Part shown: piece by piece, positions 1 through 58,030 of the stretch | Position numbering within the stretch: the first letter of the stretch is position 1 | How the letters are laid out: every line of letters begins with the position of its first letter | From: a virus | Strand: one strand, 5' to 3' | DNA: 58,030 nucleotides | Virus record (IMG/VR): IMGVR_UViG_3300031857_000212 | Span: 1 to 58,030 of that record | The notes under the pieces: model-generated | Database searches by the model: none | Seen by the model: only the letters and a program-made list of their open reading frames with translations | Told to the model about the DNA's origin: nothing | Made by a program: the position numbers and the translations under genes

Positions 1-2
1 CT

Positions 3-152
3 ATGGCTTCCACCATCTCTCATGCTGAGAACTCTATTACAGAAGTCTTACAGGATATAGAAGCATTCGGTTCTGTTGCTCAAAGGGAACTTGCACTGGA
101 TGCTCTGGATTGTTTGGAAAAGTTGTACATGTCTCTTAGGGATGAAGAATGA
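3..152 (+). CDS. Small hypothetical protein (possibly 5'-truncated)
   Basis: An open frame runs from ATG at 3 to TGA at 150-152 and encodes 49 residues. The product is acidic and probably helical (MASTISHAENSITEVLQ at the start, LYMSLRDEE at the end). It lies at the window edge, so the true start may be upstream and the protein longer. The stop overlaps the next gene's ATG by four bases (ATGA), the packing seen through this region, which supports translation. I recognise no family. Confidence 0.5.
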   Translation: MASTISHAENSITEVLQDIEAFGSVAQRELALDALDCLEKLYMSLRDEE

Positions 153-256
153 TAGAAGCTATTTTCATTATTGTAGTCTTTGTTGTTATTGGTGTAAAGA
201 TACTAACAACAACATCAACACGATTTCGCCGATGGTTATACAAGGATAGTGTATGA
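149..256 (+). CDS. Single-pass membrane micropeptide
   Basis: This 35-residue frame starts at ATG 149 inside the previous gene's stop and ends in TGA at 254-256, which overlaps the next ATG at 253. Residues 4-17 are strongly hydrophobic (IFIIVVFVVIGV), followed by a basic tail with RFRR. This is the layout of a single transmembrane helix with an N-out, C-in bias under the positive-inside rule. The ATGA couplings on both sides support it. Function is unknown. Confidence 0.55.
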   Translation: MIEAIFIIVVFVVIGVKILTTTSTRFRRWLYKDSV

Positions 257-489
257 ATGAACGAATTAAAGAACTTGCTGAACAAGCAGGATTTAATATG
301 CATAATGATCTTATTGATGGACATAACTTTAATTACGAAATTGAAAAGTTAGCCAATATCATTATACAGGAATGCATTGGTGTTGTAGAAAACCTTTCCC
401 CTGGATATAAAGACTATAGAGATCAGATTGAGGATGCGTTTCGCCGAGATTGTATAGAAGAAATTAAACATAAATTTGGGATAGAATGA
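253..489 (+). CDS. Conserved small phage protein, paralogue A
   Basis: This 78-residue acidic protein begins MNERIKELAEQAGF, an opening common among small proteins of T4-like phages. It contains the segment NIIIQECIGVVENL and ends in KHKFGIE. The next gene has the same opening (MNERIK), the same IIQEC core and the same FGIE end, so the two are tandem paralogues. It is coupled to both neighbours by ATGA overlaps. No enzymatic motif is visible and the function is unknown. Confidence 0.75.
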   Translation: MNERIKELAEQAGFNMHNDLIDGHNFNYEIEKLANIIIQECIGVVENLSPGYKDYRDQIEDAFRRDCIEEIKHKFGIE

Positions 490-701
490 ACGAACGTATT
501 AAACAATTTGCCGAACTATCCAAGTCATATAAAACAATGATAGTGGATGGTCAGATGCAATCTGTTTTACAAATAGATCCAGAAAGGTTTGCTGGTATGA
601 TTATACAGGAATGTGTTGATTTGATTGACACACTGAACGAAGCATATGATGCACCCAGTACTGCTGGAAAGTTTATTAAAGATCACTTTGGAATAGAATA
701 A
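486..701 (+). CDS. Conserved small phage protein, paralogue B
   Basis: This 71-residue protein starts MNERIKQFAELSK, has MIIQECVDLIDTL in the middle and ends KDHFGIE. It parallels the preceding gene and is most simply a tandem duplication that has since diverged. It starts in an ATGA overlap, and its TAATG end leads directly into the aldolase-like gene. The function is unknown. Confidence 0.75.
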   Translation: MNERIKQFAELSKSYKTMIVDGQMQSVLQIDPERFAGMIIQECVDLIDTLNEAYDAPSTAGKFIKDHFGIE

Positions 702-1333
702 TGTTAGAAACAATATGTGATATTATGGTTGACGCTTACAAGCGTAATTGGATTACCTCTAGAGATGGTAATGTTAGTATTCGACATCATGATCGAGACC
801 ACTTTTACATCACTCCCTCTGGAGTACGTAAGCAAACATTACAACCTGATCAGTTTAAAAAGATTGGTCTTGGCAGTTCGTTATTAAGTCAGTACTGTAT
901 AGAATTGGATTACTCCGATATCAGTAGTAAACTAAAACCTTCTGGTGAATTACCCTTGCACTATGGATTACAAAAGAATATGGGTCAACACAGCGAAGAT
1001 GTTCGAGTTGTGGTGCATGTGCATCCTACCTATTGTATTGCAGCTATGCATGCTGGTATTGATCTCAGTAAGATTAGTGATTCGTTTCCAGAGTTGAATC
1101 GATATACAAAGGTAGCACCCAATGTGGGAGATGTTCCACCCATTAGTCAAGAATTAGCAGATCGTTGCCATGAAAACTTACAGCTAGATGACTACGGTAA
1201 TATCTCTTATGATATTGTTGGTATCAAAGGACATGGTGTAGTTGCCATAGATACTAGTCCATGGCGTGCATATGAGCACATAGAAAGATTAGAACACATT
1301 TGTAAAATCGTATTAGCATCGGGGAAATACTAA
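701..1333 (+). CDS. Class II aldolase/adducin-family protein
   Basis: This 210-residue protein matches the class II aldolase/adducin fold (L-fuculose-phosphate aldolase, ribulose-5-phosphate epimerase and methylthioribulose-phosphate dehydratase relatives). Visible motifs in order are GNVSIR (about residue 24), the phosphate-binding TPSG, SGE, the zinc-binding VHVHP and a third histidine in GIKGHGV. The metal triad and the phosphate loop therefore look intact and an active enzyme is plausible. The substrate cannot be read from sequence. Such genes occur as auxiliary metabolic genes in environmental T4-like phages. The start follows a TAATG overlap. Confidence 0.85.
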   Translation: MLETICDIMVDAYKRNWITSRDGNVSIRHHDRDHFYITPSGVRKQTLQPDQFKKIGLGSSLLSQYCIELDYSDISSKLKPSGELPLHYGLQKNMGQHSEDVRVVVHVHPTYCIAAMHAGIDLSKISDSFPELNRYTKVAPNVGDVPPISQELADRCHENLQLDDYGNISYDIVGIKGHGVVAIDTSPWRAYEHIERLEHICKIVLASGKY

Positions 1334-1527
1334 TGAAAGTATCCAGCATTGTCACTCATAATCTAGAGTTGGATCGTATGCAAAGAGTTCAGCTACAGGA
1401 TAAACGAGAAGAAGATTATCGCAAGGTAGTTGATAAACGAAACTTTGATAGAATTATTGCAGAGCGAGTCTCACGTAATATACGACTTGGTTTGGATAAA
1501 GGTCGTAATATAGATGTTGAATGTTAA
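1333..1527 (+). CDS. Small basic hypothetical protein
   Basis: This 64-residue highly charged protein (QLQDKREEDYRKVVDKRNFDRIIAERVSRNI) is probably one long helix. It starts at a TAATG overlap with the aldolase-like gene. No cysteine motif or known domain is seen. The next gene follows after 12 nt with its own ribosome-binding site (TGGAGTTATT before the ATG). Confidence 0.65.
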   Translation: MKVSSIVTHNLELDRMQRVQLQDKREEDYRKVVDKRNFDRIIAERVSRNIRLGLDKGRNIDVEC

Positions 1528-1539
1528 TTTGGAGTTATT

Positions 1540-1785
1540 ATGAAACAATTAGGAATTGATTTTGAAACAGCGGATACGATCACACGATTGAATCTCACAG
1601 ATGCACGAGATTACATGAAGAATGAACTAAAACAATACTTTGATACAATGGAAACTGAGAATCCTTATTGGTTACATCCAGACGATGTGGTGAATAATCA
1701 AGTATTGATTATGCACATCGATGAAATCTTGAACTACTATGGTGGAGAATTATATGGCGAATGTAAAACAGGGCAACCTGACTAA
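1540..1785 (+). CDS. Small acidic hypothetical protein
   Basis: This 81-residue protein starts MKQLGIDFETADTITRLN with a good GGAG Shine-Dalgarno site. It contains YWLHPDDVVNNQVLIMHIDEILNYYGG, a histidine- and aspartate-rich segment seen in small conserved proteins of T4-like environmental phages. The last 32 bases overlap the next small ORF in another frame. The function is unknown. Confidence 0.7.
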   Translation: MKQLGIDFETADTITRLNLTDARDYMKNELKQYFDTMETENPYWLHPDDVVNNQVLIMHIDEILNYYGGELYGECKTGQPD

Positions 1786-1888
1786 ATCACCTCAATGGTG
1801 GAAACATTTAAAGGACTGGAAACGTGTTTTTTGGAAAACGGAACGTAAGGCTCAAAAAGCCGATACCCAAGCTAGGCTACAAGACTAG
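1754..1888 (+). CDS. Small basic tryptophan-rich phage protein
   Basis: This 44-residue frame starts at ATG 1754 and stops at TAG 1886-1888. It encodes the pattern NLTKSPQWWKHLKDWKRVFWK, which I associate with a conserved short ORF of cyanophage-like myoviruses. It is rich in lysine and tryptophan. It overlaps the end of the preceding gene and is overlapped by another frame from 1824, so only one of the two downstream readings may be used across 1824-1888. I favour this one there. Confidence 0.6.
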   Translation: MANVKQGNLTKSPQWWKHLKDWKRVFWKTERKAQKADTQARLQD

Positions 1889-2048
1889 ACTAAAAACATT
1901 TGCTTTGCAAAAGAAGCTAGAGTATAATAGTTCTTATCGGTCATACTACTTGGAAGCTGCAACTAAGCAGATCGGTGTGGCACTAACTATGATATGGAAT
2001 GGAGTGATTCTCAATAAAGGGCATCACTCGCATTGGAAAAAGAAATGA
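1824..2048 (+). CDS. Possible small basic protein (start uncertain)
   Basis: An open frame of 74 codons runs from ATG 1824 to TGA 2046-2048 and encodes a basic protein with GYKTRLKTFALQKKLEYNS and a histidine-rich end (GHHSHWKKK). Its stop forms an ATGA overlap with the next micro-gene, which argues for use. Against the 1824 start, 65 bases overlap the 44-residue ORF in another frame, there is no clear ribosome-binding site, and a promoter-like element lies inside it. A shorter product from a later non-ATG start is possible. Confidence 0.4.
   Translation: MFFGKRNVRLKKPIPKLGYKTRLKTFALQKKLEYNSSYRSYYLEAATKQIGVALTMIWNGVILNKGHHSHWKKK
1900..1928 (+). promoter_or_regulatory. Sigma70-type promoter, TTGC-variant of the repeated family
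   Basis: TTGCTT at 1900-1905 and TATAAT at 1923-1928 are separated by 17 nt. The spacer starts TGCAA and ends AG just before the -10 box, the layout of the copies at 5152, 11685, 15079 and 15458. Transcription would start near 1935 and serve the micro-gene at 2045 and the oxygenase genes. It lies within the frame that opens at 1824. Confidence 0.5.
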
Positions 2049-2191
2049 GTGATGAAGAAGTATTAAAACTCTACCAAGAGTTAGAAGATCACTATGGTGA
2101 TAATCTTCCTAACTTTGAACATTATCCAAAACAATTTACATATTGTGTGAAGTTATATCGATATTATAAGGAACAAAATGCAGGGAATTAA
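2045..2191 (+). CDS. Conserved micro-protein of 48 residues
   Basis: The frame starts at ATG 2045 (ATGA overlap with the stop at 2046-2048) and ends at TAA 2189-2191, overlapping the start of the following oxygenase gene at 2178. The product reads MSDEEVLKLYQELEDHYG then LPNFEHYPKQFTYCVKLYRYY. The pattern is typical of a short conserved protein next to other small genes in T4-like environmental phages. Function is unknown. Confidence 0.65.
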   Translation: MSDEEVLKLYQELEDHYGDNLPNFEHYPKQFTYCVKLYRYYKEQNAGN

Positions 2192-2750
2192 ACTTTTTCA
2201 CTCGTGCTTATTTACAGATAAGCTAGAAATCCCAGCTGGCTTGGATACTCATATTTTATCTGTAATGGAGAATGATAACTCTGATGTTGCTATATCAAAT
2301 AGAGGTGGGTGGCAAAGTCCAGCATTCACAGACCCTAATATTACATTTGCAGAAAACATATTTGACGAAATTAAAATCAGAGTAACATCTGCGTTTAGAG
2401 AATATGGCATTAATAAAAGCCCAGTTCTTTCTAACTATTGGTTTAATGTAAATCCAAAATATAGTTGGAACATGGTCCATGAACATCCATTTTCTCTTAT
2501 ATCTGCAGTTTTATACGTTCGTGCACCCAATAACTGTGGTAATCTTATATTCTCTCGTCAAGACCTGTTACCTCATTACATTATTCCAAATGAAATAAAT
2601 GATAATAACTGGCCAAGTTATTGGGTTAAACCAATTCAAGGAACTCTGCTGCTATTTCCTTCTTATATGTCACACCATGTTGAACAAAATTTATCAGAAG
2701 ACGAAGATCCAACAAGAATCTCTATTGCGCTTAATTACATTGGAGCATAA
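2178..2750 (+). CDS. Putative 2-oxoglutarate/Fe(II)-dependent oxygenase 1
   Basis: This 190-residue protein looks like the phage 2OG-Fe(II) oxygenase family (2OG-FeII_Oxy_5 type). It has GGWQSP early (residues about 43-48), an iron-ligand segment around MVHEHPFSLISAVLYV, then LLLFPSYMSHHVEQN supplying the distal histidine, and RISIALNY supplying the arginine that would hold 2-oxoglutarate. Such enzymes hydroxylate proteins, nucleic acids or small molecules; the substrate here is unknown. It is the first of two adjacent paralogues, with a third at 5961. Confidence 0.75.
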   Translation: MQGIKLFHSCLFTDKLEIPAGLDTHILSVMENDNSDVAISNRGGWQSPAFTDPNITFAENIFDEIKIRVTSAFREYGINKSPVLSNYWFNVNPKYSWNMVHEHPFSLISAVLYVRAPNNCGNLIFSRQDLLPHYIIPNEINDNNWPSYWVKPIQGTLLLFPSYMSHHVEQNLSEDEDPTRISIALNYIGA

Positions 2751-2752
2751 TT

Positions 2753-3331
2753 ATGATTGAGATGTGGTTTCCAACTCTAATTGATATTAGTCATTTAGAT
2801 CAATTTAAACCGAATAATGATTCTTATGCGCAGTGTGTGTATAATGTAAGAGACAATTCACCAAAAAGAAATGTCCAGTGGAAGTGTGATACCTTTAGCA
2901 CTTTGAATCTATACGATATGAAATCTGATCCTTTATTTGCAGATTTGATTTCTGCATGTGCGTCACAGGTAAAAATATTCGCCAGAGAATATGGTGTTGA
3001 TTCAGATCCAGTTTGTATTGACTCTTGGTTAAATTTAGCACCACCAAAAGAGTATCAAGAATATCATATGCACGCTAAGTCGCACTTTAGTGTTGTTTAC
3101 TATGTTAAAACTCCTAAGGATTGTGGCAACCTTTCTTTTAGAAGTTCAGAAGCTAATACAGATATGTTTCCTCTTCCTGCTTCTGTTTCTGTTCCAGCAA
3201 ACTATAAAACGTGCACCTACACCCCACAAGAATCTATGCTTGTGATTTTTAGATCTAATCTACTTCACATGGTTGAGAAAAACAAAAGTGATGAAGATAG
3301 AATTAGCATTTCAATAAATTTTAATGTTTGA
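2753..3331 (+). CDS. Putative 2-oxoglutarate/Fe(II)-dependent oxygenase 2
   Basis: This 192-residue paralogue of the preceding gene starts 2 nt after its stop. The segment YHMHAKSHFSVVYYV carries candidate metal ligands, VIFRSNLLHMVEKN carries the distal histidine and DRISISINF carries the 2-oxoglutarate arginine. It lacks the N-terminal GGWQS motif of the other two. This suggests a different substrate or partner. The end overlaps the downstream phosphoesterase frame by 8 bases. Confidence 0.72.
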   Translation: MIEMWFPTLIDISHLDQFKPNNDSYAQCVYNVRDNSPKRNVQWKCDTFSTLNLYDMKSDPLFADLISACASQVKIFAREYGVDSDPVCIDSWLNLAPPKEYQEYHMHAKSHFSVVYYVKTPKDCGNLSFRSSEANTDMFPLPASVSVPANYKTCTYTPQESMLVIFRSNLLHMVEKNKSDEDRISISINFNV

Positions 3332-4265
3332 TAATAAAATGAAGATAGCAATTTGCAGTGATTTGCACTTGGAGTTTGGTGGATTGTCCATAAAGAATCC
3401 AGGTGACGTAGAAGTCCTGATTCTTTCAGGCGACATTCTGGTTGAAAATGATCTTGACATCTATGATCGTCGTCAAGACGAAATGGGTTTCATGCGTGGA
3501 AAGTCTCGAGTGTATCACGACTTCTTTCATGAAGTATGCGCAGAATTCCCACATGTAATTTACGTTGCAGGTAATCATGAATCGTATCATGGTGACATTG
3601 CCAACACTTACAGTGAACTGAAGCGTAAGTTGGGTCATAATAAAAATCTACACATCCTAGATCGAGAAACATTCGAGTTGGGTGATCATGTATTCATTGG
3701 TTCTACTTTGTGGACTGATATGAACCGCAATGATCCAATGACACTTGAGTACATCCGTCACTCTATGAATGACTTTAAAATCATTGCAAACTCTGCTCGT
3801 AAAGTTTACCGTAAAGTTCCTTTGTATAAGAAGGATGCTGATGGTAACTACGAAAAAAATGAACAAGGATATAATATCGATATTGGCATGAAATTGAAAG
3901 AAGAAGATTCTACCTTCTCTCCACAGGATGCCGTTGATGCACACATTAAGTGTTTGGCGTATATCGATCATATGTACTCTGAGACTTCACCATGGAAGAC
4001 TGTTATTGTAGTTGGTCATCATACACCTTCTACCAAATCATGTCATCCACGTTATGCTCACGACTCATTGATGAATGGTGGATATCATAGCGATCTTTCT
4101 GAGTTTATTCTTGATCGTCCAGGAATCAAATTGTGGACTCATGGACATACTCATGAAGACTTTGATTATATGATTGGTGAGTGTCGTGTTGTTTGTAACC
4201 CTCGTGGTTATATTAAATACGAACCACGTGCCGATAATTTTACATTAAAGGTTGTTGAAGTATGA
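3324..4265 (+). CDS. Calcineurin-like metallophosphoesterase
   Basis: All motifs of a dinuclear metallophosphoesterase are present in order: ICSDLHLE (D-x-H), LSGDILV, YVAGNHESYHG, VVGHHTPS and THGHTHEDFDY. The protein has 313 residues from ATG 3324, or 308 from ATG 3339, which gives the family-typical opening MKIAICSDLHLE; neither start has a convincing ribosome-binding site, so translation is probably coupled to the upstream gene. The substrate (nucleotide, nucleic acid or protein phosphate) is unknown. It differs clearly from the LpxH-like protein at 9410. Confidence 0.88.
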   Translation: MFDNKMKIAICSDLHLEFGGLSIKNPGDVEVLILSGDILVENDLDIYDRRQDEMGFMRGKSRVYHDFFHEVCAEFPHVIYVAGNHESYHGDIANTYSELKRKLGHNKNLHILDRETFELGDHVFIGSTLWTDMNRNDPMTLEYIRHSMNDFKIIANSARKVYRKVPLYKKDADGNYEKNEQGYNIDIGMKLKEEDSTFSPQDAVDAHIKCLAYIDHMYSETSPWKTVIVVGHHTPSTKSCHPRYAHDSLMNGGYHSDLSEFILDRPGIKLWTHGHTHEDFDYMIGECRVVCNPRGYIKYEPRADNFTLKVVEV

Positions 4266-4447
4266 GTGCGTTAAAAACTATTTCGGAGTATTATTCTGAA
4301 GACTCAAATAAACGTGCAGTCGTTATGAAAGATCTGACATTGGGTAATTACCGAGTTGTTGTCACCAATGACTCTGGTAGTTCTTTTTCAACCAGCTTTG
4401 ATACTTTAGAACATGCAGAAACTTACGCAGAGGATTGGGTATTATGA
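4262..4447 (+). CDS. Conserved small phage protein
   Basis: This 61-residue protein has the core NYRVVVTNDSGSSFSTSFDTLEHAETYAEDWV, a beta-beta-alpha-like pattern common in short ORFs of T4-like phages. It starts in an ATGA overlap with the phosphoesterase stop and ends in another ATGA overlap with the next gene. No catalytic motif is seen. The function is unknown. Confidence 0.7.
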   Translation: MSALKTISEYYSEDSNKRAVVMKDLTLGNYRVVVTNDSGSSFSTSFDTLEHAETYAEDWVL

Positions 4448-4647
4448 CAACATGGACTATTACACTTGAAGAAGCAGATGATGGTAGTGGTGATTTAGTT
4501 ATGCCATTACCTCAAGATTTACTAGATGGTGCTGGATGGAAAGAAGGCGACGTTCTTACATGGACTGATAATAAAGATGGTACATGGAGTCTTTCAAAAC
4601 AACAAGAACATAGTAAGTACTATTATGATACGGACAGAAACAGATGA
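4444..4647 (+). CDS. AbrB/MazE-like swapped-hairpin small protein
   Basis: The start at ATG 4444 (ATGA overlap) gives 67 residues; an upstream TTG at 4435 is in frame but less likely. The segment LVMPLPQDLLDGAGWKEGD followed by VLTWTDNKDGTWSLS matches the SpoVT/AbrB-like swapped-hairpin fold found in MazE-type antitoxins and transition-state regulators. No toxin gene lies beside it, so it is more likely a stand-alone small DNA-binding or structural protein. Its targets are unknown. Confidence 0.65.
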   Translation: MTTWTITLEEADDGSGDLVMPLPQDLLDGAGWKEGDVLTWTDNKDGTWSLSKQQEHSKYYYDTDRNR

Positions 4648-4784
4648 CTGAACCAGTAGAAACAAACGTGTGTGAATATGCAGAAACTGCACTTGAGCAT
4701 TATATGAAAAAGTGCTTTAACCTTGAGGAAGAAAACAAGGAATTAAAAGCACAAATTAAAAAACTATTAAGGATGATAGAATAA
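4644..4784 (+). CDS. Small coiled-coil protein
   Basis: This 46-residue frame starts at ATG 4644 (ATGA overlap) and ends at TAA 4782-4784, which shares its last base with the next ATG (TAATG). The second half, NLEEENKELKAQIKKLLRMIE, has a leucine/isoleucine heptad pattern typical of a short parallel coiled coil. The N-terminal half has two cysteines. No family was recognised. Coupling on both sides supports it as a real gene. Confidence 0.6.
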   Translation: MTEPVETNVCEYAETALEHYMKKCFNLEEENKELKAQIKKLLRMIE

Positions 4785-5155
4785 TGAGTAAAACTTTTAC
4801 AGATGTTTCAGTATTTTTAGCAGCTTGCGGACAGAACCATGCATCAACTCCTGTTCCACGAAATACACTGTCAGCGTTATACAAGAAATTGATTGATGAA
4901 GAATATCAAGAGTTTCTAGATGCCTATGAAGATTTAGATGATGCTGAACAACTTGATGCATGCTTTGATATGATGTGGGTTATTATTGGTTATATGAAAT
5001 CTCGTGGTTGGGATTGTGAAGGTGCATGGGATGAAGGTGCTAAAAGCAATCTCTCTAAAATTGACCATATTACTGGTAAGGTTATTCGTCGTGAAGATGG
5101 AAAGATCCTTAAACCAGAGGGTTGGAAGCCACCAGATTTCTCAAAATTCGTTTGA
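4784..5155 (+). CDS. MazG-like nucleotide pyrophosphohydrolase
   Basis: This 123-residue protein matches the all-alpha NTP pyrophosphohydrolase superfamily (MazG/HisE/dUTPase-2 type). The metal-binding motif is visible as DEEYQEFLDAYED, followed by the second helix with ACFDMMWVIIGYM. The C-terminal segment KIDHITGKVIRREDGKILKPEGWKPPDF is typical of the phage branch. MazG-type enzymes hydrolyse (d)NTPs to monophosphates and in phages are thought to adjust nucleotide pools or alarmone signalling. The stop codon is embedded in the -35 box of the next promoter. Confidence 0.8.
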   Translation: MSKTFTDVSVFLAACGQNHASTPVPRNTLSALYKKLIDEEYQEFLDAYEDLDDAEQLDACFDMMWVIIGYMKSRGWDCEGAWDEGAKSNLSKIDHITGKVIRREDGKILKPEGWKPPDFSKFV

Positions 5156-5180
5156 CTTGCAACTTTATTTGAGGTATAAT
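5152..5180 (+). promoter_or_regulatory. Sigma70-type promoter of repeated family (TTGACTTGCAA)
   Basis: TTGACT (5152-5157) and TATAAT (5175-5180) are spaced by exactly 17 nt. The spacer starts TGCAA and ends GG, as in the copies at 15079 and 15458. The -35 box overlaps the TGA stop of the MazG-like gene. The predicted start of transcription, six to eight bases after the -10 box, falls on the ATG of the HAD gene at 5187, so its mRNA is probably leaderless. Confidence 0.8.
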
Positions 5181-5186
5181 TATACT

Positions 5187-5687
5187 ATGAATACTGATAT
5201 TACACTCTACCTCGACATGGATGGTGTACTCGCTGATTTTAACAAAGAGTACACCAAATACGATCCACAAAAAGAAGACCGAAAGAAATTTCGTGACTCT
5301 GTATTAACGCATAAGATTTTTGAGAAACTAGATTTTATGCCTGATACGCAAGTGCTTCTCAATCACGTATCTCTATTAAATGGGGTACGTATTGAGATTC
5401 TTACATCCATGGGAACTCATGAGCCATTTCAAGCCAATGAAGCAAAGTCCCAAAAACAAAGATGGCTTGACAAACATAACATTCCATACAAAGCTAATTT
5501 TGTTCATAGCAAACAAGAGAAAGCTAAGTATGCGACACCTACATCAATATTGATTGATGACTCTGTTGGTTGTATTGATCCATTCAATAAAGCAGGTGGA
5601 TGGGGACTACTACATGAGTATTCCGTGAATACTATTCACACTCTTGACCACACAATTCTAAAAATACGTGCAATGACTCATGCTTGA
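5187..5687 (+). CDS. HAD-superfamily phosphatase / 5'-nucleotidase-like
   Basis: From ATG 5187 the product is 166 residues. The HAD nucleophile motif LYLDMDGVLADF lies at residues 7-18, and the late acidic motif SILIDDSVG is near residue 128. This places it with phage HAD hydrolases of the 5'(3')-deoxyribonucleotidase kind, which dephosphorylate nucleotides. A longer frame extends upstream to 5004, but that part overlaps the MazG-like gene and the promoter. With the next gene it forms a short operon. Confidence 0.8.
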   Translation: MNTDITLYLDMDGVLADFNKEYTKYDPQKEDRKKFRDSVLTHKIFEKLDFMPDTQVLLNHVSLLNGVRIEILTSMGTHEPFQANEAKSQKQRWLDKHNIPYKANFVHSKQEKAKYATPTSILIDDSVGCIDPFNKAGGWGLLHEYSVNTIHTLDHTILKIRAMTHA

Positions 5688-5964
5688 TATATTTCAACCC
5701 ACTTTACAATGGATTAAAGATGATTTTAAGTCTAACAGAATTCGCTTTGCTGTTGAGCTTCTTGCTTGGGCTATTAGCATTGGGTGCTCGATTACTATGG
5801 CACTCACAGTCCCCAACCCTCCTCTACTGGCTCTTTATCCCGTTTGGATCCTTGGCTGTGCTTTGTATGCTTGGGCTAGTTGGACTAGGAAATCTTTTGG
5901 CATGCTCGCTAACTACATTCTGTTAACAACTATTGATACAATTGGTTTAATTAGAATGCTATGA
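5680..5964 (+). CDS. Small inner-membrane protein
   Basis: This 94-residue protein overlaps the end of the HAD gene by 8 bases. It has three hydrophobic stretches (about residues 23-43, 47-66 and 74-92), including LLAWAISIGCSITMALTVPN and LLALYPVWILGCALYAWA, so it should be a three-helix integral membrane protein. The pattern is common in T4-like environmental phages. Function is unknown; it ends in an ATGA overlap with the third oxygenase gene. Confidence 0.75.
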   Translation: MLDIFQPTLQWIKDDFKSNRIRFAVELLAWAISIGCSITMALTVPNPPLLALYPVWILGCALYAWASWTRKSFGMLANYILLTTIDTIGLIRML

Positions 5965-6428
5965 GATTAGTTGAACTTACCTTACCAGAAAATTTCGTCA
6001 ATAATGTTTTATCATTACGTGGTGTGGCTGAATGTGTTAAACGAAGTAATAAAGGTGGATGGCAAAGTGATCGTTGTAATCAAAAAACATATCCATGGGC
6101 AGCAGAAATTATAGATCAAGTTCAAGCTGCAGCTGGTGTTGCTGGAGATATAACTTACTGGTATAATATCAATACTGGCAGTGATTATAATGAGTGGCAT
6201 GATCATGATAAAGGTGCTACTGATGAAATGTGTGGAGTCCTTTATCTTCAAGTTCCAGAAAATGCTGGTAGCTTTGAGTATGAAATTAAAAAAGAAATCT
6301 TTCAAGTTAAACCCCATGCAGGGTTGTTACTATTATTTCCTGATGATTTAATGCATCGTGTTTTACCGAACGATGGTGATGGTGAGAGAGTCTCAATGGC
6401 TTTTAATTTTTGGAAAATGTTAAAGTGA
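5961..6428 (+). CDS. Putative 2-oxoglutarate/Fe(II)-dependent oxygenase 3
   Basis: This 155-residue protein shares the signature of oxygenase 1: NKGGWQSDR near residue 31, the HxD iron motif as EWHDHD near residue 79, LLLLFPDDLMHRVLPN for the distal histidine and RVSMAFNFW for the 2-oxoglutarate arginine. It is the best-formed of the three, because the HxD motif is exact. It overlaps its neighbours at both ends, so it is translated as part of the same operon. The substrate is unknown. Confidence 0.8.
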   Translation: MRLVELTLPENFVNNVLSLRGVAECVKRSNKGGWQSDRCNQKTYPWAAEIIDQVQAAAGVAGDITYWYNINTGSDYNEWHDHDKGATDEMCGVLYLQVPENAGSFEYEIKKEIFQVKPHAGLLLLFPDDLMHRVLPNDGDGERVSMAFNFWKMLK

Positions 6429-7036
6429 ATATATTTTATCTCCACGAAGATACTAAGGAATGTGCAAAACAACATCTCGACAAACATGTCGTTAAGATGA
6501 TTTTGGAATACGCACAACTTCTTTCTACTGCTCATCGTCTTCTTGATGGTTATGAGTATGAGGGTAAGTCCATTTCTGGTCGTAAAGCCATGAGATGGAA
6601 ATTAGATGATTCTCGTGAAGATAATTTGTATATGGCATCACATATGAAACATCCATCTGGAATTTGGTGTCGACAGTCAATAGATAATTACTGGTGGCTG
6701 TATAATCTATGGCGAGATCTTATGGTAGAATATACATTCCGTTATGGAAAACATCATGTTGCAGAAAGATTGATTCCATTTTTGTCTCATGCTCCAACTA
6801 ATATATCAGACAATATTGCAACACCAATGCCACAGTGTATGCCAGAGCAATATAAAGTAGTTGGTGATTCTATCCAAGCATACCATAACTATTACATTAA
6901 TGATAAACAGCCATTTGCTGTTTGGACAAATAGACCAATCCCAAGCTGGTTCGTATCTGCTTGGCGTGGTAAAAGCCACAAGGCTATTGCTTTAGTAGCT
7001 GAAAATAAAGTAAAATTCAAAATGATTCCAGCATAG
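6425..7036 (+). CDS. Conserved T4-like phage protein of unknown function
   Basis: I place the start at GTG 6425, which forms a GTGA overlap with the previous stop and yields the family-typical opening MNIFYLHEDTKECAKQHLDKHV; an in-frame TTG at 6410 is an alternative. The 203-residue product carries LDKHVVKMILEYAQLLSTAHR, HPSGIWCRQSIDNYWWLY and AYHNYYI..FAVWTNRPIPSWF, all recurrent in this phage family. Conserved histidines and tryptophans suggest an enzyme, but I know of no assigned activity. Confidence 0.75.
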   Translation: MNIFYLHEDTKECAKQHLDKHVVKMILEYAQLLSTAHRLLDGYEYEGKSISGRKAMRWKLDDSREDNLYMASHMKHPSGIWCRQSIDNYWWLYNLWRDLMVEYTFRYGKHHVAERLIPFLSHAPTNISDNIATPMPQCMPEQYKVVGDSIQAYHNYYINDKQPFAVWTNRPIPSWFVSAWRGKSHKAIALVAENKVKFKMIPA

Positions 7037-7043
7037 TTATTTT

Positions 7044-7051
7044 GCTAAATA
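7044..7051 (+). promoter_or_regulatory. Weak candidate T4-type late promoter (GCTAAATA)
   Basis: GCTAAATA lies in the 30-nt gap before the gene at 7067 and matches the 3' part of the T4 late consensus TATAAATA. A GAGGAG ribosome-binding site follows. The first two bases deviate, so this is weaker than the matches at 23929 and 49547. Confidence 0.3.
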
Positions 7052-7066
7052 CAAAGAGGAGATATT

Positions 7067-7309
7067 ATGCCATCGTATGATTTTAGAAACAAAGACACTG
7101 GTGAAGTGTTCGGAAGAATTATGAAAATTGCTGAGAAAGAGCAATATCTTATTGACAATCCCAATATCGAACAAGCATTGCTTAGCGCACCTGCATTCAC
7201 TGGCGACCATATTGTCCTTAAAAAGGATACAGGATTTAAGGAGGTGCTGCAGAAGATTCACGAAAAGACTCCAGGAAGTAATTTAAATAATTTCTCATCA
7301 CAAATATAA
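7067..7309 (+). CDS. Conserved small phage protein
   Basis: This 80-residue protein begins MPSYDFRNKDTGEVFGRIMKIAEKEQYL and has a good AGAGGAG ribosome-binding site. The opening resembles FmdB-type regulatory proteins, but the zinc-ribbon cysteines are absent, as in homologous small proteins of T4-like cyanophages. The rest (FKEVLQKIHEKTPGS) looks helical. It precedes phoH, a neighbourhood seen in related phages. Function is unknown. Confidence 0.7.
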   Translation: MPSYDFRNKDTGEVFGRIMKIAEKEQYLIDNPNIEQALLSAPAFTGDHIVLKKDTGFKEVLQKIHEKTPGSNLNNFSSQI

Positions 7310-7318
7310 GGGTAACTA

Positions 7319-8089
7319 ATGGCTCGAGCAACAGCAAAGAAAATAGCACCTGATAATGTACAATGTGAGCCATCTGCTAGATCAGCAACCAAAACAATAA
7401 ACAATCACTTAAAATTAAGACTTGATGACTTAAAAACATTTCAACCATTAACAGATAATCAAAAGATTTTCTTTGATGCATACAAACGTGGTGATTATTT
7501 CGTAGCATTACATGGAGTTGCGGGAACAGGAAAAACCTTCTGTGCTTTATACAAAGCAATTGAAGAAGTAATGGATAAAGGAAATCCATTTGACAAAATT
7601 ATTGTAGTACGTTCTGCCGTACAATCACGTGAGATGGGGCATCTTCCAGGAGACGTTAATGAGAAGATGGAAATTTACCAACAACCATATCGTCAAATAT
7701 GCGACACCTTATTTGGTCGCAAAGATGCATGGGATCGTTTAGAAGAACAAGGACATATCCAGTTTATTTCTACATCGTTTATTCGTGGTATGTCATTCGA
7801 TGATGCAATCATTATCGTTGACGAAATGCAGAACTTAACATTTGAAGAGATCGACACAGTTATGACTCGTGTTGGTTATCGTTCTAAGATCATTTGGTGT
7901 GGCGATTATCGTCAGACAGATCTAAATAAGAAGAAGAACGATATGTCTGGAATTCTGAAATTTTTTGATATTGCCCATCACATGGGTGCTTTTACTCGAG
8001 TTGAATTTACTCCCGACGATATCGTACGCAGTTCTCTTGTTAAGGATTATATCCTAGCAAAACTAAAATACGAAGACATAGGAGATTAA
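7319..8089 (+). CDS. phoH: PhoH-like P-loop ATPase
   Basis: This 256-residue PhoH-family protein has the Walker A motif GVAGTGKT at residues 66-73, the family motif VVRSAVQSREMGHLPGDVNEKMEIYQQP split by the usual spacing, and Walker B with IIIVDEMQN. DNA helicase-like sensor residues follow (IIWCGDYRQTDL). PhoH genes are widespread in marine and freshwater phages. The biochemical role is an ATPase likely acting on RNA; the link to phosphate stress is uncertain. The ORF is complete and in canonical length for phage versions. Confidence 0.93.
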   Translation: MARATAKKIAPDNVQCEPSARSATKTINNHLKLRLDDLKTFQPLTDNQKIFFDAYKRGDYFVALHGVAGTGKTFCALYKAIEEVMDKGNPFDKIIVVRSAVQSREMGHLPGDVNEKMEIYQQPYRQICDTLFGRKDAWDRLEEQGHIQFISTSFIRGMSFDDAIIIVDEMQNLTFEEIDTVMTRVGYRSKIIWCGDYRQTDLNKKKNDMSGILKFFDIAHHMGAFTRVEFTPDDIVRSSLVKDYILAKLKYEDIGD

Positions 8090-8710
8090 ATGATTACCTC
8101 AAGCCAATTTGCACATCTATTCCCAAGGGCACAAGACCCACAGGGTTGGGTCGATGCAATGAATAATGTATTCCCAACATATAACATTGATACACCACAA
8201 CGCATTGCAGCATTCCTTGCTCAGTGCGGACATGAGTCTGGTGGTTGGACGACATTTGAAGAAAACCTTAATTACTCTGCACAGGGATTAAATGGTATCT
8301 TTAAAAAGTATTTCCCTACACTTGAGTCAGCACAACCTTATGCACGCAAGCCAGAAATGATTGCCAATAAAGTTTATGGTGGTCGTATGGGTAATGGACC
8401 AGAGTCTTCAGGTGATGGATGGAAATATCGTGGACGTGGTCCGATTCAATTAACTGGTAAAGCAAACTATATGGCGTTTGCCAAAGAAATGTTTGATGAC
8501 TGGCAAAACATATTTGAAAATCCAGATTGGGTTACTGCAGATCGTGACTTTGCTTTAATGTCAGCTATCTGGTTTTGGAATAAAAACGGATTAAACAAAG
8601 AAGCGGACTCTGGTGATATTAAAACCATGACACGTAAGATTAATGGTGGCTTCATTGGGTTGGAGGATCGCATCAAACATTACAATGAAGCGATTCACCT
8701 TCTAACTTAA
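8090..8710 (+). CDS. GH19 chitinase-like endolysin
   Basis: This 206-residue protein is a glycoside hydrolase family 19 enzyme, the usual endolysin type in many Gram-negative phages. The catalytic glutamate is in CGHESGGW (E49), a second acidic cluster is FEENLNYS (E57/E58), and the substrate-binding YRGRGPIQLTG is at about residues 112-122. It should cleave peptidoglycan glycan strands. No signal peptide is visible, so it needs a holin; the candidate holin lies at 21831 on the other strand. It starts directly after phoH and ends in a TAATG overlap. Confidence 0.92.
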   Translation: MITSSQFAHLFPRAQDPQGWVDAMNNVFPTYNIDTPQRIAAFLAQCGHESGGWTTFEENLNYSAQGLNGIFKKYFPTLESAQPYARKPEMIANKVYGGRMGNGPESSGDGWKYRGRGPIQLTGKANYMAFAKEMFDDWQNIFENPDWVTADRDFALMSAIWFWNKNGLNKEADSGDIKTMTRKINGGFIGLEDRIKHYNEAIHLLT

Positions 8711-9438
8711 TGTTAGAACTTTTATATGTTCTAGTTGTGACGCATATTACTATTTTATGCGTCACACTTTTTCTACATAGAGCCCAAGCGCACAGAGGTG
8801 TTACATTTCATCCAGCTGTGAGTCATTTTATGAGGTTCTGGTTATGGATGACCACTGGTATGGTAACGAAACAATGGGTAGCCATACACCGCAAACATCA
8901 CAGGTATAGTGATCAAGAAGGTGATCCTCACACACCTCATGTGTACGGTATTTGGCGTGTATTGTTTAAAGGTGCATTTTTATACCATGATGCTAGTAAA
9001 GATAAAGATATGGTTAATTCATATGGAGTTGGAACTCCTGATGACTGGATAGAAAATAATGTCTACACCAAACACAGTAAACTTGGTGTTAGCTTAATGA
9101 TGATTATTAATATTCTACTATTTGGATGGGTAGGATTGTTAATTTGGGGTATACAGATGATATGGATTCCATTCTGGGCAGCAGGAGTTGTGAATGGAAT
9201 AGGACATTGGGTAGGTTACCGTAATGGAACTACTAAAGATCAAAGTCGAAACATTAGTCCTTGGGGGATTATTATTGGTGGTGAAGAACTGCACAACAAC
9301 CATCACTTAAATCCTGCTAGCCCCAAATTAAGTAGAAGATGGTTTGAATTTGATATTGGTTGGATGTGGTTAACAATCCTAGACAAATTTAAATTGGCAA
9401 AAATTAAAAATGAAATACAAAACGATATTCATAAGTGA
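8710..9438 (+). CDS. Membrane fatty acid desaturase (acyl-CoA/acyl-lipid delta-9 type)
   Basis: All three histidine boxes of membrane desaturases are present in this 242-residue protein: HRAQAH (23-28), HRKHH (60-64) and HNNHH (about residue 197). Hydrophobic segments at the N-terminus and around LMMIINILLFGWVGLLIWGI give the usual membrane fold. It would insert a double bond in membrane acyl chains, using an Fe-Fe centre and host electron carriers. It is coupled to the endolysin (TAATG) and overlaps the LpxH-like gene by 29 bases. Confidence 0.9.
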   Translation: MLELLYVLVVTHITILCVTLFLHRAQAHRGVTFHPAVSHFMRFWLWMTTGMVTKQWVAIHRKHHRYSDQEGDPHTPHVYGIWRVLFKGAFLYHDASKDKDMVNSYGVGTPDDWIENNVYTKHSKLGVSLMMIINILLFGWVGLLIWGIQMIWIPFWAAGVVNGIGHWVGYRNGTTKDQSRNISPWGIIIGGEELHNNHHLNPASPKLSRRWFEFDIGWMWLTILDKFKLAKIKNEIQNDIHK

Positions 9439-10192
9439 TGTACATTTAGGAACTCGTGATTGTCAAGCTGATAAATTAAATAATTTTTTGAAAAATAATA
9501 CCTGCGAGACTTTATATCTCGTGGGTGATATAATAGATGCATGGCGTATACAACAAAACAAATGGCGATGGAGACAAAGCCACACTAACGTAGTACGTCG
9601 TATATTGGGTCATGCTAAACGTGGCACAAGAGTGATTTACGTAGCAGGCAATCATGACGAATTCTTAAGACCAATGATACCATATGGTTTTAGTTTTGGT
9701 ACAATAGAAATACGCAATCAAGCAGAACATATAGGGGTAGATGGTAATCACTATCTTGTAGTTCATGGAGATCTATTTGATGGAATTACTAGACTCGCAC
9801 CATGGATAGCATTCTTAGGAGACAAAGCATATGACTTCGTTCTTAGTATCAATTCCAAATATAATTGGATACGTCATCGTATGGGTTTTGGGTACTTTAG
9901 CCTTAGCAAGTTCCTTAAGCATAAAGTTAAAAAAGCAGTAGACTTTGTATTCAAGTTTGAAGAAAACTTGGCGGGATATTGCAAGAAGCGTGGGTTTGAT
10001 GGAGTTATTTGTGGGCATATACACCATGCCGAGATTAAAGAGATTGATGGTGTCATGTATATGAATGATGGTGATTGGGTTGAATCTTGTACTGCATTAG
10101 TTGAGCATCATGATGGTCGATGGGAAATAGTAACATGGACTAAGGAGAAAGATGATGTGGTTGTTAATACTAGTAGCAGTGCACATGAATAA
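9410..10192 (+). CDS. LpxH-like UDP-2,3-diacylglucosamine pyrophosphatase family
   Basis: This 260-residue metallophosphoesterase has SDVHLG (9-14), LVGDIID (about 37-43), YVAGNHDEF, VVHGDLFD and ICGHIHHA, and closes with NDGDWVESCTALVEHHDGRWEI, the signature of the LpxH-like COG2908 group. In bacteria LpxH hydrolyses UDP-2,3-diacylglucosamine to lipid X in lipid A synthesis. A direct role in lipid A is inference, because relatives of this subgroup are not all characterised. Its place between a desaturase and a glycosyltransferase supports an envelope role. Confidence 0.85.
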   Translation: MKYKTIFISDVHLGTRDCQADKLNNFLKNNTCETLYLVGDIIDAWRIQQNKWRWRQSHTNVVRRILGHAKRGTRVIYVAGNHDEFLRPMIPYGFSFGTIEIRNQAEHIGVDGNHYLVVHGDLFDGITRLAPWIAFLGDKAYDFVLSINSKYNWIRHRMGFGYFSLSKFLKHKVKKAVDFVFKFEENLAGYCKKRGFDGVICGHIHHAEIKEIDGVMYMNDGDWVESCTALVEHHDGRWEIVTWTKEKDDVVVNTSSSAHE

Positions 10193-10328
10193 TCCACAGG
10201 ATCAGCCAGGAAAAATTGAATTAGAATTCAAAGATCGGATGAGTTGCGAATTCGCTTTGGCATCAATGAAGTTTGAATTGAAGTTTAAGAATTTTAAGGT
10301 AGAAGGTAAATGTCAAAAAATACTTTAG
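10185..10328 (+). CDS. Small hypothetical protein, 47 residues
   Basis: The frame starts at ATG 10185 within the end of the LpxH-like gene (ATGA overlap with its TAA context) and ends at TAG 10326-10328, inside the glycosyltransferase gene that starts at 10310. The product reads MNNPQDQPGKIELEFKDR and then an alternating FELKFKNFKVEGK that should form a beta hairpin. It fills what would otherwise be a 117-nt gap. No family was recognised. Confidence 0.5.
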   Translation: MNNPQDQPGKIELEFKDRMSCEFALASMKFELKFKNFKVEGKCQKIL

Positions 10329-11029
10329 AGGATAAAATCACAATAGTTGTTCCATGTAAGAACGAAGAAAACTATATTGCGCATTTATTAATGCATTTAC
10401 GTCAACAATCGATAGGCAATACTAAAATTATCATTGCTGATTGCTCAACTGACAAAACACGAGAAGTTATTCAAATAATGAAGGGTGAATTGAATGTTGA
10501 GGTTATTGATGGTGGACCAGTTTCTATTGCAAAGAACAATGGCGCAAAATTAGTAACAACTCCATACATACTGTTTATTGATAGCGATGTAAGATTTTTC
10601 TCTAACACAGTTATACTTGACACAGTAAATGAATTAGAGTATAATAACTTAGATCTCATTGGATTGTATGCGAAGTGTTATGATGGTAATTTAACTGCAC
10701 AAATTGGATTTATGTTATTCAATGCAGTTAACAACATATTGAAATATAAAGTTCCATTTGCTGTTGGTGCTTACATGTTAACACGAAGAAACAAGTTTGA
10801 AGAATTTGGTGGATTTCCTGCCAAGTTTGGAACTAGTGAAGACTTCTTTCTCTCTAAGATGTATGATGTTAAAAAGTTCAAATTGGTGAATCATTATTTT
10901 GGGCAGGACAGTAGAAGATTTAAGAAGATGGGATATTTTGGCATGGCTACATATCTTATCAAAAATTTTTGGAATAGAAATAATGAAGAATATTGGAACA
11001 AAATGGATTATTCGAAATATTGGAACTAA
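10310..11029 (+). CDS. Family 2 glycosyltransferase (GT-A fold)
   Basis: This 239-residue protein has the GT2 opening ITIVVPCKNEENYIAHLL (about 11-28), the nucleotide-binding IIIADCSTDKT, and the metal-binding LFIDSDVRF. A mid-protein segment (GFMLFNAVNNILKYKVPFAVGAYML) is partly hydrophobic and may contact the membrane. GT2 enzymes move a sugar from a nucleotide donor to lipid, polysaccharide or protein. With the desaturase and LpxH-like genes it suggests modification of the host envelope or LPS; DNA-base glycosylation is an alternative. Confidence 0.87.
   Translation: MSKNTLEDKITIVVPCKNEENYIAHLLMHLRQQSIGNTKIIIADCSTDKTREVIQIMKGELNVEVIDGGPVSIAKNNGAKLVTTPYILFIDSDVRFFSNTVILDTVNELEYNNLDLIGLYAKCYDGNLTAQIGFMLFNAVNNILKYKVPFAVGAYMLTRRNKFEEFGGFPAKFGTSEDFFLSKMYDVKKFKLVNHYFGQDSRRFKKMGYFGMATYLIKNFWNRNNEEYWNKMDYSKYWN
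10617..10645 (+). promoter_or_regulatory. Consensus sigma70 promoter inside glycosyltransferase gene
   Basis: TTGACA (10617-10622) and TATAAT (10640-10645) are both perfect consensus hexamers with a 17-nt spacer. It would start a transcript near 10652 that covers the 3' part of the glycosyltransferase and the exonuclease. It lies in coding sequence and has no TGCAA spacer start, so it may be fortuitous. Confidence 0.4.
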
Positions 11030-11683
11030 ATGAAGACATTTATACATCATGATTTACCCAAACTCGAACGTGCCACATCCTCCGATGGAACAAGAGTCTA
11101 CAAGACTCCATCGGGTTCAGCCTATCCAAGCGTCACTACCGTTACAGGATTACACACAGCAAAGGGAATCGCAGAGTGGAGAAAGCGAGTCGGAAACGAA
11201 GAAGCAAACCGAATCTCTGGAAAAGCATCAGCAAGAGGCACAAGGATTCACGGATACTGTGAAGACTACCTACGAGGAAACTTATTCGAAGCCGACATGT
11301 TCGACCTCGAAATGTTCAACTCCATTAAACCCTTACTTGACAAAGTCGACAAAATTCACTGCTTGGAAGATCCACTCTATTCTGACCACTTACAAGTCGC
11401 TGGAACAGTTGATTGTATCGCAGAGTTCCAAGGTAAACTTAGTGTCATAGATTTTAAGACATCAAGTAAACCAAAAGATCGTGATGATATTCATAACTAT
11501 TTTATGCAAACTGCAGCATACGCTGTTGCCTTTGAAGAGAGAACAGGCATTCCTGTTGGTAGACTTGTAATTATTATGGCTGTTGATAATGATGATCCTC
11601 GTTGGTTTATCGAGAAACGTGATAACTGGATTGGTGGGTTTCGCAAACTAAGACTTGACTATAAGAATAAATATAACATCTAA
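11030..11683 (+). CDS. PD-(D/E)XK exonuclease, MGME1/RecB-like
   Basis: This 217-residue protein has the RecB-family nuclease core: RGTRIHGYCEDYLRG (the conserved histidine motif), VAGTVDCIAEF (first catalytic aspartate), LSVIDFKTSSKP (D-x-K) and the following QTAAYAVAFEE (QxxxY). Phage proteins of this type are usually annotated as exonucleases similar to mitochondrial MGME1 and are thought to process DNA ends or degrade host DNA. The first 390 bases have clearly more C-ending codons than the rest. The next promoter begins two bases after its stop. Confidence 0.87.
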   Translation: MKTFIHHDLPKLERATSSDGTRVYKTPSGSAYPSVTTVTGLHTAKGIAEWRKRVGNEEANRISGKASARGTRIHGYCEDYLRGNLFEADMFDLEMFNSIKPLLDKVDKIHCLEDPLYSDHLQVAGTVDCIAEFQGKLSVIDFKTSSKPKDRDDIHNYFMQTAAYAVAFEERTGIPVGRLVIIMAVDNDDPRWFIEKRDNWIGGFRKLRLDYKNKYNI

Positions 11684-11684
11684 T

Positions 11685-11713
11685 TTGCCTTGCAAGAAAT
11701 TGTGGGGTATAAT
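11685..11713 (+). promoter_or_regulatory. Promoter of the tmRNA gene (TTGCCTTGCAA family)
   Basis: TTGCCT (11685-11690) and TATAAT (11708-11713) are separated by 17 nt. The spacer begins TGCAA and ends GGGG, as in the family at 5152, 15079 and 15458. Transcription should start near 11719-11721, just ahead of the acceptor half of the tmRNA. It may also serve the GroES gene by read-through. Confidence 0.8.
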
Positions 11714-11718
11714 TAGTG

Positions 11719-11982
11719 TATTGTTGTAATTCCTTCAAAGCAAAGGACTTCTGGACGTGGGTTCGACTCCCACCATCTCCACCATAAGAGTTGTTTAGAA
11801 TTTTTATGATGGGGATGCCATGGTTTCGACAGGGGTAGATAGTGGCGACGGCAACACAGTAGGCGATGACTGTAAATCAAGCAAAAAAGTAAATGCAAAC
11901 GACTCTGTCTACGCATTGGCAGCCTAAACGCTGACTAGGGTTTCGATTGGTTTCCTCGTAACAGAATAACCAATCATTAATT
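11719..11982 (+). ncRNA. ssrA: Circularly permuted (two-piece) tmRNA gene
   Basis: The tRNA-like 3' half comes first: T stem GTGGG (11757-11761), loop TTCGACT, CCCAC (11769-11773), acceptor strand CATCTCC (11774-11780), then ACCA (11781-11784). A 26-nt AT-rich intervening segment follows, then the 5' half, GGGGATG (11811-11817), which pairs fully with CATCTCC, including a G-U at the third pair, the alanine identity element. The D-loop-like GGTTTCGACAGG and tag ORF follow. Two-piece tmRNAs rescue stalled ribosomes after the intervening segment is cut out. RNA ends are estimates. Confidence is high for the permutation and lower for the exact 5' and 3' limits. Confidence 0.9.
11895..11927 (+). 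other. tmRNA proteolysis-tag reading frame
   Basis: The resume codon is GCA at 11895 and the frame reads ANDSVYALAA before TAA at 11925-11927. This matches the bacterial tag pattern AND....ALAA (E. coli ANDENYALAA), with the C-terminal LAA that ClpX recognises. The A-rich stretch before the resume codon (AAAAAAGTAAAT) is as expected for resume-codon selection. Confidence 0.9.
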
Positions 11983-11986
11983 TTTT
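11945..11986 (+). terminator. Hairpin and T-tract at the end of the tmRNA gene
   Basis: GATTGGTT (11945-11952) pairs with AACCAATC (11968-11975) around a 15-nt loop, and a T-rich stretch with six Ts at 11981-11986 follows. It probably ends the tmRNA transcript or forms the 3' end of the coding piece. The loop is large, so read-through into the GroES gene is possible. Confidence 0.55.
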
Positions 11987-11999
11987 AAATGAGGACATT

Positions 12000-12272
12000 A
12001 TGATTGAACCATTGGGTAAAAAAGTTTACATTGCTGAAGTGAAAGTTGATGAGCGAAAAACTGAATCAGGCATTATTCTTGAGGGTGCGGCTTCTGTTAA
12101 AGTAACTAAGTTCGCTGAAGTATTAGAGATCGGTTACGATGTAAAGAAAGTTCGCAAGGGCGATAAAATTGTTCTTGATTGGGGTAAGTGCATACCAGTT
12201 AAGATCGGTAATGTTGAACGTGCACTGATTGACGAAGAAAACATCTTAGCGATTTATCGTGAAGATCAATAA
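12000..12272 (+). CDS. GroES-like co-chaperonin
   Basis: This 90-residue protein has the Cpn10 layout: MIEPLGKKVYIAEVKVDERKTESGIIL (roof strand plus the mobile loop with hydrophobic IIL that contacts GroEL), then VLEIGYD, VRKGDKIVLDWG and ENILAIYRE. It is likely to replace or assist host GroES with GroEL in folding phage proteins, the job of gp31 in T4. A GAGG ribosome-binding site precedes the ATG. It lies directly after the tmRNA gene. Confidence 0.85.
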   Translation: MIEPLGKKVYIAEVKVDERKTESGIILEGAASVKVTKFAEVLEIGYDVKKVRKGDKIVLDWGKCIPVKIGNVERALIDEENILAIYREDQ

Positions 12273-12291
12273 TTAACTTTAAAGGAAACTT

Positions 12292-12486
12292 ATGAAACAT
12301 TTAATCGCATTGGTACTTACAACTTTTGCACTTTCTGCTTTTGCAGCAGACCCAGTTAAAGCACCAGCAACTCCTGCTCCAGAAAACACTAACTGTGTTA
12401 AGAAAGATAAGAATGGTAAGTGTCCTCCACTTCCAGATTCTCCAAAGCCAACTCCAAAGAAAAAAGCTGAAGAGAAAAAGTCCTAA
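12292..12486 (+). CDS. Small exported proline/lysine-rich protein
   Basis: This 64-residue protein has a Sec signal peptide (MKHLIALVLTTFALSAFA, cleavage after AFA-A) and a short mature part rich in proline and lysine (PATPAPENTNC, then PKPTPKKKAEEKK). The mature domain has two cysteines that could pair in the periplasm. An AAAGGAAA ribosome-binding site is present. Function is unknown; small exported phage proteins can act in superinfection exclusion or lysis control. Confidence 0.7.
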   Translation: MKHLIALVLTTFALSAFAADPVKAPATPAPENTNCVKKDKNGKCPPLPDSPKPTPKKKAEEKKS

Positions 12487-12494
12487 ATAGTATT

Positions 12495-12514
12495 ACTGGC
12501 TTGGTGGAGCCAGT
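12495..12514 (+). other. 7-bp hairpin after the exported protein gene
   Basis: ACTGGCT (12495-12501) pairs with AGCCAGT (12508-12514) around the loop TGGTGG. It is followed by an A-run and not a T-run, so it is not a standard terminator on this strand. It could be an RNA processing or stability element. Confidence 0.4.
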
Positions 12515-12563
12515 TAAAAAAACCACCATTACACACAACTTTTTACACACAAGGAGAAAAACT

Positions 12564-12836
12564 ATGGCAAATCTCACGCCATTTGAAATCCGTCTTGAAC
12601 TTCTCAAGATGGCAAAAGACATGCTTAACGATGACTACTACGGTAAGCGTGAACAAATTAGCAACGACTGGCAACAGAAAGTCGAATCTGCTAAACTCAA
12701 TGGTGGTACAATTCCTGATCATCCAGGATTTCCCACTATCCCATCTGAACAAGAAATTATTGCCAAAGCATCGGTACTTAATGGATTTGTTTCAAACATC
12801 CCACTAGATACAAAGACTAGCAAGAAGTCCACCTGA
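12564..12836 (+). CDS. Conserved small phage protein
   Basis: The start at ATG 12564 has a strong AAGGAGAA ribosome-binding site and gives 90 residues beginning MANLTPFEIRLELLKMAKDML, an opening common to a family of cyanophage and pelagiphage proteins. It continues with helical segments (KREQISNDWQQKVESAK) and a proline-containing middle (HPGFPTIPSEQEI). The frame is open upstream to 12501, but without a good start. Function is unknown. Confidence 0.75.
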   Translation: MANLTPFEIRLELLKMAKDMLNDDYYGKREQISNDWQQKVESAKLNGGTIPDHPGFPTIPSEQEIIAKASVLNGFVSNIPLDTKTSKKST

Positions 12837-12844
12837 TAGGGATT

Positions 12845-12874
12845 GGATTGCAGGATACACACATCCTGCAATCC
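12845..12874 (+). other. Perfect 12-bp hairpin between genes
   Basis: GGATTGCAGGAT (12845-12856) pairs perfectly with ATCCTGCAATCC (12863-12874) around the loop ACACAC. The tail TTAACTGTTTT is only weakly T-rich, so it may be an inefficient terminator, or a processing or protection element. It sits just before the AAGGAG of the SleB-like gene. Confidence 0.6.
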
Positions 12875-12896
12875 TTAACTGTTTTAAGGAGATACA

Positions 12897-13520
12897 ATGC
12901 GAACTAAAAAGATACTGGCAATTGTCAGCTTATTGATTTTATCAATAATCGCAACTACATTATATGCATCAAATAACATTTTTACACTGGATGATAAAAT
13001 TCTTGATGTTGCGTATTCAGAATTAACAAAAGATACTAAGAAACAAATTGATTGCTTGGCAGACAACATCTACCATGAGGCAAGAAGTGAACCAGAGAAA
13101 GGCAAAGTTGCCGTTGCTCTAGTGACCTTAAATAGAGTTGAAGACCCAAGATTTCCAAAAGACATCTGTGGGGTAGTCAAACAAAAGACACAAGGTATGT
13201 GTCAATTTTCTTGGTTCTGTACTGCAGTCAAAAGTAATAAAGGAAGTGAATCGTATCAGTCAGCGAAAGAAGTTGCTGTATACGTTTATGCCAACTACGA
13301 GAAACTACACGATATAACTAAAGGTGCTTTGTATTATCACGCTGATTATGTAAATCCAGGATGGAAGTTACAGAAAACAGTTACTATCGGTCGACATATT
13401 TTTTATAAAGAAGGTGGCAAAAACTATGATGGAAAAACTAAACCTCCAGCTGAAAGACGATTCAGCTTCGAGACATTCTTTCTTTCTGATGATGGAGGAG
13501 ATAAGTTTATCAACTTGTAA
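12897..13520 (+). CDS. SleB/CwlJ-type cell wall hydrolase with N-terminal anchor
   Basis: This 207-residue protein starts with a hydrophobic signal or signal-anchor (ILAIVSLLILSIIATTLYA, residues 6-24). The domain DCLADNIYHEARSEPEKGKVAVALVTLNRV, followed by FPKDICGVVKQ and CQFSW, is the Hydrolase_2 (SleB/CwlJ) core with the catalytic glutamate in YHEAR. It should cleave peptidoglycan, possibly as a lytic transglycosylase, in the periplasm. It is a second lysis enzyme beside the GH19 protein. Its last ~95 bases overlap the ClpP-like gene in another frame. Confidence 0.85.
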   Translation: MRTKKILAIVSLLILSIIATTLYASNNIFTLDDKILDVAYSELTKDTKKQIDCLADNIYHEARSEPEKGKVAVALVTLNRVEDPRFPKDICGVVKQKTQGMCQFSWFCTAVKSNKGSESYQSAKEVAVYVYANYEKLHDITKGALYYHADYVNPGWKLQKTVTIGRHIFYKEGGKNYDGKTKPPAERRFSFETFFLSDDGGDKFINL

Positions 13521-13986
13521 GAATGCAATTGAGTGGGTGTTTGAAGCAAACTTTGCTGAAGAACGACCAGACATGCTTAATCTTATTATTTGCTCTCCAG
13601 GTGGAGATTTGAATGCTGCTTTTGCTATGGTTGACACAATGCGTGGATCAGCCATTCCCATTAGAACAATTGGCTTGGGTCAAATTGCTTCTGCTGGATT
13701 AATGATTTTTATTGCTGGTGAAAAGGGACAACGTATTCTTACACCGAATACTTCTATTCTCTCTCACCAATATTCATGGGGTGCTTTCGGTAAAGAACAT
13801 GAGTTGTTTGCTCAAATTAAAGAGTTCGACTTAACTACCAAACGCATGATTGCTCATTACAAAAAATGTACTGGGTTATCAGATAAAGAAATTCGTGAAG
13901 TATTGTTGCCACCACAAGATATTTGGTTGAGCGCAAATGAAGCGAAAAAATATGGGATTTGCGACGATGTTAAAGATATTAAGTAA
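13426..13986 (+). CDS. clpP: ClpP-like serine protease (S14)
   Basis: The start at ATG 13426 (or 13429) has AAGAAGGTGG upstream, giving about 186 residues that begin MEKLNLQLKDDSASRHSFFLM. The oxyanion-side SPGGDLNAA (57-65), the nucleophile region GQIASAGLM (S89) and ILSHQYSWG (H114) match ClpP, and LSANEAKKYGICDDV is the usual C-terminal motif. ClpP degrades substrates passed on by ClpX or ClpA, including tmRNA-tagged proteins. No phage ClpX is visible, so it would use host unfoldases. Alternatively it acts in head maturation. Confidence 0.88.
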   Translation: MMEKLNLQLKDDSASRHSFFLMMEEISLSTCKNAIEWVFEANFAEERPDMLNLIICSPGGDLNAAFAMVDTMRGSAIPIRTIGLGQIASAGLMIFIAGEKGQRILTPNTSILSHQYSWGAFGKEHELFAQIKEFDLTTKRMIAHYKKCTGLSDKEIREVLLPPQDIWLSANEAKKYGICDDVKDIK

Positions 13987-14155
13987 ATACGTACGTTATT
14001 CTGGTTTGTGGTTTGGATTGGTAATCAATCCATATCATTGGGATTTCAGATTTGAGTTTCTACATCCAGATGATTTGAATCCCAACATGCGTGGGATTTA
14101 TGTGACACTCGGACCAATTTGGGTTCGTGGTGTTGTTGATGATGGTTCATGGTAA
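13967..14155 (+). CDS. Small aromatic-rich hypothetical protein
   Basis: The likely start is ATG 13967, inside the end of clpP, giving 62 residues: MLKILSKYVRYSGLWFGLVINPYHWDFRFEFLHPDDL and then GIYVTLGPIWVRGVVDDGSW. It is rich in tryptophan and tyrosine. Related short proteins occur in other T4-like environmental phages. Function is unknown. Confidence 0.6.
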   Translation: MLKILSKYVRYSGLWFGLVINPYHWDFRFEFLHPDDLNPNMRGIYVTLGPIWVRGVVDDGSW

Positions 14156-14164
14156 GGAGAAAAT

Positions 14165-14380
14165 ATGAAAGCTGAATTTATTACATGTATCGTTGGTGCA
14201 GTTATTGTTTTGGTCACTAGTGTTTTGTGTTTAACGCACTACAATTTGCAACGTGATCTTGCGATGAAAAGTAACATCGAATCTGCTATTGTAAAGGGCA
14301 TTGACCCGATGTCTGTTAGGTGCGCTTACGGATATTCCGACACAGTTTGCGTCGTCTATACGGCAAATTTGAAGAAATAA
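14165..14380 (+). CDS. Small single-pass membrane protein
   Basis: This 71-residue protein has a TM segment at residues 6-25 (ITCIVGAVIVLVTSVLCL) and a soluble C-terminal tail with two cysteines (VRCAYGYSDTVCVVYT). A strong AAGGAGAAAAT ribosome-binding site precedes it. It ends a transcription unit, since a good terminator follows directly. Function is unknown. Confidence 0.7.
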   Translation: MKAEFITCIVGAVIVLVTSVLCLTHYNLQRDLAMKSNIESAIVKGIDPMSVRCAYGYSDTVCVVYTANLKK

Positions 14381-14384
14381 CCCG

Positions 14385-14413
14385 ATAACCCTACTCTCTG
14401 TAGGGTTATTTTT
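14385..14413 (+). terminator. Intrinsic terminator
   Basis: A 10-bp stem (ATAACCCTAC with GTAGGGTTAT) closes a TCTCT loop and is followed by five Ts at 14409-14413. It follows the stop of the membrane protein gene by four bases and ends the GroES-clpP unit. Confidence 0.85.
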
Positions 14414-14452
14414 CCCTTATAAATCAACAACTTACCAGCGTCTAGATAGGTG

Positions 14453-14481
14453 TTTACTTTAATTCGTAGGTGATGTATAAT
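14453..14481 (+). promoter_or_regulatory. Sigma70-type promoter
   Basis: TTTACT (14453-14458) and TATAAT (14476-14481) have a 17-nt spacer. It lies between the terminator at 14385 and the gene at 14513, which keeps a leader of about 25 nt with a GGAG site. The spacer lacks the TGCAA start of the other copies. Confidence 0.65.
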
Positions 14482-14512
14482 AACTCTATTGTCTAGGAAA
14501 ACGGAGTTAATT

Positions 14513-14755
14513 ATGGAAAAAGTTGAAATGCTAGTTTTTGGTAAACGTGCCTTAGTGGACGCTGACATGGTCAAAAAGATGACTCGTAAAGAGGCATTGG
14601 TTGGTAAGGCTACAGGTCTGCAAGATGGTTTGGAAAATTCTGCAGTTCCAAAAACTGATCCAATGTATCAGATGTTTGAGGCAGAGTTGCACAAAACAAT
14701 GGGGCAGATTATTCGTCTGAACCGCACGATTCGTCAAAATGTTCGCTTTATTTAA
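14513..14755 (+). CDS. Small hypothetical protein
   Basis: The start at ATG 14513 has a CGGAG ribosome-binding site and gives 80 residues. The product reads MEKVEMLVFGKRALVDADMVKKMTRKEALVGKATGLQDG and ends with helical segments (FEAELHKTMGQIIRLNRTIRQN). It is the first gene after a terminator-promoter pair. No family was recognised. Confidence 0.7.
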   Translation: MEKVEMLVFGKRALVDADMVKKMTRKEALVGKATGLQDGLENSAVPKTDPMYQMFEAELHKTMGQIIRLNRTIRQNVRFI

Positions 14756-14766
14756 GGAGAAATAAA

Positions 14767-15075
14767 ATGAAGAAATTTATTGTAGCTGTAGTTGCTGGTC
14801 TAGTTTTTAGTAGTTCTGCATTTGCATGGGGTCCACGTGAGCAAGGTGCGCTTGCTGGTATTGCTGGTCTGTGGGCATTTCAACAATTGCAGAGAGCAGG
14901 ACAACCTCAAGTCATCTATCAGCAGACACCACCTGTAATCATGCAACAGCCACCTGTAATCATGCAACAGCCACCTGTGATTTATGCACCACAACCTCAG
15001 CAATATTGCGAGTATACAGTGGTGACTGATCAATTTGGTTTCCAACGTAGTGTGCCTTTTTGCTACTATCGATAA
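14767..15075 (+). CDS. Exported proline/glutamine-repeat protein
   Basis: This 102-residue protein has a clear Sec signal peptide (MKKFIVAVVAGLVFSSSAFA, cleavage before WGPRE). The mature part has a hydrophobic LAGIAGLWAFQQLQ stretch and then a repeat of PPVIMQQ units, ending in a domain with two cysteines (QYCEYTVVTDQFGFQRSVPFCYYR). It resembles small exported bacterial proteins of unknown function and may have been taken from a host. It would act in the periplasm. Confidence 0.75.
   Translation: MKKFIVAVVAGLVFSSSAFAWGPREQGALAGIAGLWAFQQLQRAGQPQVIYQQTPPVIMQQPPVIMQQPPVIYAPQPQQYCEYTVVTDQFGFQRSVPFCYYR
14929..14991 (+). repeat. 21-bp tandem repeat within exported protein gene
   Basis: Two identical 21-bp copies at 14929-14949 and 14950-14970 are followed by a third, diverged partial copy to about 14991. 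They encode the PPVIMQQ repeat in frame (7 codons each). Such arrays change copy number by slippage without frameshift. Confidence 0.9.
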
Positions 15076-15078
15076 GTG

Positions 15079-15107
15079 TTGACTTGCAAAATACTTTAGG
15101 GTATAAT
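15079..15107 (+). promoter_or_regulatory. Sigma70-type promoter of repeated family (TTGACTTGCAA)
   Basis: TTGACT (15079-15084), a 17-nt spacer starting TGCAA and ending GGG, and TATAAT (15102-15107). The downstream ATG at 15114 lies seven bases after the -10 box, at the expected transcription start, so the mRNA is probably leaderless. Confidence 0.85.
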
Positions 15108-15113
15108 TACATC

Positions 15114-15461
15114 ATGACTACTTTGATTTACACCTCGTTTAAAAAACGCAAGCCATCGAAACCTACAGCGAAGCAACGTCAAGTTCAAGCTGACTGGGAA
15201 GCACTACTAAAGAAGTATGAGCCCAAGAAACCGATCCAAGCAAAGACGGATGCGTTCTCATACTCGCTTGGAGCACCTGCTTGTCGTGAGACACCTAAGA
15301 TTCCAAGTCTTCCATTTACTGGTGGTGTTTGTGCCAAGAAAGAAAATCCAGTCTACACTGGAAACGCTATCAAAGGTATTGGCACCATGCACAAGTCAAA
15401 CTCTGTGCCTATCTTTACCGACGAACAAGCTGTTGAAATTGCAACAATGCGTCGTAATTGA
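15114..15461 (+). CDS. Basic hypothetical protein from a leaderless transcript
   Basis: From ATG 15114 the product is 115 residues, starting MTTLIYTSFKKRKPSKPTAKQRQVQADWEALLKKYEPKK, a strongly basic N-terminal part. It continues with prolines and two cysteines (GAPACRETPKIPSLPFTGGVCAKKE) and ends FTDEQAVEIATMRRN. This pattern is common in small ORFs of freshwater and marine phages. There is no ribosome-binding site, since the promoter -10 box is only six bases upstream. Function is unknown, though the basic N-terminus could bind nucleic acid. Confidence 0.72.
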   Translation: MTTLIYTSFKKRKPSKPTAKQRQVQADWEALLKKYEPKKPIQAKTDAFSYSLGAPACRETPKIPSLPFTGGVCAKKENPVYTGNAIKGIGTMHKSNSVPIFTDEQAVEIATMRRN

Positions 15462-15486
15462 CTTGCAAAACTTTTTAAGGTATAAT
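15458..15486 (+). promoter_or_regulatory. Sigma70-type promoter of repeated family (TTGACTTGCAA)
   Basis: TTGACT (15458-15463) overlaps the TGA stop of the preceding gene; a 17-nt spacer starting TGCAA and ending GG precedes TATAAT (15481-15486). The ATG at 15492 starts six bases after the -10 box, so a leaderless mRNA is expected. Confidence 0.85.
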
Positions 15487-15491
15487 ATATT

Positions 15492-15758
15492 ATGAATCCC
15501 GCTTACTCCCAAATCGTATCTCAAGCAACTGATCGTGACTTCAACGGCATTGTTCAAACTAGAAATACTCTGTATGTTGAACGCATGCGTCTTGACAAAT
15601 TCTTTACTTTGTTCCTTGACAAATTTGAACGCAATATGGATCCAGATAATACGAATACTCCGATTTGGAATCTCTATAAAACTAAACTGAAGGAATATGA
15701 TGATGTCCAGCGATCAATTAAAGCAGCCGACTACTACCTCACAAAGCAGAATGTTTAA
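15492..15758 (+). CDS. Small helical hypothetical protein from a leaderless transcript
   Basis: This 88-residue protein starts MNPAYSQIVSQATDRDFNGIVQTRNTL and is probably all helical (KFFTLFLDKFERNMDPDN, then YDDVQRSIKAADYYLTKQNV). Similar proteins precede the late-transcription coactivator gene in T4-like environmental phages, in my recollection. It overlaps the gp33-like start at 15751 by eight bases. Function is unknown. Confidence 0.7.
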   Translation: MNPAYSQIVSQATDRDFNGIVQTRNTLYVERMRLDKFFTLFLDKFERNMDPDNTNTPIWNLYKTKLKEYDDVQRSIKAADYYLTKQNV

Positions 15759-15966
15759 AACTGCCAATGAATTTTCTCTTTACATTGAAGACGTGGTGAA
15801 GAATAAGAAGCAACCTTACATGGATGCAGTTCTTGACTACTGTAAAGAAAACTATCTTGAACCGAAAGATATCGTTAGCTTGATTAACAAGTCACTCAAG
15901 GATAAAATTGGTAATGAATTTCGAGAACAAAACTACCTCCCCAAACAAGCCCAGTTGGACGTTTGA
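15751..15966 (+). CDS. gp33-like late transcription coactivator
   Basis: From ATG 15751 the product has 71 residues: MFKTANEFSLYIEDVVKNKKQPYMDAVLDYCKENYLEPKDIVSLINKS then LKDKIGNEFREQNYLPKQAQLDV. This matches the phage late-transcription coactivator family (T4 gp33 type), which links late sigma-loaded RNA polymerase to the sliding clamp. An in-frame start at 15697 would add 18 residues and has an AAGGA before it. The presence of TATAAATA elements in the late region fits this role. The gp55-type sigma factor is not in the window. Confidence 0.72.
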   Translation: MFKTANEFSLYIEDVVKNKKQPYMDAVLDYCKENYLEPKDIVSLINKSLKDKIGNEFREQNYLPKQAQLDV

Positions 15967-16138
15967 TATTGTTGTAGTAATTTCTATTTTGGCTTTAATT
16001 GCATTTGGATTCTACGTTGCTTCAACACAACCAAAGCATGGAGTTAAAGTTATTGATTGTTCGTTAGCTGAGATCTCTCCAGATTTCACAGCAGAGATGA
16101 AAGAAGCATGTAGGAAAGCACGTAGTGGACGGATTTAA
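15914..16138 (+). CDS. Small single-pass membrane protein
   Basis: The start at ATG 15914, inside the gp33-like gene, gives 74 residues with one TM helix (FDIVVVISILALIAFGFYVAST, about residues 19-40) and a soluble tail with two cysteines (VIDCSLAEISPDFTAEMKEACRKAR). Short membrane proteins with this tail are common between gp33 and gp59 in related phages. Function is unknown. Confidence 0.65.
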   Translation: MNFENKTTSPNKPSWTFDIVVVISILALIAFGFYVASTQPKHGVKVIDCSLAEISPDFTAEMKEACRKARSGRI

Positions 16139-16739
16139 AGCATACAAGTATTACATGGCTATTAAATTGCACTTCACTAGAGATACCTTTGACGTGTTCA
16201 AGAATCGTGGTAGTGTTAAAGGCACACGTGAAGCATTTAATGCTCGTAATGATAGATACATATTTGAGAAGTTGGCAAGAAAGTATCCAGTGGATAAAGA
16301 CTTGATTCAATTCTTTGTGGCTAACTTTGCATACGGTAATGAGAATCCTCAGTATTCCTCGGAAGAGGCATTGAGTAATCTTGGTGAATGGATGAAGCGC
16401 AAGCAGTCTATCACTAAGATCTTCTCTGATGATTGCAGTAAGATTGTTATGTATGCTTACAAGGAAAAGTTAAAAGAACAATCAATCTTTTACTTTACTT
16501 GCAACAATTATCCAAGTATACTTAAGCTATTCCTTGGTGGACAAATAAGTATTGAGTCCGTCAGGATACTTGATGATATGATGAACCTTATTGACAACTG
16601 GAAACAAAATTCAACCATGTTATACTTGTGGGAGAATGAGATACGAAAGATTGAAAAAGTTAAGGGATTTGTGAAGTACGACAAGAGTAAGGTTGAACCA
16701 GTTTTCAATCAGTTTAAAGAAGAGATCCAAGAGTTATAA
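16125..16739 (+). CDS. gp59: gp59-like DNA helicase loader
   Basis: The GTG start at 16125 gives 204 residues that open DGFKAYKYYMAIKLHFT and include FNARNDRYIFEKLARKYPVDKDLIQFFVANF, IFSDDCSKIVMYAYK and YPSILKLFLGGQISIESVRILDDM. These follow the T4 gp59 pattern (helicase assembly protein, 217 residues). gp59 loads the replicative helicase on forked, gp32-coated DNA. An ATG at 16155 would cut the conserved first helix, so the GTG is preferred. It lies two genes before gp32, as fits its partner. Confidence 0.85.
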   Translation: MDGFKAYKYYMAIKLHFTRDTFDVFKNRGSVKGTREAFNARNDRYIFEKLARKYPVDKDLIQFFVANFAYGNENPQYSSEEALSNLGEWMKRKQSITKIFSDDCSKIVMYAYKEKLKEQSIFYFTCNNYPSILKLFLGGQISIESVRILDDMMNLIDNWKQNSTMLYLWENEIRKIEKVKGFVKYDKSKVEPVFNQFKEEIQEL

Positions 16740-16740
16740 T

Positions 16741-16959
16741 ATGGGTAAGACATACCATAAAAATTCGAAGAAGTTCGAAGAAGAATCTAGTGGGCGATCT
16801 GGGAAACCAGCTAGACATGCCAGCGGTAAAAAAACTGGTGGTATGAGAACGCTAAATAGTTATGTTGATGAAGATATTGATTTTGATGATGACATCTTTG
16901 ATGATGATATTGAAATGACCGATGACATTCAGATTCAACACAATACTAATACAAAGTAA
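16741..16959 (+). CDS. Small charge-segregated hypothetical protein
   Basis: From ATG 16741, one base after the gp59 stop, the product is 72 residues. The N-terminal half is basic (KTYHKNSKKFEEESSGRSGKPARHASGKKTGG) and the C-terminal half is acidic (VDEDIDFDDDIFDDDIEM). It is likely disordered. Its place between gp59 and gp32 suggests a role in replication, but this is inference. Confidence 0.65.
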   Translation: MGKTYHKNSKKFEEESSGRSGKPARHASGKKTGGMRTLNSYVDEDIDFDDDIFDDDIEMTDDIQIQHNTNTK

Positions 16960-16985
16960 TATTTTTAATACAAAGGAAACATACG

Positions 16986-17909
16986 ATGGATATTCAAAAA
17001 CTCCGCTCAATGCGCAACTCTGATTTTGGTGCAATTGCCAATGCTTTCGAGAAAGTTGCCAACCCCCAATCCGAAACCAAGTCCTACGTTGACGACCGAT
17101 TCTGGCGTCTAGAAGGCGATAAAGCAGGTAACGGCACAGCAACACTAAGATTCCTACCACGTGTAGAAGGTGATGAACTCCCATGGGTTCGTATCTTTTC
17201 TCATGGCTTCCAAGGACCAACTGGTAAGTGGTATATCGAGAACTCACTGACTACTCTTGGTGAGAATGATCCTGTTGGTGAATTGAACACTCAACTTTGG
17301 AACTCTGGTTCTGAAGCCAACAAAGAGATTGCTCGTAAACAAAAGCGTAAGTTATCTTTCACTGCCAATGTCTTGGTTGTGTCTGATCCAAAACACCCAG
17401 AGAACGAAGGTAAGGTATTCTTGTTTAAATTTGGCAAGAAAATCTTTGACAAGATCATGGACAAAGCACGTCCAACTTTCGAAGATGAAAAGCCAGTGAA
17501 TGTATTTGACTTATGGGAAGGTGCCAATTTCAAACTGCGTATGCGTAAGAAAGATGGTTATGCCAACTATGATGAGTCTGTGTTTGCTGATCCTTCTCCT
17601 GTCTCAGAAGATGAAAACAAACTGTTGGCAATTGTAAACTCTCAAACTAAGTTATCTGAGTTTACTGATCGTAAGAACTTTAAGTCTTATGATGAACTCA
17701 AGAAGAAACTGAATGAGGTTTTGTCTGGTGATTCTTTTGCTAGCAAATCTGCTGCAGAGATTGCTTCTGATGAAGATCGTCCAGTTCGTGCTGCACCAAC
17801 ACCAGCTAGTTCTATGCCAGCTTCAACTCCAAAGGCAAGCAAACCTGCTCCGATGGATGACGACGAAGATGTGATGTCTTACTTTGAGAAGATCGCACAA
17901 GAAGATTAA
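16986..17909 (+). CDS. gp32: gp32-like single-stranded DNA-binding protein
   Basis: This 307-residue protein has the T4 gp32 layout: an N-terminal cooperativity motif KLRSMRN (5-11), the OB-fold core (FWRLEGDKAGNGTATLRFLPR, KWYIENSLTTLG, KRKLSFTANVLVVSDPKHPENEGKVF, FDLWEGANFKLRMRKKDGYANYDES) and an acidic tail DDDEDVMSYFEKIAQED that recruits partners such as gp59. The zinc-binding cysteines of T4 gp32 are absent; the protein has no cysteine. It coats ssDNA in replication and recombination. A terminator follows it. Confidence 0.95.
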   Translation: MDIQKLRSMRNSDFGAIANAFEKVANPQSETKSYVDDRFWRLEGDKAGNGTATLRFLPRVEGDELPWVRIFSHGFQGPTGKWYIENSLTTLGENDPVGELNTQLWNSGSEANKEIARKQKRKLSFTANVLVVSDPKHPENEGKVFLFKFGKKIFDKIMDKARPTFEDEKPVNVFDLWEGANFKLRMRKKDGYANYDESVFADPSPVSEDENKLLAIVNSQTKLSEFTDRKNFKSYDELKKKLNEVLSGDSFASKSAAEIASDEDRPVRAAPTPASSMPASTPKASKPAPMDDDEDVMSYFEKIAQED

Positions 17910-17928
17910 GTAGTAGTCTACTTAAGAG

Positions 17929-17955
17929 AATGGGAGCCTTGCGCTCCCATTTTTT
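17929..17955 (+). terminator. Intrinsic terminator between gp32 and the convergent late block
   Basis: AATGGGAGC (17929-17937) pairs with GCTCCCATT (17943-17951) around CTTGC and leads into a T-run to 17955. It ends the gp32 unit. The opposite-strand tape measure stop codon (17954-17956) overlaps its T-run, so convergent transcription meets here. Confidence 0.9.
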
Positions 17956-20074
17956 ATGCGTATCTGCTAGACAGATAACTACTAACAGAATTATCTCGAT
18001 TACGTGGCTGTAATTTGATAGTTTGTTGGGTGTTCTGAACATTGTTAACAGTTGGAGCAGAAACAATAGTATTCCCACCACCAGAGTTAGGTTTCGAAGC
18101 ATCCATGTTTGCTTCTTTGTTTTGCTCAGATTGTTTAGCAACAGCATTACCACTTTGAGGTGATGTAGCTGTATCAATTCTTCTTGGATCTACTGCAGCA
18201 AACTGAGATGACCCTTGTCCTGCACCAGCATTACTAGTTCCTGCAGGTATTGCTGCGGATTCTGCTTTAAATGGACGCCATGGACCAACACCAAAATCTT
18301 TACCCGCTATGCTGAAGCTAATTCCAGGAATTTCAAAATTATTAAACCAGCCAAATACAGTATCTTTAAGATTAGAGAAAAACTTAGTTACTGGTTCAAA
18401 TACAGTCTTTAATGGCTGAATAATGAATTCGTCAAATAAGCCAGCCACAGTACTAAATGCTGCCATTACTGGCTCTTTGATATACGTATTGAATGCATCA
18501 CCCAAGAAATTAAAGAATTTGGTGATAGGTTCTACGATATATTCAGTAACGAATCCCGATACAGCATTAACTATATTCTTAACAGTTTCAGCATCAAACA
18601 ATCCGAATGTTAAGAATGATAGAACACCACCAAGACCAGCAATTAGTGCTTCACCAATAGATCCAGTTTCAGAGAATACTTTAAATCCATCCATAATACC
18701 ATTCACAAGCGACCCGATGATCATGGCTGGTGCGAAGAACTTAGTGAATGCTTTTAATAGGTTTTTTGGATTAAATAAGAACTTGACTGCAGTCATGAGT
18801 CCATTGCCAAGGAATCCCATAATACTATCCAGAATACCTCCACCTGCGCCAGCTTCTTCTTTTGGTGCAGGTTTAATGGCACCAGCTGATCCTCTTGTGT
18901 TTTCTTCAATCTGTTTTAATACAGCATTACCTTCATCTACCTTCTTATTTTGCTCAAGAGATGCTTCTTCACCTGACAGTGCAGATGCAGCAGATTCGGC
19001 ATTCTTATCTACTTTTTTAGGTTGAGTGAATGGAAGAATTATAGCAGATCGTTTTTGATCTTCTTGTGTTTGTGGTTTCTCAGTAATAACTTCTGGCTTA
19101 ATAGCAGAGATAACTGAGCTAACTGCAGCAGAAGCTGTAGCTTTTTGTTTCTTAGCTGATTTGGGTTTAGCTTTTTCAGTAATATCGGTAGATGCAGGAA
19201 CTCCAACATCAGCTGCTTGTTTCTTAGCTGATTTGGGTTTAGCTTTTTCAGTAATAACTTCTGGCTTTATAGCAGAGATAACTGGTTGTTTGACTAAGCC
19301 AGTTTTAGGATCAAATCCTTGAGGGCGAACACGAGTGTCAACCTTAGCTAGATCAGTAGCAAGAGTTTCTCTTTTCTTAAACTCTTCAGATCGTTTGATC
19401 TGTTCTTCAGTGAAACCTTGTTTCTTAAACGTAGAAAGAGCAGACTCATTCTTTCTAATGTTACGTTGGACGTTCTGCTGTTCATCAAACTGACGAGAGA
19501 AAATCTGACTAGCTTTTTCTGTGCCATGTAGACGTGCTGTTGGATCCATTTTAAGACGAGAAGCAACATACTTTTGACGTTCTTCTCGTTTATCAAGCAT
19601 GTCAGAGAATACGCCTCCAGTTCCACGTTTGACAATGCCTGTCTTATCTAAGAAGCCACGCATCGTAAAAAAGTCTTTTGCCTTATATTTAAACTCACCA
19701 ACACGATCGCCGATGCCTCTGAACTGGCGACGTTCCATAGCCTTACCAGTTATATCTTTGGCTTGCTCTTTAGATAATGGACTTCTAGGACTTGCAGCTT
19801 GCGCTAATTGTTTTACCTCTTCGGTAGTTTTCTTAATTTCAGTAAACAACTTAATGACGTTAGAATTAACACCACCTTTGTTCTTATCATTACTTGATTC
19901 GTTTAAATCTTTGATAGAAGCATTAATTTTCTTGAGTTCTTCAAGATTCTTATCGCCATCTTTATCAATATTGAAGGCTTCCTTAGTCTGAATGAGCTGA
20001 AGTAGTCGATCCTGTTTGGACAGTTCGAGTAATTTGTTCAGAGAATTCTGCTGATTAGCTAATACTGTTTGCAT
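17954..20074 (-). CDS. Tail length tape measure / baseplate hub subunit (gp29-like)
   Basis: This 706-residue protein is encoded downstream of the hub chaperone genes, the normal place for a tape measure. The first half is charged and helical with a repeated KAKPKSAKKQ/AIKPEVITEK module; residues about 430-530 contain hydrophobic helices (NLLKAFTKFFAPAMIIGSLVNGI, LIAGLGGVLSFLTFGLF). The C-terminal end RNRDNSVSSYLSSRYA is like that of other T4-like hub/tape measure proteins. T4 gp29 is 590 residues, so the tail may be somewhat longer. The start at 20074 follows the gp51 stop immediately. Confidence 0.82.
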   Translation of the reverse strand: MQTVLANQQNSLNKLLELSKQDRLLQLIQTKEAFNIDKDGDKNLEELKKINASIKDLNESSNDKNKGGVNSNVIKLFTEIKKTTEEVKQLAQAASPRSPLSKEQAKDITGKAMERRQFRGIGDRVGEFKYKAKDFFTMRGFLDKTGIVKRGTGGVFSDMLDKREERQKYVASRLKMDPTARLHGTEKASQIFSRQFDEQQNVQRNIRKNESALSTFKKQGFTEEQIKRSEEFKKRETLATDLAKVDTRVRPQGFDPKTGLVKQPVISAIKPEVITEKAKPKSAKKQAADVGVPASTDITEKAKPKSAKKQKATASAAVSSVISAIKPEVITEKPQTQEDQKRSAIILPFTQPKKVDKNAESAASALSGEEASLEQNKKVDEGNAVLKQIEENTRGSAGAIKPAPKEEAGAGGGILDSIMGFLGNGLMTAVKFLFNPKNLLKAFTKFFAPAMIIGSLVNGIMDGFKVFSETGSIGEALIAGLGGVLSFLTFGLFDAETVKNIVNAVSGFVTEYIVEPITKFFNFLGDAFNTYIKEPVMAAFSTVAGLFDEFIIQPLKTVFEPVTKFFSNLKDTVFGWFNNFEIPGISFSIAGKDFGVGPWRPFKAESAAIPAGTSNAGAGQGSSQFAAVDPRRIDTATSPQSGNAVAKQSEQNKEANMDASKPNSGGGNTIVSAPTVNNVQNTQQTIKLQPRNRDNSVSSYLSSRYA
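19145..19256 (-). repeat. Direct repeat within the tape measure gene
   Basis: A 40-bp sequence at 19145-19184 recurs identically at 19217-19256 and encodes ITEKAKPKSAKKQ twice. Flanking copies of the VISAIKPEVITEK coding segment (near 19090 and 19258) extend the duplication. The unit is in frame and marks an internal duplication of the tape measure. Confidence 0.85.
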
Positions 20075-20260
20075 TTAAGTGGCTTGTTTCTGTTTTAGTT
20101 TTTGAGTTTCTTCTTCTAAATGCTGCACCAACATACTAACGTAGATTTCTCGCTCGAACGGCATCATGTTATCCAACTCTTCTAACGAATATTTATGGTA
20201 TTGCATTAATGCAAAGTTCGTTTTGTAGTGGTTAAATGCCGTCTCATGACTAAGGTTCAT
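20075..20260 (-). CDS. gp51-like baseplate hub assembly chaperone (possible frameshift extension)
   Basis: This 61-residue helical protein (HETAFNHYKTNFALMQYHKYSLEELDNMMPFEREIYVSMLV, then QHLEEETQKLKQK) matches the small gp51-type partner that, with gp26, helps build the hub around the tape measure. Its ATG shares the last A of the gp26 stop (TAATG) and has no ribosome-binding site close enough. The preceding eight-T run is in the right place for a -1 shift that would join it to gp26. It may therefore be made only, or also, as a gp26-gp51 fusion of 303 residues. Confidence 0.75.
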   Translation of the reverse strand: MNLSHETAFNHYKTNFALMQYHKYSLEELDNMMPFEREIYVSMLVQHLEEETQKLKQKQAT

Positions 20261-20985
20261 TAAAAAAAATTGTTAAGTCCTTCAAGTACCTTATTGTGTT
20301 CTTTCCCACATACTGGGCACTTATAATTTACTGGATGTCTAAGTTTTGGCATCGTTTCAAAGAACTGCTCGATCTTTTGAAACTGGTCTTGCGTCAAGTT
20401 TTCGATGAACTCTTTTAGTTCTTCTTTAGTTTGTTCTTTTGTATAATGAATATCGTCACCATCATAAATGTATTCCATACATTCAGCCACGATATCGAAT
20501 ACAAGTTCAGCCTCACGCTGCTCGCCCATCTGTTCAATTTTTTTAACGATTTCAATAGTTGGGTAGCGCATAACTACACCACAGTTATCGAAAAGGTGGA
20601 TCTTGTCCACATGATTTGGATTAAACTCTACTTGTAGTTGAGACAAATCAATACGAACAAGTGCCTTAGCCTTTTCGTTTTCATCTCCATGATCATCATC
20701 GCAGAACATGTATAGGTCTACAAATTCGCCAGCAGACTTGGCACGGATTTGACTAAAGATATACTCAAGATCAAATACGGCTAACTTGTCTACGTTGATT
20801 GGTGTCTTAGCACATGAACGAATCATTTCTTTTAAAGTGTCGATCATAACAACAGAATCTTCGCTTTGTTGTGCCAACAAAAGTGCTTTTTGTTCTTTAA
20901 CCAAGAACGGACGATACTTTAATGTTTCCTTACTGGAAGGAATTTGTAACGTGTAGGTTGGGGTGTTTTGAATAGGTAAAGCCAT
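20260..20985 (-). CDS. gp26-like baseplate hub protein (T4_baseplate family)
   Basis: This 241-residue protein begins MALPIQNTPTYTLQIPSSKETLKYRPFLVKEQKALLLAQ, the signature of the T4 gp26-type hub assembly family. It is mostly helical and ends with a small zinc-finger-like CPVCGKEH then EGLNNFF. T4 gp26 and gp51 are needed to make the hub that holds the tape measure. The AGGAG site for it overlaps the gp16 stop. It ends at the slippery run described separately. Confidence 0.85.
   Translation of the reverse strand: MALPIQNTPTYTLQIPSSKETLKYRPFLVKEQKALLLAQQSEDSVVMIDTLKEMIRSCAKTPINVDKLAVFDLEYIFSQIRAKSAGEFVDLYMFCDDDHGDENEKAKALVRIDLSQLQVEFNPNHVDKIHLFDNCGVVMRYPTIEIVKKIEQMGEQREAELVFDIVAECMEYIYDGDDIHYTKEQTKEELKEFIENLTQDQFQKIEQFFETMPKLRHPVNYKCPVCGKEHNKVLEGLNNFF
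20263..20269 (-). other. Candidate -1 programmed frameshift site (T TTT TTT)
   Basis: On the minus strand the last gp26 codons are AAT TTT TTT TAA. The heptamer T TTT TTT allows both tRNAs to re-pair after a -1 slip, and reading then continues TTA ATG into the gp51 frame. An AAGGA sequence (20282-20278) lies eight bases upstream, as in dnaX-type stimulated sites. This geometry is not proof of shifting. Confidence 0.6.
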
Positions 20986-20989
20986 AGTA

Positions 20990-21409
20990 TTATTCTCCTT
21001 TGTTCATACTCTTAATCATTTTTGTCAATTCAGCGGTACTGCCCACAAATATTGCATTATTAGTTATTTCTTGTTTGGCTGCTTTAGGACCATCAAGTTT
21101 AGCCTTCTGTTGGTGTAAATCCATCAATTGCTGATTTACGTCGGCTAGTTGCTTCATTAAATTACCCACTACTTCAAAAGCACGTGGGTGTTCAGATTGC
21201 TTAGCTACTGAGAGAGCATGCGTTAGTGCATCCTGCCCCTGCACCAATAATCCATGTAGATTTCCACGAGATTTATCATAGTCATCTTGAATTTTGTCGC
21301 CAGAAGATTGCACAATTTCTCCCGTGGCAGAATCAATAACTTTTGCGTTAGCTAAATCTGCGATAGGAGTCACATCAAATACTTCCGATAATCTATCATC
21401 AATTTTCAT
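20990..21409 (-). CDS. gp16: Terminase small subunit, gp16-like
   Basis: This 139-residue protein has the T4-like gp16 pattern: a charged N-terminus, then YDKSRGNLHGLLVQGQDALTHALSVAKQSEHPRAFEVVGNLMKQLADVNQQLMDLHQQ coiled helices, and the end NNAIFVGSTAELTKMI. gp16 forms the ring that recognises DNA for packaging with gp17. gp17 is not in the window. In T4 these two are neighbours; here gp16 sits with lysis and hub genes. TAATG coupling joins it to the SNase gene. Confidence 0.85.
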   Translation of the reverse strand: MKIDDRLSEVFDVTPIADLANAKVIDSATGEIVQSSGDKIQDDYDKSRGNLHGLLVQGQDALTHALSVAKQSEHPRAFEVVGNLMKQLADVNQQLMDLHQQKAKLDGPKAAKQEITNNAIFVGSTAELTKMIKSMNKGE

Positions 21410-21831
21410 TATTTTAATTCGCCACGTTCTATTAGTTTTGTCTTGTTGTACTGGTGCATTTCTTGCACCAGTTCTTTGTTCTCACCTTGATAAAGAACTG
21501 CATAGTTGTTGTCGATCATCCATTGATTCAAGCTAGTTCCATCTTCAAGAATGAATATAGCTAGAATACGACCAAACTTATCATCATTATTATCTGACCT
21601 TTGAGTTTCAATTGTAACATAAGAACCAATAGGAAGTTTTTCTGCTAACTTCTTTTTAGATAAGTTACCACGAATCTTTTCTTCTTTGTCTACTGTTCTT
21701 GATTCTGGCGTATCGATGCCAGCCATGCGAACTCTTTGGTTCGAAAGAACAATATTGAAGCCTAAATCTAAGTCGATATCTACTGTATCTCCATCGAGGA
21801 CTTTTAGTATTTTAGCTTTGTATTGATACAT
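21409..21831 (-). CDS. Staphylococcal nuclease-like protein (SNase)
   Basis: This 140-residue protein is an SNase/thermonuclease-fold protein. It has VLDGDTVDIDLDLGF (residues 11-25), the catalytic RVRMAGIDTPESR with the family Arg and Asp, ETQRSDNNDDKFGRILAIF with the second Arg, and LNQWMIDNNYAVLY at the end. It has no signal peptide. It would cut single- or double-stranded DNA with calcium. Its job in a late structural operon is unknown; host DNA or mis-packaged DNA could be a target. Coupled by TAATG on both ends. Confidence 0.87.
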   Translation of the reverse strand: MYQYKAKILKVLDGDTVDIDLDLGFNIVLSNQRVRMAGIDTPESRTVDKEEKIRGNLSKKKLAEKLPIGSYVTIETQRSDNNDDKFGRILAIFILEDGTSLNQWMIDNNYAVLYQGENKELVQEMHQYNKTKLIERGELK

Positions 21832-22154
21832 TAGTCATTCCTTGTATTACGAAATTCTGGATCCCTTAAAGTGGGTCTAGTATTTATTGGTGAAATCGTT
21901 CCAGTTAACCCAGCAATCTTTTCTTGTCCACGTGTCCAAGCAGCAATTCCAAGAATAGCACCCATTGCCATATGAAATAAACCAGCACCTTTAAGTGTTA
22001 GTGGTTCCCATTGACTTGTTACTTGTCCATTATAAGATGCTTGAAGTATTGACCAAGCAATCGGAAATAAAGCAAAGTCAAGAATACATATAGCCATGTA
22101 CGTCCAACCCATAGCTGGACGCCACTTACTATTCATCCACGACTCATTATTCAT
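21831..22154 (-). CDS. Putative holin (3TM GTA-holin type)
   Basis: This 107-residue protein has hydrophobic segments at about residues 15-38 (WTYMAICILDFALFPIAWSILQA) and 56-73 (AGLFHMAMGAILGIAAWT), with KWRPAMGWTYMAIC and TRGQEKIAG flanking. That pattern is common for putative holins in T4-like environmental phages. A holin would open the membrane to release the GH19 endolysin at lysis. The long soluble C-terminus is polar. It is late and on the minus strand, away from the endolysin gene. Confidence 0.72.
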   Translation of the reverse strand: MNNESWMNSKWRPAMGWTYMAICILDFALFPIAWSILQASYNGQVTSQWEPLTLKGAGLFHMAMGAILGIAAWTRGQEKIAGLTGTISPINTRPTLRDPEFRNTRND

Positions 22155-22861
22155 TAATCAAATAATCCAGTAATAAAATTACTTATACCTTGAACAGTAT
22201 TGCTTACTTGATTTACGTTAGCTTGGAATGTAGTGAAGTCGTTTAAAAATGATTCTGGAACACCAAAATTTCTATTACCATTTGTGAATGGGCTAACACC
22301 ACCACGTGCTGGCTTAGCCATATTTTCAGGTAACCAATATTTGTAATTCATAGCTACTTGTAATTTCATTACATCTTTGTTAGCGTAGTCAAGTTGAATT
22401 GGAGATATAGTTTTGGGATAACACTCATATAGAGTTACACCATATGTCATCTCATCTTGTAAGTCTTCAACAACAACTGTAATGTCTGTAATGTAGTCAT
22501 TATAGTATGAGAATGTTCTTGTATATGGATCTTGTACTGCACTCATCCATGTATCAAAAAATGTTTTAACATTTAAATCAGTATCAACATAGAACTGCAT
22601 ATTTAAATCACCATATAGTTTTTCATATGGGACTTCACGGAATTCACCAAATGTTCTATTTTGAGTAGTAGATAAATTAAGACCAGGAAGTTGAACTTGG
22701 TCACAGAAGAGCAAAAGCTGTCGTATATCTGGGAAACTTTGAGCAAATGCATTTTGCCCTGTCATCAAAGACATTGGTGGGTTCATTATAACGCTGTAGC
22801 GGTTAGTTCTTGATAACCCAGTTTGTTTTATCTGTGATATAAATTCCGTTAATTTTGCCAT
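22154..22861 (-). CDS. Tail tube-type protein, gp54-like baseplate tail tube initiator
   Basis: The start at 22861 forms TAATG with the gp2 stop and gives 235 residues beginning MAKLTEFISQIKQTGLSRTNRYSVIM. The core (LLLFCDQVQLPGLNLSTTQNRTFGEFREVPYEKLYGD, LNMQFYVDTDLNVKTFFDTWM, YNDYITDITVVVEDLQDEMTYGVTLYECYPKTI) is of the gp19/gp48/gp54 tail-tube fold. Since a gp48-like cap lies at 23966, I favour gp54, the tube initiator; a gp19 main tube protein is the alternative. The C-terminal extension has asparagine-rich helices. Confidence 0.75.
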   Translation of the reverse strand: MAKLTEFISQIKQTGLSRTNRYSVIMNPPMSLMTGQNAFAQSFPDIRQLLLFCDQVQLPGLNLSTTQNRTFGEFREVPYEKLYGDLNMQFYVDTDLNVKTFFDTWMSAVQDPYTRTFSYYNDYITDITVVVEDLQDEMTYGVTLYECYPKTISPIQLDYANKDVMKLQVAMNYKYWLPENMAKPARGGVSPFTNGNRNFGVPESFLNDFTTFQANVNQVSNTVQGISNFITGLFD

Positions 22862-23460
22862 TATCGTGCCATTCTTTTTGAGTCTGCCCAAACCTGTTCA
22901 TTACTAGCACCAACAAATCTTTCAACTGGAAGCATCATAGCTGTTGCCCAGTCGTTTGAGTCAATCTTTCTAAATGGCGAGCGAACATGTTCTACTAGGT
23001 ATTGTTTAATACAAGGTTGCGCTAATTTATATCTCGATGCACCATCAATTAGTTGCCAAGAATAACGAAGTTTTGTAGTTTCATCCATTTTCGTATTATT
23101 GGCGAATGACATTAAGTTGTCTAAAAGTCTAATACGAAGTTGATGTGGAAGATAGTGTAGATTTAACCCAATATATCCACCTTTGAACGTATTGTAAGGT
23201 AGAACTAATGGGAAGCGATCATAGTAAGGTAGAGTTTCTTTGTATTTCGGATCATATGCAAACATGTACATAAATCCAGGAGACACTCTAGTTCTTAATT
23301 GTTGCTCGTTACTATTTAAAACTTTATTTGGGGTTAAACGCTGTCGATTAAGCAATAACACTTGTTGTTGAAACCATGTGCGTGATTTCTTGGCGACATC
23401 GTCCAAGTTGTATTTGTTTCTTTCGAAAACGTCAATTAAAGTAGGTGTTTTAGTAGCCAT
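22861..23460 (-). CDS. gp2-like DNA end protector / head completion protein
   Basis: This 199-residue protein contains MYMFAYDPKYKETLPYYDRFPLVLPYNTFKGGYIGLNLHYLP, and later KLRYSWQLIDGASRYKLAQPCIKQYLVEHVRSPF, the pattern I associate with the T4-like gp2 family. T4 gp2 binds DNA ends and protects them from RecBCD when injected. It sits next to the gp4-like gene, as in T4. A ten-base gap precedes the gp4 frame. The assignment rests on pattern memory. Confidence 0.68.
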   Translation of the reverse strand: MATKTPTLIDVFERNKYNLDDVAKKSRTWFQQQVLLLNRQRLTPNKVLNSNEQQLRTRVSPGFMYMFAYDPKYKETLPYYDRFPLVLPYNTFKGGYIGLNLHYLPHQLRIRLLDNLMSFANNTKMDETTKLRYSWQLIDGASRYKLAQPCIKQYLVEHVRSPFRKIDSNDWATAMMLPVERFVGASNEQVWADSKRMAR

Positions 23461-23469
23461 ATTAGTTAT

Positions 23470-23910
23470 TTAGGCTGGCAGCCCCAGTTCGTGTTCAGTT
23501 ATAATTTTGAAATCCCAGTTACGATCTTTACAATACTCACGTGCAGCTGCCCATTTAGCTTGGTTCTTAATGAAGGTTAAAGACTCTGTTAAATATCTCT
23601 GAGTTCGTTTCCCTGGAAATATTGGCGGAATTGTTTGTTTCTGTGGTTTTACTTCTATTAAATATGTACGAAGTAGTCCATCTTTAGCTTGCACTTGTAT
23701 CTTAAAATCAACGAAGTATCTATGTATCTTGTTGTCTGTTGGGCAACGATATGGTACGATTGTTTCTTCAGAACTCCACTTTACTACCTGTGGGTTTTTA
23801 TCAACCCATGAGGCAAATCTAGTCTCCCATGAACTACGCATTACGATGTTCGTAGGATCTCCAGTATATTTTGCTGGAAACATTGGAGTAAAAAGTCTTT
23901 TATGAAACAT
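23470..23910 (-). CDS. gp4-like head completion protein (TnsA-nuclease fold)
   Basis: This 146-residue protein has YTGDPTNIVMRSSWETRFASWVDKNPQVVKWSSEE and then YFVDFKIQVQAKDG, LLRTYLIEVKPQ, followed by WAAAREYCKDRNWDFKIITE. The D...E-x-K pattern (VDFK, IEVK) and the WE(T/I)RF motif are typical of the TnsA-like endonuclease fold found in T4 gp4 (head completion). T4 gp4 is of the same size (150). It is the first gene of the minus-strand block. Confidence 0.82.
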   Translation of the reverse strand: MFHKRLFTPMFPAKYTGDPTNIVMRSSWETRFASWVDKNPQVVKWSSEETIVPYRCPTDNKIHRYFVDFKIQVQAKDGLLRTYLIEVKPQKQTIPPIFPGKRTQRYLTESLTFIKNQAKWAAAREYCKDRNWDFKIITEHELGLPA

Positions 23911-23911
23911 T

Positions 23912-23919
23912 GATAAATA
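23912..23919 (+). promoter_or_regulatory. Candidate late promoter (GATAAATA)
   Basis: GATAAATA lies in the 55-nt divergent gap, upstream of the better TATAAATA match. It differs from the T4 late consensus only in its first base. Confidence 0.35.
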
Positions 23920-23928
23920 GTAGGAGAG

Positions 23929-23936
23929 TATAAATA
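23929..23936 (+). promoter_or_regulatory. T4-type late promoter (TATAAATA)
   Basis: A perfect T4 late promoter octamer lies 30 nt before the gp48-like ATG at 23966, at the start of the long plus-strand baseplate operon. On the opposite strand a CCTAAATA at 23949-23942 may serve the gp4-led block. Confidence 0.7.
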
Positions 23937-23965
23937 ACCACCAATTATTTAGGGTGAAAACGAAA

Positions 23966-24988
23966 ATGGCAACTGCCTCAACATACCAATCTTCTAAGTA
24001 CGATATATCAAATCATAGTTATCCATCGGATTTAATGAGTCCAAATTATGGAGGAAACTATGTAATTTTTTATATTAGTATAGCAGAATCTTCTAAGCTA
24101 CTGAATCCAGAAAGTGGAGTTCAAATAACAGACGACACTACATTCACTAGGGATCGTGGTGCTCTTATAGGTTCAAATTTATCTAAAACTGGATTAGTAG
24201 CTGGAGCAGTAGCTGGTACTGTTCTTAAAGGATTAGTTGGTGGTTTTGCTGCAGGAAAACCTCTTGCTGGTGCTGCCATAGCTGCGGCTCCAGGTGCAAT
24301 TGGTCTTGGTGCTGCAGCAGCTATTGCTGGAACTACTACTCGTGCACAGAAACGCTTAAGAACTGCTATCGCTCTTCATATCCCAAACCAATTGAATGTA
24401 CGTTACGGAACTCAGTTTTCTGAGGAGGATACCGCAACTGCAGTTATGGCTCCACTTCTTGGTGAAGCAGCTATGAAAGCTATTGGTAATTTTAGTGGTG
24501 CTGATCTTGCTGGTGCGGCTGGTACTGGTGCGGCTGCCCTTGGATTAATGTTTGGACCAAACGCTGGTGCAGTTTCTGCTGCAACTGGTCTTGCAGCAAA
24601 CCCTCGCAAGGAACAAGTATTCAAAGGTGTTGATTTCCGCACGTTTCAATTTGAATATCAATTCTTTCCAAGAGATGCACAAGAATCTAGAAATGTGCAG
24701 AATATTATTAAAGCATTTAAACTTCATATGCAACCAGAGTTTAAAGATACGAATAAATTTTTGTATATCTATCCATCTGAATTTGACATTATGTATTATA
24801 ATAATGGTTCTGAGAATTTAAACATACATAAACACACCTCTTGTGTATTAACTGAGATGTCTGTTAATTACACACCAAACGCAGTATTTAATACATTTGA
24901 AGATGGGTCTCCGACTCAAATTAATATACAAATGACCTTCAGAGAACTTTCACTGATGGATAAAGATAAAATTCAGGCAGGTCTATAA
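23966..24988 (+). CDS. Tail tube cap, gp48-like
   Basis: I use ATG 23966 (AGGG upstream); an in-frame GTG at 23954 is possible. The 340-residue protein has an N-terminal PSDLMSPNYGGNYVIFYISIAESSKLL, a glycine/alanine-rich hydrophobic insert (VAGAVAGTVLKGLVGGFAAG then AAIAAAPGAIGLGAAAAIAG), TAIALHIPNQLNVRYGTQF, and a tube-fold C-terminal part FRTFQFEYQFFPRDAQESRNVQ then FRELSLMDKDKI. This is the gp48 pattern of cyanophage-like phages. gp48 caps the tail tube end in the baseplate and contacts gp54. Confidence 0.82.
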   Translation: MATASTYQSSKYDISNHSYPSDLMSPNYGGNYVIFYISIAESSKLLNPESGVQITDDTTFTRDRGALIGSNLSKTGLVAGAVAGTVLKGLVGGFAAGKPLAGAAIAAAPGAIGLGAAAAIAGTTTRAQKRLRTAIALHIPNQLNVRYGTQFSEEDTATAVMAPLLGEAAMKAIGNFSGADLAGAAGTGAAALGLMFGPNAGAVSAATGLAANPRKEQVFKGVDFRTFQFEYQFFPRDAQESRNVQNIIKAFKLHMQPEFKDTNKFLYIYPSEFDIMYYNNGSENLNIHKHTSCVLTEMSVNYTPNAVFNTFEDGSPTQINIQMTFRELSLMDKDKIQAGL

Positions 24989-25482
24989 TGTACTTTAATA
25001 ATTTCCCCGCAATTGCCTATGAATTTAATATAGGCGATAAAACAACAGTTATTGCTGTAACTGATATTACAGAAAATGTAAGATTCAGAAAAGAGATACT
25101 TGCTAATATCAATCTGTATGATGAGTATGATATTGTAGATGGAGAAACTCCAGAAATAATTTCAGAAAAATTTTATGGTTCTCCATACTATCACTGGATT
25201 GTTATGCTGGTCAATGAAAGATATGATTATATAAATGATTTTCCACTATCACAAACTTCATTAGAAAAATACATAATTGATAAGTATGGATCTGGGAATT
25301 CTAATTCTACTCACCATTATGAAAATGTAGCTGGATTTATTGTTGATTCTGATCATCCACAAGCTGAATCTATATCAAATACACAATATGAAGAGCGTAT
25401 TAATGAAGGTAAGAGAAGAATAAAAATAATTTCTTCTGCAGTACTTCAAAGAATTTTAAACCAGTTTAAAGATATTGTGTAA
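24988..25482 (+). CDS. gp53: Baseplate wedge subunit gp53
   Basis: This 164-residue protein opens MYFNNFPAIAYEF and carries VTDITENVRFRKEILANINLYDEYDIVDGETPEIISEKFYGSPYYHWIVMLVNERYD, the hallmark of the gp53 family (LysM-like core that clamps gp6 in the wedge). It overlaps the gp48-like stop by one base (TAATG). It is slightly shorter than T4 gp53 (196). The C-terminus is helical. Confidence 0.92.
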   Translation: MYFNNFPAIAYEFNIGDKTTVIAVTDITENVRFRKEILANINLYDEYDIVDGETPEIISEKFYGSPYYHWIVMLVNERYDYINDFPLSQTSLEKYIIDKYGSGNSNSTHHYENVAGFIVDSDHPQAESISNTQYEERINEGKRRIKIISSAVLQRILNQFKDIV

Positions 25483-26759
25483 TGAGATCTGCTGATAAAA
25501 TAAGATTTGCTGGTGATGTAAATATCGAGAAGATACAGATTGTATCTTCTACAGGATTTTTTCAAGATATAACAAATCAAGTAATTGGTATTCAGGTTTT
25601 TGAAGATCTATTTTCGCCATTTATTACTGGTTCCTTGATTATTAAAGATTCTTTAGACTTAGCAACTACCTTCCCATTAGTTGGTGAAGAATTTGTTGAT
25701 ATAAAAATATCAACCCCAACTTTAAAAACACCGATTGAAGGTAGATTCTATTTGTTTAAGATGGCAAATAAAGAAATTCTTGGTGATAGAAGTGTTACTT
25801 ATGAGTTGCATTTTATTAGTCAACATGCTGTTATTGATTTAAATAAAAAAGTAAGTAAAGCATGGTCAGGAAAATGCTCAGATATCGTTAAAGAAATTAT
25901 GTCTAGTAAAGAGTTTGGTCTTCAAATTGATTCTAAAATGCAATTTGTTGAAGAGACTAGAAATGAAATTAAATTTATATCTAATTTTTGGAATCCAGTT
26001 AAGAGTTTAAATTATGTTTGCGACCATTCATTAAATTTTAATGAATCTCCAACTTATGTGTTCTTTCAAAACAGACAAGGTTATAATTTTGTTTCATTAG
26101 AGACTCTTTATACGAACAATGATATTGTTCAAGAGTTTTACTATGATAATTATAAACGTGATGAACTTCCAGGTGGTGGATCTGTTATCAATCCAGAACA
26201 GCAATATAAACGCATTAAAGAAATACGTATTCCTGAGTCATATGACTATCTTGATAATATACGTAAAGGTATGTTTGCATCTAGACAGTATGCATATGAT
26301 ATTACTACTAAATTAGTTACTGTTAATAACCACGACATTAGAGATTCATATAATGAGGGTGCGCATTTAAACCCATACCCAATTTTCTCTAAAAATGCAA
26401 TTTACAAATATAGTTCAATGATCTTGGCGAAACCAACCTATTATGGAAGTTTCACGGATAAAAAAGATGTAACTAATGCTACATTTATTCAGAAACGTAT
26501 TTCTTTAATGCGTTCAGCAGATTCAAGTAAAATTGAAATTACAGTTCCTGGAAGATCGGATTATACAGTTGGGCAAAAGTGTTTATTGGCTATTGATAAG
26601 ATGCAACCTATTAAAAAGACCGAAGACGATACATTAGATACTAATGTATCAGGTGCTTATATTATTGGAGCAGTTAATCATTATATCGATAGAGAAAGAC
26701 ATGAGTGCATTATTGAATTATTTAAAGATTCAACATTAAAGAATTTGGACGGAAAATAA
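25482..26759 (+). CDS. Baseplate central hub protein, gp27-like
   Basis: This 425-residue protein opens MRSADKIRFAGDVNIEKIQIVSSTGFFQDITNQVIGIQVFEDLFSPFITGSLIIKDS and contains FYLFKMANKEILGDRSVTYELHFISQHAVIDLNKKVSKAWSG and the VTVPGRSDYTVGQKC-like strand near the end (ITVPGRSDYTVGQKCLLAI). Its position just before gp5 and its tube-like domains fit T4 gp27 (391 residues), the trimer that carries gp5. Start shares a base with the gp53 stop. Confidence 0.8.
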   Translation: MRSADKIRFAGDVNIEKIQIVSSTGFFQDITNQVIGIQVFEDLFSPFITGSLIIKDSLDLATTFPLVGEEFVDIKISTPTLKTPIEGRFYLFKMANKEILGDRSVTYELHFISQHAVIDLNKKVSKAWSGKCSDIVKEIMSSKEFGLQIDSKMQFVEETRNEIKFISNFWNPVKSLNYVCDHSLNFNESPTYVFFQNRQGYNFVSLETLYTNNDIVQEFYYDNYKRDELPGGGSVINPEQQYKRIKEIRIPESYDYLDNIRKGMFASRQYAYDITTKLVTVNNHDIRDSYNEGAHLNPYPIFSKNAIYKYSSMILAKPTYYGSFTDKKDVTNATFIQKRISLMRSADSSKIEITVPGRSDYTVGQKCLLAIDKMQPIKKTEDDTLDTNVSGAYIIGAVNHYIDRERHECIIELFKDSTLKNLDGK

Positions 26760-26760
26760 T

Positions 26761-29700
26761 ATGTTACCATATTACACTGGTTGTGTTGAGAATAGAAATG
26801 ACCCATTAAAATTGGGTAGATGCCAAGTACGTATTGTAGGATTACATACAGAAAATAAAACTGTATTACCTACTGCAGATTTGCCATGGGCATACCCAGT
26901 TATGCCTATTACATCTGCTGGAACTTCTGGTGTTGGTACAGCACCTATTGGTCCAGTTGAGGGGTCTTGGATTCTAATTACTTTTATGGATCCAGATCAG
27001 CAGCAACCAATTATGTTGGGGACTCTTGGTGGTGCATTTCAAACTGATGATGCCATTCAAAATGGTGAAATTAAAAATAATACTGTAGCTGCTGATGGTG
27101 AGGTTGATTTATCTACAGATAAAACAAAAACTCCAGATGAAATCACAGCTGGAACTAAACCAGATGATAATACCCCAGCTAATGTTGGACAATCTGAAGC
27201 TAGTATAACTGGTCCTCTAGCAGCATTAATCGCTAAGGGTGAATCTGGTGCTGCAGGATATGATGCGTTTAATCGTGGAAGTGGCGCAAAACCTGGAACT
27301 GGTTCCGTAGGTGGGCAGAAACTTGCACTAACCAAGATGCCTATTAAAGACATCATGGCATTCCAAGCACTCAATCCAAACTCACCAGATAAATTATTTG
27401 CCGTTGGTAAATATCAGTGTATTCCTGTAACTTTAAGGGAAGCATGTAAGTCACTTAACATTGATGTTGCGACAACATTTAATGAGAAGATTCAAGACCT
27501 TATCTGTCAAGAATATTTACTTGGGCGTAAACGCCCAAAGCTATTGGCATATTACAGAAACCCCAATAAATCTAATGAGACTTTATTAAAAGAAGCTGGT
27601 AGATCTTTGGCAGCTGAATTTGCATCAATTGAAGATCCAGAACATCCTGGATTTCCATATGGTGGCGAAAATGGAAGATATGCAAAATCTGGGAATAAAG
27701 TTCACACAAAATGGAGCACTGTAAAAGATCATCTCCAACAAGAGTGGGATTTTAGAAATACATCGCCAAAAGCAGCTGTTACTGCTTCATTAGGTGGCGG
27801 TGATAAAATTGATATGGGTACTGATTATTATGGTGTTGTTAAAATAACACCAAAAGATGATTCAGCTGAATCTACACCAAGAGAAGCTGGCAGCATTACA
27901 GGTGATGTAATTGGTGCTGTTACTGGTGGTGGGCTTGGTGATTTAAATATTGGTGGATTTAGTTTATCAAGTATTCCAGGATTAGATGCAATTGGTGGTT
28001 TAGATGCATTAGAGGGTTTAGGTTTAGATGGAATCCTTGGTGAATTGCCAACAGACTTAGTTAGTGGAATTACTGATCAGATTTCAGAATATACAGATTT
28101 AGTATCATCATTTGATCTTGGTGCTTCTTTATCTGATCTTTCTGGTGGATTAACCGATCAGCTAACTCAACAATTTGGTGATTTATCAGCAACTGTTACT
28201 AGTTTCGCCAATGAAAATCTTGGTGGTTTAAAAACTAACATTCTGGATGCTAGTGGTAATATATTACCAACCAATGTTGCCAACAGTCTAAATGCGCAGA
28301 TCGCAAATCTGGCATCTAACAATCTTAATGTTAATAATTTAACTGGTCAGCTAACCAATCAATTAACAAATGCCACTGGTATTAATATTAATAATTTAAC
28401 TGGTCAGCTAACTAATGGTATTCCAAATCCATTCACCGCTATTACCAATCAAGTAAATGGTGCAATTAACCAAGCTACTTCTATAGAAACCATATTTGCT
28501 ACTAAGTTAAATTCACTTAGTAGTTTTGGTGGTTCTATTACAGACATTGCTAGTAATCTTGGTATTACTAATGTATCAGGAACTGTCACTGAATTGGTAT
28601 CACAGTTAGGACTCGCCAACCCAAACAAAAATGCTATTGTAGATGAGTTATTTAAAATAGCAAACTCTCCTGTAGGACAAGCTAAAAGTCTTCTTGTTAA
28701 ATTAGAAACTACTGGTGAACCAACAGTAACTAATGCTGCAGCAGTAGGTATGCCAAATGATGATGGTAGTATTAGTACTGGTCTTTCAATCGACCCGAAT
28801 ATTGGATTCCAAGATCCAAATGGTGTATATCCAAAATATAAAAATGAACCTGATACTAATCGTCTAGCTGCTGGGAATAATTTAGGGCGAACATACGTTG
28901 TTAAAAAAGAAGCAGCTATGAAGACTGGTGTTAAGATTGCCAATGGTGGAACATGGGATCAATCTCCTGTACCATATAATGCAACTTACCCCTATAATAA
29001 AGTTACAGAAACTGAATCAGGACACGTGATGGAGTTTGATGATACTCCAGGTTCTGAACGTGTTCATTTATATCACAGAACAGGATCATTTATTGAGTGG
29101 GATGCAAACGGCACCCAAGTCAATCGTATTGTTGGTGATGGATATGAAATTATTGAACGTAATGGACATGTTTATGTTGTAGGTGCATTGAATGTAACTG
29201 TCGATGGCGCACTGAATGTCCGTACAGACAATATCTTTAATTTAGAAGTTTCTGGTGCTGCAAATATTAACATCTATAATGATGCTAATATTAATGTTAG
29301 TGGAAATTCAAACTTAGCTGTTGGTGGTGAATTTAACTTAAAAGCATCTAGAATTAATATGGAGTCTACTGGACAATTTAATATTAAATCTGATTCTGGT
29401 TTAAATATTCAGTCTGGTAAAGATATGAATGTAAAATCAGATGCAGGTCTTTTTGTTGAAGCAGACTCTGATATAAATTATACATCAACTAAAGGTTCTA
29501 TTTTCTTAACGTCAGAATTAGATACACATATTGATGCATCTAATAATGTCAATATTAGTAGTAAACTTGCTACACATATTAAATCTACTGCGTTCATGAA
29601 TGTTGAAGCTAAAGGTTTATTGAACTTAAAATCTTTGGCAGCAGTGGCTTTGGGTGCAACTGGCGCAGTTAGCATTAAAGGTGGTGCCATGGTTGCTCTT

Positions 29701-30585
29701 GATGGCGCAATCGTTGCACTTAATAGCGGAATTGCGCAATCACCATTGGGTGCCACAGCAGCAAAACCTGCTCTACCTGCACGTGCAGCTGGACAGGCAG
29801 ATATTGAACTACCTATTGAGATTCGTGGAACTTCTGGTGTTTCTACTTTACCAAAACCAGGTCTGGCAACTCGTGGTTCAGAAACTGGTTTTGACTCTCC
29901 AGATACTGGAAATCCTACTGCATATGCAAATAGAAAAATTCAAAATAATGAAGTTAGCAAGTCCGATATTGAGGGACGTAAGTATCCATCACAGACAGAA
30001 AAACCAACAGCAAATTCAGCTGGTTCACCAGGATCTGTTGCTGGATTAGATGCAATTAGAAATATGCCAGCAGATCAATTTAGTGCTGGTATGAAGTTAT
30101 CCAAGCACTTCACTCTTGGTGATTTAACCAAAGGTGGTGTTCGTATTCCACGTGTTACATATAATGTTAATGGTGGAAATATTACACCGCAAGAAATTGT
30201 ATGTAATATGAGAGTATTGGCAGAAAAAGTTCTTGATCCAATCCGTGATAAATTTGGTAAATTTACCATTACTTCAGCTTTCCGTCGTCCACCATTTGGT
30301 GGTGCTCCAGGAGATTTGGGTACGCAGAAAGAAGGTGGTGACCACCCAATTGGATGCGCAGCTGATATCGTGTTTCCAGGTGGTAAGGCTGAGACGTTTA
30401 AGATCTGTAATGAAATTGTTAAACTTTTACCTTCATGGAACCAAGTTATTATGGAATACAATGGTTCTCAATATTGGATTCACGTGTCATGTAGACCAGC
30501 TGGAAATAAAGGACACATGTTTACAATGAATCATCATGCTACCTATGCGGGAACATTCCCAACAGGTGGATTTGTTTTAGTATAA
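26761..30585 (+). CDS. gp5: Baseplate spike gp5 with lysozyme-like and M15 peptidase domains
   Basis: This 1274-residue protein is modular. Residues 1-95 are the gp5 OB fold (RCQVRIVGLHTEN, GSWILITFMDPDQQQPIMLGTLGG). Residues about 150-330 form a lysozyme/transglycosylase-like domain with a candidate catalytic Glu in KGESGAAGYDAFNRG (E161) and FAVGKYQCIP. A glycine/leucine-rich linker (375-640) follows, then the gp5C triple beta-helix (about 690-1000). Residues about 1105-1265 are an M15 D-Ala-D-Ala carboxypeptidase-like domain with HPIGCAAD (H1195, D1202) and WIHVS (H1241). It pierces the outer membrane and opens peptidoglycan. T4 gp5 is 575 residues. Confidence 0.9.
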   Translation: MLPYYTGCVENRNDPLKLGRCQVRIVGLHTENKTVLPTADLPWAYPVMPITSAGTSGVGTAPIGPVEGSWILITFMDPDQQQPIMLGTLGGAFQTDDAIQNGEIKNNTVAADGEVDLSTDKTKTPDEITAGTKPDDNTPANVGQSEASITGPLAALIAKGESGAAGYDAFNRGSGAKPGTGSVGGQKLALTKMPIKDIMAFQALNPNSPDKLFAVGKYQCIPVTLREACKSLNIDVATTFNEKIQDLICQEYLLGRKRPKLLAYYRNPNKSNETLLKEAGRSLAAEFASIEDPEHPGFPYGGENGRYAKSGNKVHTKWSTVKDHLQQEWDFRNTSPKAAVTASLGGGDKIDMGTDYYGVVKITPKDDSAESTPREAGSITGDVIGAVTGGGLGDLNIGGFSLSSIPGLDAIGGLDALEGLGLDGILGELPTDLVSGITDQISEYTDLVSSFDLGASLSDLSGGLTDQLTQQFGDLSATVTSFANENLGGLKTNILDASGNILPTNVANSLNAQIANLASNNLNVNNLTGQLTNQLTNATGININNLTGQLTNGIPNPFTAITNQVNGAINQATSIETIFATKLNSLSSFGGSITDIASNLGITNVSGTVTELVSQLGLANPNKNAIVDELFKIANSPVGQAKSLLVKLETTGEPTVTNAAAVGMPNDDGSISTGLSIDPNIGFQDPNGVYPKYKNEPDTNRLAAGNNLGRTYVVKKEAAMKTGVKIANGGTWDQSPVPYNATYPYNKVTETESGHVMEFDDTPGSERVHLYHRTGSFIEWDANGTQVNRIVGDGYEIIERNGHVYVVGALNVTVDGALNVRTDNIFNLEVSGAANINIYNDANINVSGNSNLAVGGEFNLKASRINMESTGQFNIKSDSGLNIQSGKDMNVKSDAGLFVEADSDINYTSTKGSIFLTSELDTHIDASNNVNISSKLATHIKSTAFMNVEAKGLLNLKSLAAVALGATGAVSIKGGAMVALDGAIVALNSGIAQSPLGATAAKPALPARAAGQADIELPIEIRGTSGVSTLPKPGLATRGSETGFDSPDTGNPTAYANRKIQNNEVSKSDIEGRKYPSQTEKPTANSAGSPGSVAGLDAIRNMPADQFSAGMKLSKHFTLGDLTKGGVRIPRVTYNVNGGNITPQEIVCNMRVLAEKVLDPIRDKFGKFTITSAFRRPPFGGAPGDLGTQKEGGDHPIGCAADIVFPGGKAETFKICNEIVKLLPSWNQVIMEYNGSQYWIHVSCRPAGNKGHMFTMNHHATYAGTFPTGGFVLV

Positions 30586-30597
30586 AGGAAAATAATT

Positions 30598-31272
30598 ATG
30601 CCAATACGTGGACCAAGTGGTGCAGCAGATCCTGCCAATCCAGAAGGAGGAACACTTCCTTATGAATTAACAGAATTTATTGGAACTGAAACTAATCCAG
30701 CAGTACCAATTGTTTTAGCTGGAGTAGATTCTGCTGGTACTGCCGAGGCTATAACATACTATGCATATTATATTATCAATGTTCAGATGTTGGGTATCAC
30801 AGCACCACCAGATTTTAGTGCTGTCATAACTCAACCAAAAACAGTTACAATAAGAAGCGAATTTCCAGATATGTTTGATAGACTTATCAAATACCTAAAA
30901 TATAGCGAAGACAATACAGATATAACAAATAATTATAACGTAAAAACATACGGAACAGTTTCTCGTTTTGCTAATTTACCAGAACAATACACTGCAGTAT
31001 ATGAATACATATCACCACCAGCTGGAACCAAATCTATAACTATTAGAGTTAATCACTATGAATATTCATCAGTTGGTGGTGGGGGTGCTGCTGCTCCATG
31101 GGGTTCTAGCAATCCAATAGGAAATCCAGCGTATAATTCATACATAACTTTCAGTGACTGGACTTTCACTCTAAATGAGAATTTTGCTTTAGTCAATCAA
31201 TATTTTCTTTCTTCAGTTGCCAATGGAACTGCAGGAATAAAAGCTAAAACTGTTTATCCAGAGTTAAACTAA
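30598..31272 (+). CDS. Hypothetical tail/baseplate protein
   Basis: This 224-residue protein lies between gp5 and the PAAR tip in the late operon and has an AAGGAAAA ribosome-binding site. It has many beta-type stretches (TVTIRSEFPDMFDRLIKYLKYS, KSITIRVNHYEYSSVGGGG) and a C-terminal WTFTLNENFALVNQYFLSS. No family was recognised. The position suggests a virion protein, perhaps attached to the spike or its tip. It has no cysteine and no signal peptide. Confidence 0.7.
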   Translation: MPIRGPSGAADPANPEGGTLPYELTEFIGTETNPAVPIVLAGVDSAGTAEAITYYAYYIINVQMLGITAPPDFSAVITQPKTVTIRSEFPDMFDRLIKYLKYSEDNTDITNNYNVKTYGTVSRFANLPEQYTAVYEYISPPAGTKSITIRVNHYEYSSVGGGGAAAPWGSSNPIGNPAYNSYITFSDWTFTLNENFALVNQYFLSSVANGTAGIKAKTVYPELN

Positions 31273-31281
31273 GGAAATTAT

Positions 31282-31563
31282 ATGTCAGTAGCAGCAACAA
31301 TTGGATCCATGTCAGCAGGACATTGTTTCTTCCCAAGACCAACCTACCAAGGATCTTCAAATGTTCTAATAGGTGGTTTGCCTGCCCATACTATTGGGAT
31401 GGCTTGGCCAATTCACATCTGCGGTAAAAAATTTCACCCATCATTTACTGCTATGGGTTCTCCAAATGTTTTAGTCAATGGTAAACCACTAGCTAGGGTT
31501 GGAGATAGATTAAGCTGTGGTGATATGATTGCTTCTGGCTCCCCCAACGTCTTAGTAAACTAA
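31282..31563 (+). CDS. PAAR-domain spike tip protein
   Basis: This 93-residue protein has the PAAR pattern: GHCFFPRPTYQGSSNVLIGGLPAHTIGM, CGKKFHPS, MGSPNVLVNGKPLARVGDRLSCGDMIASGSPNVLVN. The His and Cys residues that hold a metal at the tip are present (H13, C14 region, H-x-C in HICG, C in SCGD). PAAR proteins cap the gp5/VgrG spike with a sharp cone. Its location two genes after gp5 fits. Confidence 0.93.
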   Translation: MSVAATIGSMSAGHCFFPRPTYQGSSNVLIGGLPAHTIGMAWPIHICGKKFHPSFTAMGSPNVLVNGKPLARVGDRLSCGDMIASGSPNVLVN

Positions 31564-31574
31564 TAAATAATAAG

Positions 31575-31967
31575 ATGACAAGAAATACAAGACTATTCTC
31601 AGATTTAGATTTAAATTTCACTGCTAATCCAGTGACTAAAGATATCTCACGTCGATATGACGATAGTGCAATAAAAACATCACTTAAAAACCTTATATTA
31701 ACTTCTAATTATGAGCGTCCATTTCATAGTGAAATTGGGTCGCCATTAAAGCGACTTTTATTCGAGCCACAATCACCAGTTGTTGCCTCTTCTATGCGAA
31801 AGTCGATTATTGATATGATTAATAGTTTCGAACCAAGAGTTGAAGTTATTGATGTGATTGTAAATTATAAACCGAATGATAATGGTGTTGATGTGACAAT
31901 AAATTTTAAGGTTATCAATACAGAAAGACCAATCACTCTTAATATAGTATTGGAAAGAACACGATAA
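31575..31967 (+). CDS. gp25: Baseplate wedge subunit gp25
   Basis: This 130-residue protein belongs to the gpW/gp25 lysozyme-like wedge family. It carries DISRRYDDSAIKTSLKNLILTSNYERPFHSEIGSPLKRLLFEP and the conserved EPRVEVIDV (EPR motif), ending in FKVINTERPITLNIVLERTR. gp25 nucleates sheath assembly through gp6-gp7-gp53. T4 gp25 is 132 residues. It overlaps gp6 by one base (TAATG). Confidence 0.95.
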   Translation: MTRNTRLFSDLDLNFTANPVTKDISRRYDDSAIKTSLKNLILTSNYERPFHSEIGSPLKRLLFEPQSPVVASSMRKSIIDMINSFEPRVEVIDVIVNYKPNDNGVDVTINFKVINTERPITLNIVLERTR

Positions 31968-33802
31968 TGGCTCAAAAGAATAATAAAATAAATGTAACAG
32001 AATTAGATTTTGATAATATCAAAAATAATTTAAAAGAGTTCCTTAAAGGACAATCTGAATTTTCAGATTATGACTTTGAAGGTTCTGGTCTTTCTGTATT
32101 GTTAGATATTTTAGCATACAATACACATTACAATGCTCTTTATAATAACTTAGCTGTAAATGAGTTATTTTTGGATTCTGCAGTTAAAAGAAATAGTGTT
32201 GTTTCTTTAGCAAAGATGCTTGGATATACTCCAAAATCAGCAAAGTGTGCTACTGCTACTGTTAATATTAATATTACTTCTAGTAGTGTTGGACCAAATA
32301 CTGTATCAATTCCAGCATATACTATATTCTCAAGCGTTGCTAATGGATCAACATTAACATTTTACAATAGAGAAATTTTGAATGTTACTGGTTCAGCATC
32401 ATCATATAACATACAAAATGTTATTTTATATGAGGGCACGTATTTAACAAACAAGTATACTGTTGCTGATGGAACTCGTTTTATTATTCCAAACGTCAAT
32501 GTAGATTTAGATACATTAAAAGTTCGTGTGCAACAAAACTCTACAAGTTCAGAATTTAATACATTTACATTGGCATCATCTCTAATGGATGTCAATCAAA
32601 CAACCAGAGCATATTGGATTAAAGAGATAGACAATGGGTTATATGAATTGGTTTTTGGAGATGATATCTTAAGTGCAGGTTTAAGTAATGGTAATATAGT
32701 AAACATAGAGTATATGGTTTCTAATTTAGATATTGCAAATGGAGCTAGATCATTTACATATAGTGGAACTCCTCCATATTCTGGAGCGACAACATCAGTA
32801 TCTGTAGTATCACCAGCTTCTGGTGGTGGCGCATCAGAAGGTGTAGAGAGTATTAAATTTAATGCTCCAAAATATTATTCTGCGCAAAATCGTGCCGTAA
32901 CTGTGGATGACTATAAAACTTTAATCTATAACAATTTTGCTGATGCTAAATCTGTTGCAGTATGGGGAGGTGAGGATAATAATCCTCCCATCTATGGTAA
33001 AACATTTATTTGCGTTAAACCTAAAAGTTCAACAAAATTAACAGTTCAACAAAAGTCAATAATCATAACTGAGATACTTGGACCAAAGAATGTAGTTTCA
33101 GTTAGTCCAGAGATTCTAGACCCAGAGTATTTAAATATCTCTTTAGATATATCAGTATACTATAATCCAAGAGAAACAATAAAAAGTGCCAGCGACATTC
33201 AGAATTTAGTTATAAACACTATTTACTCATATGATGATGTAGACTTGCAAAAATTTGATAGCGTCTTTCGCCATTCTAAATTAAGTCGTCTAATTGATAT
33301 GTGTGATAATAGTATTGTCAATAGTAATATGAAAGTTCTAATTCGTCGTAAAATTTCACCACGTTATAATGTTAGTGCTCAGTATATAATTGATATTATT
33401 AATCCAATTTATACGACTGGACTTGCTCAAAATAACATATATTCTAATGGTTTCTATATTTACGGAAGTGACTTGGTTAATTACTTGGATGATGATGGTT
33501 CTGGTAATATTAGATTATATTACCTAGGAACATCTGCTGAGAAAATTATACTAGATCCTTCTATCGGAACTGTTGATTATGCTGGTGGAATACTTAATAT
33601 TAAAAATCTTCATATAACTGGAATTGTTGATGCTGATTTTGAGATATCAATTCGCCCATCATCATATGATGTGGTATCTGCATATTCTCAAATTGCTGAA
33701 ATTGCTCGTGATCATTTGACAGTCACTGCTATTGCCGATGAAACTATTAATGGAGATACTCGTGCAGGTAAGAATTATACATTCACTACAAGTCGTTCAT
33801 AA
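31967..33802 (+). CDS. gp6: Baseplate wedge subunit gp6
   Basis: This 611-residue protein has the gp6/gpJ-type N-terminal signature FDNIKNNLKEFLKGQSEFSDYDFEGSGLSVLLDILAYNTHYNALYNNLAVNELFLDSAVKRNSVV in consecutive pieces, and a middle segment with KYYSAQNRAVTVDDYKTLIYNNFADAKSVAVWGGED. gp6 dimers make the inner ring of the baseplate. T4 gp6 is 660 residues, so the size fits. TAATG junctions connect it to gp25 and the next gene. Confidence 0.93.
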   Translation: MAQKNNKINVTELDFDNIKNNLKEFLKGQSEFSDYDFEGSGLSVLLDILAYNTHYNALYNNLAVNELFLDSAVKRNSVVSLAKMLGYTPKSAKCATATVNINITSSSVGPNTVSIPAYTIFSSVANGSTLTFYNREILNVTGSASSYNIQNVILYEGTYLTNKYTVADGTRFIIPNVNVDLDTLKVRVQQNSTSSEFNTFTLASSLMDVNQTTRAYWIKEIDNGLYELVFGDDILSAGLSNGNIVNIEYMVSNLDIANGARSFTYSGTPPYSGATTSVSVVSPASGGGASEGVESIKFNAPKYYSAQNRAVTVDDYKTLIYNNFADAKSVAVWGGEDNNPPIYGKTFICVKPKSSTKLTVQQKSIIITEILGPKNVVSVSPEILDPEYLNISLDISVYYNPRETIKSASDIQNLVINTIYSYDDVDLQKFDSVFRHSKLSRLIDMCDNSIVNSNMKVLIRRKISPRYNVSAQYIIDIINPIYTTGLAQNNIYSNGFYIYGSDLVNYLDDDGSGNIRLYYLGTSAEKIILDPSIGTVDYAGGILNIKNLHITGIVDADFEISIRPSSYDVVSAYSQIAEIARDHLTVTAIADETINGDTRAGKNYTFTTSRS

Positions 33803-36036
33803 TGGCAATCACAAAACCTAAGATTTCTAGTTTAGTAGCTAATCAACTCCCTGAGTTCATCAGGGAGGATTATTCTACATTCGTTGCTTTTCTTGAAGCG
33901 TATTACGAATATTTGGAAACTACGAAAAAAGATGTATATCAAATACGTGATGTAGACAATACTTTAGATGACTTTATTAAGTATTTTAAAAACGAATTAG
34001 CCAGTCAATTCATTGACCCTAATTATGGCGATCAGAGATTTATTCTAAGTAGAATAAAAGATCATTATCTCGCTAAAGGTTCTGAAGCATCTTATAAGTT
34101 TTTATTTAAAATTTTATTTAATAAAAATGTAACGGTAGATTATCCAGGGAAACAAGTTCTTCGTGCATCTGATGGTAAATGGATGCAAGATGTTTCTATA
34201 TTTGCTAAAGTTAATGCTGGCACACCAGATGATGTTGTTGGCAGAATCGTAGACGTTGTAACTCCTACTAAAATTATTCGTGTTTTGGTTGATAGACACC
34301 AAGATGTTGAGTTAGAAATAAATCGTTATGTTGAGATTTTACCAGATGTATATGAATTTTATGTTGATCGTCGTTTCTTTGGGGATGTTAGCGTAAATGA
34401 TAAAATTCGTTACGAAGGTCTTTTTGACGCTAATATATTAGCAACAACATCGAAAGTTAGTGTTCTGCAAGCTGGTAAAAACTTTAAAGCTGGCCAGCTA
34501 TTTAATATTAAGAATGGTAAAGGTAATGGCTCTATTCTTAAAGTTAAAAGTGTAGATTCTTTTGGTGGTATTCTTTCTGCAGAATTTGTTAAATTTGGCG
34601 TTGGTTATGAAACAGATTTTACGTCAACCTTATTAGCTAATCAAAACCAAACTGTAACTACAGCTGGTGGTGTTTCATTAAATATAAGCACTACCTCTAG
34701 TGCAGTAACTGGATTCACCATTTCTAATGGAGGATCAGGCTATACTTCTGCCCCTACAATTACATTATCTGGTGGTGGATTTACATCTGCAGCAACTATC
34801 GGTTCTGTGCAAATATCTGGTGGTGCCATTACAAAAATTAACTTATCTAGTAGTGGTTCTGGGTATACATCTGCACCATCTATTTCTATAAGTGGTGGTG
34901 GTGGAACTGGTGCGTCGATAACATCTATTATTGGTAAAAATTATAATTATGTTATTAATGAAGTTCTTTCTACCTTTGACGAGCAGGGTTACATAAATTA
35001 TTCTGATTATTCTAGAGATGAAGGTATTATTTGGAGACCAACAACTTCTTATTCTGCTGGTAATTTAGTTTATATCAACGATAGAATGTATACGGTGACA
35101 ACTGGAGGAACTACTTCCAGCACTCCACCAACACATACATCTGGTTCTTTATCAAATGGATCTGTTATTTTACAATATACCAGACTTTATGGTCCAGCAT
35201 TCGACGGATCTTATAGTGGTGAAATCAGTAGACAGTTTTTTGCGCAAACGACTGAAACAACTACAGATCCAGAAACAATTTGTATCGTTAAAGTAGAACT
35301 TGGTCCATTAACAAAATATCCTGGATATTATCAAAATAATGATGGATTCTTAGATGATGCTATGTTCATTCAAGATAGCAAATACTATCAGGCATTCTCA
35401 TATGTATTGAAAATTGACGAGAAATTAGATTCATATAAATCTGCAGTTAAGACTTTAGTACATCCAACTGGAATGGGTCTTTTTGGTGAGTATAGTATCG
35501 TCAATGATTTTGACATAAGTGCTTCTTTAGAATTCTTAATGAAAATTTATTCAGTGTTTGAGCAGGATGAAGTTTCATTAGCTGCGCAGATTAGCACTAA
35601 ACATACAGCAAAGTACTACGACTCAGATTCTTTCTCAACATCTGAGGCTCTTATCAAAGATGTAGTTAAAGGCGCATTCCCTGAAACTATTTTAACATCA
35701 AATACTGGTTCTATAAACTGGACTCATATTGATTCATCGAGTAGTGCTACTCAAAACTTTACAATTCCAATTATTGATGTGAGTAATTGGAGTTTATACA
35801 ATGATTCTGTGTCGTACACCGATTCTACAGTCATAAATAGTACTAAGAATGTTACTGAATCAATTTCTATTTCAGAAGTTAATACTACATTAACCAATAA
35901 GTCCATACAAGAGACGCAGGCAATTGTTGACTTCACGACATATAGTGAATATTTTGGCGTTGGTTTTGAAAGCTCAGAATATTTTGACAGTAACTATGTC
36001 ATACAAACACCTACTATCACAATTACAAAATTTTGA
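33802..36036 (+). CDS. Baseplate wedge protein, gp7-like position, with repeat insert
   Basis: This 744-residue protein opens ISSLVANQLPEFIREDYSTFVAFLEAYYEYLE and FILSRIKDHYLAKGSEASYKFLFKILFNKNV, a start shared by wedge proteins that follow gp6 in cyanophage-like phages. Residues about 310-370 contain two GSGYTSAPTI(S)I repeats, and about 409-463 a module WRPTTSYSAGNLVYINDRMYTV..PPTHTSG that recurs in the gp8-like and DUF4815 proteins. Since it lies where T4 has gene 7, I call it gp7-like, but the sequence gives no direct proof. The C-terminus is threonine/serine rich. Confidence 0.75.
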   Translation: MAITKPKISSLVANQLPEFIREDYSTFVAFLEAYYEYLETTKKDVYQIRDVDNTLDDFIKYFKNELASQFIDPNYGDQRFILSRIKDHYLAKGSEASYKFLFKILFNKNVTVDYPGKQVLRASDGKWMQDVSIFAKVNAGTPDDVVGRIVDVVTPTKIIRVLVDRHQDVELEINRYVEILPDVYEFYVDRRFFGDVSVNDKIRYEGLFDANILATTSKVSVLQAGKNFKAGQLFNIKNGKGNGSILKVKSVDSFGGILSAEFVKFGVGYETDFTSTLLANQNQTVTTAGGVSLNISTTSSAVTGFTISNGGSGYTSAPTITLSGGGFTSAATIGSVQISGGAITKINLSSSGSGYTSAPSISISGGGGTGASITSIIGKNYNYVINEVLSTFDEQGYINYSDYSRDEGIIWRPTTSYSAGNLVYINDRMYTVTTGGTTSSTPPTHTSGSLSNGSVILQYTRLYGPAFDGSYSGEISRQFFAQTTETTTDPETICIVKVELGPLTKYPGYYQNNDGFLDDAMFIQDSKYYQAFSYVLKIDEKLDSYKSAVKTLVHPTGMGLFGEYSIVNDFDISASLEFLMKIYSVFEQDEVSLAAQISTKHTAKYYDSDSFSTSEALIKDVVKGAFPETILTSNTGSINWTHIDSSSSATQNFTIPIIDVSNWSLYNDSVSYTDSTVINSTKNVTESISISEVNTTLTNKSIQETQAIVDFTTYSEYFGVGFESSEYFDSNYVIQTPTITITKF

Positions 36037-36042
36037 TAAATA
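36035..36042 (+). promoter_or_regulatory. Candidate T4-type late promoter (GATAAATA)
   Basis: GATAAATA overlaps the TGA stop of the gp7-like gene and lies 34 nt upstream of the ATG at 36076. It differs from TATAAATA at the first base. Confidence 0.5.
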
Positions 36043-36075
36043 TCACTTTAGATATCGATAACCAAGGAGATACAT

Positions 36076-36519
36076 ATGGATTTAAACGAAAACCTTAAAA
36101 TGCAAGGTGCACTTACTGTAACTGTTCGTGCGGAAGATGGAACTATTAAACAAGAGTTTGAAGTACCAAACTTAGTAGTTACTGTCGGTAAAAATTATAT
36201 TGCATCAAGAATGGCTAGTGCCTCTTCAACTGTCATGAGTCATATGGCGATTGGAACTGGAACTGCTAGTCCTGTTGCTGCTGATACTGCTTTAGCTATT
36301 GAAGCTGGACGTGTTGCCTTATCGTCATTCTCAGCATCTGCTAATGTAGTAACTGGAACTGCAACTTTTCCTGCAGGTACTGGCACTGGTGCTATTACAG
36401 AAGCTGCTATTTTAAATGCAGCGTCTAGTGGTACTCTATTATGCAGAACAACTTTCCCTGTCGTGAATAAATTGGCGAGTGACTCTATCGCTATCACTTG
36501 GGTAATCACTGTAAGTTAA
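36076..36519 (+). CDS. Conserved tail protein of unknown role
   Basis: This 147-residue protein reads MDLNENLKMQGALTVTVRAEDGTIKQEFEVPNLVVTVGKNYIASRMASASSTVMSHMAIGTGT, then repetitive alanine/threonine strands ending in LASDSIAITWVITVS. Such beta-rich proteins are found among tail fibre and baseplate genes of many phages. It has a good AAGGAGATA ribosome-binding site. It lies where T4 has gene 9 relatives, but I see no gp9 resemblance. Confidence 0.7.
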   Translation: MDLNENLKMQGALTVTVRAEDGTIKQEFEVPNLVVTVGKNYIASRMASASSTVMSHMAIGTGTASPVAADTALAIEAGRVALSSFSASANVVTGTATFPAGTGTGAITEAAILNAASSGTLLCRTTFPVVNKLASDSIAITWVITVS

Positions 36520-36529
36520 TTTAAAAAAT

Positions 36530-39500
36530 ATGGCTGATACATCTTCTTTAGTTAAGACAATTCTGCACAATTCAATTGCAGAAGGGTTATACGATGAAAT
36601 CGTAAATAAAAATTCTAGGTATTATTATTTCCTAGGTAAGACTCTTAGCTGGGATGATGAATTCAATCCACCATCACCTATTGATAGCTTTGACTATGAA
36701 CTTAAAACTAGAAATGAAATTATAACTCTTAAAGAAATTAAACCTACAGATGTTGCATTTGTAGTTCCTCGTTATAATTGGGTCAGTTCATCTGTTTATG
36801 ATATGTACGACGACCAATATAGTAAAGAAGTTCAGGGAATTAATCTTATAGATGGCGGTGTGGGATATGCAGTAGCACCGATAGTTTATATCGGTTCTGC
36901 TGGTTCTGTTACATGGACACCAAGTACCGCAGTATCTAAAGGATCTTTCTTACGTGTTGCTTCTGGTTCTACATACCGTTACTATATTTGCTCTACTGCT
37001 GGAGTAACAGCAACGACTGCCCCAACGCATACTACTGGAACATATTCTAATGGTACAGCATCACTAACACATTATAATGTTAGTGATGCTGGCGGTTCAG
37101 GTGCATCTGCAGTAACATATATTTTAGATGGACAAGTTGTAGACATTACTTTAACATCTAGAGGAAATGGGTATGTAACCCCACCTTCAGTTATTATCGC
37201 CTCTATTGGTAATGGTGGCATTTCCGCATATGCTGAAGCTGTAGTTAATATTTCTGCATCAGGACACCAAAAAATAGAAGACTGTAATTATTACGTCTTA
37301 ACTGATGAGTATAATGTATATAAATGTTTAGACAATAATAATGGTGCACTTTCTACGTATAAACCGATTGGAACTACAGTAGATCCAACTCAATATCCAG
37401 ATGGATATGTCTGGAAATTTTTATTCACTGTTCCTGTTGCTCTTAGAAATAAATTCTTAAATGATGAATATATTCCTGTAATTACTGCTCTTAGAAATCA
37501 ATTTTACTCTAATGGAAATTTACAGACTATTAGAGTGGATCAAGCTGGAAGCGGATATACTTTAGGTTCAATCACTGTACAAGGTGATGGATATCTAGAA
37601 GCAAATCCATATTATATCAATGCAAATACTTTAGTTTCTGGTGGAACTTCATATCAGTCAACTTCTTCTATTACTGTTAGTTCACCATACTCTAACATCT
37701 CATCTTGGGTGTCAACTACTTTACTATTAGCAGGACAAAAACTTTCTTATAATAATAACATATATGAAGTAGCTATTTCTGGAACTTCATCAAGTGTTGC
37801 GCCAAGCCATACTAGTGGTATAGTTGCAAATGGAACCTCTGCTTTAAAGTTTGTTGGAACAACAATCACTGGAGATATTACAGTTACTAGTGGTGTTATC
37901 ACAGATTCTATTTTTTATTCTTCATTGAGAGATATTTTAATTTCTTCTTTCGGATATGGATATAATTCTATACCTTCTATAACTATCTCTGCACCGACAT
38001 TCACAGTATCATCAGTTAGTACACCCACAGAGGTTATAACACTAACTTCTATGCATCCTCTGCAAACTGGCCAAATAGTTAATTATTCTTCTGGGGGTAC
38101 TGCAATTGGAGGATTGACTAACGGATTAGCTTATTATGTAATTAGAGATACTAATAAGACTATTAAATTGGCGACTACTTATGCGAATGCTATTGCAGGA
38201 ACTGCAATAAATTTAACTTCTTCTGGGAGTGGAACTCATCGGTTTACATATGAATCTGGTCGGGCGACTGCTACTGCAGTAATGACTGGTGGACACTTGG
38301 TCAGAACTGTAATAACTGCAGAAGGTTCAGGATACACTACAATACCAACTGTAGTTTTTGGAACTGAGTGGGCATCTACTACAGCGTTAACTTTAAATCA
38401 GCAAGTTTTTTATTCTAATAGATTGTATACTGTTACTACTGCAGGTACTACGAGTTCAACTGCACCAGTCCACATTACTGGTTCTGCAACTAATGGAACA
38501 GTAACATTACAATATGTAGGATCTCCAATAACTGGTACAGCGTTAATGAAGTATGGTTCTGGATATTCTTCTATACCTACTGTTAATATTAATTCATTAA
38601 CTGGATCTGGTGGCTCCTTAACTTTATCTGGAGTTAAATCAGAGGCTAAATTAACGCCAATATTTGAAGGTGGTCAATTAACATCTGTTCAAATTGATGA
38701 TGGTGGTGTTGGGTATTCTTATGCTTCGTTAACAGTTAATGGAGATGGGAGTTCAGCCACTATTTCTGCTGATTTATCTCCAGGAGATATTAATACTCTA
38801 CAGGCTAATGTTGAACTATTAACTGTAGATGGAAAAGTTTTTGTAGCGGATATTATTTCTGGTGGGTATGGATATGCTGCTGCTACCGTAACAGTTGATG
38901 GTGATGGTACTGGTGCAACAGCAACTGCAGTTTTAGAAAATGGGCGTGTTAAAAAGATCCACATCACTAATTATGGTAGTGGATATCGTTGGGCGACTAT
39001 AACTATTTCTGGTAATGGTTATGGAGCTAAAGCCAGAGCAATTATTAGTCCATATGGTGGACATGGTAAAAATTCTGTTAATGACTTATATGCTAGAACT
39101 TTGATGTTCTACTCTAATATTTCTTCTGACAAGAATCAAGGATTTATTGTTAATAATGACTACCGCCAATCTGGAATTATAAAGAATCCTAGTCAGTATA
39201 ATTCTACATATGCAGTAACTAATATTATTGCCTCTGCATGTTGGGTTATTTCTGGAAGTATTAGTACAACATTTTTCCCAGTGGATAGCATAATCACAGT
39301 AGCAAACTCTACCAAGCGTTTTAGAATTGTTACTAATACTGGAACTGGAATCTTAGCACAATCACTAGATAATTATGTTCCAATTATTGGAACTACATTT
39401 GTAAATTCTGGTGGAAATACCTTTAGTGCGAGTGCGGTTACTTCTCCGACAATTGATAAATATTCTGGTGATCTTCTTTTTATCGATAACAAACAGGGGT

Positions 39501-39553
39501 TCACCCCAACAGCAGACCAGTCTGTAACACTTAGAACAATTATTAAGTTCTAA
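36530..39553 (+). CDS. Baseplate wedge gp8-like protein expanded by beta-repeat domain
   Basis: The two ends match T4 gp8: the N-terminal IVNKNSRYYYFLGKTLSWDDEFNPPSPIDSFDY and VVPRYNWVSSSVYDMYDD, the internal PDGYVWKFLFTVPVALRNKFLNDEYIPV, and the final YSGDLLFIDNKQGFTPTADQSVTLRTIIKF. Between them lie at least eight GSGY-type repeats (GSGYTLGSITVQGDG, GSGYSSIPTVNI and others) and three ~50-residue modules of the PTHTSG/NGT type. At 1007 residues it is three times the length of T4 gp8 (334). Wedge function at the ends plus a surface-exposed beta domain is my inference. Confidence 0.8.
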   Translation: MADTSSLVKTILHNSIAEGLYDEIVNKNSRYYYFLGKTLSWDDEFNPPSPIDSFDYELKTRNEIITLKEIKPTDVAFVVPRYNWVSSSVYDMYDDQYSKEVQGINLIDGGVGYAVAPIVYIGSAGSVTWTPSTAVSKGSFLRVASGSTYRYYICSTAGVTATTAPTHTTGTYSNGTASLTHYNVSDAGGSGASAVTYILDGQVVDITLTSRGNGYVTPPSVIIASIGNGGISAYAEAVVNISASGHQKIEDCNYYVLTDEYNVYKCLDNNNGALSTYKPIGTTVDPTQYPDGYVWKFLFTVPVALRNKFLNDEYIPVITALRNQFYSNGNLQTIRVDQAGSGYTLGSITVQGDGYLEANPYYINANTLVSGGTSYQSTSSITVSSPYSNISSWVSTTLLLAGQKLSYNNNIYEVAISGTSSSVAPSHTSGIVANGTSALKFVGTTITGDITVTSGVITDSIFYSSLRDILISSFGYGYNSIPSITISAPTFTVSSVSTPTEVITLTSMHPLQTGQIVNYSSGGTAIGGLTNGLAYYVIRDTNKTIKLATTYANAIAGTAINLTSSGSGTHRFTYESGRATATAVMTGGHLVRTVITAEGSGYTTIPTVVFGTEWASTTALTLNQQVFYSNRLYTVTTAGTTSSTAPVHITGSATNGTVTLQYVGSPITGTALMKYGSGYSSIPTVNINSLTGSGGSLTLSGVKSEAKLTPIFEGGQLTSVQIDDGGVGYSYASLTVNGDGSSATISADLSPGDINTLQANVELLTVDGKVFVADIISGGYGYAAATVTVDGDGTGATATAVLENGRVKKIHITNYGSGYRWATITISGNGYGAKARAIISPYGGHGKNSVNDLYARTLMFYSNISSDKNQGFIVNNDYRQSGIIKNPSQYNSTYAVTNIIASACWVISGSISTTFFPVDSIITVANSTKRFRIVTNTGTGILAQSLDNYVPIIGTTFVNSGGNTFSASAVTSPTIDKYSGDLLFIDNKQGFTPTADQSVTLRTIIKF

Positions 39554-39560
39554 TAGATAG

Positions 39561-39568
39561 AATAAATA
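39561..39568 (+). promoter_or_regulatory. Candidate T4-type late promoter (AATAAATA)
   Basis: AATAAATA lies in the 42-nt gap between the gp8-like and DUF4815 genes, 28 nt before the ATG at 39596. One base deviates from the T4 late consensus. Confidence 0.5.
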
Positions 39569-39595
39569 CTCTAACAAAGTAAGAGAAAAAAACAA

Positions 39596-42500
39596 ATGAT
39601 AGATTTTAACACAGAACCATACAATGATGACTTCGACGAAGACAATAAATTCCATAGAATTTTATTTCGTCCAAGTTTTGCGGTTCAAGCACGTGAATTA
39701 ACTCAATTACAAACGATTCTTCAGAATCAAATTAAGCGTCATGGTGACCACATATTCACCCAAGGTGCTATGGTTATTCCAGGACAAGTTTCAATTGATA
39801 CTGGAATTAGTTATGTTAAGTTGCAGCCACTTTACGCTGGTGCAGCTGTTGAGACTTATCTTTCCAATATAGAAGGTAAAGTTATTGTAGGTGAAAATGG
39901 TCTTCAAGCTAAAATACTAAAAGTAATTCCTGCCACTGGATCTGATCCTGCTACAATTTATATTCGTTATATTAATTCAGCGAATGACAATACAACCAAA
40001 ACTTTCGCCAATGAAGAAATTTTAACACCAGTTGATACTTTATTGAATGCATATAAAGTTCAGGCTATAACTACTGCAGCAACTGGCAATGGTTCTCTTG
40101 CAACTGTTGAACGTGGTGTTTATTATGTAAATGGATATTTCGTTCTCTGTGAAACGCAGACAATCGTCTTAGACAAATATACTAATACACCATCATATAG
40201 AGTTGGTTTGACTGTTGATGAGAAGCTAATTACTCCAGAAGATACTGGATATGATATGCTTCTTGATAATGCACAGAATAGCTACAACTACGCTGCTCCA
40301 GGAGCACATCGCTATTTTATCGATTTGATCTTAGATACAAAGGGATTGACTGCTACTACCGATGAAGATTTCGTTGAACTTCTTCGTGTAGAAAATGGCG
40401 AGATCAAACGCCATACTGTAAACACAGAATATTCTATAATAGAAAAAACTCTAGCTCGTCGTACATATGATGAGTCTGGAGATTATACAGTACGCCCATT
40501 TAAAATTGACGTACGTGAACATAGAAATAATAACAGAGGTGCATGGACATCTAATACTACATATCAAATCGGTGACGTTGTAACTAGCAACTCTAAAACA
40601 TATGTAGCTAAAAACACTGGTACATCTATTAACACTACTCCAGCGCATACATCTGGTTTAGCATATGATGGTCCAGGATCTACTGGTATTCAGTGGGAGT
40701 ATAACATCTCTCCACATTATAATCGTGGAATTTATACACCGACAGCTGGTGGAGATTCTTCTAAACTTGCTATTGGTCTAGAGCCAGGAAAAGCATACGT
40801 TCAGGGATATGAGATCGAAAAGATCGCCACTGAATATGTAACAATTAACAAGGCACGTGACTTTGTTCAAGTAGACAATGCTGTAATTCCAGCCACTGTT
40901 GGAAATTACTTAATTGTAAATAATTTAAATAATCTACCTCCGATTGATACATTCGATTCAGTTAATTTGTATGATCGGTTCATGACTACAGATGGAACAG
41001 TTCCATCTGGTGCCACTCTTGTTGGTACAGCTAGAATCCGTGGTATTGAACTGCATAATCTTGGTGCTGGTGGTGATGTTGCTCAATATAAAGTATTCTT
41101 ATTCGATATTAAAATGAATACTGGAGTTACTTTCAGCGATAAAGTTAAATCTTTATATTATAATATTTCTAGTGACCCACAACTAAGTTTTTCTGCAGAT
41201 TTGGTCGGTGAGACAGAACGTCTGGTTGGTTCTTCACTAACATCATATACAAGTAGTGGTTATACAACACAAGGTTCTGGTACGTATATTCTTGGTACTG
41301 GGTCATCATTCCAAACTAACCTCGCAGTTGGTGATTGGATTTATGTTGGAACTAATCGTGTTCGGGTGACATCGATCGATTCTCAATCTAGAATACAAAT
41401 TGATACTGCAATTAACGTAGTTGGATCAACTATTGATAAAATAACTACTCAAGTTAAAGAGCCTGAGAATAATATTTTATTATATCAATTCCCATACTCT
41501 GCCATTAAGTCTGTTCGTAGTTCTTCAGGGACTAATGATACATCATACACCGTAATGCAGAAATTCACTGGAACTACTTCATCTGCTTCTGGTGGTACAT
41601 GTACGTTGACTGTAACTACTACAAGCGGAACATTTGCTTCAGCTGCTGATTCTGATAATTATCTATTAGCGTCTAATGATGCTACCACTGGTGGTGGAAT
41701 TGTTATTCCATCTGCAATAGTAGTTTCTGGATCAACAGTACAGTTTACTCTATCATCAACTTATGCATCGCAAAACTTTGTTGTTGTTGGAACAGTTAAT
41801 AAGTCTGGTTCTACTTTAACAGAGAAAGCTAAAACACTCACTTCCTCAACTGTAACATTTACCACTCAAGCTACTGCCACTAAGTCTATATTGAACTTAG
41901 CTAAAGCTGATGGATATCGTCTAGTTAGTGTTAAGATGGATACAGGGACATTTGCTTCCGCAACTGGTGTTTATAGTATTGATATTACTGACAGATACGA
42001 GTTTGACAATGGTCAAAGAGATACTCACTATGATGTTGCGACATTAGTACTAAAGTCATCTTATGTTGCTCCAACTGCACCAATTAGTGTTGAATTTGAA
42101 TTCTTTACACACTCAACTGGTGATTATTTTACAGTAAATTCATATCCAGCTAATGTGGCATATGATGCAATTCCTTTCTTTGCTGGTGTTTCTTTACGTG
42201 ATGTTATTGATTTCCGACCACGTGTTGATAATAATGGAACTACGTTTACTGGGTCGGGTTCATCTAGCTCATTAGTGCTCAAACGTGGTGCTGATATTCG
42301 TGCAGATTATACTTACTATTTGGCACGTAAGACTAAGATTGCTATCGATTTCTCTGGAAATTTCTTTTCTATTGATGGTGTATCTTCTTTAAATCCAGGT
42401 GAACCACTAGATCCATCACTTGGTATGGTTCTGTATAATTTATCATTAGAGCCATATACTTTCGGTGTTTCAACATCAAGCGTTCAGATATCTTCTGTAG

Positions 42501-45500
42501 ATAACAAACGATACACTATGCGTGATATCGGTAAGTTAGAGAAACGTATTGATAATCTTGAATATTATACTTCGTTGTCATTATTAGAACAAGAGACAGA
42601 ATCTTTAAATATTGTAGATTCTTCTGGATTAGATAGATTTAAAAATGGATTTATTGTAGATGGGTTTACTGGTCATAATGTTGGTGATGTAACGTCACCA
42701 GATTATCTGTGTTCTATTGACATGGAGAATGGTGAACTTCGTCCATTCTACTCAATGCAGAACATTAATCTTATTGAAAAGAATTCATCTAACTCTGCTA
42801 GAACTGCTGCTAATTACCAGCTATATGGTGATGTTATTACCCTTCCAGTATTAGAGCATCTACCTCTTGTTAAACAAGAGTATGCTTCTCGTTTAGAAAA
42901 TATCAATCCATTTGCTATCTTTACATTCTTGGGTCAAGTTACTCTAACACCTTCTTCAGATGACTGGTTTGAGGTTGATCGTCGCCCAGATATTGTAAAT
43001 AACTTAGAAGGTAACTTCTCTGCTGTTCAGACTGTTGTTGAACGTGCTGGTGTTCTTGGTACTATTTGGAATGCGTGGCAGAATCAATGGACAGGAGCGC
43101 CAGCTTTAACAAACCAAAGACTGTCTGCAATTAATACTGGCTGGGGTGCTGCTTGGTGGCAAACTAATGCTACGTTCGATCAGTTAGTTGGGCTTGCTGG
43201 TCGTGGTGCAGGTGGTGGTGCTCGTCGAGAAGTTACTGTAGAGTCAACAGCTACTCAAATTGGACAAAGCCGCACTGGTGTTAAAACTACATTAGTTGCT
43301 AGAATCGATAGAGAAATTATAGCTGATAGAGTTCTTTCTACAGCAGTTATTCCATACATCCGTTCTAGAAATATTCTAGTTCAAGTTAAAGGGTTAAAAC
43401 CTAATACTCGTTTCTATTCATTCTTTGATGATGTTGCTGTATCTAATTTTTGTACAGCAGCAGGCAAACTAGTATATACTCCATCTACTGGTGAATTTGA
43501 CGATTCAACCAACGTTGGTGGTCTTTCTTCTGAAACTGCTCGTCGCATTGGCGGTGACTCTCAAGTATGTTTGAATCGTGGTGATGTTATCGCTGGTTCA
43601 ACTTCTGGAGCAACTGCAATTGTTGTTGGTAAAGAATATAACTCTGCAACTGGAGTCTATGCTCTATTTGTACAAAATGTAAAGGGTACATTCTCTGCAT
43701 CAGAACAACTAATTGGTTCTGTTTCTGGAGCAAGAGGAACATTCGGATCTATTACGGTTCCTCTTACAGCTGATCCATTAGTTTCTAACTTCAATGGTGA
43801 TTTAAATGTATTGTTTAATATTCCAAATACAGATTCAGTTCGTTTCCGTACTGGTCAACGTGAATTTAAATTAGTTGATAATGTAGCTGCGCAAGGTGAT
43901 TTTACATCACGTGGTCGTGCTATTTACCGTGCAGAAGGTATTTTAGAAACTCGCCAGCAAACTGTTAATGCAGTCCGTAATGCTCAACTCGCTGAAGAGC
44001 AACTTCGTGATAATAGGGTTATTGTCGAAACTTCAGATAGAGTAGTTGCTGATACTGGATGGTATGATCCTCTGGCACAAACATTCTTAGTTCGTCAAAC
44101 TGGCGGAGCATTCTTAACTAAGATTGATATTTTCTTTGCTTCTAAAGATGATAAGGTTCCAGTTAATATTGAAATTCGTGAAGTGGTTAATGGATATCCA
44201 GGAAAACGTGTTCTACCTTTTTCTAAAGTATCTTTAAAACCAGAACAAGTTAATTTATCTTCTAGCACAGTTTCTGTGGGTGGCATTCCAACTCCATCTT
44301 ATGATACTGCTACAACTTTTAACTTCCCTTCTCCTGTTTATGTTCAGGATAATTCAGAATATGCGATCGTTCTTTCTTCAGATTCTAATAATTATAAAGT
44401 TTGGATCTCTCAGCTTGGTGATTTAATTCCAGGTTCTTCTAGAACGATTTCTGAGCAGCCGTATATGGGTGTGTTCTTTAAATCTCAAAATGCATCTACA
44501 TGGTCAGCAGATCAAAATCAAGATTTGAAGTTTACCATCTATCGTGCAAAGTTTGATATTAATGCCGTTGGTAATATAGAATTTGTTAATGATGTTCTAC
44601 CATACCAAAATTTGGGCAAGGATCCTCTAGAGATTAAATCTGGTGTCACGAAGGTTCGTGTATATCAGAAAGACCACGGCATGGCAGCTTCTTCTAGAGT
44701 TGTTATTACCGATTCAGATTCGACTAAATTGACAGGAACTCTTGGTACTGGTACTATTGCAACTAATACTGCTAATACTACAGTTACGGGTGTTGGTACT
44801 GCATTTAGTACGCAGCTTGCGGTTGGAACAACAATTTACAATAGTAGTGGAACTTATATCGGTAAAATTGCTTCTATCGCATCGAACACTTCTGCAACTC
44901 TTTCTGCTAACGCAATTGCGACTATGAGTGCTGGTTCTGCATTTAATTATGCTTCACCAATATTTGGTGTTCCGAACACTGAGTTATATACCACACATAT
45001 TATTAGTGATGTAGATATTGATTCTTATTGTATTACCGTCTCTACAACACCAACTTCTAGTGGCTATACTGGTGGTTCTACTATTCGTGCAACTAGAAAC
45101 TTACAATATGATGGTGTTCAACCAAGTGTTCAATTACAAACTTTCTCAGATACAATGACCACTTTTGGTATTAAAGGCACTAGTGGAAAGTCTGTAGATA
45201 GCTCAACACAGGTTGCGTATGTTGCTGATAGTGGTTATAGTGGGCTCTTGGCTAATGAGAATAACTATTTCTTTGCTCCAAAACTAGTGGCTTCAGAGGT
45301 TAATGAAAACAATAATCTTGGGGGTAATAAGTCTGTTACGTTTAATATTACAATGCAGACTTCTAATGATTCATTGTCTCCAATTTTAGATACGCAACGT
45401 ATTAGTTTAATCGGTATTAATAACAAGATTAATGCACCAACATTCGATAATATGAATGTTGGTGGTATTGATGATAAGGTTCTTTTATCAGCAAATACGA

Positions 45501-46114
45501 CTATTGCTTTCTCTGGAAGTACTATTACTACTACTAATGCTACCGCACGGGGAATCCTACAAGCAACAGCTGTTGGTAAATATGTAACTATTTCTGGATC
45601 TACCAGTGCATTAAATGATGGAACTTTCTTAGTTACTAAAGTAATTGATAATGGTTCTACAACTACTGTTACTTTAAGTGCTACATTTACTACGCAATCA
45701 GCTGGGGCTGCAATAACTATTACACAGAAAGATTTCTTCGTAGATGAGATCGCACCAAGTGATAGTTCTTCTTATAGCAAATATGTAACTAAGAAGATAA
45801 ACTTAGCTAATAGTTCTAATTATGTTCGTGTTAAGTTTGCAGCAAGTATTCCAGCTGATGCTACAGTTGACGTTTACTATAAAATATCTGAAGTTGGTGT
45901 TACTCATGCATTTGATACTTCTAATTGGAATCTAATGTATTCTGATAATCCAATAGTTAATGTTCAGTTAGGTAGTGATAGATTTATTGATATGAATTAT
46001 TCCACAACAACTTCTGTAATGTTTGATTCAATTCAGATTAAATTAGTTATGAAATCTGCAAATACATCTGCGGTTCCTAGACTTAAAGATCTTCGTGTAA
46101 TCGCTTGTGCATAA
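39596..46114 (+). CDS. Very large virion protein with DUF4815 domain (gp10-position)
   Basis: This 2172-residue protein opens MIDFNTEPYNDDFDEDNKFHRILFRPSFAVQARELTQLQTILQNQIKRHGDHIF in pieces typical of DUF4815 tail proteins. A copy of the CBM-like module (AWTSNTTYQIGDVVTSNSKTYVA..PAHTSG) lies at about residues 315-365. A later segment AQTFLVRQTGGAFLTKIDIFFASKDDKVPVNIEIREVVNGYPG is a jelly-roll-like domain common in these proteins. It should be a main peripheral baseplate component linking wedges to fibres. T4 gp10 is only 602 residues. Confidence 0.85.
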   Translation: MIDFNTEPYNDDFDEDNKFHRILFRPSFAVQARELTQLQTILQNQIKRHGDHIFTQGAMVIPGQVSIDTGISYVKLQPLYAGAAVETYLSNIEGKVIVGENGLQAKILKVIPATGSDPATIYIRYINSANDNTTKTFANEEILTPVDTLLNAYKVQAITTAATGNGSLATVERGVYYVNGYFVLCETQTIVLDKYTNTPSYRVGLTVDEKLITPEDTGYDMLLDNAQNSYNYAAPGAHRYFIDLILDTKGLTATTDEDFVELLRVENGEIKRHTVNTEYSIIEKTLARRTYDESGDYTVRPFKIDVREHRNNNRGAWTSNTTYQIGDVVTSNSKTYVAKNTGTSINTTPAHTSGLAYDGPGSTGIQWEYNISPHYNRGIYTPTAGGDSSKLAIGLEPGKAYVQGYEIEKIATEYVTINKARDFVQVDNAVIPATVGNYLIVNNLNNLPPIDTFDSVNLYDRFMTTDGTVPSGATLVGTARIRGIELHNLGAGGDVAQYKVFLFDIKMNTGVTFSDKVKSLYYNISSDPQLSFSADLVGETERLVGSSLTSYTSSGYTTQGSGTYILGTGSSFQTNLAVGDWIYVGTNRVRVTSIDSQSRIQIDTAINVVGSTIDKITTQVKEPENNILLYQFPYSAIKSVRSSSGTNDTSYTVMQKFTGTTSSASGGTCTLTVTTTSGTFASAADSDNYLLASNDATTGGGIVIPSAIVVSGSTVQFTLSSTYASQNFVVVGTVNKSGSTLTEKAKTLTSSTVTFTTQATATKSILNLAKADGYRLVSVKMDTGTFASATGVYSIDITDRYEFDNGQRDTHYDVATLVLKSSYVAPTAPISVEFEFFTHSTGDYFTVNSYPANVAYDAIPFFAGVSLRDVIDFRPRVDNNGTTFTGSGSSSSLVLKRGADIRADYTYYLARKTKIAIDFSGNFFSIDGVSSLNPGEPLDPSLGMVLYNLSLEPYTFGVSTSSVQISSVDNKRYTMRDIGKLEKRIDNLEYYTSLSLLEQETESLNIVDSSGLDRFKNGFIVDGFTGHNVGDVTSPDYLCSIDMENGELRPFYSMQNINLIEKNSSNSARTAANYQLYGDVITLPVLEHLPLVKQEYASRLENINPFAIFTFLGQVTLTPSSDDWFEVDRRPDIVNNLEGNFSAVQTVVERAGVLGTIWNAWQNQWTGAPALTNQRLSAINTGWGAAWWQTNATFDQLVGLAGRGAGGGARREVTVESTATQIGQSRTGVKTTLVARIDREIIADRVLSTAVIPYIRSRNILVQVKGLKPNTRFYSFFDDVAVSNFCTAAGKLVYTPSTGEFDDSTNVGGLSSETARRIGGDSQVCLNRGDVIAGSTSGATAIVVGKEYNSATGVYALFVQNVKGTFSASEQLIGSVSGARGTFGSITVPLTADPLVSNFNGDLNVLFNIPNTDSVRFRTGQREFKLVDNVAAQGDFTSRGRAIYRAEGILETRQQTVNAVRNAQLAEEQLRDNRVIVETSDRVVADTGWYDPLAQTFLVRQTGGAFLTKIDIFFASKDDKVPVNIEIREVVNGYPGKRVLPFSKVSLKPEQVNLSSSTVSVGGIPTPSYDTATTFNFPSPVYVQDNSEYAIVLSSDSNNYKVWISQLGDLIPGSSRTISEQPYMGVFFKSQNASTWSADQNQDLKFTIYRAKFDINAVGNIEFVNDVLPYQNLGKDPLEIKSGVTKVRVYQKDHGMAASSRVVITDSDSTKLTGTLGTGTIATNTANTTVTGVGTAFSTQLAVGTTIYNSSGTYIGKIASIASNTSATLSANAIATMSAGSAFNYASPIFGVPNTELYTTHIISDVDIDSYCITVSTTPTSSGYTGGSTIRATRNLQYDGVQPSVQLQTFSDTMTTFGIKGTSGKSVDSSTQVAYVADSGYSGLLANENNYFFAPKLVASEVNENNNLGGNKSVTFNITMQTSNDSLSPILDTQRISLIGINNKINAPTFDNMNVGGIDDKVLLSANTTIAFSGSTITTTNATARGILQATAVGKYVTISGSTSALNDGTFLVTKVIDNGSTTTVTLSATFTTQSAGAAITITQKDFFVDEIAPSDSSSYSKYVTKKINLANSSNYVRVKFAASIPADATVDVYYKISEVGVTHAFDTSNWNLMYSDNPIVNVQLGSDRFIDMNYSTTTSVMFDSIQIKLVMKSANTSAVPRLKDLRVIACA

Positions 46115-46344
46115 TGCAAATAGTAAATATTGATGGAAAAGATGGACTGGTGCGTGATACTAGCACCAGAGCCATCATAAATATAAACAAGATAGAATAT
46201 GAAAATCATCTGGTCAAAAGAGAGCAATCTCGAATTAAGCAAGACCAGATAGACCAACATTCTAAAGAAATAAATAGTATTAAAGAAGACATAACCGAAC
46301 TAAAACAGATACTTCTGTCATTAGTTGATAAATTCCAAAGGTAA
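46114..46344 (+). CDS. Small coiled-coil phage protein
   Basis: The start at ATG 46114 (TAATG overlap with the DUF4815 stop) gives 76 residues; an in-frame TTG at 46105 is less likely. It begins MQIVNIDGKDGLVRDTSTRAIININKIEYENHLVKR and ends with a long helix HSKEINSIKEDITELKQILLSLVDKFQ. Proteins like this recur in T4-like environmental phages beside fibre genes. It may be an assembly factor. Unknown function. Confidence 0.7.
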   Translation: MQIVNIDGKDGLVRDTSTRAIININKIEYENHLVKREQSRIKQDQIDQHSKEINSIKEDITELKQILLSLVDKFQR

Positions 46345-46352
46345 GGAAAACA

Positions 46353-47390
46353 ATGGCGACATTAACGCTAAGATTAGTTAAAGGAAGTCCACTCACTAAC
46401 ACAGAGGTGGATAATAACTTTACTGCTCTAAATACAGACCTAAGTGCCAAACTAGACACTTCTACATATACTGCAGCTGATATTTTAACAAAAATAAAAA
46501 CTGTTGATGGTGTTGGATCTGGTTTAGATGCTGACTTATTAGATGGATTATCCGCAGCTACTGCCAACACGGTATCTACTGTTGTTGCACGTGATGCTTC
46601 TGGTAACTTCTCTGCTGGAACTATTACTGCTAGTTTAACTGGTACAGCTTCTCTAGCTACCAGTCTTGCAGGTGGTGCAGCAGGAAGTGTTCCATATCAG
46701 AGTGCTGCTGGGGTGACTGCTCTATTGGCAGCTGGTACATCTGGTCAGCTTTTACAATCTACTGGCACTGCAGTACAGTGGGTTACTCCATCTTCTAGTA
46801 TCAACGCTAGTAGTGTTAACAGCAAAACCTTCGGTACGTTTACTACTGGTGGAATTCTTTACGCAAGTAGCACTACGAATGCCGAAAGTATAGGAGCAGG
46901 AACTGTAGGGCAAGCACTGATTTCTAATGGAACTAGCGCACCAACATGGGGAACAGTAGGTGTTTCATTATCTGACGATACTACAAACATTGCATCTACG
47001 TTTTATCCAGCTTTATCTACTATAACAACTGGTAACTTAACATCAGCTGTAGTTTCTTCTACTAAGTTATACTATCAACCAAGCACTGGGACTCTTAACG
47101 CTACTGGTTTTAATTCTCTTTCTGATGCATCATTGAAAACCAATGTTGTTAGAATTACGAATGCTGTAGAAACAATTAAGAAAATTGATGGAGTAGAGTT
47201 CGATTGGATCGAAAATTCTAAAAAATCTTCTGGTGTTATTGCTCAGTTATTAGAAAATATCTTACCACACTTAGTAGAAACTAATGATGCTGGTATTAAA
47301 TCAGTTAACTATGCAGGCTTGAGTGCTTATCTATTAGAGAGCATAAAAGAACTTAACTCCAGAATCGAAGAGTTAGAAAAGCATAAATAA
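46353..47390 (+). CDS. Tail fibre protein with S74 intramolecular chaperone
   Basis: This 345-residue fibre starts TLTLRLVKGSPLTNTEVDNNFTALNTDL, a common fibre N-terminal attachment segment. A serine/threonine/glycine-rich beta shaft follows. The last ~90 residues, SDASLKTNVVRITNAVETIKKIDGVEFDWIENSKKSSGVIAQ to LLESIKELNSRIEELEKHK, are the Peptidase_S74 chaperone with the Ser257 and Lys262 candidate dyad, which trims itself after trimer folding. It should be a receptor-binding fibre. Confidence 0.88.
   Translation: MATLTLRLVKGSPLTNTEVDNNFTALNTDLSAKLDTSTYTAADILTKIKTVDGVGSGLDADLLDGLSAATANTVSTVVARDASGNFSAGTITASLTGTASLATSLAGGAAGSVPYQSAAGVTALLAAGTSGQLLQSTGTAVQWVTPSSSINASSVNSKTFGTFTTGGILYASSTTNAESIGAGTVGQALISNGTSAPTWGTVGVSLSDDTTNIASTFYPALSTITTGNLTSAVVSSTKLYYQPSTGTLNATGFNSLSDASLKTNVVRITNAVETIKKIDGVEFDWIENSKKSSGVIAQLLENILPHLVETNDAGIKSVNYAGLSAYLLESIKELNSRIEELEKHK
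47382..47389 (+). promoter_or_regulatory. Candidate T4-type late promoter (CATAAATA)
   Basis: CATAAATA lies at the very end of the S74 fibre gene, 30 nt upstream of the ATG at 47419, with AAGGAGAG between. First base differs from TATAAATA. Confidence 0.45.
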
Positions 47391-47418
47391 AACATAGTCG
47401 AGTTCAAGGAGAGCGAAG

Positions 47419-47670
47419 ATGGCAATAAAAATTCAAGGTGATACTGTTATTGATGATAGTAAAAATATTACTGTTAATACAGCAGTGTTTACCACTACTG
47501 GTGCAATTACTTTACCAAAAGGTACAGAGGAGCAAAAGCCAGTTTCTCCTGCGACAGGAATGATCCGCTATAATACAGATAGTAATCGTGTAGAGTTTTA
47601 TGATGGAACTTCATGGGGTTCCGCATTTAGATCGATTAGCGGTAAACTATATTTCTTAGGTTCAAATTAA
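47419..47670 (+). CDS. Small fibre-associated module
   Basis: This 83-residue protein reads MAIKIQGDTVIDDSKNITVNT, then PATGMIRYNTDSNRVEFYDGTSWGSAF, a motif found in many phage fibre and neck proteins. It ends SGKLYFLGSN. It has a good AAGGAGAG ribosome-binding site. Likely a virion protein that joins a fibre or caps it; specific role unknown. Confidence 0.72.
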   Translation: MAIKIQGDTVIDDSKNITVNTAVFTTTGAITLPKGTEEQKPVSPATGMIRYNTDSNRVEFYDGTSWGSAFRSISGKLYFLGSN

Positions 47671-47685
47671 TAGGAGAAATAATAA

Positions 47686-47997
47686 ATGGCTTCAGGCATA
47701 TTAGGACAAGCAGATTTAGCAGCATCAACGCTGACAACAGTGTATACTGTTCCATCAGCAACAACTTCTAGTTTTTCTGTGAATATTTTAAATTATAGTA
47801 GTAGTGACGTTAACATCAGATTAGCTATATCAACAGGTGCTACACCAACAAATGGAGAATATCTCGAGTATGACGTTTCAGTTCCTGCAAGGGGTGTTTT
47901 AGAAAGAACTGGCTTTGTTGCTCAAGCAACAAAACGGGTAGTTTTATTTTCATCATCAACAGGTATAGCTGTTAGTGTATATGGATACGAGGAATAA
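47686..47997 (+). CDS. Small beta-rich virion protein
   Basis: This 103-residue protein reads MASGILGQADLAASTLTTVYTVPSATTSSFSVNILNYSSSDVNIRLAIS, then LEYDVSVPARGVLERTGFVAQATKRVVLFSSSTGIAVSVYGYEE. Alternating beta strands give a jelly-roll or Ig-like sandwich. The pattern occurs in small proteins next to fibre genes of environmental T4-like phages. Role in adhesion apparatus is inferred from location. Confidence 0.72.
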   Translation: MASGILGQADLAASTLTTVYTVPSATTSSFSVNILNYSSSDVNIRLAISTGATPTNGEYLEYDVSVPARGVLERTGFVAQATKRVVLFSSSTGIAVSVYGYEE

Positions 47998-47999
47998 AA

Positions 48000-49292
48000 A
48001 TGGCAAGAAATATAACAATATCATCTGTTCAAGCATCGGTAACAGGTTCTTTAATTACTACTCAAGGTGGTAATGCTCCTGGAACTCCAACTATTACAAG
48101 CCCAGCGTCAAACATTAGTTTAACTACATATACACCAACATATAATGCTAGTGCATTCTTCAACTATGTTGCTGGTGGGCATGCTGGTTCCAATTGGCAA
48201 CTGGCTACTGATTCTAATTTTACCAATATCATTTATGATTTGGCTACTACTAGCAATTTAACTAGCTTTACCGTACCAGCTGGCATTATTACAGCTAACA
48301 TGTTTGACATTTATGTTAGAGTGCGTTATATTAATGGCAATGGTATTATGTCTGGTTTCTCTGCTGGTCAACGAAACTTCTGTCAACCTGGTGCCTTTAC
48401 TTTGGCTGGGCTTTTCGATGGTTCTAGCACTATAAACTTCACAGCGGCTTATGCTGGTGGTATTGGTACTCTTAGTACTGTACAGGTGCAGATTGCGAAT
48501 AATTCTAATATGACATCACCCGCATTTAGCCAAAATATCTCGTTTTCAAGTAACGCAGGTACATTTTCTGTTTCAACTTCTACATTACCTGGACTTACAA
48601 CTCTGGCTACTCCATACTTTGCTAAATTTACAGTTGTAAGTGGATTGGTTCCAGCAACTTCTGTCGGTGTGGCTAGTGCGATATCAGTTGGAGTTGGATC
48701 GCAATACACTACTGCAAGTGGTTCATTTAATAGTCCAGCATCAACTCGAAGTCTTCAATATTTTGTAGTCGGTGCAGGTGGCGGTGGATCTGCGATTCAC
48801 GGATCTGGCGCTGGCGGTGGCGGTGGTTATATTACTACAGGTTCTGTAGCTAGCGTACCAGCGAACACTGGATGTAATTTTGCTGTTGGTACAGGTGGTG
48901 GTGGCTCTAGTTGGTCACAAACTGCTGGTACTGGCGGCACAACAACATTGAATGTGGGTGGAACTACATATTCTGCTTCTGGTGGTGGCGGTGCTACCAA
49001 TAGCCAACCTGGAACTGGTGGAACTTCTGGTGGATCCCCGCAGCAGCCAGGACAAGCATCTGCATACGGTGCTGGTGGCATTGCTGGCAGCTATGGTAAC
49101 TCTACTGGTGGACAAGGTGGTAAGGGTTATGGCGCAGGTGGTGGTGGCAATACACGTGATCAAGGTGATGGTCCTGGAGGCGGTGGTGGTGGTGGTTACG
49201 GCACACAGCAAATTGCTAGTGCTGGTAACTTTACCAACGTTGGTAATGGTGGTACTGGCGCAGCTGGTACTGTAGTTGTGTTTTGGGCATAA
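48000..49292 (+). CDS. Glycine-rich adhesin-like protein
   Basis: This 430-residue protein has two parts. Residues about 30-250 hold fibronectin-III-like beta domains (NWQLATDSNFTNIIYDLAT, FDIYVRVRYINGNGIMSGFSAGQ). Residues about 255-425 are extremely glycine-rich (GAGGGGSAIHGSGAGGGGGY, GGGGNTRDQGDGPGGGGGGG), ending in AAGTVVVFWA. Glycine-rich tips of this kind, as in the gp38 adhesin of phage S16, fold as polyglycine-II sandwiches and bind receptors. It is the likeliest receptor-binding tip in this window, by inference. Confidence 0.75.
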   Translation: MARNITISSVQASVTGSLITTQGGNAPGTPTITSPASNISLTTYTPTYNASAFFNYVAGGHAGSNWQLATDSNFTNIIYDLATTSNLTSFTVPAGIITANMFDIYVRVRYINGNGIMSGFSAGQRNFCQPGAFTLAGLFDGSSTINFTAAYAGGIGTLSTVQVQIANNSNMTSPAFSQNISFSSNAGTFSVSTSTLPGLTTLATPYFAKFTVVSGLVPATSVGVASAISVGVGSQYTTASGSFNSPASTRSLQYFVVGAGGGGSAIHGSGAGGGGGYITTGSVASVPANTGCNFAVGTGGGGSSWSQTAGTGGTTTLNVGGTTYSASGGGGATNSQPGTGGTSGGSPQQPGQASAYGAGGIAGSYGNSTGGQGGKGYGAGGGGNTRDQGDGPGGGGGGGYGTQQIASAGNFTNVGNGGTGAAGTVVVFWA

Positions 49293-49304
49293 TAGGAAAA
49301 TAAT

Positions 49305-49484
49305 ATGGAAAACGTAGAAGATACAAACTTAAGAGCAACTATTATTCGTGCTGAATATAAAGAGAAAATTGAAGGACTTAAATTTCAATATACATCGGAT
49401 GAGATTGCTGATGTAAACTCAGAATATAGTACTAGGAAAGCAGCTTTGATTACAGAGCGTGATCAAACAATAGCTGCTTTATAA
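49305..49484 (+). CDS. Small helical hypothetical protein
   Basis: The frame from ATG 49305 to TAA 49482-49484 encodes 59 residues: MENVEDTNLRATIIRAEYK then EKIEGLKFQYTSDEIADVNSEYSTRK and AALITERDQTIAAL. An AGGAAAATA ribosome-binding site is 8 bases upstream. It fills the gap before the terminator. It looks all helical, perhaps an assembly factor for the glycine-rich protein. Function unknown. Confidence 0.65.
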   Translation: MENVEDTNLRATIIRAEYKEKIEGLKFQYTSDEIADVNSEYSTRKAALITERDQTIAAL

Positions 49485-49501
49485 TAGTTATATTTTAAAA
49501 G

Positions 49502-49532
49502 AAGCCCTGTTTTATACAGGGCTTTTTCTTTT
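49502..49532 (+). terminator. Intrinsic terminator in fibre region
   Basis: AAGCCCTG (49502-49509) pairs with CAGGGCTT (49517-49524) around a 7-nt loop and is followed by TTTCTTTT. It lies 17 bases after a stop codon and 15 bases before a late-promoter octamer, so it separates two late units. Confidence 0.88.
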
Positions 49533-49546
49533 GCAGTCTCTGGAAT

Positions 49547-49554
49547 TATAAATA
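49547..49554 (+). promoter_or_regulatory. T4-type late promoter (TATAAATA)
   Basis: A perfect TATAAATA octamer lies just downstream of the terminator at 49502 and 25 nt before the TTG start at 49579. A GGAG site follows. This is one of the two exact matches in the window. Confidence 0.7.
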
Positions 49555-49578
49555 AACAAGTATAACACGGAGTTAAAA

Positions 49579-49914
49579 TTGGCAACTGTAGCGAACATTT
49601 TTATAGATCAAGGTAGTGATTATAGCAATATAATCACAGTTGCTTCATCCAATGGTGCACCTCTTGATTTAACTGGATATACAGTAGCGTCTCAGATGAG
49701 AAAATCTTTCTCATCCTCTACTGCATATAATTTCACATCAAGCATTTATAATGCTGCGCAAGGTAGGGTTAGAATCCAACTTACAGCTGCAGGATCAAAT
49801 TCAGTAACTCCAGGAAGATACCTTTACGATTTAGAAGTCACTTCCCCAAGTGGAACTAAAACTAGAGTTGTTGAAGGTATTGCTACAGTAACCCCTCAGA
49901 TAACACAAATATAA
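49579..49914 (+). CDS. Fibre/baseplate upper-protein-like module (BppU N-terminal type)
   Basis: The start is TTG at 49579, six bases after a CGGAG site; 111 residues follow, beginning MATVANIFIDQGSDYSNIITVASSNGAPLDLTGYTVASQMRKSF. This is the Ig-like N-terminal fold seen in BppU-type and related tail proteins, and ends GTKTRVVEGIATVTPQITQI. It is the first gene of the second fibre unit. Role in attaching fibres is inferred. The TTG start is less usual but no ATG fits the frame. Confidence 0.72.
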   Translation: MATVANIFIDQGSDYSNIITVASSNGAPLDLTGYTVASQMRKSFSSSTAYNFTSSIYNAAQGRVRIQLTAAGSNSVTPGRYLYDLEVTSPSGTKTRVVEGIATVTPQITQI

Positions 49915-50165
49915 TGGCTGATATTATTGCAACATTAGATGGTGAGATGACTTTATTAGTCACCACAAATCAGCAAAACTTGACTACAGCTGGAACTAAT
50001 CTAGCGGCACCAGCTGTAGTAGAAGCGTTAGATAACGTAGCCGATGTAGATACATCAACTTATGGCAAACTCAATGGTTCAGTGTTAGTCTATAGAACAA
50101 ATACAAACAAGTGGACATCCACCACCACCCTCGATGCTCAGAACATGGAAGGTGGAGAATTTTAA
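49914..50165 (+). CDS. Small virion-associated protein
   Basis: This 83-residue protein reads MADIIATLDGEMTLLVTTNQQNLTTAGTNLAAPAVVEALDNVADVDTSTYGKLNGSVLVYR and ends LDAQNMEGGEF. The stretch DVDTSTYGKLNGSVLVY.TNTNKW is a fibre-neck motif common in environmental phages. It overlaps the previous stop (TAATG). Exact role unknown. Confidence 0.72.
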   Translation: MADIIATLDGEMTLLVTTNQQNLTTAGTNLAAPAVVEALDNVADVDTSTYGKLNGSVLVYRTNTNKWTSTTTLDAQNMEGGEF

Positions 50166-50180
50166 CGGAGACATAAAAAG

Positions 50181-53100
50181 ATGGCATCTATAATCAGAAT
50201 TAAGCGTTCTAGTACTGCAGGAAACCCTGCTACTCTTGGCGCAGGTGAATTGGCATATTCATCATTAAATGGCGCAGGTGGTAACCGATTATACATCGGT
50301 ATGGGCGCAGAAACCAGCGGCAACGCAGTAAATCACTTTGTTATTGGTGGTACGTACTATACTGGTTTGATCGACGCATCAACTGCTGGCACATTAACTA
50401 CCAGTGCTTCTTCAATTCCAGTTCTTTCAGCAACTGGTACAATTGATACTTGGAAAGTTGGTAACACCCAATTAACAGGAAATACATTAAGTACAACCAA
50501 TACCAATGGTAACTTGGTACTTAATCCTAACGGCACTGGAATGGTCCAGATTGCTGGTACTTGGACACTACCACGTACAGCTGGTACTGCTAACTATGTT
50601 TTAACTACTGATGGTAGCGGGACTTCTACTTGGCAAGCTGCTGCAGCGACACTTAACTTAGTTGGTGGAACTGGCACTGGTTCTGTTGCTCTATTATCAC
50701 AGAACTTAACTATCGCTGGTGGTAATGGTATTACTACTTCAGTTTCTGGTCAAACTGTTACAATTTCTTCTATCGGTGCTGGCGGTTATACTTCTACAGC
50801 AACTGGTGGAACAACTACTACTTTAACAGCTTCTAGTTCTGCAAATCAGTTCTTTACTGGTACAACTACTCAGACTGTTAGACTACCAAGTACTGCAACA
50901 TTAACTCTAGGTCAAGAATATTACATTACCAATCAGAGTACTGGATCGTTAACGATACAAACTTCTGCTGGTGGTGCCATTACTACAATTCCAGCTGGCG
51001 CAGGTTCAGTTTTTACTGTTGCTTCAACTGGTGCTGAAACATGGGTAACTGAATTTGATGGTGCAACTAGCGTTACTGGTTCTGGTGCATTAGTTCTTGG
51101 AACTAGCCCAACAATCAGTGGTGCAACTCTTACAACTCCAGCTATCGGTTCTGCTGGCTTTACAGTTGCAGGTTCTTCTTCTGGAACTACAACTGTTGTT
51201 GCCACTGCTGCAGCTTCTGGTACATTAACTCTACCAGCGGCAACTGATACATTGGTTGGTCGTGCAACAACTGATACTTTAACTAATAAGACTTTAACTA
51301 GCGCAGCACTTACTACACCAACTATTGGTTCTGCTGGTGCTAACTTCTCTGGTTCTACTTCTGGCACAATTACTGTTGCTGCAACTGCAATTGCTGGAAC
51401 AAATACACTAACTCTGCCAGCGGCAACTGATACTCTAGTCGGTCGGGCAACTACTGATACTCTTACTAATAAGACTATCAACTTAACTAGCAACACTTTA
51501 GTTGCAACGTCTGCTCAATTAGCAGCCGCAATTACCGATGAAACTGGTACTGGTGCTCTAGTTTTTGCTAATACTCCAACATTGGTTACTCCAGTTCTTG
51601 GTGTTGCTTCTGCCACAACGATTAATAAAGTTACGCTTACTGCACCAGCGACTGGTTCTACGTTAACTATCGCTGATGGTAAAACACTTACTGCTTCTAA
51701 TACTTTAACATTCACTGGTACTGATGCATCTTCAGTTGCTTTCGGTGCAGGTGGTACTGTTGCGTATGTTGCTAATAAATTAAGTGTTTTTGCTGCCACT
51801 TCTTCTTCAGAACTTGCTGGTGTTATCTCTGACGAGACTGGTACTGGTGCTCTAGTTTTTGCTAATACTCCAACATTGGTTACTCCAGTTCTTGGTGTTG
51901 CAACAGCTACGACTATCAACAAGTTAACAATTACTGCACCAACTACATCAGCAACTCTGACTGTAGCTGATGGTAAGACTTTAACTGCAAGCAATACTTT
52001 AACATTTACTGGTACAGATGGATCATCTGCTGCGTTTGGTGCAGGTGGTATTGTTGCATATAAGGGAACTGATTTAGGACAATTTGCTGCTACAACGTCA
52101 GCTACATTGGCTGGTGTTATCTCTGATGAGACGGGTTCTGGTGCTTTAGTATTCGCTAACAGCCCGACTCTTATCACTCCAGCCCTTGGAACACCAGCTT
52201 CTGGTGTAATGACCAACGTAACTGGTCTACCATTAACTACTGGTGTTACTGGTACATTACCTGTTGCTAATGGTGGTACTGGTACTACTAACGGATCTAT
52301 AACTGGCACTGCTGCTTTAACATTCACTGCCGCTGCTGGTAACAATAACGTAAACTTAGTTCCAACTGGTACTGGTATCGTTGATGTTGGTGGTAAACGT
52401 GTTGGTAACGCTGCTGATCCTACTCAAGCACAAGACTTAGTAACTAAGGCATACGTTGATGCCATGTCTAATGGTCTTGACGTTAAAGCATCTGTTCGTG
52501 CTGCTTCTACTGCGGCATTGACTGTTACATATTCTAACGGCACTGCTGGTGTTGGTGCTACGTTAACCAACGCTGGTACTCAAGCTGCATTAACTCTGGA
52601 CTCTATTGCTCTTGCCTCTGGCGATCGTGTTCTTATTAAAGATCAAGCATCTGCACTACAAAATGGTGTTTACACTGTTACAACAGTCGGTACTGTATCT
52701 ACAAACTGGGTACTTACTCGTGCCACGGATTTCGATAACTCTCCAGGAACTGAGGTTTCTCCAGGAACATTCTTCTTCGTTGAAGAAGGTACTACTCAGG
52801 CAGATAATGGTTATGTAGTTTCTAATAATACTGCTATTACTATTGGTACTACAGGTATTACGTTCAGCCAGTTCTCTGGTGCTGGTCAAATTACTGCTGG
52901 TGCTGGTTTAACTAAGTCTGGTAACACTATTGATGCAGTTGGTACTACTGATCGTATTACTGTCAATACAGATAGTATTGACATTGCATCAACTTATGTT
53001 GGTCAATCTTCTATCACCACTCTCGGTACTATCGGTACTGGTGTGTGGCAAGGTACTATTGTTGCTGGTCAATACGGTGGTACTGGAGTAAATAACTCTG

Positions 53101-53654
53101 GTAAGACAATTACTCTTGGTGGTAGTTTTACACATACTGGTGCACATACACTTGGTCTTACAACTACTGCCAATACTTCTGTTACATTACCAACAACTGG
53201 TACTCTAGCAACTCTAGCTGGTTCTGAAGCATTAACTAATAAAACAGTTAATGGATTAACAATCACTAGCACAACTGGTACTCTTACTATTGTTTCTGGT
53301 GGTAGTTTAATCACTGCTGGTGCATTTGCTACCACGCTAACTTCTACTGCTGCCACTAACGTAACTCTACCAACAACTGGTACTCTTGCCACTTTAGCTG
53401 GTACTGAATCTTTAAGCAATAAAACAATTACTGCTTCTTCATTCGCTGGTTCTGTTGCTGCAACTACTTTATCTGCTTCTGGTGCAGTAACATTCACATC
53501 AACTACCGATGCTTCTGCTGTTGGAACTGCTGCTGTTGTTCTTTCTGGTGGGTTGTCAGTTGCCAAAGCAATGTTTATTGGAACTAATATTACTGGTGCT
53601 GGTGCAGCAACTTCAACTCTTGATGGGTTTAACATTGATGGCGGCACTTACTAA
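50181..53654 (+). CDS. Repetitive tail fibre protein A (1157 residues)
   Basis: The fibre opens [31 protein letters not shown], a common phage-fibre N-terminal motif. It then has many units such as [38 protein letters not shown] and [26 protein letters not shown], which repeat within the protein and in fibres B, C and D. The [19 protein letters not shown] segment is a typical trimer-forming region. It is likely a long beta-rich fibre or spike. No enzymatic domain is visible. An in-frame 65-bp DNA repeat is present. Confidence 0.82.
51543..51901 (+). repeat. 65-bp direct repeat in fibre A
   Basis: The 65 bp at 51543-51607 recur exactly at 51837-51901, 294 bp apart (98 codons, in frame). They encode [21 protein letters not shown] twice, split by variable sequence. 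Exact DNA identity implies a recent duplication or ongoing conversion. Confidence 0.92.
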
Positions 53655-53660
53655 AGTAAC

Positions 53661-53706
53661 GCTAAATAATTGATGGGGTGAAATTCCCCCTCCCAGTATA
53701 TACTGG
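53661..53706 (+). other. Intergenic spacer with two inverted repeats
   Basis: The 80-nt gap between fibre genes A and B holds GCTAAATA (53661-53668), a GGGG/CCCC hairpin (53675-53689) and the 14-bp palindrome CCAGTATATACTGG (53693-53706). No T-run follows directly. It may combine weak termination with a late promoter, or be a recombination or protein-binding site. Confidence 0.45.
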
Positions 53707-53734
53707 CGTCATTTTCTAGATAGAATAGGTTATA

Positions 53735-54499
53735 ATGGCTAATAAGGTTTTAATAAAACGCTCTGCTGTGCAGAGCAAAAATCCAGCAACGACTGACTTG
53801 TCGTTGGGAGAACTTGCATTAAACACTTATGATGGTAATCTATTCTTCAAAAAATCTCCAGGTGGCACAGATTCCATCGTCACTGTCGTTACATTAGACG
53901 GCACACAAACTCTAACAAATAAAACTCTCACATCACCATCTATAAATGGTGGTGCGCTTTCTGGTACGTTCTCTGGTTCAATTACTTTTTCTGATACAAC
54001 TGCCTCTACATCTACTACTACAGGTGCATTAAAATTAGCAGGTGGGCTTGGTGTAGCTGGTGCATTAAATGCAGCTTCGGTAAAGGTTAATAACGCATAT
54101 ACTTTACCTACTTCTGATGGTGTTTTAAATTATGTAATGTCAACTAATGGAACTGGGCAGCTTTCTTTTATTGATGTTAACTCATTAGTGTCAGCGTCCC
54201 AGACAGCAAATTTTTCATATAGTCAAGATTTAGGACTAGTTACTCAAGCAGTAACTAGTATAGGTGACTTGGGTGCTCTTATAGATGCAGTATCTACCAC
54301 TTATAACTGGGGTACTTTCACATCAGGCAATATCTATCCAGATGAATTTGTTTTACCTTCGTACACTATTTCTACATTACCAACAGGTCAAAATCCTGGT
54401 CAAATGTTATATGTATCAAATGAATCTGGAGGCGCAGTTATAGCATTCTCCGATGGCACAAACTGGAGAAGAGTTACTGATAGAGTAATTGTCTCTTAA
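53735..54499 (+). CDS. Tail fibre protein B (254 residues)
   Basis: This fibre opens MANKVLIKRSAVQSKNPATTDLSLGELALNTYDGNLFFKKSPGG, the same attachment motif type as fibres A and C. It has [21 protein letters not shown] and a unique C-terminal half (LGVAGALNAASVKVNN, SYSQDLGLVTQAVTSIGDLGALIDAVSTTYNWG). At 254 residues it may be a short fibre or a fibre-tip adapter. The ribosome-binding site is weak. It starts the third late sub-unit in the array. Confidence 0.78.
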   Translation: MANKVLIKRSAVQSKNPATTDLSLGELALNTYDGNLFFKKSPGGTDSIVTVVTLDGTQTLTNKTLTSPSINGGALSGTFSGSITFSDTTASTSTTTGALKLAGGLGVAGALNAASVKVNNAYTLPTSDGVLNYVMSTNGTGQLSFIDVNSLVSASQTANFSYSQDLGLVTQAVTSIGDLGALIDAVSTTYNWGTFTSGNIYPDEFVLPSYTISTLPTGQNPGQMLYVSNESGGAVIAFSDGTNWRRVTDRVIVS

Positions 54500-54520
54500 T
54501 TATAAACAAGGAAATTTTTA

Positions 54521-57019
54521 ATGGCGATCCAAATACAATTAAGAAGAGGAACATCTACCCAGAACGATGCCTTCACAGGAGTTGTTGGTGAACTCGTATT
54601 TGATGTTACAAATAATGTACCTAGAATCCATGATGGATATACTCTTGGTGGATATACTCTAGCATCATTAACTGCAGCGCAGACACTAACTAATAAAACT
54701 TTAGTCAGTCCATCAATTACAACTTCTCTTGTTACAGGTTCGTCTACGATGAACGTGTTTAACACGACTGCAACTACTCTTAATATTGGCGGTGCTGCAA
54801 CTAGTATTTCTATTGGTGCTGCAACTGGTACTCTGACGATTAACAATGCTAATACTGTTGTTACTGGTAACTTGACAGTTAATGGAACTACGACTACTGT
54901 TAACTCAGTAACTTATACTGTTGATGATCCAAACCTTGAATTAAACTCAGTTGCTTCTCCTACTGATGCTAATGCTAGTGGTGGTGGTATTACTCTTAGA
55001 GGTACAACTGATAAGACAATTGTTTGGGATAATACAAATACTAACTGGACATCTTCAGAACATTTAAACTTAGCAACAGGTAAATCCTTTAAGATTAATA
55101 ACACTGCAGTGTTATCAGCTACTGGTCTTGGTACTGGAGTTGTTAGTTCTTCTCTTACATCTGTTGGTACTATTGGTACTGGTGTATGGCAAGGTACTAT
55201 CGTTGCTCCAACTTATGGTGGTACTGGTGTTAATAATGGTTCAAACACAATCACTGTTGCTGGTAACGTATCGCATGCTGGTGCATTTACACAAACCTTT
55301 ACCGCTATCGCAAATACTGCAGTTACTCTGCCAACTACTGGCACACTGGCGACTCTAGCTGGTTCTGAGACATTAACTAATAAAACATTAACATCTCCAG
55401 TAATTGGAACTATCGTTAATACTGGCACATTAACTTTACCAACTTCTACTGATACATTAGTTGGACGTGCTACTACAGATACATTAACGAACAAAACTAT
55501 CGCTGCAGGTTCTAACACTATCAGCGGACTAACTAACAGTAACCTTTCTGGTACTGCTGGTATCACTAACGCTAACTTAGCTAACAGTTCTGTTACTGTT
55601 GGTACTACTGCAATTTCATTGGGTGCTTCTAGTACTACTATCGCTGGTCTCACATCTGTTGATGCTACTGCTGGCGCAACTTCGTTCTTTGCTACGCCAA
55701 CATCTCCAGCGTTGTTTGCTGCAGGAACTGCAGTTACCATTGGTGCCACAACTGGTACTACAACTGTTAGAAATGGATTAGTTGTTACTGGCGATTTGAC
55801 AGTTAATGGAACAACAACTACAATCAATTCAACAGTAACTTCTGTTGATGATATTGAATTTGAATTAGGTTCTGTCGCTTCGCCTACTGATGTTACTGCC
55901 AATGGCGGTGGTATTAGACTTAAAGGTACAACTGATAAAACTATTAACTGGTCTAGTATTGGTTGGACTTCTTCTGAAGACTTTAACCTTGTTACTGGTA
56001 AACAATACGAGATTAATGGAACTTCAGTTCTTTCTGCTACAACTCTTGGCTCTGGTGTTACTGGCTCTTCATTAACATCTGTTGGTACTATTGGTACTGG
56101 TGTATGGCAAGGTACGTTAATTGGTGCTACTTATGGCGGCACTGGCGTAAACAACGGATCAAATACATTAACACTGGCAGGTAATGTTACTCATGCTGGC
56201 GCATTTGCTCGCACCTTTACAGCAACTGCTACAACTACTTTAACATTACCAACTACTGGCACACTGGCTACTCTGGCTGGTACAGAAACATTAACGAATA
56301 AAACACTAACTGCTCCAGTTATCAGTACTATTAGTAATACTGGCACACTGACTCTACCAACTTCTACTGATACTCTAGTTGGTCGTGCAACTACTGACAC
56401 CTTAACAAATAAGAGTATCAACTTAGCGAACAATACATTAACTGCTACTTCTGCTCAACTAGCTACTGCTATTTCAGATGAAACTGGTTCTGGTGCATTA
56501 GTATTTGGTACTAGCCCAACGATTACTACTAGCATTGTTGCTGGTAGCGCATCGATGGATATTTTCAACACCACTGCTACTACAGTAAATGCCTTTGGCG
56601 CATCTACTGCTCTGACTCTTGGTGCAGCAACTGGTACAACTACTGTTAATAATAAGATTGTTTCTAAACTTTCTATTGATCAAAACTCTGGCGCAACTAA
56701 CATTGCCAACCACACAGTAGTTCAGGCAACATTAACTGCTACTGCGCAAACTGCAGTAGATACTTTCGCAGTAGCGACTTATCGTTCTGCAAAATACATA
56801 GTTCAGATCACACAAGGATCTAACTATCAAATCTCAGAAATTCTAGTTATCCATAATGGAACAACGACTACTATGGCTGAATATGCTGTTATGAATACTA
56901 ATGGTGTTTTAGGAACATTTACGACAGACATTAGCGCAGGTAATGCTAGACTACTAGTAACAATGGGTTCAGCTACCTCTGCAACAATAAATATCACGAG
57001 AACAACAATTGTTGTTTAA
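54521..57019 (+). CDS. Repetitive tail fibre protein C (832 residues)
   Basis: This fibre opens MAIQIQLRRGTSTQNDAFTGVVGELVFDVTNNVPRIHDG, again the shared neck motif. It carries two copies of the large module [65 protein letters not shown]. The C-terminal 110 residues (TATAQTAVDTFAVATYRSAKYIVQITQGSNYQISEILVIHNG to INITRTTIVV) differ and are probably a globular receptor-binding end. An AAGGAAATT ribosome-binding site precedes the start. Confidence 0.84.
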   Translation: MAIQIQLRRGTSTQNDAFTGVVGELVFDVTNNVPRIHDGYTLGGYTLASLTAAQTLTNKTLVSPSITTSLVTGSSTMNVFNTTATTLNIGGAATSISIGAATGTLTINNANTVVTGNLTVNGTTTTVNSVTYTVDDPNLELNSVASPTDANASGGGITLRGTTDKTIVWDNTNTNWTSSEHLNLATGKSFKINNTAVLSATGLGTGVVSSSLTSVGTIGTGVWQGTIVAPTYGGTGVNNGSNTITVAGNVSHAGAFTQTFTAIANTAVTLPTTGTLATLAGSETLTNKTLTSPVIGTIVNTGTLTLPTSTDTLVGRATTDTLTNKTIAAGSNTISGLTNSNLSGTAGITNANLANSSVTVGTTAISLGASSTTIAGLTSVDATAGATSFFATPTSPALFAAGTAVTIGATTGTTTVRNGLVVTGDLTVNGTTTTINSTVTSVDDIEFELGSVASPTDVTANGGGIRLKGTTDKTINWSSIGWTSSEDFNLVTGKQYEINGTSVLSATTLGSGVTGSSLTSVGTIGTGVWQGTLIGATYGGTGVNNGSNTLTLAGNVTHAGAFARTFTATATTTLTLPTTGTLATLAGTETLTNKTLTAPVISTISNTGTLTLPTSTDTLVGRATTDTLTNKSINLANNTLTATSAQLATAISDETGSGALVFGTSPTITTSIVAGSASMDIFNTTATTVNAFGASTALTLGAATGTTTVNNKIVSKLSIDQNSGATNIANHTVVQATLTATAQTAVDTFAVATYRSAKYIVQITQGSNYQISEILVIHNGTTTTMAEYAVMNTNGVLGTFTTDISAGNARLLVTMGSATSATINITRTTIVV

Positions 57020-58030
57020 TCTATAACTCTCCGTGGATAGGGAAACGGGATGGCAAACGAATTCATAGTAAAAAATGGTCTAATTACACCAAACCAACAT
57101 TTCTCGGGGTCTACTTCTGGCTCTACAGTAATTGTTAGTCACTCAGTTGCTTCTGGTACACTCACGTTACCCGCTGCCACTGATACGCTGGTTGGTAAAG
57201 CTACAACAGACACTCTTACAAATAAAACAATTAACTTAGCGAATAATACATTCACTGCCACTTCTGCACAAATGATTGCAGCAGTTCCAGATGAAACAGG
57301 TTCTGGTGTTTTAGTATTTAATACTAGTCCAACACTAGTAACTCCAATACTAGGAACTCCAACATCTGTAACATTAACTAATGCTACTGGTTTACCTATT
57401 TCTACTGGTGTTTCTGGTCTTGCTACTGGTGCTGCGACATTCTTAGCTACACCATCTTCTGCCAACCTTGCTGCATTATTGACAGACGAGACAGGAACTG
57501 GAGCCAATGTATTTGGTACCAGTCCAGCGATTACAACATCACTAACTACACCAAGCACTTCGTTTGATCTTATCAATACGACTGCTACAACAGTGAACTT
57601 TGCCAGAGCAGCAACTGCTCTTTCTATTGGCGCAGCAACTGGTACAACTACAGTCAATAATGGATTAGTTGTTACTGGTGACTTGACTGTAAATGGTACA
57701 ACTACTACTGTTAATGCTACCACTATTACTGTTGATGATATTAACATCGAGCTGGGATCTGTTGCTTCTCCAACTGATGTTACTGCCAATGGCGGTGGTA
57801 TTACTCTTAAAGGTGCCACGGATAAAACTATTACTTGGTCATCAATTGGTTGGACATCTTCTGAAGACTTTAACTTAGTTAGTGGTAAAGTTTATGAGAT
57901 TAATGGAACATCAGTTCTATCAGCTACAACATTAGGTTCTGGTGTTACTGGATCTTCCCTAACTTCTGTTGGTACAATTACTAGTGGAACTTGGTCTGGT
58001 TCATTCGGTGCGGTATCTGGTGCTAACTTA
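54841..58030 (+). repeat. Large paralogous module shared by fibres C and D
   Basis: A module of about 600 bp starts near 54841 and recurs near 55790 (both in fibre C) and near 57670 (fibre D). Between 55870 and 57760 copies the DNA is largely identical, with a shared stretch around TGATGTTACTGCCAATGGCG. All copies are in frame. This gives long substrates for homologous exchange. Confidence 0.8.
57050..58030 (+). CDS. Repetitive tail fibre protein D (partial, runs off window)
   Basis: From ATG 57050 the frame is open for 327 codons to the window end. It reads MANEFIVKNGLITPNQHFSG, a neck motif, then the same modules as fibre [77 protein letters not shown] and the TVGTITSG-type end. Its DNA is very similar to fibre C around 55870-56100. 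The GGGAAACGGG before the ATG is only a fair ribosome-binding site. The C-terminal part lies outside the window. Confidence 0.82.
   Translation, partial: MANEFIVKNGLITPNQHFSGSTSGSTVIVSHSVASGTLTLPAATDTLVGKATTDTLTNKTINLANNTFTATSAQMIAAVPDETGSGVLVFNTSPTLVTPILGTPTSVTLTNATGLPISTGVSGLATGAATFLATPSSANLAALLTDETGTGANVFGTSPAITTSLTTPSTSFDLINTTATTVNFARAATALSIGAATGTTTVNNGLVVTGDLTVNGTTTTVNATTITVDDINIELGSVASPTDVTANGGGITLKGATDKTITWSSIGWTSSEDFNLVSGKVYEINGTSVLSATTLGSGVTGSSLTSVGTITSGTWSGSFGAVSGANL

Follow-up and report, generated by a model that had tools for sequence, protein, structure and literature searches.

A betaproteobacterial-type two-piece tmRNA gene ahead of a ClpP-family protease gene in an uncultured T4-like phage

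One-piece tmRNA genes of phages, for example those of Streptomyces phages, keep the tRNA halves in the ordinary order, and they have the product class and an ALAA-type tag in common with the copy described here. Two-piece tmRNAs, encoded by circularly permuted genes, are also established in phages. By 2022, phage genomes had yielded 53, of which 50 were marine or aquatic; the gene of phage Melnitz had been described, and a permuted tmRNA was present in 17 of 47 Melnitz-like contigs (PMC9004378). The Rfam family RF04321 was built in a study that lists 79 phage tmRNAs of all forms (PMC11915505). The betaproteobacterial two-piece tmRNA (RF01850, e.g., Cupriavidus) shares with the gene analyzed here its permutation, acceptor stem, P2, and style of tag (AND..ALAA). 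A permuted phage tmRNA is therefore known in kind, and the new element of this locus is its recurrent placement ahead of a ClpP-family gene.

The window, i.e., the whole stretch of DNA that was analyzed, comprises the 58,030 bases of a viral IMG/VR record (IMGVR_UViG_3300031857_000212, here G000). The T4-type genome named in the initial annotation was confirmed by the T4-like core genes that share its contig, comprising a gp32-like ssDNA-binding protein, tail tube, DNA end protector, tail tube cap, tail lysozyme, and gp6-type baseplate wedge. Based on the gp6 wedge protein, the nearest cultured relatives were Methylophilales phage Melnitz (41.9% identity) and the Pelagibacter phages Mosig (41%) and HTVC008M. 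The beta-type tmRNA and the IMG/VR relatives suggest that the window phage may be a freshwater one.

The circularly permuted (two-piece) tmRNA gene at 11722–11985 is complete and intact. The initial annotation had proposed such a gene at 11719–11982, which was right to within a few bases, and the covariance search that it suggested beforehand returned full-length matches to both RF01850 (beta_tmRNA; 160.1 bits, E = 1.6e-49, 11671–11997) and RF04321 (tmRNA_permuted; 155 bits, E = 6.7e-31, 11722–11927), each far over its gathering score. Among the clan of alpha, beta, cyano, and standard models, RF01850 gave the top score (cut-off 84), and the full-length match to the merged model RF04321 (PMC11915505) revealed no defining difference. 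ARAGORN likewise called a permuted tmRNA (tmRNA*) with the tag ANDSVYALAA, and it found no one-piece tmRNA reading at the locus.

All elements named in the initial annotation were located on the plus strand. The acceptor piece, or 3′ tRNA half (11720–11784), contains the P2 strand TGTTGT, the T arm with the T stem GTGGG/CCCAC (11757–11773), the acceptor 3′ strand CATCTCC (11774–11780), and an encoded ACCA (11781–11784). It is followed by an intervening segment of 26 nt (11785–11810), presumably removed on maturation, with a hairpin that extends the acceptor stem and a terminal TGAT. The coding piece (11811–11985, 3′ end approximate) carries the 5′ tRNA half with the acceptor 5′ strand GGGGATG (11811–11817) and the D-loop-like motif TGGTTTCGAC (11821–11830), and the mRNA-like part, in which the tag reading frame GCA..TAA (11895–11927) starts at the resume codon GCA called by ARAGORN and encodes ANDSVYALAA-stop; an ACAGT/ACTGT hairpin in the sequence and a 3′ hairpin (11945–11975) also lie within this piece. 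As originally claimed, the acceptor stem pairs completely across the permutation (7/7 pairs) and keeps the G–U third pair, G3–U70. The tag frame is intact, with a degron-like tail.

In some respects the window copy departs from the bacterial form. While the Cupriavidus tmRNA scores 284–287 bits, the window copy reaches 160; its tag ANDSVYALAA matched no genome of the 84,980-species set, and the beta-type 3′ terminator hairpin, which lies outside the tmRNA core, is degenerate. Most pairs of the GC-rich 3′ terminator hairpin of RF01850 were unsupported in the window alignment, and a terminator scan also found none. The minimum free energy of the whole strand was not exceptional (z −1.8) under a model that excludes pseudoknots and trans-pairing. 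Overall, the sequence describes a tmRNA that is well preserved and probably functional.

Relatives of the window ClpP were sought in IMG/VR, giving 80 loci. Of these, 46 were distinct and either extended far enough upstream or had a detected tmRNA gene. A permuted tmRNA was found on the same strand, 1.25–3.1 kb upstream of ClpP, at 44 of these 46, and Rfam added locus L139 to bring the count to 45; at the remaining locus, L180, no tmRNA was present within its 4.0 kb upstream of ClpP. The tmRNA detector gave no matches in 1.1 Mb of shuffled DNA. The "rare case" foreseen in the initial annotation was thus contradicted, both by these dozens of IMG/VR copies and by the 53 published ones (PMC9004378).

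Across 63 non-redundant copies from phage contigs, the acceptor and T stems remained paired via compensatory changes, with G3–U70 kept in all 63. The 18 non-redundant copies of the window's clade had fully paired acceptor and T stems, invariably G3–U70, and an encoded ACCA in 17; acceptor position 5 alternated among A–U, G–C, and C–G, and T-stem position 2 among U–A, C–G, G–C, and A–U. The middle of the tag varied, while AND...ALAA was kept in nearly all of the clade. The intervening segment spanned 26–200 nt in the relatives and usually formed a hairpin with TGAT just before the 5′ half. At related loci such as L168, L203, L204, L210, and L226 this segment is long (53–200 nt among relatives of the window), and pairing between its two ends extends the acceptor stem; the CCA would therefore lie in a near-continuous helix before processing.

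The gene order around the tmRNA is also shared with the cultured relatives. In the window, PhoH (7319–8089) and a PD-(D/E)XK nuclease (11030–11683) precede the tmRNA, and gp32 (16986–17909) lies further downstream; in the window's clade, the genes from the nuclease through gp32 stay together as a conserved block. The order is PhoH, PDDEXK, small ORFs, SsrA, late-transcription coactivator, and further on ssDNA-binding protein in Melnitz EXVC044M, and PD-(D/E)XK nuclease, small ORF, SsrA, late-promoter accessory, and further on ssDNA-binding protein in Mosig EXVC030M. These two T4-like phages therefore carry a permuted two-piece tmRNA at the same place as the window. However, the Mosig tmRNA is alpha-type (RF01849 67.6 bits, tag GEDNFALAA) whereas that of the window is beta-type; the next gene is the late-transcription coactivator in Melnitz and Mosig but groES in the window, and no ClpP is annotated between tmRNA and gp32 in either cultured phage. 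Since alpha- and beta-type copies occupy the same phage locus, the tmRNA is open to replacement or to divergence in situ, and we infer that a tmRNA has long been resident between PD-(D/E)XK and gp32 and has diverged or been replaced there. Elsewhere in this region, host-type genes for a fatty acid desaturase, an LpxH-like metallophosphoesterase, and a family 2 glycosyltransferase lie upstream at 8710–11029 and possibly act on host envelope lipids, and a 706-aa ORF without a PHROG match stands beside gp32 on the minus strand (17954–20074).

This history limits what the tmRNA can tell about the host. The initial annotation expected the gene to hint at the host from which it came, and this held insofar as the best model is betaproteobacterial. 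By its sequence the window tmRNA is of the betaproteobacterial type, and the host is assignable only as far as beta-type. An origin from the present host gained no support: the ANDSVYALAA pattern had no match in the GTDB genomes (84,980-species set), and a maximum-likelihood tree of 68 tmRNA copies, in which the Melnitz copy was probably mis-extracted, had a backbone without resolution. The tree supported only the grouping of the window with L128 and L138 (93%, with L070) and was not used for origin. Because the locus is an old phage one, common to SAR11 and OM43 phages, the tmRNA need not come from the present host.

A capture event could nevertheless have left a non-functional passenger, e.g., through imprecise excision of an element from host ssrA, which is a frequent integration site; capture is also the suggested origin of the Melnitz tmRNA (PMC9004378). 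We regard a passenger as highly improbable: dozens of diverged phages show purifying selection and compensatory changes, T4-like phages of SAR11, OM43, and freshwater type all retain the tmRNA at one locus, and the tmRNA is present almost universally in the window's clade.

The tmRNA is predicted to be the first gene of an operon. A sigma-70-type promoter, TTGCCT-17-TATAAT, is predicted at 11685–11713, between the tmRNA and the conserved PD-(D/E)XK nuclease gene directly upstream (11030–11683), which is the same neighbor as in Mosig and Melnitz. The predicted start site at about 11719–11720 coincides with the 5′ end of the acceptor piece. Taken as a class, promoter-like sequences in the region were close to the chance number (20 vs. 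15.1 expected), so the argument for this promoter draws on its position and conservation: TATAAT recurred at equivalent spacing at about half of 20 distinct related loci. Related loci that have no exact TATAAT, several of which abut the upstream gene, may be transcribed by read-through.

A terminator between the tmRNA and the following gene was lacking from the window and from nearly all relatives. The next good one in the window, an intrinsic terminator with an 11-bp stem (14384–14410) beyond ClpP, is the putative end of the unit. The predicted operon opened by the tmRNA comprises a GroES-like co-chaperonin gene (Cpn10; 12000–12272; PF00166, phrog_3188), whose ribosome-binding site GAGGA (11991–11995) follows just after the tmRNA, a short gene (12292–12486) for a protein that has no PHROG match and whose N terminus resembles a signal peptide, an unassigned ORF (12501–12836, start may be 12531), a SleB-type cell wall hydrolase (Hydrolase_2; 12897–13520; PF07486), the ClpP-family serine protease (13414–13986), and two further small ORFs, all on the plus strand. 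A ribosome-binding site and start codon followed about 55–66 nt past the tag stop in most of the window's clade. GroES was considered as a constant partner of the tmRNA and rejected, as it occurred in only a minority of relatives. Two strong promoter-like sites, TTGACT-17-TATAAT, were also seen between the ClpP unit and gp32 (15079–15107 and 15458–15486).

Taken together, the full-length Rfam matches, intact tag, covariation, conservation, promoter and terminator predictions, and gene linkage make it very probable that this phage gene is functional and specifies a betaproteobacterial-type two-piece tmRNA. From these data we infer its transcription, processing, charging, tagging, and the degradation of tagged products as follows. 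The tmRNA would be transcribed from a sigma-70-like promoter of its own, with continuation into groES, the hydrolase gene, and clpP. In the folded precursor the 3′ tRNA half would pair with its 5′ counterpart, and the intervening segment would be cut out by host tRNA-maturation enzymes, leaving two RNAs held together by the acceptor stem and P2. Host alanyl-tRNA synthetase would charge the tmRNA through G3–U70. With host SmpB, the tmRNA would enter ribosomes stalled on broken messages, add ANDSVYALAA, and free the ribosomes, and the tagged products would pass to Clp proteolysis, which the phage may reinforce.

Dependence on host SmpB is expected, since SmpB was absent from the window and from 14 related records, most of which are fragments. 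The tmRNA gene coming without SmpB would also suit an RNA that acts mainly as a decoy or inhibitor, capturing host SmpB, EF-Tu, or AlaRS and damping host trans-translation; such a precedent is proposed, as cited in a passage of PMC11915505, for the CDS-less tmRNA-like RNA of mycobacteriophage DS6A. However, a decoy needs no tag, while the window has an intact tag frame and nearly all of its clade keeps AND...ALAA despite divergence. The linkage to ClpP also argues against a decoy, which we consider improbable.

The linked protease gene matched PF00574 at 105 bits, over the family cut-off. The Ser, His, and Asp positions, which align with solved ClpP, were conserved in 53 relatives (His in 52 of 53). 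A Clp ATPase (PF10431) was absent in the 15 records searched, so a host unfoldase (ClpX or ClpA) would be needed. In five other IMG/VR records (G018, G045, G098, G100, and G096), ClpP-family frames were matched across in-frame TAG, TAA, or TGA, where stop-codon reassignment or disrupted genes are possible.

The pairing of permuted tmRNA and ClpP recurred outside the window's clade. In a second group, with contigs of 47–104 kb in which the T4 wedge protein was absent, ClpP is only 28% identical to that of the window. Among the second-group loci with at least 73% identity to the ClpP of L061, 15 of 17 distinct loci had the tmRNA no more than about 280 nt upstream, and the tmRNA of the remaining two was found by Rfam. 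At 60–73% identity the tmRNA was upstream at 18 of 38 loci, with L290 added by a later Rfam scan; given the high density of tRNA genes there, the linkage may be due in part to a cluster of RNA genes. In a third group (L005 and L224), the tmRNA lies about 60–570 nt upstream of a ClpP-like gene. One contig of the non-T4 group (L226) also has a gene for a Ro60/TROVE-type RNA-binding protein (670–1980), a few kb upstream of its tmRNA–ClpP pair in a tRNA-rich region.

A phage-wide association was examined and rejected. ClpP was present in 1 of 39 other contigs with a permuted tmRNA and in 4 of 40 contigs without an ARAGORN tmRNA call, many of these contigs being short, and the tmRNA–ClpP link is therefore confined to certain lineages. 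Some other phages, including cyanophage BUCT-ZZ01, have both genes, far apart. A limited literature search found no published description of tmRNA–ClpP pairing in phages, which is weak evidence of novelty.

Three groups with dissimilar ClpP have a permuted tmRNA directly upstream on the same strand, from which it follows that the arrangement may have been assembled more than once. We tentatively propose, at somewhat below even confidence, that selection maintains tmRNA and ClpP together as a phage module, in which the tagger and extra protease subunits are encoded in one operon. Alternatively, the ClpP-like gene may be a head-maturation protease whose nearness to the tmRNA is mere shared gene order, a reading to which we give appreciable but minority weight. 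By E-value, the window ClpP had its top PHROG match in "head maturation protease", a phage ClpP has been interpreted as a prohead protease (PMC5964084), and the conserved block from PD-(D/E)XK to gp32 could by itself explain the linkage within the window's clade. On the other hand, a separate gp21-type prohead protease (PF03420) was present in the five larger T4-like members of the clade tested and in a third-group phage, and the ClpP of the second and third groups best matched "ATP-dependent protease" and lies among RNA and nucleotide genes, away from head genes.

The findings indicate that a large group of uncultured T4-like phages would stably maintain phage-run ribosome rescue, encoded at a locus common to their marine relatives. 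The presence of alpha and beta copies at one locus bears on an earlier proposal in which a recent host switch was read from the tmRNA type. The coupling of tagging to a phage-encoded ClpP offers a testable idea for why phages keep a tmRNA. If the tmRNA–ClpP module is real, both ribosome rescue and the destruction of tagged proteins, whether host or truncated, would be under phage control.
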